Source: a virus
Strand: one strand, 5' to 3'
IMG/VR virus record: IMGVR_UViG_3300014838_000082
Coordinates: 1 to 23,334 of that record
DNA length: 23,334 nt
Below are positions 1-23,334 of the stretch, one piece after another. A program made the translations under genes and the position numbers. The notes under the pieces are model-generated. The model ran no database searches. It saw only the letters and a program-made list of their open reading frames with translations, and had not been told where the DNA came from. How positions within the stretch are numbered: the first letter of the stretch is position 1; every line of letters begins with the position of its first letter.

Positions 1-36
1 CGAGCCCGGCGTCTTGGCTATGCTGCGGCGCGCCAT
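1..36 (-). CDS. 5' end of a small-block gene leaving the window
   Basis: Twelve codons are visible (MARRSIAKTPGS), beginning with an ATG that overlaps the TGA stop of the upstream gene in a TGATG arrangement. The tight coupling and continuous strand say it belongs to the same leftward operon as the terminase. The position after terminase would suit a portal or another accessory gene, but twelve residues are not enough to decide. Confidence 0.5.
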   Translation of the reverse strand, partial: MARRSIAKTPGS

Positions 37-194
37 CAGCGTCCCTGCTTCTGAAGTGCGCCCGTCGCAATCTTCCACGTGCAACCGGGAGCATGGGGAA
101 ACCCAGGCGAGGCGTGACATCCAGAGCACGCCGGCACATCCTTACGCAGCGCGCCGGCCTTGACGGGTTTCTGAAGTTCCCCTGGTTTCTGCAT
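36..194 (-). CDS. small cysteine-rich protein, 52 aa
   Basis: I do not recognise the family. The protein has a compact Cys/His centre (CSGCH followed by HAPGC, residues 23-38) that could bind one zinc ion, with a Lys/Gln-rich N-terminus and a short basic C-terminus. The start ATG sits inside TGATG with the stop of the preceding gene, and its stop is again inside TGATG with the next gene, so it is translationally coupled on both sides. An in-frame longer reading up to 590 exists, but it would run antisense-like through two better genes and is not accepted. The size and Cys spacing match the other small zinc-binding proteins of this operon. Confidence 0.6.
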   Translation of the reverse strand: MQKPGELQKPVKAGALRKDVPACSGCHASPGFPHAPGCTWKIATGALQKQGR

Positions 195-403
195 CAGCGC
201 GCCCTCGGCCGTGCTTCGCGCAGCCCAACCGTGCCGGTGGCCGCATCCGAGAACCGGCTGCCCATCCGTATCTGGACCGCAAAGCCCGACTGGCCGGCGG
301 CCCAGGCTGCGTTGATCATCTCCCGCCGGAGCCAAAGGACCGCTTTCTCTCGCTGGGCATTCATCCGTTCGAACCGTTTCGTGCTGGCTTTCCGTTTGTG
401 CAT
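194..403 (-). CDS. hypothetical basic protein, 69 aa
   Basis: This is an unrecognised small basic protein. The N-terminal half is rich in Lys and Arg and predicted helical (MHKRKASTKRFERMNAQREK), and the C-terminal half is Gly/Ala/Arg-rich without a visible motif. Its ATG follows directly after the TAA stop of the upstream zinc-ribbon gene with no spacer, and its stop overlaps the next start, so it fits the operon. It could be a nucleic-acid-binding accessory protein, but only the charge supports that. There are no cysteines, unlike its neighbours. Confidence 0.55.
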   Translation of the reverse strand: MHKRKASTKRFERMNAQREKAVLWLRREMINAAWAAGQSGFAVQIRMGSRFSDAATGTVGLREARPRAR

Positions 404-634
404 TTACCACCTCGATTGAAATTTGCCGATCGACTTCGCGCGCCCGCGCTCCTCGTTCCACCCCCGGCTGCGCACCAGCCGCTCGGCCTCGGCGTCCAGT
501 TCGTCGTCCTGGGTGACGCGCTCCCATGTTAGCCCGCAGGAGTTGCACTGGCGATCGCGGTCGCCGGTCTTTACGGCCGGCGCGGCACACCGCGGGCAGT
601 CCGGCAGATCTTCAGTGACAATCAATCGTGGCAT
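404..634 (-). CDS. zinc-ribbon protein, 76 aa
   Basis: A small protein with a clear zinc ribbon: CPRC at residues 13-16 and CNSC at residues 30-33, both CxxC knuckles separated by 13 residues, followed by a Trp and an acidic/Arg-rich helical tail. Such stand-alone ribbons are common in phage accessory regions and usually have no known function. The gene starts inside the 3' end of the Lar-like gene (13-base overlap) and ends flush against the next ATG. DNA, RNA or protein binding are all possible. The fold call is firm, the role is not. Confidence 0.7.
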   Translation of the reverse strand: MPRLIVTEDLPDCPRCAAPAVKTGDRDRQCNSCGLTWERVTQDDELDAEAERLVRSRGWNEERGRAKSIGKFQSRW

Positions 635-852
635 CGTTCATTCCATGCGGCTATAGCCTTGCTTCGTTGCGCCTTATCACGCTCCCGGTCATAGCATTCT
701 TGTCCCGCCGCAGGTCCACATGCCCAGCATGCCGCGCATTGCACGAAATACGCCCGCGGGGAGCTTTCTCCCTCAGCTGTTACCGATGCGGAAATATTCC
801 CGCAGAAAGGGCATGCTCGAATGTCTTGCTCGGTGAGAATGACAGCACTCAT
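622..852 (-). CDS. Lar-like restriction alleviation protein
   Basis: This 76-residue protein has the layout of the Lar family: CPFCGN near residue 14, a middle strand ending in VQCAACWACGP, and a C-terminal AIAAWNER motif, matching the usual CPFCG / C-x2-C-GxxGP / AI..WN.R pattern. Lar of the Rac prophage lowers restriction by type I systems, although many phage homologues are untested. The gene overlaps the upstream gene by an ATGA and the downstream zinc-ribbon gene by 13 bases. The family assignment rests on the motif pattern. The anti-restriction role is known only from the family. Confidence 0.72.
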   Translation of the reverse strand: MSAVILTEQDIRACPFCGNISASVTAEGESSPRAYFVQCAACWACGPAAGQECYDRERDKAQRSKAIAAWNERCHD

Positions 853-1058
853 TGGATCAACGCAGTCCGCGCCGGTGCCAGGAGACGCCGCCGCTGCTCG
901 GCCTTAATCATATCGAACATTTTCTGGGCGTCAAGGCGCTCCTGCTCTGGGCCACGTTCGTATTTCCGGTAGTGCGCCCGGCAGACCGCCTTCATCCGCT
1001 CGAGCGCGTCATCGGGAGTCGCCGCAAGCATGGCCGGGATTTCAGCCCAAATAATCAT
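849..1058 (-). CDS. hypothetical helical protein, 69 aa
   Basis: I do not recognise this family. The protein is mostly charged helix (about residues 15-55) with an Arg-rich tail, no cysteine cluster and no membrane segment. I chose the ATG at 1058, which has GGAAAG just upstream. A GTG at 1079 in the same frame would add seven residues (MVSCGKP) but has no visible ribosome binding site. Its stop overlaps the start of the Lar-like gene in ATGA, and it follows the large terminase with a 26-46 base gap, so it is the first of the small genes after packaging. Confidence 0.6.
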   Translation of the reverse strand: MIIWAEIPAMLAATPDDALERMKAVCRAHYRKYERGPEQERLDAQKMFDMIKAEQRRRLLAPARTALIQ

Positions 1059-1104
1059 CGGCTTTCCACAGCTTACCACCGCTTAAGCTAGAGGGCGCAT
1101 GAAA

Positions 1105-2553
1105 TCAGGCTTCCGGACGGCCTTTTCCACATTTGAAGCATACATTTCCATCCCAGACCACGGATCCGCACTCGCATTTGTCCCGGTTGCCGCCCTCAAC
1201 GTTCACCCGCGGCGCCCTCGGGGCCTCGGGGGATTTCGAGCCCTCGTCCTTTACGAAGCCAGCCCAGCCGCTCGATCCTTCTGCCAGTTCCGTCATTGCC
1301 CAGACCATCGCATCCATCCTATCGGGCGAGTTCTTATCGGTCTTCGGGTTCCACGTGGTTGCCTGATCTTCGAGCTTCGCGAACATACCGTGATGATGAA
1401 CCCGGTGCTGTTCGTAAAGAGCGGAAACAGGCTCGGCGCGCGTAATCTTGCCGCGGCTGGCCGTCACTTTTTTGTAACTGACGTTGGCGTCCTGGTGACG
1501 AATCAGAGCCTCGATCATGTCGCCGCCATTGTTGGCCTCGCCCACCAGTCGATCCCCGCTCAGACGGTGATAAAGCCCCACCGCCTGCTTTGCGGCCTGG
1601 TCAGGTGTGTAAATGCCGCTCTCATCGGCCAGAATATAAAAGTGGGCCGGATCGCGATCATCCTGGCCAGCAGCGATGATGCCCCATTCGTCCGATTCCT
1701 CGTTTGAGGTCGTAGCCGGATCCATGGCCACCACGATCCGGCTGAGGGGTGGCAATTTGGTGACCCGCGCGCCTTCAATATCGGTCATCTTGAACAACGC
1801 ATCCGGATTGTCATCGAGGATCTCCGCGAGCAATTCCTGCCGGCCGAGACGAGTGTTTTCGTATCTCGTGATGATCTTCGAATAAAAGCCCGGAGCCAGG
1901 TTTGAACGGTTTTCATAGGTCGTGCCCCGAGTGACGGCGACGGTCGCTGTTTCACCCTGGCTCGCGGCGACCAGCATTCGAATCAGCTTGGTCGGCCTGG
2001 GCGTCGTCGTCGCGATGGTCTGTGGGTTGGTGCCCAGCCGGAGTCCGAACTGCGCCTGGTCCCAGGCGTCCATGTCGTACTGCCAGCTCGCCGGTTCGTC
2101 GCACCAGAGCTTTGAATGTTGCTTACCGCGAAGCCGATCCGGTTCCTGAGCTGTGAAGAGCAGCGATCGCGCGCCGTTTGGCCAATCGAGCCGGCGCTTG
2201 CTCACGCGATAAACAGGCCGCTCCTGACGCGGGCAAACGGCCAGAATGCCGGATTCGCCCTCGACCATCACATCGCGCAAATCGTCGGCCGTCGGTGCCA
2301 CCATGTTTACGTGGTTGAAGCCCGCCTTGATCCAACCGCGCGCCATTTCGGCGCCGACGCGCGTCTTCCCATAACCACGGCCAGCAAGCACGAGCCATGT
2401 AGCCCAATCCCACGCCGCCGGTAACTGATTTGGCCGCGCAGCTAGCTGCCAGTCGAAGCGCAGCGCGTAGAGCTCCTGGTGGGAAAGCCTGGCTAGACGC
2501 TTACTGAATTCCTTTTGCTGTCGGAGTTGATCCAGTACCGAGTAGCTTCCCAA
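1105..2553 (-). CDS. terL: terminase large subunit with C-terminal zinc ribbon
   Basis: ATPase-nuclease motor that packages DNA into the prohead. Walker A AGRGYGKT is at residues 57-64, Walker B LWCDE at 149-153, and the coupling motif TTTPRP at 182-187. The RNase H-like nuclease follows, with MDPAT (Asp 278), ADES near 309-312 and a C-terminal SPDRMDAMVWA helix carrying the last acidic residue. After the nuclease there is an unusual extra segment with C460, C462, C472 and C475 (CxC-x9-CxxC), a probable zinc ribbon. The start is a TTG preceded by GAGG, giving a 53-base overlap with the small subunit gene. No in-frame ATG occurs before Walker A. Length 482 residues is normal for the family plus the tail. 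Confidence 0.96.
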   Translation of the reverse strand: MGSYSVLDQLRQQKEFSKRLARLSHQELYALRFDWQLAARPNQLPAAWDWATWLVLAGRGYGKTRVGAEMARGWIKAGFNHVNMVAPTADDLRDVMVEGESGILAVCPRQERPVYRVSKRRLDWPNGARSLLFTAQEPDRLRGKQHSKLWCDEPASWQYDMDAWDQAQFGLRLGTNPQTIATTTPRPTKLIRMLVAASQGETATVAVTRGTTYENRSNLAPGFYSKIITRYENTRLGRQELLAEILDDNPDALFKMTDIEGARVTKLPPLSRIVVAMDPATTSNEESDEWGIIAAGQDDRDPAHFYILADESGIYTPDQAAKQAVGLYHRLSGDRLVGEANNGGDMIEALIRHQDANVSYKKVTASRGKITRAEPVSALYEQHRVHHHGMFAKLEDQATTWNPKTDKNSPDRMDAMVWAMTELAEGSSGWAGFVKDEGSKSPEAPRAPRVNVEGGNRDKCECGSVVWDGNVCFKCGKGRPEA

Positions 2554-2914
2554 TGAGTTCCTCGCGGTCGACCTCGGGCATCAAGGGACTGTCATCTTTG
2601 CCGGTGAGCTCATGGCGATCCTTCTGACCCAGCAAGTTTTTACCCAGCCACACCAGCATAGTTCGATCCCCCTTCATCGCCATTTCGAACTGCTTCCTAC
2701 GCAGCGAGGACATACACTTCTGCCGACCGATGGCGAAGGCGCCCGCGTAGTTTCTGTAGATCGTATCTGCCGAGCAACCAAGTACCGCGGCGATGTCTTC
2801 CTGAGTGAGCCCCTTCATCGCCATGATCTGGATCATGCCTGCATTCAGCACTTTTTTGGGTGCGCCGCGTCTTTTAACGGGCTCCGCAGAATTGGGAGAT
2901 TTTTCCATGGTCAT
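2501..2914 (-). CDS. terS: terminase small subunit-like HTH protein
   Basis: A 137-residue protein directly upstream of and overlapping the large terminase. Residues 15-55 form a helix-turn-helix (GLTQEDIAAVLGCSADTIYR) as in phage small terminases that recognise the packaging site. Residues 65-100 are a helical segment (MSSLRRKQFEMAMKGDRTML followed by WLGKNLLGQ) typical of the oligomerisation part of this group. The C-terminal tail is Glu/Gly-rich and would contact TerL. An alternative ATG lies two codons downstream. Position and HTH together make the call strong. The binding site (cos or pac) cannot be read from the protein. Confidence 0.88.
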   Translation of the reverse strand: MTMEKSPNSAEPVKRRGAPKKVLNAGMIQIMAMKGLTQEDIAAVLGCSADTIYRNYAGAFAIGRQKCMSSLRRKQFEMAMKGDRTMLVWLGKNLLGQKDRHELTGKDDSPLMPEVDREELIGKLLGTGSTPTAKGIQ

Positions 2915-2928
2915 ACCGGCGAATTTGG

Positions 2929-3711
2929 CTAACTGGTTACCCGTTGAAGGTCGGCCTGCAGCTGGGCCATATTGAACCCAGAGGGAGAGCCCTTAGCGCC
3001 CAGCCAGTCTTTACTGAGCAGCGCGTGCGCTTCATCGCAGTACTCAAACCAAAAAGCCAGGGTCATTTCCTGCGGAACGCCCCAGGTGATGCAAGTGAAG
3101 CCCTTCTGGTCGTACTTCGGAACAAAGACGCAATGACCGCCCCAGCTGCCAGGGGCGGCGTTCGGGTCGGCCAGATCGGTTACATCCCACACCGGCTGAT
3201 CCTGCGCGGTCACGGGTAGCGACAGACCGATGTAGACGCCGCCAAAGAGGTCGATCGCCTGCCGGACCGCCCGAATATTGGCAGGATGCGAATCCGCGAA
3301 GCCGGTGAGAATATGGCCGGCAAAACCCCCCTGCCGCCAGGAATTGAGAACGTCGAGTTCCACGCCGCCCTGATCGGTCGATGGATCCGCTGGCCGATAA
3401 CCGCACCATTCCTCATAAAACTGCTCGATCACCCGATTGGAGACGGTGACCGTGAGCCCGAGGTTCGTCGTCCAGATCTGCACGGCGTGCGCGCAGCCGG
3501 CGATCGTGCAATCGCCGAGGCCGTCCGGCGCGTCGGGCGGATTGCCGGGGGCGGGCCCATTAAGCATCATCCCGAAAGACTTGATTCCCTTCGTCCAGTC
3601 GACAGCCAGGGGCGGCGGTGGGAGCGCCTCCAGGTAGCGGGCGAGCTGCAGGGTGCGGTCATCATGCCGGATCGAGCGCCGGCCCAGTTTCATCTTCGCG
3701 TGATCGAGCAC
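2929..3711 (-). CDS. papain-fold-like protein (C1-like cysteine peptidase candidate)
   Basis: A 260-residue protein with a layout like C1-type peptidases: GDCTIAGCAHA at residues 67-77 in the place of the catalytic-Cys helix (C68 best candidate), GGHCVFVPKYD at 191-201 with H193 in the place of the catalytic His, and a following TWG in the place of the papain NSWG strand. The usual Asn is not present, so activity is uncertain. There is no signal peptide or membrane segment. The start is GTG with AGGA just upstream, and an ATG seven codons in is possible. It lies between lysis-type genes and the terminase, so it could act on the cell envelope, on capsid parts or on host proteins. I favour the fold and leave the role open. 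Confidence 0.6.
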   Translation of the reverse strand: MLDHAKMKLGRRSIRHDDRTLQLARYLEALPPPPLAVDWTKGIKSFGMMLNGPAPGNPPDAPDGLGDCTIAGCAHAVQIWTTNLGLTVTVSNRVIEQFYEEWCGYRPADPSTDQGGVELDVLNSWRQGGFAGHILTGFADSHPANIRAVRQAIDLFGGVYIGLSLPVTAQDQPVWDVTDLADPNAAPGSWGGHCVFVPKYDQKGFTCITWGVPQEMTLAFWFEYCDEAHALLSKDWLGAKGSPSGFNMAQLQADLQRVTS

Positions 3712-3717
3712 ACGGTC

Positions 3718-4632
3718 CTATTTTCTGAGCGCTTTTAGCGCCACTCTTGCGTTCTGTTTACTGGTCGAAGCATCTTCCGCGATCGCTTCGAGGGCAGCGC
3801 GGACCGTTCCATCGCTCGCGTACTGCTGAACGTCGATCAGGCCTTGGATCAGGGAATACTGGTCGTCCGGAGCAAGTTCGCTTGAATAAATTTCTGCCAG
3901 TTTCTCCTGCCTTAGCGCATCCATTCGGAGCAAAATGGCCGACCGCGGCTGCTGATCCAAGGCGTCTTTTCCGTAGGCAGAATGAGCGCCCTGAATGCCC
4001 ATCGCGATTTGGCCGTAGAGGTACGCCGGCGAGCCCACCGCGCTCGCGCCGGTCAGCGCCAGGCTGGCCCAATCGGCCGCGGTATTCACCCAGGCCTGCC
4101 CGTTGCTGAACCTGTCCGCGTATCGGTTAAAGTCCTTATCCGCAAGCCAGATGCAGTAATTGATGAGGCGGTTCCTGAGTTCCATTTTCACGGCCGGCGT
4201 TGTGCCGTCGCTGTAGTACTGGGCATACCACTTCGGGTCGTTTAGCTCCGCGCTGATCGTGACCGCATAAACCCCGTTTGCCTGTTTGTACCCTGGATGC
4301 GCGCAGCCCGCCGTCCCGAGCGCCAGCATGCTGGCGACAAAGAAAATGGCAATGAGAGCCCGCGCGCCTTGCTTCGATTTGGCGAGATACCTGGCCGTGG
4401 CCTTGGCGAGATACCTGGCCGTGGCCTGCGCCGGCGTGGGCCTGTACAGGTGGTAGAGCGCCAAGACCACGGCCGCCGCCGCGGTCACTCCCAGGTTCGT
4501 CCAGCCCTTCGCCGACCAATCGATCCCGCCGGCCTGAACCTCCTGGTAAAGACCATTAAGCACGGCGCCGAACAGGGCGCTGGTCGCCGTGACGAAATAG
4601 GGGTTGCTACAAAGCCATCTCCAAAATTCCAT
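3718..4632 (-). CDS. membrane protein with internal lipobox (holin/lipoprotein-like fusion)
   Basis: A 304-residue protein in the lysis region. Residues 12-29 and 47-63 are hydrophobic and resemble a small two-TM holin-like domain. A third hydrophobic segment at 91-109 ends in LGTAGC (C110), a typical lipobox, but deep inside the protein. Residues 111-304 are soluble, with an Asp/Tyr-rich part and a helical C-terminus. Between the two halves lies an exact tandem repeat giving ATARYLAK twice (residues 70-85). No ATG, GTG or TTG exists between the halves that could start a separate lipoprotein with its signal, so it reads as one fused protein. SD AGGAG is good. A holin, spanin or immunity-type lipoprotein are all possible. 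Confidence 0.6.
   Translation of the reverse strand: MEFWRWLCSNPYFVTATSALFGAVLNGLYQEVQAGGIDWSAKGWTNLGVTAAAAVVLALYHLYRPTPAQATARYLAKATARYLAKSKQGARALIAIFFVASMLALGTAGCAHPGYKQANGVYAVTISAELNDPKWYAQYYSDGTTPAVKMELRNRLINYCIWLADKDFNRYADRFSNGQAWVNTAADWASLALTGASAVGSPAYLYGQIAMGIQGAHSAYGKDALDQQPRSAILLRMDALRQEKLAEIYSSELAPDDQYSLIQGLIDVQQYASDGTVRAALEAIAEDASTSKQNARVALKALRK
4379..4426. repeat. perfect 24-bp tandem duplication inside a coding region
   Basis: Two exact copies of a 24-base unit lie head to tail (4379-4402 and 4403-4426). The unit length is a multiple of three, so the frame is kept and eight residues are duplicated at the joint between the holin-like and lipoprotein-like halves of the membrane protein. 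It looks recent because the copies are identical. Confidence 0.95.
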
Positions 4633-4656
4633 CTCGATCTCCTTCTGAAGGTTCCC

Positions 4657-4749
4657 TTACAACATACGCTTGCGATCCAGGTAGAACACAAGAACAAAAA
4701 GGACTGCCAGAACTCCCATGACGGTCCAGCCGACCTCGACGTCGCTCAT
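4657..4749 (-). CDS. 30-aa single-TM peptide (lysis-region candidate)
   Basis: A short ORF starting with ATG inside an ATGA overlap with the endolysin stop. It encodes MSDVEVGWTVMGVLAVLFVL followed by VFYLDRKRML: seven mostly acidic/polar residues, one hydrophobic helix at about residues 8-23, and a basic tail, which is the usual N-out, C-in layout of tiny phage membrane peptides. It sits between the endolysin and the holin/lipoprotein-like gene, with the start of the latter 24 bases downstream. A role as pinholin, holin regulator or spanin part is inferred from place and topology only. The ATGA coupling makes it much more likely to be a real gene than a chance ORF. Confidence 0.65.
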   Translation of the reverse strand: MSDVEVGWTVMGVLAVLFVLVFYLDRKRML

Positions 4750-5279
4750 TTCCGCGCCCTCGCCAGCCAACCGGCAAGATTTGGGGCCTCAGCCGGGTTT
4801 TCAGCCGCAAGAGCTTCGTAAAATGCGACGCGGGCGGCCTTGAAGAGATTGACAAGCGTCGTCTGGTTACACCCATTCGCCCCGACGACGGTTAACGTAC
4901 CCCATGCGCCATCCACCGCAAGGGGAGCAAATCCCGTCGTTCCGCGGCAACTATTGACAGCCCGCTGGAGGAGCCGAACGCCCTCGCCTCCGCTGTTGAC
5001 CTCGGCGTCCATCACCCGCATGGCGATCGGGTTCTTGAGCTGCGCAATCCAAGGATTCCAGAACGTCCGCCCGTAGAAAACCTCGACGGGCAGCGCACGC
5101 TCGCGCATTGGCAGGTAAAAGATTGCCTTGAAGTCCGCGGGGAAGGCGGCGCTGTTGATCCCGGAAATGGCGAGCGCATGGGGGTCCTTTCTGGTTGGGT
5201 CTGGCTTGGTTTCATACCTCGGCGGCGTATAGTCCTCGTTCCCCAGCACGAAGGCGTAGCAGGTCGGAAAATCAGCCAA
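4746..5279 (-). CDS. endolysin, GH108-type lysozyme
   Basis: A 177-residue muramidase-type lysis enzyme that would cut peptidoglycan at the end of infection. The N-terminal part fits the GH108 domain with a Glu at residue 15 (GNEDY) in the expected catalytic place. The C-terminal part has the peptidoglycan-binding layout of this family: NSGGEGVRLLQRAVNS at 95-110, VDGAWGTLT at 122-130, and an ending of AGWLARARK. I set the start at the TTG at 5279, preceded by GGAAGG and overlapping the stop of the upstream zinc protein. An in-frame ATG at 5414 would add 45 residues, but that extension lies inside the reading frame of the upstream gene and has no family resemblance. No signal peptide, so export needs a holin. 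Confidence 0.82.
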   Translation of the reverse strand: MADFPTCYAFVLGNEDYTPPRYETKPDPTRKDPHALAISGINSAAFPADFKAIFYLPMRERALPVEVFYGRTFWNPWIAQLKNPIAMRVMDAEVNSGGEGVRLLQRAVNSCRGTTGFAPLAVDGAWGTLTVVGANGCNQTTLVNLFKAARVAFYEALAAENPAEAPNLAGWLARARK

Positions 5280-5475
5280 TGGCGGCCTTCCTTTCCAGAT
5301 CCCGGCAGGCCGCGCAACGGATGCGATCGTGGCCGTCGGCCTGGTGGCGCCTGAGCGCTTCCCGAAGAGAGCCCGGATCGTGCTGCAGGCGAAGTCCTCG
5401 AACGATATCGCCAAACCCTCGGGGCCTGCAGCCTGGGCCGGCTGGGCGTGGCGTGCCGATCGAAAAGGCCTTCAA
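5272..5475 (-). CDS. small zinc-binding protein, paralogue of 5612-5884 product
   Basis: A 67-residue protein read from a TTG at 5475 that overlaps the previous stop as TTGA (a GTG at 5481 is also possible). Its C-terminal half, REALRRHQADGHD followed by CAACRDLERK, matches the C-terminal half of the product of 5612-5884 nearly residue for residue, with the pattern REALRxHxADGHDx3CAxCxDLxxK, so the two are duplicates. The conserved His and Cys residues suggest metal binding. No known name. The gene overlaps the endolysin start by 8 bases and so is coupled to it. The duplicate supports this frame against the alternative of a longer endolysin N-terminus. Confidence 0.6.
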   Translation of the reverse strand: MKAFSIGTPRPAGPGCRPRGFGDIVRGLRLQHDPGSLREALRRHQADGHDRIRCAACRDLERKAAIG

Positions 5476-5615
5476 TCCCACATGAACCCCCGAGTGACAT
5501 GCGGGCCGAACTCGGCGCGGCATCCAGCGCAGTGACCCAGGCGCTCGTTGTGCACCGGACACCGGCCGCGACAGAACCGCCAGAGCGAGCGAAGGCTAAG
5601 CCACAGGTCTATCAG
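5472..5615 (-). CDS. small Cys/His-rich protein with apparent CTG start
   Basis: A 47-residue frame between two zinc-binding protein genes. It carries FCRGRCPVH and, ten residues later, HCAGCRAEF, a convincing metal-binding arrangement, and ends just where the next gene begins (TTGA). Between its upstream in-frame stop and the Cys cluster there is no ATG, GTG or TTG. The only start in a sensible place is a CTG at 5615 that overlaps the preceding stop as CTGA, with AAGG upstream. Either this is a rare CTG start, or a start codon mutated, or the frame is decayed. The Cys pattern and the coupling on both sides argue it is, or was, a gene. Confidence 0.4.
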   Translation of the reverse strand: MIDLWLSLRSLWRFCRGRCPVHNERLGHCAGCRAEFGPHVTRGFMWD

Positions 5616-5884
5616 GTGACCGCCTTTTTAGCGGGCAATTTGCTCTTAAGATCTGCGCAGATTGCGCAGCCGGCCTCGTCGTGCCCATCGGCCCGGTGGC
5701 TCCTCAGAGCCTCCCGAGCGCGACGCCCCTGCCGACAGGACGCGCAGAGCGTGGGCTTCCGTTTGCCCACCTGGACCGCGATCGGATTCAAGCCGCAATC
5801 CCGGCAGAGTCCCTGCTTCACCAGTTTTTTACGCCTGGCCAGGAGAATCTTCTGGACCGCGGCGAGTTGTTTCTTTGTTGCCAT
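5612..5884 (-). CDS. zinc-binding protein, first gene of leftward operon, 90 aa
   Basis: A 90-residue protein with a basic helical N-terminus (about residues 1-25), then CRDCG and LCASC knuckles at residues 27-30 and 47-50, then REALRSHRADGHD and CAIC. The last part is duplicated in the gene at 5272-5475. It resembles bacterial small proteins that have two CxxC knuckles plus a His-containing helix, but I cannot name the family. Being first in the leftward operon and highly basic, it may bind nucleic acid. The ATG start is at 5884, and the stop overlaps the following frame. Confidence 0.65.
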   Translation of the reverse strand: MATKKQLAAVQKILLARRKKLVKQGLCRDCGLNPIAVQVGKRKPTLCASCRQGRRAREALRSHRADGHDEAGCAICADLKSKLPAKKAVT

Positions 5885-5978
5885 GGCTGGCAGTGTACAT
5901 CAAAAGTGGGAGACGTTGTGGAAAATAATCGTTGCTATCCTGTGGAAAGAGGGGTAGTGTGGAAATCGAGGCAAAACG
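5885..5978. promoter_or_regulatory. divergent control region with three TGTGGAAA repeats
   Basis: This gap separates the leftward lysis/packaging operon from the rightward early operon. It holds three direct copies of TGTGGAAA at 5917-5924, 5941-5948 and 5958-5965. The first, read on the minus strand with one more base, is TTTTCCACA, which fits the relaxed DnaA-box consensus. The others differ at the outer base. A weak rightward promoter is possible: TTGCTA at 5932-5937 and TAGTGT at 5955-5960 with 17 bases between. GAGG at 5968-5971 is the ribosome binding site for the gene at 5979. The repeats overlap the promoter candidate, so operator use is as likely as DnaA binding. Confidence 0.5.
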
Positions 5979-6185
5979 ATGAGTAGCATGCAAATGTTCG
6001 AAGCCAACCTGGGCACCAGAAACGAAGTTGAGGCAGCGGCAATGGTCCTCGACCACGCAAGAAACCACATCTCCTCCAGCCCGGACGCAACCGCCGGTGA
6101 AATCTGTGCCAGCATTGTGCTGGGCAACCTTTCCCTGCTCGTTTTCCCGGAGCAGGAAACCAAAGTCCGCAGAGGTGGCCTGTGA
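5979..6185 (+). CDS. hypothetical protein, 68 aa, first early gene
   Basis: This is an unrecognised small acidic-to-neutral protein, largely helical between residues 14 and 55, with no cysteine pattern or membrane segment. ATG with GAGG seven bases upstream is a good start. It is the first gene after the divergent control region and ends in a GTGA overlap with the next gene, so it is expected to be made early. Phage genes in this place are often small regulators or host take-over proteins, but nothing in the sequence points to one. Confidence 0.6.
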   Translation: MSSMQMFEANLGTRNEVEAAAMVLDHARNHISSSPDATAGEICASIVLGNLSLLVFPEQETKVRRGGL

Positions 6186-6391
6186 AAATCGTCGCAATTA
6201 TAGCCCTTTTGATCCTCGGATACGCCCTTCTCGCTTGGGCGCTTCGCCGCATCCAATTAGCAAAACGCGCCGCCGACGTGGCCCACCAGCAGGAGCTGGA
6301 ACAGGCCGCCGTCCAGGCGAAGTACCTCACCCCGCGCATGACCGAAACCGAGATCGCCGACATGCACGCCTCGCGCTGGCTGGGAGACTGA
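6182..6391 (+). CDS. small membrane-anchored protein, 69 aa
   Basis: Starts with GTG overlapping the previous stop (GTGA). Residues 3-21 form one strong hydrophobic helix (KIVAIIALLILGYALLAWAL), followed by a basic residue cluster and a charged, Gln/Glu-rich helix to the end. It is expected to sit in the inner membrane with the C-terminus in the cytoplasm. Small early membrane proteins of phages often take part in superinfection exclusion or modify host membrane functions. That is only a possibility here. Confidence 0.65.
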   Translation: MKIVAIIALLILGYALLAWALRRIQLAKRAADVAHQQELEQAAVQAKYLTPRMTETEIADMHASRWLGD

Positions 6392-6393
6392 CC

Positions 6394-6651
6394 ATGGGCC
6401 TCGACCCGGAATTTGCCAGCGAATCGACCGCCCCGACTACCGGACGCTGGTACAAGAACTTCCGCATGGCGTGGATTGCAGAAAGCCTACGTGTCTATGG
6501 CTTTATCAACCGTCGGCATATTGAGCGGAAGTTCGGCCTTTCTACGCCGCAAGCCTCTATTGATCTTCAAGAGTTTCAACGCCTTAACCCCGATGAGATC
6601 GAATACAAACTCTCGGACAAGGTCTATGTAAGCAGGAAGTACCCGACCTAA
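6394..6651 (+). CDS. stand-alone winged-helix protein like the BrxR/CapW N-terminal domain
   Basis: An 85-residue protein. Residues 18-80 contain a predicted winged helix: WIAESLRVYGFINRRHIERK, then FGLSTPQASIDLQEFQRL, then a strand pair ending in YKLSDKVYV. This order, with the PQASIDL recognition helix and the final Y..S.K.YV strand, is what I know from the DNA-binding domain of BrxR/CapW-type repressors of defence islands, but the WYL and dimerisation domains of those proteins are absent. The start is the ATG at 6394, three bases after the upstream stop. It may repress phage or host promoters. The family link is from remembered motif likeness, not from a search. Confidence 0.62.
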   Translation: MGLDPEFASESTAPTTGRWYKNFRMAWIAESLRVYGFINRRHIERKFGLSTPQASIDLQEFQRLNPDEIEYKLSDKVYVSRKYPT

Positions 6652-6666
6652 AAATTAGGAGCACGA

Positions 6667-7344
6667 ATGACACCCCTCAGAGCCCCCGTCAACGCAAGTT
6701 CTGCCAACATCGACCCGGTTCCTTCCGGATCTCACATCGCCGTCTGCGACATCATCGCGTTTCTTGGAGTCCAGCCAGGCACCGGCCTCTACCCCAAACC
6801 GAAGCCAACGATCTACCTGCGGTTTCAACTGCCAAACGAGCGCGTGGAGTTCGAGAAAGATGGAAAAAAACAGAGCGGCCCGCGCATGATCGGGAACTGT
6901 TACACGTTCTCGATGCACGAAAAGGCCAACCTGCGGCACCTGTTGGAGTCCTGGCGCGGCCAGCAGTTCACGGATGAGCAGGCCGCCGATTTTGACATCT
7001 CGACCGCCCTGGGTGGACCTTGCATGCTGATGGTCATGCAGTCCCAAAAAGGGCAAAAAATCTATTCGAACATTTCCGGGATCGGCCCGTTACCAAAGGG
7101 GATCAACCCGAAAACCATCATCGTCGAAGGCACTCCGGTACTCTACGGCCCGGAAAACACGTCGACCTACAAGCTTCTGCCAAACTGGCTCCAGGAGAAG
7201 ATCGACCACCAGATCCTCAAGGAACCCGAGCCCAAAGAGGGCGAGCCCGCACCCCCGCCCCGCGGCGACACATGGGACGGCAGCGAACCTCGCAACGATG
7301 GTTTCGACTCATCTCTCATCACTGACGACGATATCCCGTTCTAA
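6667..7344 (+). CDS. single-stranded DNA-binding-like replication protein
   Basis: A 225-residue protein with a beta-rich core (about residues 20-165) and a flexible Pro/Glu-rich region ending in LITDDDIPF. The acidic DDDIPF tip is the hallmark of SSB proteins, which use it to call other replication and repair proteins. The core has conserved-looking features of phage replication-associated ssDNA-binding proteins (IYLRFQLPNERV and MIGNCYTFSMHEKANLRHLL), rather than the E. coli SSB pattern. AGGAG lies just upstream of the ATG. It comes before HTH and replication-initiation genes, which fits a role in phage DNA synthesis or recombination. Confidence 0.7.
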   Translation: MTPLRAPVNASSANIDPVPSGSHIAVCDIIAFLGVQPGTGLYPKPKPTIYLRFQLPNERVEFEKDGKKQSGPRMIGNCYTFSMHEKANLRHLLESWRGQQFTDEQAADFDISTALGGPCMLMVMQSQKGQKIYSNISGIGPLPKGINPKTIIVEGTPVLYGPENTSTYKLLPNWLQEKIDHQILKEPEPKEGEPAPPPRGDTWDGSEPRNDGFDSSLITDDDIPF

Positions 7345-7366
7345 CGCGCACCAGAGAGGCACGAAA

Positions 7367-7729
7367 ATGATCAGCAAAGACAAGGCAGCGCAATTGTTCG
7401 CCAAGGGATTGAGTACCAATGAAATCGGCCGCCGGCTGGGGATCAGCGCCTACAAAGCGAAACAACTGAAGCCGCAGATAGACCAGGCAAAGCCCGAACC
7501 CGCCGCCCCAGGCACGGCCGAGGACCGAGTGTGGCCGATCGAGCTTGAGGTGCCCTTCGGAGACCTCGACAAGATGATCGAGACGCTGGGCCCCGAGGAC
7601 CTGCACGACGCCGTCATGCAAATGGAGGATCCGGACAAAGCCCAGATCCTGACCTTTGCGCTGCAGAACCGCCTCCGAAAGCTGATCGAAACGCCGGCCC
7701 AGCCGGAGCCCAAACCGGAGACCCCATGA
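7367..7729 (+). CDS. HTH-domain protein, 120 aa
   Basis: Residues 3-35 form a helix-turn-helix of the simple resolvase-like type (KAAQLFAKGLSTNEIGRRLG then SAYKAKQLKPQI), followed by a Pro/Ala linker, an acidic middle part and a helical region (residues 75-105). I chose the ATG at 7367 with GAGAGG upstream over a longer in-frame start inside the SSB-like gene. The protein may be a regulator or a DNA-binding replication accessory. Its stop overlaps the receiver-like gene by ATGA, so the two are made together. Confidence 0.65.
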   Translation: MISKDKAAQLFAKGLSTNEIGRRLGISAYKAKQLKPQIDQAKPEPAAPGTAEDRVWPIELEVPFGDLDKMIETLGPEDLHDAVMQMEDPDKAQILTFALQNRLRKLIETPAQPEPKPETP

Positions 7730-8148
7730 GACCCAAAAAAGTGCTGCTGCTCGTCGACCAGGATGAGAACGCGCTCTCCGTCCTAAAGTTTCTTTTTGAA
7801 ACGAACGGATACCGAGTGCTCGCAGCCACCGGCGGCAAAGAGGCGATCGCCATGTTTGCGGCGGCCCCGGTGGTCGACATGGTCCTGGCCGCGGCCACGA
7901 TGACCCCCATGAACGGCGAGCGCCTGGTGGCGCGCCTGAAGCGAATGCGATCTTACGTTCCGATGACGATCATGGGGGAGTCCGGAGACAAGCCCAGCGA
8001 TGAGTTCGCCGGCGATCGCTGGGTTTCCCGGTCGACCGCGCCCGCGGTGCTTCTCGACCTGGCCAAGGTGATGTGCGCGCGCAAGCGAGGGCCGCGCAAG
8101 GGAGCCTGGCGACAGATAGTGGCCGAGATTTCCTTGGTTTCCACATAA
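7726..8148 (+). CDS. degenerate response-regulator receiver domain
   Basis: A 140-residue protein whose first 116 residues follow the receiver (REC) fold: KVLLLVDQDENALSVLKFLF, then GYRVLAATGGKEAIAMF, then DMVLAAATMTPMNGERLVAR, then VPMTIMGESGD. In a standard receiver the last part of the third strand carries the phospho-accepting Asp. Here the matching residue is Ala 56, the switch Thr/Ser is Gly 84, and the conserved Lys is missing. It therefore cannot be phosphorylated in the usual way and is a pseudo-receiver. The C-terminus is short and basic, with no output domain. Coupled by ATGA to the HTH gene. It may work as a protein-protein interaction module in replication or host signalling. Confidence 0.7.
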   Translation: MRPKKVLLLVDQDENALSVLKFLFETNGYRVLAATGGKEAIAMFAAAPVVDMVLAAATMTPMNGERLVARLKRMRSYVPMTIMGESGDKPSDEFAGDRWVSRSTAPAVLLDLAKVMCARKRGPRKGAWRQIVAEISLVST

Positions 8149-8210
8149 GGCTGTGAATTCCACCGCCCAATCGGGTTGACAACGGTTGTCACGCGTAACA
8201 GGATGAACGA
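8149..8210 (+). promoter_or_regulatory. palindrome and promoter-like element before the replication gene
   Basis: This gap carries a perfect palindrome at 8177-8191, TGACAAC-G-GTTGTCA, that overlaps a TTGACA box (8176-8181). A good -10 at the right distance is not visible. Directly behind it is TGTCACGCGTAACA (8187-8200), which occurs again inside the downstream gene. AGGA at 8200-8203 is the ribosome binding site for 8211. It could be an operator or an initiator binding site. Confidence 0.5.
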
Positions 8211-9137
8211 ATGCCCTTCGTAAAACTCGACACCCGCATCCTGGATTCGACACTTTGGATAGACCGCGACCTCCGCGAGATTTTCATCACCGCGCTTCTC
8301 ATGGCTGAACCGATGGAATTTTCCGACCCGCAGCGCCAGATCCTGATCGATAGCCTCGATACAACGGATTTCACCGCGCCGCCCGGCTGGTACGGCTTTG
8401 TTCCTGCGGCTGGAATAGGGGTCATCAACCGAGCTGGCGTGGAGAAAGAAGCCGGGCTCGCGGCGTTGCGAAAACTCGGTGAGCCAGAAGCCGATAGCCG
8501 ATCCAAGGACTTTGGGGGGCGCCGCATGATCCGGATAGACGGCGGGTTTCTTGTTCTTAACTACATGAAACATCGGGATAAAGACTACACCGCGGCTGAC
8601 CGGCAACGGAGACTCCGCGAGCGCAAAAAGCGTGGCCCTGGTAACGCTGGTGCAACGCCCGGAAACGCTCCGAACGTTACGCGTGATGTCGCATCTGTCA
8701 CGCGTAACACACCCGTGACGTCACGCATAGCAGAGGGCAGAGTACAGAGAGCAGATGCAGAGGCAGAGGCAGAGGGGGAACGCCCCCCTTCCCCCCAAGC
8801 CAAACCAAAGCCTCCCGAAGAGCCCGACGACTTCAACCAGGACCCCGAAGCCAACATCCCCGAGGGGATGGCGCTTTTGCAGTATGCGGGCTTTGTGCTT
8901 CAACAGGCCAGCATTCCGGCCGGCTACGCACTCAAGGTCAAGACCGGCGACACGATCGAGCTGCTGGCCAAAGATGAGGGATGCTCGCTGGCTGTGGCCA
9001 CCAGGCGCCTGCTGGACCGCATGCGAAACGCTGGCCCACAAAAGTGGAATTTCTGGTTGCAGGATGGGGGCTGGAAGCAAGATGCTGGCATGGACGCGAC
9101 CGAAAGAGCTTTTCTCTATGGAGTTCCCGATGACTGA
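8211..9137 (+). CDS. phage replication initiation/replisome organiser-like protein
   Basis: A 308-residue protein. The N-terminal 120 residues (FVKLDTRILDSTLWIDRDLR onward, with GWYGFVPAAGIGVINRAGV and a MIRIDGGFLVLNYMKHRDKD strand) look like the winged-helix N-terminal domain of phage replisome organisers. A disordered Arg-rich, Pro-rich and Glu/Ala-repeat linker (residues 125-210) follows, and then a helical C-terminal part with WNFWLQDGGWKQDAG. This layout of DNA-binding domain, loose linker and partner-binding domain is usual for such initiators. The next gene is a helicase-loader candidate. In-gene repeats could be the origin. Confidence 0.7.
   Translation: MPFVKLDTRILDSTLWIDRDLREIFITALLMAEPMEFSDPQRQILIDSLDTTDFTAPPGWYGFVPAAGIGVINRAGVEKEAGLAALRKLGEPEADSRSKDFGGRRMIRIDGGFLVLNYMKHRDKDYTAADRQRRLRERKKRGPGNAGATPGNAPNVTRDVASVTRNTPVTSRIAEGRVQRADAEAEAEGERPPSPQAKPKPPEEPDDFNQDPEANIPEGMALLQYAGFVLQQASIPAGYALKVKTGDTIELLAKDEGCSLAVATRRLLDRMRNAGPQKWNFWLQDGGWKQDAGMDATERAFLYGVPDD
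8676..8709 (+). repeat. inverted repeat and iteron-like element inside the replication gene
   Basis: GTTACGCGTGA at 8676-8686 and TCACGCGTAAC at 8698-8708 are a perfect 11-base inverted repeat with an 11-base spacer. The right arm lies in TGTCACGCGTAACA (8696-8709), which is an exact copy of the 14 bases at 8187-8200 before the gene. Similar but incomplete copies (TCACGCATA near 8720) follow. Phage initiators often bind sites within their own gene, so an origin is a reasonable guess. A repeated Val-Thr-Arg codon string could also explain part of it. Confidence 0.45.
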
Positions 9138-9537
9138 AAAACAACTGCTCGCGATTTACAAGAAAGCCTGCGCGGCGGCCGGACGCCGCGAGGATCCGCT
9201 CGCCAGCGCCGCCTGGCAGGACGTCCTGCAGGTTTTCTCGAGGGAAGAGGTAACCGCGGCCCTGTCCGCCTGGTGGAACGATACAGAGCCCACCCAGGGA
9301 AGCCTGATGCCCCGCGGATCGACGATGCCCAGGCCGGCGGACCTCAAGGCGCGGATTATGAGAGCCCGCAAGGAAGCGCACCTGCGCAGCGCAGATGTGC
9401 AGCGCCGCCTGCGAGAAATTGAGGAGTTCTGGATCGTCGCCGATGAGCGCGGCTGGACCGAGCAGGAGATCCGCGAGCGGTGGCCATCCTACGTCGGCAC
9501 CAGGCCGAAGCCAAAAGAACAGGAGAATGCAGCATGA
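9130..9537 (+). CDS. helicase-loader-like protein, 135 aa
   Basis: Begins 8 bases before the end of the replication gene. The N-terminal 75 residues (QLLAIYKKACAAAGRREDPL, WQDVLQVFSREEVTAALSAW, and a PRPADLKARI motif) follow the pattern of short helicase-loader or helicase-inhibitor proteins of phages (G39P-like): a helical bundle with a conserved W, a run of alternating hydrophobic residues and a P-x-x-A-D-L end. The rest is a long charged helix with QEIRERWPSYVG. Its place directly after the initiator supports a role in loading the replicative helicase. Confidence is moderate because the family is poorly conserved. Confidence 0.55.
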   Translation: MTEKQLLAIYKKACAAAGRREDPLASAAWQDVLQVFSREEVTAALSAWWNDTEPTQGSLMPRGSTMPRPADLKARIMRARKEAHLRSADVQRRLREIEEFWIVADERGWTEQEIRERWPSYVGTRPKPKEQENAA

Positions 9538-9544
9538 GGTCAAG

Positions 9545-9697
9545 ATGGCCGTAACCCAAAAAGGTGCCCTGAAAATCGCGGCTGCACAGGAGGCTGTTTC
9601 ACATGAGCAAGGGAGTAAAAGACGTAATTCCCATGAATTAGACGTTGTCCCGCTTTGCCTTTCATGTCATAAACGGCAGCATTGGGAGAAAATCTGA
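9545..9697 (+). pseudogene. internally deleted HNH endonuclease remnant, 50 aa
   Basis: The first about 15 residues (MAVTQKGALKIAAAQ) look like the start of a longer phage zinc/HNH-type protein. The last about 22 residues (SHELDVVPLCLSCHKRQHWE) look like the end of an HNH nuclease, with the second CxxCH and a final His. The parts normally between, with the first CxxC, the HH core and Asn, are missing. The frame is intact and the gene is still followed by the DUF5131 start in TGATG. I read this as an HNH gene that lost its middle by an in-frame deletion, so it can hardly be an active nuclease. Confidence 0.55.
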
Positions 9698-10656
9698 TGG
9701 CAATTAAAACGGAGATTTCCTGGACGGACTCGACCTGGTCGCCGATCAGGGTGCGCGTCAAGCCGGACGCCGGCGCGATCGCCAAAGCCAGCGGATACGC
9801 CTCGCTGATAGAGATCGGCACCAGGATGGCCGGCCGGGTCGGCCAGCACTGCGAGCACGTGTCGCCCGGCTGCGAGAACTGCTACGCCGGCGCCAACAAC
9901 CACCGCTGCCTGCCAGAGAATGGCACTGGGCTCCCTTACGACCGGCGATCGCGGGATCTGGTCGAGGCCTTCGTGGATGAGCGCGTGCTGCTCGAGCCGC
10001 TGAAGTGGAAGCCACTCTGGGACTGCAGAACCGATCGGCACTGCAACAAGATCGAGTTCCAACGTCCGCGCCGCATCTTCGTCGAGAACCAGTCGGACCT
10101 CTTCGGCGAGTGGGTCACAGACGACCAGATCGACCAGGTCTTCGCGGTGATGGCGCTCTGCCCACAACACACGTTTCAGGTGCTCACGAAGCGCCCCGAG
10201 CGAATGCTGCGCTATTTCGAGAAGGATTATCCTCTCCCGAACGTGTGGCAGGGCGTGAGCGTGGAAAACCAGAAAGCCGCCGATGTGCGAATTCCACTTC
10301 TGCTCCAGACGCCGGCGGCCGTGCGGTTCATCTCGGCGGAGCCGCTGTTGGGGCCGGTGAACCTCGAAGAGCTGCCGAGCGCCAGTGGCATCGGGCGACA
10401 CCTTGACGCCTTGAGCAATGCCGGCGTCGATAAAGGCGCCCTGATTCCAAACAAACTCGACTGGTGCATCATTGGCGGCGAAAGCGGGCCCGGCGCGCGG
10501 CCGATGAATCCAGATTGGGCGCGCAGCCTGCGCGATCAATGCCAGGCCGCCAAGGTGGCCTTCTTCATGAAACAAATGGGCTCGGCTTACGGCCCAAAGA
10601 AGGGGCACGAGCCACCAGCCGACCTGGACATAAAGCAGTTTCCGGAGGCGCGATGA
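9697..10656 (+). CDS. DUF5131 (Gp37/Gp68) family protein
   Basis: A 319-residue protein of the family usually named phage Gp37/Gp68. Typical features are ISWTDSTWSP at the N-terminus, HCEHVSPGCENCYA at 51-64 with three cysteines (C52, C59, C62), IFVENQSDLFGEWV, WQGVSVENQ, RFISAEPLLGP, CIIGGESGPGARPM and FFMKQMG toward the end. The cysteine triplet and TIM-barrel-like order of motifs recall radical-SAM enzymes, and an iron-sulphur centre is plausible, but the activity of the family is not established to my knowledge. The start is the ATG at 9697 overlapping the HNH remnant stop. The stop overlaps the RusA start by ATGA. Confidence 0.88.
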   Translation: MAIKTEISWTDSTWSPIRVRVKPDAGAIAKASGYASLIEIGTRMAGRVGQHCEHVSPGCENCYAGANNHRCLPENGTGLPYDRRSRDLVEAFVDERVLLEPLKWKPLWDCRTDRHCNKIEFQRPRRIFVENQSDLFGEWVTDDQIDQVFAVMALCPQHTFQVLTKRPERMLRYFEKDYPLPNVWQGVSVENQKAADVRIPLLLQTPAAVRFISAEPLLGPVNLEELPSASGIGRHLDALSNAGVDKGALIPNKLDWCIIGGESGPGARPMNPDWARSLRDQCQAAKVAFFMKQMGSAYGPKKGHEPPADLDIKQFPEAR

Positions 10657-11051
10657 GCGAGCTGCGCATCGAAGTGCCCGGCATCCCACCGAGCGTCAAC
10701 GAGTACAAGAAATACCGCATCGTCTGCGCCCGCGGCAAAAAGCCGATCGCAACCTGGTACCTCACAGCCCAGGCGAAGGCCTGGTTTCGAGACGTGGGCG
10801 TGTTCGCGCGCGGCCGGCAGGTGCGGGCCGAAGAGTACTCGATCAGCTACGTCGTATTCCTGCCAAACGCCCGGATCCATGACGTCGACAATTTCGCCAA
10901 ATGCATCCTGGACTCGCTGGCCGAACAGCACGGGTGCGGCGCCATCGACGACGACAAAAGGGTTTCGGAGTGCCACCAGTATCGCCGGATCGATCGGCTG
11001 AACCCGCGAACCGTGATCGTTATCCGCACCGCCCAGGGAGAACTGCTATGA
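10653..11051 (+). CDS. rusA: RusA-family Holliday junction resolvase
   Basis: A 132-residue endonuclease that cuts four-way junctions during recombination or packaging. The family pattern is clear: IEVPGIPPSVNEYKKY at the N-terminus, DVDNFAKCILDSL at residues 77-89 with the metal-binding Asp residues, and IDDDKRV at 98-104. The final strand (PRTVIVIRTAQ) is also typical. The start ATG overlaps the DUF5131 stop (ATGA), and the stop overlaps the next start in the same way. The context of replication and recombination genes is usual for phage rusA. Confidence 0.93.
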   Translation: MSELRIEVPGIPPSVNEYKKYRIVCARGKKPIATWYLTAQAKAWFRDVGVFARGRQVRAEEYSISYVVFLPNARIHDVDNFAKCILDSLAEQHGCGAIDDDKRVSECHQYRRIDRLNPRTVIVIRTAQGELL

Positions 11052-11299
11052 GCCGCAGAATGATGGTCCTCGAACAATGGAACGAGTTCGTGCGCATGGC
11101 ACTGCGCCCCGACGCGCCAATTATTCAAAAGCAGGAGATGCGCCGGGCCTTTTACGCCGGCGCGCACATGATCCTCTTCCGGCTGATCGGCGAACTCTCC
11201 GATGGCATGGAAACGACCCCGGCCGATCTGGACGCGATGATGGACATCCAGCGCGAGCTGAAAGAGTTCCTCGATCTGGTGAAAGCGGGCCGGGCATGA
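11048..11299 (+). CDS. conserved-looking phage protein, 83 aa
   Basis: A short helical protein with the outline W-x2-F near residue 11, RRAFYAGAHMILFRLIGEL in the middle, and a final acidic helix MDIQRELKEFLDLV. I have seen this outline in many phage replication regions, but no function is known to me. It has no cysteine cluster or membrane segment. Translationally coupled to rusA by ATGA and to the following remnant by ATGA. Being between a resolvase and a methylase remnant, it may be part of a DNA-metabolism set. Confidence 0.65.
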   Translation: MSRRMMVLEQWNEFVRMALRPDAPIIQKQEMRRAFYAGAHMILFRLIGELSDGMETTPADLDAMMDIQRELKEFLDLVKAGRA

Positions 11300-11427
11300 G
11301 CAAGATCGACATCCGCCAGGGGCACGTTCTTACCGTCCTGGCCGAAATGCCGGCCGACTCGATCGAGCTGGCTCAACGCCGCGTTGCCCAGAGCGGGATA
11401 GCGTTCGCCGAGGAGCCGGCATGCTGA
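11296..11427 (+). pseudogene. internally deleted DNA methyltransferase remnant, 43 aa
   Basis: The first 23 residues (MSKIDIRQGHVLTVLAEMPA then DSI) match the start of N4/N6 DNA methyltransferases, where I-x-G-D-x-L-x-x-L-x-x-(L/M)-P-x-x-S-(I/V) leads into the catalytic TSPPY-type motif. The next residues (ELAQRRVAQSGIAFAEEPA) match the C-terminal end of the same enzymes, after the FGSGTT and GIEL-N-P-x-Y motifs. Everything between, including both motifs, is absent. The frame, start coupling (ATGA) and stop coupling (ATGCTGA) remain. An in-frame internal deletion is the simplest reading. No methylase activity is possible. Confidence 0.6.
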
Positions 11428-11642
11428 TCAGGTTCTGCACGAAATGCGGCGCCGAGATCGAGGATCAAGGGCGGATCCGCCATCGGAGCCCTTACTGCTC
11501 GGAGGCATGCCGCCGCGAGGCCCGAAACGAGCTCAGATCGGCTATTGCGGCCGGACCGCTGCCCCCGATGCGGGCGCACCGTCCGGCCAAAGCCCCAGCC
11601 TGTGGAAGAATTCACTGGCGCTGCTCCCGGCGCACAGGGTAA
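11421..11642 (+). CDS. small FCS-like zinc-finger protein, 73 aa
   Basis: Residues 5-35 carry FCTKCGAEIE, then YCSEACRREARNE, a treble-clef zinc finger of the type found in many small phage and bacterial proteins (C-x2-C ... YCS-x2-C). The C-terminal part is basic with two more cysteines. The start overlaps the methylase remnant stop. Function unknown. A DNA or RNA contact is possible given the charge. Confidence 0.65.
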   Translation: MLIRFCTKCGAEIEDQGRIRHRSPYCSEACRREARNELRSAIAAGPLPPMRAHRPAKAPACGRIHWRCSRRTG

Positions 11643-11686
11643 TCTACCGCTCGAACCCAACCAGCCCCATAACCCGAAAGGATCTC

Positions 11687-12403
11687 ATGAAACCGAATGA
11701 ACTTTTAAGCAGCGCCCTGCAGCACGTCATCATGGGCAGCGTGACGAAACAGAGCTCTAACGGCCGCATCGTCGTCCAGATGCGCATGCCCCTCAACGGC
11801 GACAATATGGGCACCCTTCCCGATTGGGTGGCGCGCGCCTATGAGGACGTCTCGAAGAAGTACTCCGACGTCGAACCCGAAGTCCAGGAGATGAGCGATT
11901 TGGCCATCGCCTTCGCCAATGACAATCAGGACGGCGTGATGTTCGCCAAGCGAGCCGTCAAGGTGGCCTCGGCGTCGCTGCGCAGCTTCAAGGTGACCCG
12001 GACCGGCAAGCCCGACAGCCCCGAGGTCGAGCTGCAGTTCAAGCTGTACCTCTCGTTTGCTCGGGAATTCTGGGCTTGGGCTGGTGAGATGTCCGGCGAG
12101 GACGTTTACATGACCTTCCCAGGCCCGAAGCCCGACCAGGGGCCGGTGGCCGAGGCAGGAGATCTCCCGCTAGAACAGGCTGCGCCGATCTCCATGCCTG
12201 AGAGCCCCAGCCTCGAGGCCGCGACGGGCGAAGCCGAGCCCGCACCCGATGCCGGACCCGCCACCAGGTCGAAGGCGACGAAGAAAGCCGAGAAAAACAA
12301 CCTGCGCCAGATGGGCAGCGCCAAACCAGGCGGCAAGAGCGGGCCCAAGGACCTCGCCCGCGAGCATGAGCGCCAAGTCGAGGCCGGCCGCGCCATCAAC
12401 TGA
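11687..12403 (+). CDS. hypothetical protein with Ala/Pro/Lys-rich tail, 238 aa
   Basis: I do not recognise this family. Residues 1-145 are well-ordered, with alternating strands and helices (VVQMRMPLNGDNMGTLPDWV and FKLYLSFAREFWAWAGEMSG). Residues 150-238 are low-complexity, first acidic with Pro/Ala, then Lys/Gly-rich. I chose the ATG at 11687 with AAAGGA upstream. A longer in-frame start at 11444 would run through the zinc-finger gene and is not supported. The abundance of such a gene at the end of the replication block suggests a nucleic-acid-related role, but there is no motif. Confidence 0.6.
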   Translation: MKPNELLSSALQHVIMGSVTKQSSNGRIVVQMRMPLNGDNMGTLPDWVARAYEDVSKKYSDVEPEVQEMSDLAIAFANDNQDGVMFAKRAVKVASASLRSFKVTRTGKPDSPEVELQFKLYLSFAREFWAWAGEMSGEDVYMTFPGPKPDQGPVAEAGDLPLEQAAPISMPESPSLEAATGEAEPAPDAGPATRSKATKKAEKNNLRQMGSAKPGGKSGPKDLAREHERQVEAGRAIN

Positions 12404-12510
12404 GCGGGCCGCGGTCGAGCAACCCCTGGGTCTGGGCGGTCACGTTCAAAAAAATCGGGTAATTTGCTTCCACAGTTTCGTGTCATAATACGAAACGAAG
12501 GGAGCACCGA
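12404..12510 (+). promoter_or_regulatory. intergenic promoter candidate with inverted repeat around the -10 box
   Basis: Within this 107-base gap GTTTCGT (12475-12481) and ACGAAAC (12490-12496) form a 7-base inverted repeat around GTCATAAT. CATAAT at 12484-12489 looks like a -10 box. The best -35 (TTGCTT, 12464-12469) has a short 14-base spacer. GGAG at 12501-12504 is the ribosome binding site for 12511. A repressor binding over the -10 box is likely. No clear terminator hairpin is seen for the upstream gene. Confidence 0.45.
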
Positions 12511-12708
12511 ATGATCATGACCTGCGAAGCCCAGCCCCGTCGCACATGCCCGGTCGCGTTCCCTTGCATCGCCTGTGGATCTCCGACGGCGTTCGAGCAG
12601 GTCTATTGCGCCGCCTGCCTGCGCGCGGCTGATGCGCAAGGCCACCGGGATCCCGACGCGATCGCCGAGCGTCAGTGGCTGCGCGATCAGATCGAGCGCG
12701 CAGCGTAG
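12511..12708 (+). CDS. small zinc-finger protein, 65 aa
   Basis: Residues 19-35 show CIACGSPTAFEQVYCAAC, two CxxC knuckles with a 12-residue loop, in the manner of the DksA/TraR-like or other small zinc fingers, followed by an Arg/Ala helix DAIAERQWLRDQIERA. An extra cysteine at residue 13 lies before it. It begins its own transcript to judge from the promoter candidate upstream. The function is unknown, and a DksA/TraR role can be neither shown nor excluded. Confidence 0.65.
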   Translation: MIMTCEAQPRRTCPVAFPCIACGSPTAFEQVYCAACLRAADAQGHRDPDAIAERQWLRDQIERAA

Positions 12709-12750
12709 CCCAGGAACGAGCCAAATGTACAATCGTGCAGGAGGCTCAAA

Positions 12751-12909
12751 ATGCCCATTATCCTCATCATCGTGTTGGTTCTGCTTTTCGCCGGTGGCGG
12801 CGGTTATTACGGCTATAACCGCTGGGGCTGGGGCGGTGGCGGCGGCATCAGTATCGTGACCCTGCTGGTGATCCTGCTGATCTGCTACATGCTCGGACTT
12901 TTTCGCTAG
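12751..12909 (+). CDS. 52-aa glycine-rich double-TM peptide
   Basis: A short ORF with an excellent GGAG ribosome binding site. It has a hydrophobic N-terminal stretch (MPIILIIVLVLLFAG), a glycine/tyrosine/tryptophan turn (GGGYYGYNRWGWGGGGG) and a second hydrophobic stretch (ISIVTLLVILLICYMLGLF). It is a membrane hairpin resembling the small DUF3309-like proteins, which I cannot confirm. It sits just before a membrane-anchored coiled-coil protein. A holin role is possible because of the two TM segments, but there is no direct proof. Confidence 0.7.
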   Translation: MPIILIIVLVLLFAGGGGYYGYNRWGWGGGGGISIVTLLVILLICYMLGLFR

Positions 12910-12988
12910 ATTTCACCGCGGCCCAGGCGCTCGCCGGGTCGATCCCATTCACAACGACGGAACTCGCCGGCAACGGGGGAGTCGACCA

Positions 12989-13537
12989 TTGGGCGCCCTG
13001 AATGCGACGGAAGCAATCACGATACTGAACGCCGTATTTGGGGCGGCGCTCGTTTTTGTCTCAACGCTCTACTGGACGGAAAGGAACACTCACCGCACCA
13101 AGGCGGAAGCGCTCGCTAAAGCCTCAGAGGCCCTGATGCTTCGGGTCAACGCACTCGAGAGCCAGCTGGCCCTGGTAAATCAGGCGGTCGTTCCGATCTC
13201 GACGGCGTTTCAGGCCATCCTGATCAAAGAGCTTACCCATTACCACACTCCCGAGATGGACATGCTTTTGACCAAGATCGGTCCGCCCAGCACTCTAACC
13301 CCAGTCGAAATGGAGAGGTTCGTGCAGTTGCTCGAGGCACGAACGATCGACATGGGTCCACAGATCTCTGAGGAGGAACGAGGAGCCGCAACGATTCTCC
13401 CCGTAGTGATGGTACGAGCCGCGGCCGAGTATGATCTCTTCGAACAGGCTGAAAACCTGCGGAGCACACTGGTCACGGTCGCGGTCGCGCGCCTGATGGA
13501 CCTGGGCGTGAAACTTCCAATCCAAAGAGCCGGTTGA
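12989..13537 (+). CDS. membrane-anchored coiled-coil protein, 182 aa
   Basis: Starts at a TTG with GGGGAG upstream. Residues 8-29 are a TM helix (ITILNAVFGAALVFVSTLYW), followed by a basic patch and an Ala/Glu-rich heptad-like helix (residues 36-66), then a soluble helical region that ends in a long helix (AENLRSTLVTVAVARLMDLG). The layout resembles small phage proteins near lysis genes, and also host membrane proteins. No enzyme motif. It is the last gene of the rightward block and ends only 10 bases from the convergent gene, with no visible hairpin terminator between. Confidence 0.6.
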   Translation: MGALNATEAITILNAVFGAALVFVSTLYWTERNTHRTKAEALAKASEALMLRVNALESQLALVNQAVVPISTAFQAILIKELTHYHTPEMDMLLTKIGPPSTLTPVEMERFVQLLEARTIDMGPQISEEERGAATILPVVMVRAAAEYDLFEQAENLRSTLVTVAVARLMDLGVKLPIQRAG

Positions 13538-13547
13538 AAAGTTCGCT

Positions 13548-13808
13548 CTAGGTGATCACGTGCAGAGCTCTTAGTATGGACATGATCACCAGGCCGATCA
13601 AACTGGGTGTGAGAACCCATTGGCCGAGCTTCAGGAGCGTACCGATGTCCTTTGAACGTTGCATCGCCGCGGCTTTGTCGTCCCGGAATTCTCGAATCAT
13701 GCCATCGTCTCCATCAGGACCATAAAGGTCCGGATCGACGTATTCTATCCAATCTTGCACACGTGAGAGCTCAACTTCAGCGCTTGCAGATCCCCGCTTC
13801 CAGGACAT
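13548..13808 (-). CDS. C-tail-anchored small membrane protein, 86 aa
   Basis: The N-terminal 60 residues are acidic and helical (SAEVELSRVQDWIEYVDPDL), and the C-terminal 25 residues form one TM helix (LGQWVLTPSLIGLVIMSILR). The start ATG at 13808 follows AAAGGG at a loose distance. A longer frame upstream has no start signal and is not accepted. It is the last gene of the tail-tip block and could be a late membrane protein, such as a lysis regulator. It has no recognised family. Confidence 0.55.
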   Translation of the reverse strand: MSWKRGSASAEVELSRVQDWIEYVDPDLYGPDGDDGMIREFRDDKAAAMQRSKDIGTLLKLGQWVLTPSLIGLVIMSILRALHVIT

Positions 13809-13834
13809 GGGCCCATTCCCTTTCCACGTAATTT

Positions 13835-14386
13835 TTACTTTTTGGTGGTCGCCGGAGCGGCGGTCGGCTTGTAGCTGCCCGAAATGCTCGGGGCCGCGGC
13901 GGGCGAAGGCGTCACGTTCACGCGCGCCGCTGCAGGAGTACTCGCCGGCGTCGCCGTGGGTCCATAGCTTCCTGAAATTGAGGGAGCAAGGGCAGGAACG
14001 AGAGCCGGGGTCGTCATCGTGAAAAATGCCGATGGGCGACAGGCCGAACCGCCGGCGATAAAAGTCACTGTCGCGTAGTAGCAATAGGTCGTCCCGAAGC
14101 CGACCGTCGAATCGGCGTAAAACCAAGCCGAATTCACGGTGCCGACGCTGGTGCTTTGGAGCGTAGTCGTCAAGGCCGTATATAACGAGCTGCCAGGGAT
14201 CGGGCAGGAGCTTGTGCCCGGCAAGAGCGCAGCGCGATAGAGCTGCAGCGCGCACGGGGCCGCCTGCGTACACGCGCCGTCGATCAGGGTGAGGGTTTCG
14301 GTGCCTGCCTGGGCTTGGACCCGCGGCGCAAGGCCAGCCAGGACGAACAGGACTGAGAGGGTGAACAGAAGCATACGCGTTTTCAT
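13835..14386 (-). CDS. secreted protein with internal PSISGSY repeats, 183 aa
   Basis: Starts with a Sec signal peptide (KTRMLLFTLSVLFVLAGLAP, then cleavage near VQAQA). The body has several cysteines (ACTQAAPC, SSCP, TYCYY, SACRP) that suggest disulphides and so export. The C-terminal 55 residues contain two copies of APSISGSYxPTAxPAxT joined by a Pro/Ala/Thr linker. I chose the second ATG, where GAGG is 7 bases upstream and the signal peptide begins. A signal peptide on a gene beside phage fibre genes is unusual. It could be a host-surface changing factor, or a fibre gene derived from a host adhesin. Confidence 0.65.
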   Translation of the reverse strand: MKTRMLLFTLSVLFVLAGLAPRVQAQAGTETLTLIDGACTQAAPCALQLYRAALLPGTSSCPIPGSSLYTALTTTLQSTSVGTVNSAWFYADSTVGFGTTYCYYATVTFIAGGSACRPSAFFTMTTPALVPALAPSISGSYGPTATPASTPAAARVNVTPSPAAAPSISGSYKPTAAPATTKK

Positions 14387-14400
14387 AGGTTCCTCGTTTA

Positions 14401-14646
14401 CTAAAGATTCCATGCGAAAGCGATGGCCAGATCCGCCTGTTGGTACCTTTCGGCGGCGCCCATGTTGTAGTGCCTAACCGCCAATTCATCGTAACGCGAG
14501 ATGCACCCGTCGAGCGCGCGCACCAGGCGGTCGGGGCAACGGACGGACGGAACGCTGTGCTGGTTTACCACAACCTGCAGAGCCTTCAGGTCGCGCACCA
14601 GGGCGAATGCGTCTCGGACAAATATCGGGTCGTGTGGTTTCAGCAT
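14401..14646 (-). CDS. hypothetical protein, 81 aa
   Basis: An unrecognised soluble helical protein with a good AAGG ribosome binding site. It has two cysteines (residues 37 and 48) and a C-terminal helix rich in Ala. The spacing to the genes on both sides (10 and 14 bases) supports co-transcription with the fibre gene. It may be a fibre assembly chaperone in view of its place next to fibre genes, but this rests on position alone. Confidence 0.55.
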   Translation of the reverse strand: MLKPHDPIFVRDAFALVRDLKALQVVVNQHSVPSVRCPDRLVRALDGCISRYDELAVRHYNMGAAERYQQADLAIAFAWNL

Positions 14647-14656
14647 GGTGGGCGCC

Positions 14657-16411
14657 TTAATTCAGACCATAAAGTGTCGCTGTCGTTCCAGAAGGAAGGT
14701 TACTTCCAGACTGTGTTTTGACGCTGATGGACGTAATCGCTGCGGTTCCGCCAAACCAAGATCCGCCACAGCTTCCCCCGGCTTGGCCGATGCCAAAATT
14801 GTTATAGGCAAAGGTGGAAACTACGCCGTTGTTCCCGCTCGCAGAGGTGTAGTTCATGATCTTTATGTCGGCAAAGGCATTGATGCCAGCGCCACTCTGC
14901 CCCGACCCAGAGATGGCTAAGTACGAGGCGGATCCGGAATGATCGAGCGTCGTGATGGTCGTCGACGGGTAAAACTCCATGCACTGAAACGAGTAGTGCG
15001 CGGCCCCGTCAGAGTTGAAACTGATCACCAATTCGTCGTTGCTTCCGCTCGCGGAACCGCCCGAGACAATCAATTCGAGGGTAGCGTAGCTGCCGGGAAT
15101 CGCAGAGAACGTGATCGTTGACGTCGGACTGGAAAGTACGGTCTGCGCAATCTTGGTCAGGGCGCCAGAACCGCCTGCACCTGGCTGGTAGCTCGGCATT
15201 CCCCCCGGACCATTGGAGGTCAACACATCGCCGGTCGTTCCAGGATGGAGGGCCTGGAGCTGGCCGTCTGGACCGCCTACGATCAGATCGCCCTGGCCGA
15301 TTGCCGCGGAACTCGCTAGCGGTTTCAGCGCAATAATCCCGGCGTACTCGCCGCCCCCCGTTGGCGAATAACTCACGGTGTCCGAGACGCTGCCCGCGCC
15401 TGGTTCGAGTCCGTACCAGCTGTTGTAAGTCAGCGCCGATGCGATCAGGCCGGAACTCACCCAGCCGGTGTAGCCATTGGCCTCGGTCATCGTAGAACCA
15501 CCAAGGCCGGTTCGCGTGGCGCCTTCGACAAAAATAAAGTCGTACGCCAGGGTCGTCGCCACCGATCCGGTGGCCTGGGTGGCGTTGTTCGTCGTGTTTT
15601 GCCCTGAGTTGTACGCATCCACGCACGACGAAACGGCCACATTCGCAACCTCGTAAGCCGCCTGGATGGTTCCTCCGCTGGCGCTGGTGATCGTCGTCGG
15701 GCCGCCAACCGCGTTGCAGGCCACAAACGAATCAATCTCGAAGTTCCCCACAACGTCCTGTGTATTCGTGAGAATGAAGGTGTCGCCCTGGAGGTCGGTC
15801 GGCGTCGCGTTGCAATTGCCGGAAGATCCGTGATCGCACGTGAAGATCAGGGCCGATCCGGCGCTAACTGGATTCGGCAAAGGCGTGCCACAGGGCCCAG
15901 ATCCGCAACTATTCTGATTCGATTGCACGACCACCGGAGCGGCGTTGCTGCGCGTGAGCACCGCGCCTCTCTCGGTGAAGTAGTTAGTGCCATCGGTCCA
16001 GATCCAGCTTCCCATCGCTGGGTTCATCTGGGCCGCACCGAGAACCCCATCGAGAGTGAGACTTCCAGGAACCGTAATGCCGAGGGGAACGATGCCTATA
16101 TTCTGCACATCAATTGCCCAGGTCGATGATGGCGAGGTAGAAGGCAGCGTGAGCGAACAAGCGGATGCGCAGTTGAAAACGATCAGCTTGCCGTTGTCTC
16201 CGGAAACGGCTGTATAGCTCGCAGTCTTGACGTTGACCCCCGCCAGACCGCCGCTCCCAGCGCCGTTAGGAACGCAGGTATTCGTCGGCGGCGAGTAAAC
16301 GCAGCCCGTCGAGCCAGTGGGCCACTTGATCTGGTTCGGGTTGATTTTGGTCTGCGCCTGCGCGCCGAGCGCAGCGACCACCAGCAGGCTAATACCAATA
16401 AACCGCTTCAT
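14657..16411 (-). CDS. fibre/adhesin-like protein with Sec signal, 584 aa
   Basis: Residues 1-20 are a typical signal peptide (KRFIGISLLVVAALGAQAQ). Then comes a beta-rich region, with residues about 60-150 resembling a tail-fibre domain (ASYTAVSGDNGKLIVFN and SWIWTDGTNYFTERG). Residues 158-365 form an adhesin-like domain with GGPTTITS and an ending GIIALKP. The C-terminus (420-584) is a jelly-roll-like fibre domain starting near TFSAIPGSYATLEL. The protein overlaps the upstream collar-like gene by 23 bases. The order suggests a host-range protein of the tail tip, or a secreted host-derived adhesin carried by the phage. The signal peptide is unexpected for a virion part. Confidence 0.62.
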   Translation of the reverse strand: MKRFIGISLLVVAALGAQAQTKINPNQIKWPTGSTGCVYSPPTNTCVPNGAGSGGLAGVNVKTASYTAVSGDNGKLIVFNCASACSLTLPSTSPSSTWAIDVQNIGIVPLGITVPGSLTLDGVLGAAQMNPAMGSWIWTDGTNYFTERGAVLTRSNAAPVVVQSNQNSCGSGPCGTPLPNPVSAGSALIFTCDHGSSGNCNATPTDLQGDTFILTNTQDVVGNFEIDSFVACNAVGGPTTITSASGGTIQAAYEVANVAVSSCVDAYNSGQNTTNNATQATGSVATTLAYDFIFVEGATRTGLGGSTMTEANGYTGWVSSGLIASALTYNSWYGLEPGAGSVSDTVSYSPTGGGEYAGIIALKPLASSAAIGQGDLIVGGPDGQLQALHPGTTGDVLTSNGPGGMPSYQPGAGGSGALTKIAQTVLSSPTSTITFSAIPGSYATLELIVSGGSASGSNDELVISFNSDGAAHYSFQCMEFYPSTTITTLDHSGSASYLAISGSGQSGAGINAFADIKIMNYTSASGNNGVVSTFAYNNFGIGQAGGSCGGSWFGGTAAITSISVKTQSGSNLPSGTTATLYGLN

Positions 16412-16847
16412 AGAGATCTCCAGGATCTGCTGCAGTTGTGAGGGTGATGGCGGTCCCGATATATGAGAAATCGGGGGTCAGACCCAGCGTGGTGAGCCGT
16501 TGCCCGTTCAAAAACAATCCTACCAGCGTCGCCGGCGCATGGGCGAAGGCCCCGGATGTGCCGGTCATGGTGATGAGTTCGTCCTCAAACGTCCCGAGGC
16601 CGCCCCCGGCCGGAACCGCAAAGGTGCCGTCGGCCTTAAGAAACTTTCCGGCCGCCGCGGATCCGGCAGGCGCCGGCGGCACGTTCCCAGCTTTGCCGCC
16701 CGTTCCCGTGTCGCCGACCATCACCGGATCCGTCGCCGAGATGTTGACCGTGGGCGAACCGGCGTCGTCGGCAAAGACCACGTTCTGCAGGCCAGTGGCC
16801 GCCGCCGGCGTGGTCGCGTTTAGGTTGGCTGTCGTTGCAAGGCTCAT
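16389..16847 (-). CDS. tail fibre/collar-like protein, 152 aa
   Basis: The N-terminal 80 residues (TTPAAATGLQNVVFADDAGS, then a region ending in AAAGKFLKADGTFAVP) follow an outline common in phage fibre adaptors. The C-terminal part (ALFLNG-type strand VGLFLNGQRLT, DFSYIGTAITLTTAAD) resembles fibre domains that end in a short strand. AAGGAG is just upstream of the ATG. Between the giant tail-tip gene and the long fibre gene, it is a sensible linker of fibre to tip. The assignment is by pattern. Confidence 0.65.
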   Translation of the reverse strand: MSLATTANLNATTPAAATGLQNVVFADDAGSPTVNISATDPVMVGDTGTGGKAGNVPPAPAGSAAAGKFLKADGTFAVPAGGGLGTFEDELITMTGTSGAFAHAPATLVGLFLNGQRLTTLGLTPDFSYIGTAITLTTAADPGDLYEAVYWY

Positions 16848-16857
16848 GGTTCGCTCC

Positions 16858-19800
16858 TTAAGCTGCCCCCGGTACGCCGGTGGGCACGTAGATCGATGGT
16901 GTCACATCGCCCAGCGACTGAAGGGCGGCCCCAAACGTGTTGAAGGTGCATACCTTGAAGTAGAGCACCTGGCCGATATAGGCCGGCGGCATCGTCATCT
17001 TCAGTATCCCGGCCTGGCTGGGCCCGACCACCGCAAACCGCGAGCCTGCGGGGTGGTCGACGCCGACGCCGCTCGAGCTGGGCGCGTTGAAGATGGAGCG
17101 CCGCAGGAAGTTCCCAGAGCCCGTCGCCTCGAGCGTGTACGCGCTCGGGCCGGTGAGGATGAGGGCGCCGTAGGTCATGAGTTCGTAACCGAAGCCGCCG
17201 CCGCCGCCGGCCGCGGCGACTGCCGTGCCGTTCACCTTGAGTGAATCCAGGAGCCCGATCGCAACGCCGTCCACCTCGAGGGCCGGCGGATCTCCACCCG
17301 CAACGCCGGCGCCGTTGACTTCGAGCACCAGCGCGCCGCCCTCAACGTAGCAGGGCACCTCGAGGTTGTTTTCAACCGCGGTCGAATTTGCCTGGAGGTC
17401 GCCGTTCGACTCGGCCAGATTCACCTCGAGGTTATTCGTCGTGTCGGGATCGGTGGCGGCCGGCCAGTCGGCCACCAGGCTGCCCGTAACCGCGGATCCG
17501 ACCACAACGTTTGAATTGCCGTCCGCGCCGCCGGGCGCCGGGCTGTAGCTCGAGCCGCCGTCCGTCGAAATGAATACCTGCGCGCCGCCGAAGTTCGGAT
17601 CGTCGCTCGAGACCACAACCCAAAGCTGGTCGCCAGAGTTCCCGGGAAAGAGCCCAGGCGTGGGCTCAAAGATGATCGGCGTGTTGGCATCGCCGGCGCT
17701 CCGCTGGGTGTTTACCGGATTCGGCGCCGGCGTCGACGCTGCGAGCAGGGTGGGCGCGCACATCCCATAAACGAAGGGCTCGGCCGTGCCGGCGAAGCTG
17801 CCGTCGTCCTGCTCGTTGTAGCTCGTGATCCGGACCGGGACGCCGGTGATGCCCTGGAGCTCATCCGTCAAGGTCACCAGGTCCATCGGCGAAAGTAGCG
17901 ACCAGCGCGCCGTGGTCGTGAAACTCCACACGTCGCCGCCGTACTGGTTCCGGCGAACCTGGATGCCGAGGACGGTGCGCGCGATCGAGGGGTCCTGGAT
18001 CGCGTTGTTTGTGACCGGGTCGGCCTTCCGAACCCCATAGAGCCCGAGCGAGGCCGGATCTGGGGTCTGCACCGTGACCTGGGCATAGTTCGCGTTGCGG
18101 TCGAAGCACTGCATCTGGAGCACGTTCGGCAGATCGATCCGGACCGCGGTATCGAGCGACGGGCAGTCGGACATGATGAAATCGCCATTGTCGGCGTCGA
18201 GATCCGCGACGGGCCCCGCGCCCGTGGGCGCCCGATAGAACGCTCCGTTGCCGGCGGCCGAGGCCTCGGAGTAGGGATAGAGATAGAATTTCGCGCCCAG
18301 GAACACGGGGGCGGCGTTGGCGGCGCTGCAGAGCGTCTTGATCCAATCCGACGCCGAGGACTGCGAATTCATCGTGAGGGAGCCCCAGAGCCCGTTAGCG
18401 CGGCACTGCGCGCGCACCAGGTCAAAGGACGGCACGTCGACGAAGTCGCCCAGGGGCCGAGGGTACGGCACGGGCTCGGTGGCCTTGATGGCGATCAGGG
18501 CGATCGAGTCCGGCGCGCCGCCGGCGCCCGCAGCCGAAAACGCACCAGGCGAGTGAATGACCCGTTCCTGCATCTGAAACGTGCCCGGAGACCGGCCGGC
18601 GAAGTTTTCCGGGGTCACCGCGCGCCACAGGGGCTGGTCCGCCACCGCCGTGGCACCGCCAGCAGCGTAGAGCGAGATAGCCAGCAGGTAGGCAGGCAAA
18701 CCCTCGGCGACGCTGCTAGAGGCCTGTGCAGGCCCGCTGGACGACGTCGCCACAGCATCGACCGCCTCGCCGCCCAGGTACCCGGGGGGCGTCGCGTAAC
18801 TTATCCGCAAAAACACCGTGCACCCGAAGCTGCCGGTATAGTTCGTGAGCTGGATGGTCGCCTCAAACTGGAAGCTACAAACGAAGGCGTTAAAGTCCGC
18901 CTCGGTCGTGCCGATGCTGGCGCCGATGAATTCACTGCTGCCGTTGGGAAAGCTGCCGACGCCGAGCCCGGAGACGTTGAAGGCAAGCGGATTTCCCGGG
19001 CTTCCGCTGTAGTCGAGGTCATAGCCGACCACGGGCTCAATGGCCGTGACGGTCACGCCGGCAGGCAGACCAGGCCACGCCGCGCCCCCGTACGTCAAAA
19101 CGGCGTTAACGCCCTCGTAGATGTTGAACGGGGGATAAACGCCCGTGACGGCCATGGCACCGGCCCCATCGGTGACCGTTGCAGTGGCGGTATTGACCTC
19201 TGAAGGGCCACAGGTGGCGGATCCGCTGCCGGGAACCTTAACCATCACCGAATTGCCGATCGAGTTCCCGACGCCGCCGATCTCGAGGATGGCCATGCCC
19301 CAGGACCCCGAGGCGCCGGCGACCGTAACCGTGTTCGGGCCGCCGGCGGCATAGGCATACCAGACCTGGTAGCCCAGCCCCAAGCCGTAGACGGGCGTCC
19401 AGGTCTCGCCGTTCGCCGAGCTGATGGTGAGCACCCCCGCACCCGTGGCCGTGGCCACCAGGACGTTACCCTGGGCGTTGGGCATATCGAACATCATCGG
19501 GGGCAGCGCCGCGGTGGCGCTCGCGTCTACCTTCTTCTGGATCGTGCCCGGCAGGTCGTAGCTCGAGAGTCCGCGCTCCATCTGGGTCGCGGCCGGCTGG
19601 GGCTGGACCGAGGTGTCGGCCGCGATCGCCGCCTGGGCCATGCCGGACTTGTAGATGTCCTCGATCATGTCCACAAAGTCGGCGTCGCCCGTCGGGTACA
19701 CCCCCCATTTGAAAGCAACCTCCGGAGTAAGCTGCGGGATTGCACCCGAGGAGCCGAGATCGAGTTCTGAGCTTTGCAAGCCGGCGAAGTGTGGATAAAT

Positions 19801-20529
19801 GATCTGCTGGGCCGCGTTGAAGCCGTTCGCGTACTCGTCGCCAGATCCAAGCTGGGGCTCGAAGGCCATGGCCAGCCGCGCGATCGGCGACTGGTTCGAG
19901 GTCGCCGCGGTGAGCTGCGCATAGTAGACATTCACCGTGCCGGCCGGGAAAGACTCGGCGTCGAGGTGAACGGTCGCGCCCATGCCCTGCTGCCAGCGAT
20001 AACAGAACGGCCAGGTCCGGTAGCTCATTGGATCGCTGGGATCCGGCCCGACCTCCAGTTCGTTCCAGAGCGGGATCTCCCAGGAGCCGGAGAGCGTCTG
20101 CGGACCCTGGCCGCCGTAGTCGTCGACCGAGAAACTGTAGCTCGCGACCAGCGTCACGGCGATCACAAAATAGAAGTTGGAGTCGGTGACCGTGAGCGAC
20201 TGCCGGCCGCCGGCCTGAGAGAACGACTGGTGCGTAAAGGCCAGCGGGGTGTTTGACCCGTTATTCATGACCTGGAGCACGCCGCGGATCGGATTGTGCC
20301 CCAGGAGAAAATCGATGCACTCGCAGTAGTTCGTGATCCCTTTTTTGCTCTGTTTAAACTTCTTCGTTCCGCCGCCGCCCTGGCGCAAATTGGCCGCCCA
20401 GATGGCGAGCAGGTTCGACTGAGTCTGCCCGTAGCCCACCGGGATCGTCGCCCCGTAGGCCGAGGCCTGAAGAAGCGACCCCATCGCCGTGGGCCGCTGC
20501 GATGCCTGAGATTTGAAGGTGGCCGTCAT
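16858..20529 (-). CDS. giant tail-tip protein (gpJ-like, PF13550-type) with adhesin insert
   Basis: A 1223-residue central tail-tip protein. The N-terminal 310 residues (ASAYGATIPVGYGQTQSNLL, FLLGHNPIRGVLQV, IIYPHFAG, DMIEDIYKSGM) and the part from about 698 (SFDLVRAQCRANGLWGSLTM, SDWIKTLCSAANAAPVFLGA, YGVRKADPV, VRRNQYGG) read as a phage tail hub of the gpJ / GTA gp15 kind. Residues 320-697 are a large insertion with two adhesin-like parts (GGPNTVTV at 396-403 and SIALIAIKA near 675). The C-terminus ends in an FN3-like segment (YIGQVLYFKVCTFNTFGAAL). ATGA overlap with the NlpC gene. It forms the tip that contacts the host and may pass DNA or hydrolase into the cell. Confidence 0.82.
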   Translation of the reverse strand: MTATFKSQASQRPTAMGSLLQASAYGATIPVGYGQTQSNLLAIWAANLRQGGGGTKKFKQSKKGITNYCECIDFLLGHNPIRGVLQVMNNGSNTPLAFTHQSFSQAGGRQSLTVTDSNFYFVIAVTLVASYSFSVDDYGGQGPQTLSGSWEIPLWNELEVGPDPSDPMSYRTWPFCYRWQQGMGATVHLDAESFPAGTVNVYYAQLTAATSNQSPIARLAMAFEPQLGSGDEYANGFNAAQQIIYPHFAGLQSSELDLGSSGAIPQLTPEVAFKWGVYPTGDADFVDMIEDIYKSGMAQAAIAADTSVQPQPAATQMERGLSSYDLPGTIQKKVDASATAALPPMMFDMPNAQGNVLVATATGAGVLTISSANGETWTPVYGLGLGYQVWYAYAAGGPNTVTVAGASGSWGMAILEIGGVGNSIGNSVMVKVPGSGSATCGPSEVNTATATVTDGAGAMAVTGVYPPFNIYEGVNAVLTYGGAAWPGLPAGVTVTAIEPVVGYDLDYSGSPGNPLAFNVSGLGVGSFPNGSSEFIGASIGTTEADFNAFVCSFQFEATIQLTNYTGSFGCTVFLRISYATPPGYLGGEAVDAVATSSSGPAQASSSVAEGLPAYLLAISLYAAGGATAVADQPLWRAVTPENFAGRSPGTFQMQERVIHSPGAFSAAGAGGAPDSIALIAIKATEPVPYPRPLGDFVDVPSFDLVRAQCRANGLWGSLTMNSQSSASDWIKTLCSAANAAPVFLGAKFYLYPYSEASAAGNGAFYRAPTGAGPVADLDADNGDFIMSDCPSLDTAVRIDLPNVLQMQCFDRNANYAQVTVQTPDPASLGLYGVRKADPVTNNAIQDPSIARTVLGIQVRRNQYGGDVWSFTTTARWSLLSPMDLVTLTDELQGITGVPVRITSYNEQDDGSFAGTAEPFVYGMCAPTLLAASTPAPNPVNTQRSAGDANTPIIFEPTPGLFPGNSGDQLWVVVSSDDPNFGGAQVFISTDGGSSYSPAPGGADGNSNVVVGSAVTGSLVADWPAATDPDTTNNLEVNLAESNGDLQANSTAVENNLEVPCYVEGGALVLEVNGAGVAGGDPPALEVDGVAIGLLDSLKVNGTAVAAAGGGGGFGYELMTYGALILTGPSAYTLEATGSGNFLRRSIFNAPSSSGVGVDHPAGSRFAVVGPSQAGILKMTMPPAYIGQVLYFKVCTFNTFGAALQSLGDVTPSIYVPTGVPGAA

Positions 20530-20999
20530 CGTCCAGGCTCCATCTTAGCGAAAGGATCGAATACTTCCATCGGCCGGAAGGCGGTCAGCTTATGCGTGGT
20601 GAGGGTGATTTCATGCACCCCGTCCGCGCCGGCGTGGATGCCATGTGGCCATATGGTAACGATCGCCCCGTGGTTAAAGACCTTGCTCCCTACCACCCGA
20701 AACAGCACCAGGTCGCCCGGCTGGGCCTGAGAGTCCGCCCGGCAAAGAGTGAGCGCGGCATCGAACCCGAAGCGCACCAGGCCCCGAAGATAGCGCTCGT
20801 TGGCATCGTGCAAAAACCAGTCGTGATGGTAGCCCTCAAGGTTTTTCCAGAGGTCGGCCGGCGCGGCGCCGATCTCGATCAGGTAGCAGCCGAGGAGAGT
20901 GGCGCAGTCGACGCCGGCGCCCTTCAGCCGGCCGCCCAGGACGTAAGGCGTGCTCAGGAACGATCGCGCGATTTCAATGGCCTCAGTCCGGGTCTTCAT
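20526..20999 (-). CDS. NlpC/P60 tail-tip peptidase
   Basis: A 157-residue cysteine peptidase of the NlpC/P60 fold, as in lambda K and GTA gp14. Catalytic Cys 32 is in GVDCATLLG, His 110 in VFNHGAIV, and the strand after the His (IHAGADGVHE) carries a possible third residue. Upstream is ALSTPYVLGGRLKGAG, typical of the fold. It would cut peptide cross-links locally while the tail penetrates the wall. It is placed between the DUF2163-side small gene and the giant tip gene, the usual order. Start ATG at 20999; the stop overlaps the tip gene start (ATGA). Confidence 0.88.
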   Translation of the reverse strand: MKTRTEAIEIARSFLSTPYVLGGRLKGAGVDCATLLGCYLIEIGAAPADLWKNLEGYHHDWFLHDANERYLRGLVRFGFDAALTLCRADSQAQPGDLVLFRVVGSKVFNHGAIVTIWPHGIHAGADGVHEITLTTHKLTAFRPMEVFDPFAKMEPGR

Positions 21000-21132
21000 G
21001 CTTTTTCTCCGGTTTCCGGTTGCGCTCTTCCGGGTCGATCATCTCGGTGCCCATGATCGCCCCAAATGGAATCCAGATCCGCTCCCCCTTGATTTCGACC
21101 CAACGCCCTTCGACTGTCTGACCTTCGTGCAT
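20983..21132 (-). CDS. 49-aa tail-module protein
   Basis: A short ORF that begins three bases after the DUF2163 stop and overlaps the NlpC start by 17 bases. It encodes VEGRWVEIKGERIWIPFGAI with a charged C-terminus (PEERNRKPEKKHEDPD). A small beta-hairpin protein is likely. Small genes of this kind between gp13- and gp14-type genes occur in other phages, but I know no role. Coupling on both sides is the main support. Confidence 0.6.
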   Translation of the reverse strand: MHEGQTVEGRWVEIKGERIWIPFGAIMGTEMIDPEERNRKPEKKHEDPD

Positions 21133-21135
21133 TGG

Positions 21136-22071
21136 TTACACCGCCTGGGTGGGATTGGGCACATACGGGAAACCATAGTAGCCCTCGTCGCCCACGTTGA
21201 TGGGGGCGGTTGTCGAGACATAGAACGTATCGACGCCGGGCGTCGGCGGCCAGGGCAGAGGCGAGAAGATCACGAACTCGGAGTGATGGTTGCCGTCGCC
21301 GTCCGTCCATTCGCCGTTCTGACCAATCGCCGACCAGGCGCCGGCGAGCGTCGCTCCGGCCCCGGAGAGAAAGACCATGTATCCGCCCGAGAATTCGTTT
21401 CCCGAGTAGATCTTGCCGCCGACCGGGGAAAGACAGTCCGCGACAATGTACGTCTGGGTCGACGGCCGAACGCAACTGAAAACCGGGATCGATGCGTCGC
21501 CCGTGGGCAGCGTCACCGCGGCAGTCGAGGCGAGCGTGTTGGTGACCTCCACAACGGTCGAGGGCACCTTTTGCTTCAGGACATCGGCGTAGCTTTTCGT
21601 GTTGAAAATCAGCTTGTTCCGGGCAACCTTGCAGTTCTGGATGCGACCGCCAAACCACTCCGCGCACCCCAGGGTATCGGCGTCTCCGGGCGTGGGCATA
21701 AAGCACCGAAGAATGAGCACTGGCCAGTTATCGTAGGCGTGCTGAGCGGCCAACTGGTAGGGAGATGCGGTTCCAGTGTTTGAGGTTTGAGAGGCCTGCG
21801 CACTCGCACCAGGCGTCCAGGAGATCGCGAGAGACTGCGCGTCAAGGCCAACCGTCGCCTCAACGCCGGGCCGCGAAACCACGGCTGGCTGGAAGAGGCC
21901 ATAGGGCCTGTAGAGCACCGGAGCCTCATGGTTGGTCAGATAGAGCGCGTTCGGGTTCTCGGGCGGTCCTATGATGATCAGATCCCGCAGGATCGGCTTG
22001 TCGGTCGAATTTAGATAGGCCTGGGTTGCGACCGTCGTGTCCGAGCCGTTGCCGCCGATCGTGCGCCTCAC
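21136..22071 (-). CDS. DUF2163-like tail-hub protein (GTA gp13-like)
   Basis: A 311-residue protein in the gp13 place. Its middle has LGCAEWFGGRIQNCKVARNK followed by LIFNTKSYADVLKQKVPSTV, as in the DUF2163 family of tail hub proteins, where F-x-G-x-(V/I) then a set of hydrophobic residues leads to the repeated-C-P region. Start is GTG (22071) in a GTGA overlap with the DUF2460 stop. Length and neighbourhood match. The C-terminus (EWTDGDGNHHSEFVIFSPLP) is rich in Gly/Asp. It probably joins the distal tail to the tip hub. Confidence 0.72.
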   Translation of the reverse strand: MRRTIGGNGSDTTVATQAYLNSTDKPILRDLIIIGPPENPNALYLTNHEAPVLYRPYGLFQPAVVSRPGVEATVGLDAQSLAISWTPGASAQASQTSNTGTASPYQLAAQHAYDNWPVLILRCFMPTPGDADTLGCAEWFGGRIQNCKVARNKLIFNTKSYADVLKQKVPSTVVEVTNTLASTAAVTLPTGDASIPVFSCVRPSTQTYIVADCLSPVGGKIYSGNEFSGGYMVFLSGAGATLAGAWSAIGQNGEWTDGDGNHHSEFVIFSPLPWPPTPGVDTFYVSTTAPINVGDEGYYGFPYVPNPTQAV

Positions 22072-23228
22072 AGGGGCACCGGCCTTGCGGTCCGAAGGAC
22101 CAGCGTCCCGCTCCCGTTCTGCGATTCGCCGCCACCGATTGTCCAGTAGCCGCCGCCCTGCCCCGCTGGTGGCTGCCCAGCCGAGGAGCCGATGCCGGCA
22201 AACTTCTCGAAGTCCTGCGAGTCGGAATCAAACCTAACCCGAAAATAGAAGTGGAACTGCGCAGTGACGGGCGCCGCGGGGCCGGCGTAATAGCCCTGAT
22301 CTGCCCAGACCAGCGTGCCTGGTCCGTCGGCCGCGGCGCCGCCGCCGTCATTGAACGCAGGATCCGACGCCCCCGAGGTTCCTGCGCTTCCACCAGCGCT
22401 GCCCTGGTCGGTCCAAACGGCCATCGTTCCGCCGGTGCCGTCGTTCGTGGTACCGCCGGCATCGTTGAAGGTTGGGATCGTCGCCCCCAGCGTGCCGGCC
22501 GTCGTGATCTTTTGCACATGGCCGGCCGGGTCGACGATCTCGTAGCCGAGAGCTACGACCGCCAGCGCAGACCAGGCGCGCGCCGTGGCCTTCTGAATGT
22601 GGCCAGCCGAATCGAGGATCCGGGCGTTGACGGCATAGGCATGCGTGGCCGCCCAGGCCGCCGCACCCGGCCCCCATTTGAGCACCATGCCCAGCCAGGA
22701 GTGCCCGGGGATGGCCAGGCCCGGCCCCTCGAGCGTGTACTGATTGGCGCCCCCGCCGGCGGTGGCCAGCGTCCCATCAAGATACACCGATATGGCGCCG
22801 TTGAGGTCGGTGATGTCCTCGTAGCTCACGCCGTCGAGCGTGCGCTGCACCGGCGAGTAGTAAGTGCCGGCGCCGTCAGAGACCAGGGCGAGCTGGGCAA
22901 GAGGCGTGTTGGGAGCGAGCAGGGCGGTGAGAGCCGGGCCGACGTAATTGTCGTCCGGATCGGTGTAGAGGAAGGCCGCCGCGCTGCCGTACTGATCGTT
23001 GAAGAAACCCATCAGCGTCCGGAGTTCGCTCACCGTGGTGAAGCTGCCCCAAAAAAAGTCGTGCAGGAAATCAAAAACGAGAGTCCACCGCCAGACCGGA
23101 TTGGTGTATTGGGGAAGGCGTACCTCGTAGGCGTTCGAGCCCTCCTCATTCAGCGTTTTGAAGCTGGGGGCCTTGATCGACGTAAACGTGAGCCCGGGCA
23201 GGCTCGGAAATACAGGCAATGAAGGCAT
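22068..23228 (-). CDS. DUF2460-like distal tail protein with inserted repeat modules (GTA gp12-like)
   Basis: A 386-residue protein. The N-terminal 165 residues (FPSLPGLTFTSIKAPSFKTL, YEVRLPQYTNPVWRWTLVFD, LRTLMGFFNDQYGSAAAFLY) and the end (FHFYFRVRFDSDSQDFEKFA) are the DUF2460 family, whose members are the first of the GTA-like tip cluster. Residues 187-315 are an insertion with two modules of the pattern GTxGAxxPxFNDxGGxxxDGxGTxxW and a repeated GHIQK/GHVQK strand. These look like carbohydrate- or surface-binding repeats. The gene is the first of the leftward tail-tip operon. Confidence 0.78.
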   Translation of the reverse strand: MPSLPVFPSLPGLTFTSIKAPSFKTLNEEGSNAYEVRLPQYTNPVWRWTLVFDFLHDFFWGSFTTVSELRTLMGFFNDQYGSAAAFLYTDPDDNYVGPALTALLAPNTPLAQLALVSDGAGTYYSPVQRTLDGVSYEDITDLNGAISVYLDGTLATAGGGANQYTLEGPGLAIPGHSWLGMVLKWGPGAAAWAATHAYAVNARILDSAGHIQKATARAWSALAVVALGYEIVDPAGHVQKITTAGTLGATIPTFNDAGGTTNDGTGGTMAVWTDQGSAGGSAGTSGASDPAFNDGGGAAADGPGTLVWADQGYYAGPAAPVTAQFHFYFRVRFDSDSQDFEKFAGIGSSAGQPPAGQGGGYWTIGGGESQNGSGTLVLRTARPVPL

Positions 23229-23272
23229 TTTTAGACACCCCCAATCGCATAAAAACCTGCTAAGGTTATTAC
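23229..23272. promoter_or_regulatory. short divergent region at the right edge
   Basis: Only 44 bases separate the leftward DUF2460 gene from the rightward gene at 23273. TAAGG at 23261-23265 is a ribosome binding site for the latter. AT-rich stretches could be -10 boxes on either strand, but I cannot pick a convincing pair. No repeats are seen. Confidence 0.35.
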
Positions 23273-23334
23273 ATGAGCGGGAAAAAACAGGATTCTGATT
23301 ACTACGTCGCCGAACGACTCATCCGAAAGGCGCG
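23273..23334 (+). CDS. 5' end of a rightward gene leaving the window
   Basis: An ATG with TAAGG seven bases upstream opens a frame of 20 codons plus two bases (MSGKKQDSDYYVAERLIRKA) to the edge, which is open. The N-terminus is charged. It is divergent from the tail-tip operon, so the leftward operon really starts with the DUF2460 gene, which is unusual because a tape-measure gene would be expected upstream. Function cannot be said. Confidence 0.5.
   Translation, partial: MSGKKQDSDYYVAERLIRKA

What the first reader, a model, noticed from the sequence alone, without database searches (positions are those of the whole stretch)
6394..6651. A phage-encoded, stand-alone BrxR/CapW-like winged helix
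The 85-residue protein keeps the recognition helix (PQASIDL) and closing strand of the BrxR/CapW DNA-binding domain, whose full-size relatives repress anti-phage defence islands, but has no WYL or dimerisation domain. A minimal phage copy in the early operon could bind the operators of host defence systems and hold them off, or control the phage's own early genes. Seen: HTH-like pattern and absence of a WYL domain. Inference: defence-repression mimicry.
Basis: partly seen in the sequence, partly recalled or inferred. Interest (0 to 1): 0.68.

Follow-up and report, generated by a model that had tools for sequence, protein, structure and literature searches.

The report
Phage stand-alone CapW-type DNA-binding domain
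A phage gene encodes only the DNA-gripping part of CapW, a bacterial repressor that keeps anti-phage defence genes off until infection is sensed, and dozens of phages carry such a part; it may hold host defences silent without being able to sense the alarm, although that function is not shown.

Summary
Window 6394-6651 (+) encodes an 85-residue protein whose residues ~18-80 are a winged helix homologous to the N-terminal domain of CapW/BrxR. PDB sequence hits are CapW only (best 1.5e-8). A family profile also finds both BrxRs. The AlphaFold model (pLDDT 87) matches CapW/BrxR above all other folds. There is no WYL or WCX domain.

It is not a one-off truncation. It lies in a supported clade (99/95) of 26 exclusively stand-alone copies, nearly all viral. 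About 30 viral records have it and none found is full-length; bacterial genomes almost always carry the full ~300-residue repressor. Five residues shown experimentally to be needed for CapW/BrxR DNA binding are all kept.

I derived the CapW operator from bacterial promoters (palindrome ~ATGCGTATAGTnACTATACGCAT). It has two host variants that track the recognition helix. Phages of Rhodobacteraceae carry the variant of Rhodobacteraceae repressors, identical over 10 residues despite 22-30% identity elsewhere. No convincing CapW-type operator was found in the phage sequences.

Best reading (inferred, ~45%): an uninducible CapW-operator binder acting on host defence promoters. Main rival (~35%): a regulator of the phage's own genes. 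Dimerisation and operator binding are untested.

The parts
6394..6651 (+). Gene for the 85-aa stand-alone CapW-type winged-helix protein (P0001)
6382..6386 (+). Ribosome-binding site GGGAG, 7 bases before the ATG
   Evidence: sequence
6445..6633 (+). Region homologous to the CapW/BrxR N-terminal winged helix (residues 18-80)
   Evidence: phmmer and profile alignments
6544..6585 (+). Recognition helix (residues 51-64, TPQASIDLQEFQRL); S50, Q53, S55 match Sm CapW S42, Q45, S47, which are needed for DNA binding; R24 and R40 (upstream) match BrxR_Efer R17 and Sm CapW R32
   Evidence: AlphaFold model; residue mapping from alignments; mutagenesis in PMC9122588 and PMC9122601; conservation
6598..6633 (+). 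Beta wing (residues 69-80), after which the protein ends: no WYL, no WCX
   Evidence: strands 69-72 and 77-80; ORF end
5979..6391 (+). Two small overlapping upstream genes of the same run (68 aa; 69 aa with N-terminal hydrophobic segment), no convincing family match
6667..7344 (+). Next gene downstream (225 aa), 15 bases after the stop, no family match

Best explanation
The protein is a phage-family DNA-binding domain of CapW type without the sensor and dimerisation domains. In full-length CapW the WYL/WCX part senses single-stranded DNA made during infection and releases the operator. The phage version cannot sense anything, so it would bind CapW-type operators (half-site around CGTATA in a ~25-bp palindrome at defence promoters) and keep the promoter closed after the host's own repressor lets go. 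Shown: homology, stand-alone architecture across a phage clade, conserved DNA-contact residues, CapW-type operators in bacterial promoters, matching helix variants, no convincing such operator in the phage sequences held. Inferred: that it binds these operators, that two copies can occupy both half-sites (perhaps through phage-specific residues W27, E30, Y/F35, F37, H42, K46), that it represses rather than displaces, and that this benefits the phage.
For: CapW is the only PDB sequence hit; profile and fold agree. All 5 experimentally validated DNA-binding positions are kept: R24, R40 and S50 in 26/26 clade members, Q53 25/26, S55 19/26 (mutants in PMC9122588, PMC9122601). BrxR-like repressors differ at Q53 and S55 and have a different operator. 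Family wholly stand-alone in viral records, full-length in bacteria. Purifying selection: pN/pS 0.07-0.15 in three pairs at 80-94% identity. CapW operator: log-likelihood 259.5 (23 bp) against 35-44 for shuffles, 37 upstream regions. Repressors of that type adjoin CBASS cyclase/phospholipase and HmaA genes. Helix variant ISNAQAALDF or ISTAQAANDF is identical between Rhodobacteraceae phage copies and full-length repressors, mostly of the Rhodobacteraceae sample, at only 22-30% identity elsewhere, and those repressors have their own operator variant. Phage Sonora infects S. maltophilia, the species of the characterised Sm CapW. No convincing CapW-type operator in the window or the relatives scanned. 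CapW/BrxR represses until it binds ssDNA (PMC13373217).
Against: No DNA binding, repression or anti-defence effect has been shown for any stand-alone copy. CapW and BrxR bind as dimers held by the domains that are missing here, so a monomer might bind weakly. The helix match in Rhodobacteraceae phages is essentially one evolutionary event, and two other phages (L093, L094) of unknown host have similar helices. The host of the window phage is unknown. The window's best site (14.7 bits at 7048) exceeds all 30 simulations, although it lies inside a coding gene and below typical true operators; L093, L015, L020 and L166 also have sites slightly above their simulations.
Confidence: 0.45

Rival explanations
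1. It regulates the phage's own genes, as an Aca-like or Cro-like autorepressor of its early run (small unknown genes followed by a small DNA-binding protein is the acr-aca layout), using a site that differs from the CapW operator, for example the three TGTGGAAA direct repeats in the divergent region 5917-5965.
For: Gene order: two small unknown genes upstream in the same run. Aca proteins have mean sizes of 60-65 aa and autoregulate (PMC9410906). Three TGTGGAAA copies within 49 bp just before the run begins; shuffled windows average 0.25 such clusters. The window's weak CapW-like site at 7048 also lies in this run.
Against: No strong palindrome is shared upstream of 24 phage copies (log-likelihood 42-50 against 29-38 shuffled, in contrast to 160-270 for bacterial CapW). 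The TGTGGAAA cluster is not shared by the other phage loci and does not resemble the CapW half-site. Neighbouring genes are not conserved between phages.
Confidence: 0.35
2. It binds the host CapW operator but acts as a competitor that displaces CapW and switches defence on, for example a prophage arming its host against other phages.
For: Same DNA-contact residues as CapW. Several relatives are in prophages or phage-plasmids.
Against: Sonora is an isolated phage with no integration module noticed in the annotation seen, and the gene sits among small takeover-type genes. A bound protein over the operator should block the promoter as CapW does.
Confidence: 0.08
3. It is a DNA-binding accessory of another process (replication, recombination or packaging) that merely reuses this fold.
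For: Neighbouring genes include a weak replication-initiation match (8211-9137, E=0.041) and a RusA resolvase. Serine recombinase genes lie within ~2 kb in 5 relatives.
Against: The recombinase linkage is in 5 of 26 loci only and no neighbour is constant. Residue conservation follows sequence-specific CapW contacts.
Confidence: 0.1

Closest known systems
CapW (CBASS-associated WYL repressor; S. maltophilia 7TB6, P. aeruginosa 7TB5, R. leguminosarum 9C5G)
   Same: N-terminal winged helix, recognition helix S-x-P-Q-A/T-S, R/S/Q/S DNA-contact residues
   Different: Phage protein lacks WYL, WCX and linker helix, hence lacks the ssDNA sensor and the known dimer interface; carries phage-specific conserved residues (W27, E30, Y/F35, F37, H42, K46)
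BrxR (Acinetobacter 7T8K/7T8L, E. fergusonii 7QFZ)
   Same: Same domain fold (Z 10-12), R24 equals BrxR_Efer R17
   Different: More distant in sequence; BrxR-like recognition helices and their derived operator differ
Aca proteins (anti-CRISPR-associated) and the AcrIIA1 N-terminal domain
   Same: Small single-domain helix-turn-helix proteins of mobile elements; solo copies in bacteria are proposed to act in trans on the other side's promoters (PMC9410906)
   Different: HTH_3 and other unrelated HTH families; Aca acts on phage acr promoters, while this is proposed to act on host defence promoters
Stenotrophomonas phage Sonora gp088 (QYW02189.1)
   Same: 75-aa stand-alone CapW-type winged helix in a sequenced phage, annotated hypothetical protein
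   Different: Belongs to a second stand-alone clade (99/98), not to the window's clade

Membership tests
CapW/BrxR repressor family | N-terminal winged helix of CapW/BrxR type | tested here: met
CapW/BrxR repressor family | Central WYL domain | tested here: not met
   ORF ends 5 residues after the wing; the next ORF is unrelated
CapW/BrxR repressor family | C-terminal WCX/dimerisation domain | tested here: not met
   same as above
CapW/BrxR repressor family | Residues experimentally needed for DNA binding (R17 of BrxR_Efer; R32, S42, Q45, S47 of Sm CapW) | tested here: met
   R24, R40, S50, Q53, S55 (PMC9122588, PMC9122601)
CapW/BrxR repressor family | Location at the promoter of a defence island | tested here: not met
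   gene lies in a phage run without recognised defence genes
CapW/BrxR repressor family | Palindromic operator next to its own gene | tested here: not met
   best CapW-type site in the window is 14.7 bits at 7048, inside a coding gene; bacterial CapW promoters mostly carry 15-27 bits
CapW/BrxR repressor family | Binds DNA as a homodimer | not testable with these tools
   monomer prediction only
Aca (anti-CRISPR-associated) repressors | Small HTH protein following small anti-defence genes in one operon | tested here: inconclusive
   layout fits (two small unknown genes upstream) but no acr homologue was recognised
Aca (anti-CRISPR-associated) repressors | Inverted repeat in the operon promoter | tested here: inconclusive
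   5885-5978 has direct repeats of TGTGGAAA, no clear inverted repeat
Aca (anti-CRISPR-associated) repressors | Homology to an Aca HTH family | not tested
   no Aca models were compared directly

The most novel reading that the evidence does not exclude
Phages of Proteobacteria carry a dedicated family of stand-alone CapW-operator binders whose recognition helix follows that of the host's defence repressor; lacking the ssDNA-sensing domain they act as uninducible super-repressors that keep CBASS, Hma and similar islands off during infection: anti-defence at the level of transcription by copying the host's own repressor.
Probability: 0.4. Interest if true: 0.9.

Novelty: new variant of a known kind. 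Interest (0 to 1): 0.7.

Why it matters
CapW/BrxR repressors release diverse defence systems when ssDNA signals infection. A phage-borne operator-binding domain without the sensor would be a general way to block that release, acting on many unrelated defence systems at once rather than on one enzyme. The operator derived here, with two variants that track the recognition helix, makes this directly testable with a short DNA probe. No paper found in the held library describes phage-encoded stand-alone copies.

Tried and rejected
Pfam, PHROGs, NCBIfam and PADLOC gave no usable hit to the protein; this is uninformative, since full-length relatives also match only the WYL model in this Pfam copy. 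Chance resemblance: rejected. Other winged-helix families: Foldseek ranks CapW/BrxR first, then unrelated folds at E of 0.01 or worse; lower-ranked families are not excluded by the second look. Recent truncation or decaying remnant: rejected by a 26-member stand-alone clade and pN/pS 0.07-0.15 in three pairs; one very close pair (L016/L018) gives 0.40 from few changes. Conserved gene neighbourhood: none constant; serine recombinases near 5 of 26. Shared palindrome upstream of the phage copies: weak. CapW-type operators in phage sequences: no convincing site; the L093 and L166 top hits are weak. First attempts with a simple palindrome finder on CapW promoters were uninformative; the palindromic EM search succeeded. 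The ssDNA-sensing paper itself (PMC11662680) was not held; its result is cited through PMC13373217. The shuffled controls of the EM search used fewer seeds than the real runs, so the null is slightly favoured downwards; the gap (about 40 against 150-270) is too large for that to matter.

Full report
Observation. The window is a 23,334-base virus record.

Identity. phmmer against all PDB sequences returns three chains, all CapW. From 21 stand-alone relatives a profile was made; it finds CapW at 7e-18 to 7e-15 and both solved BrxRs. AlphaFold gives a three-helix plus wing domain, pLDDT above 90 over residues ~20-80. Foldseek ranks CapW and BrxR first and VIA-align gives Z 12.3 (BrxR 7qfz), 11.2 and 10.4 (CapW), though generic winged helices also reach Z 8-9.

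A phage family. Scans of viral contigs gave about 30 distinct records with this domain. Every one is stand-alone, with at most ~53 residues after the domain. The same conserved pattern in bacterial genomes gave 3 stand-alone and 5 full-length. Profile searches gave full-length repressors of about 280-345 aa in nearly all hits of Alphaproteobacteria (20 of 385 genomes with a match), the class of Acidovorax sp. GW101-3H11 (52 of 369) and the family of a Roseobacter MAG, called Rhodobacteraceae here (77 of 394). In the tree the window protein lies in a clade (99/95) of 26 rows, all stand-alone; Stenotrophomonas phage Sonora and three contigs form a second such clade (99/98). Most deeper forks are unresolved because only 68 columns are available. 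Close pairs show purifying selection, most clearly Phaeobacter-type copies with pN/pS 0.07.

DNA-binding residues. Literature mutants that abolish binding are BrxR_Efer R17A (PMC9122601) and Sm CapW R32A and S42A/Q45A/S47A (PMC9122588). Through the alignments these are R24, R40, S50, Q53 and S55 of the window protein, all present; in the clade they are conserved 26, 26, 26, 25 and 19 of 26. The BrxR-like bacterial group has mostly A and T at the Q and second S positions. The phage clade has its own conserved residues absent from CapW (W27, E30, Y/F35, F37, H42, R45, K46), which could form a new contact surface; this is inference.

Operators. Palindromic motif search 160 bp upstream of non-redundant full-length CapW genes gives a 23-25 bp palindrome, gATGCGtATAgTaAcTATaCGCATc (log-likelihood 260-270 against 35-47 in shuffled controls; 37 regions; earlier set of 22). 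A second full-length type, with helix S[NT]xQAAxDF, has TATACGTATAnTTnTTATATGGACA (146 against ~40; 12 regions). BrxR-like genes have yet another motif. Type-1 repressors adjoin CBASS cyclase and phospholipase and HmaA genes; a type-2 repressor is divergent from an SbcD/SbcC-like pair. These operators were derived by computation here and have not been tested.

Helix matching. Phage copies in Phaeobacter phage-plasmids (L005, L006) and a Roseobacter MAG (L035, same as viral contig L020) have the type-2 helix. ISNAQAALDF and ISTAQAANDF are identical over ten residues to full-length repressors, mostly from the Rhodobacteraceae sample, while the rest of the domain is 22-30% identical and the phage copies group apart from those repressors when the helix is left out. 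The window and most other phages have the type-1 helix. This looks like adaptation of the phage helix to the host operator, but it rests on essentially one phage lineage; L093 and L094, hosts unknown, also have type-2-like helices.

Own operators. Scanning the window, the two complete Phaeobacter phage-plasmids, 50 kb of Sonora and flanks of other relatives gave no convincing CapW-type operator; the best hits are 14.7 bits or less, most are at the level of simulated sequence, and the window's best lies in a coding gene. The window has three TGTGGAAA direct repeats at 5917, 5941 and 5958 in the divergent region before the run, a possible site for any regulator of that run.

Mechanism. CapW/BrxR represses until its WYL domain binds ssDNA (PMC13373217), and CapW sites overlap the -10 element (PMC9122588). 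A protein with the same DNA-binding face but no sensor would, if it binds, repress without being inducible. This is the reading I rate highest (0.45). Own-gene regulation is next (0.35). Whether an isolated domain dimerises or binds well enough is the main gap.

Verdict. Homology and stand-alone architecture: secure. CapW-type specificity: well supported by residues and helix type. Anti-defence role: plausible and testable, not shown. As a family member it fails the WYL, WCX and location criteria, so it is filed as a stand-alone derivative of the CapW winged helix, not as a CapW.

Noticed in passing
window 5917-5965: Three direct copies of TGTGGAAA (spacing 24 and 17) in the divergent region before the + strand run; the first, read on the other strand, is TTTTCCACA, close to a DnaA box. 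Possible operator or origin element.
   Followed up: partly
window 7726-8148: Stand-alone response-regulator receiver domain (PF00072, 3.8e-9) in the same phage run, without a kinase or output domain.
   Followed up: no
window 9682-10656: DUF5131 family protein (PF07505, 1.5e-72; phrog_2045, unknown function).
   Followed up: no
L020 1327-1554 and 2334-2546 (also L035): Roseobacter prophage with two stand-alone CapW-type winged helices 1 kb apart; the second has a divergent recognition helix (CSSQSAGHDL).
   Followed up: partly
L169 6733-11836; L170 2413-7498: Type-2 WYL repressors in Rhodobacteraceae divergent from a conserved pair of ~380 and ~1025 aa; in L169 these are SbcD-like and SbcC-like (weak LmuB matches), with a CapW-type operator variant derived for such repressors: possibly a repressed SbcCD-like defence operon, with a GajA homologue nearby in L169.
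   Followed up: partly
L166, L167 (Phaeobacter pP24_g, pP18_f): Phage-plasmids carrying repAB, phage structural genes, and luxR/luxI-type quorum-sensing genes just upstream of the small-gene block that holds the stand-alone winged helix.
   Followed up: no
L002, L003, L009, L020, L033: Serine recombinase genes within about 2 kb of the stand-alone winged helix in 5 of 26 loci.
   Followed up: no
L065-L091 upstream regions: BrxR-like full-length repressors (many with helix SDAAATKDL) share a different palindrome, GTGnTAATAnnTATTAnCAC.
   Followed up: partly
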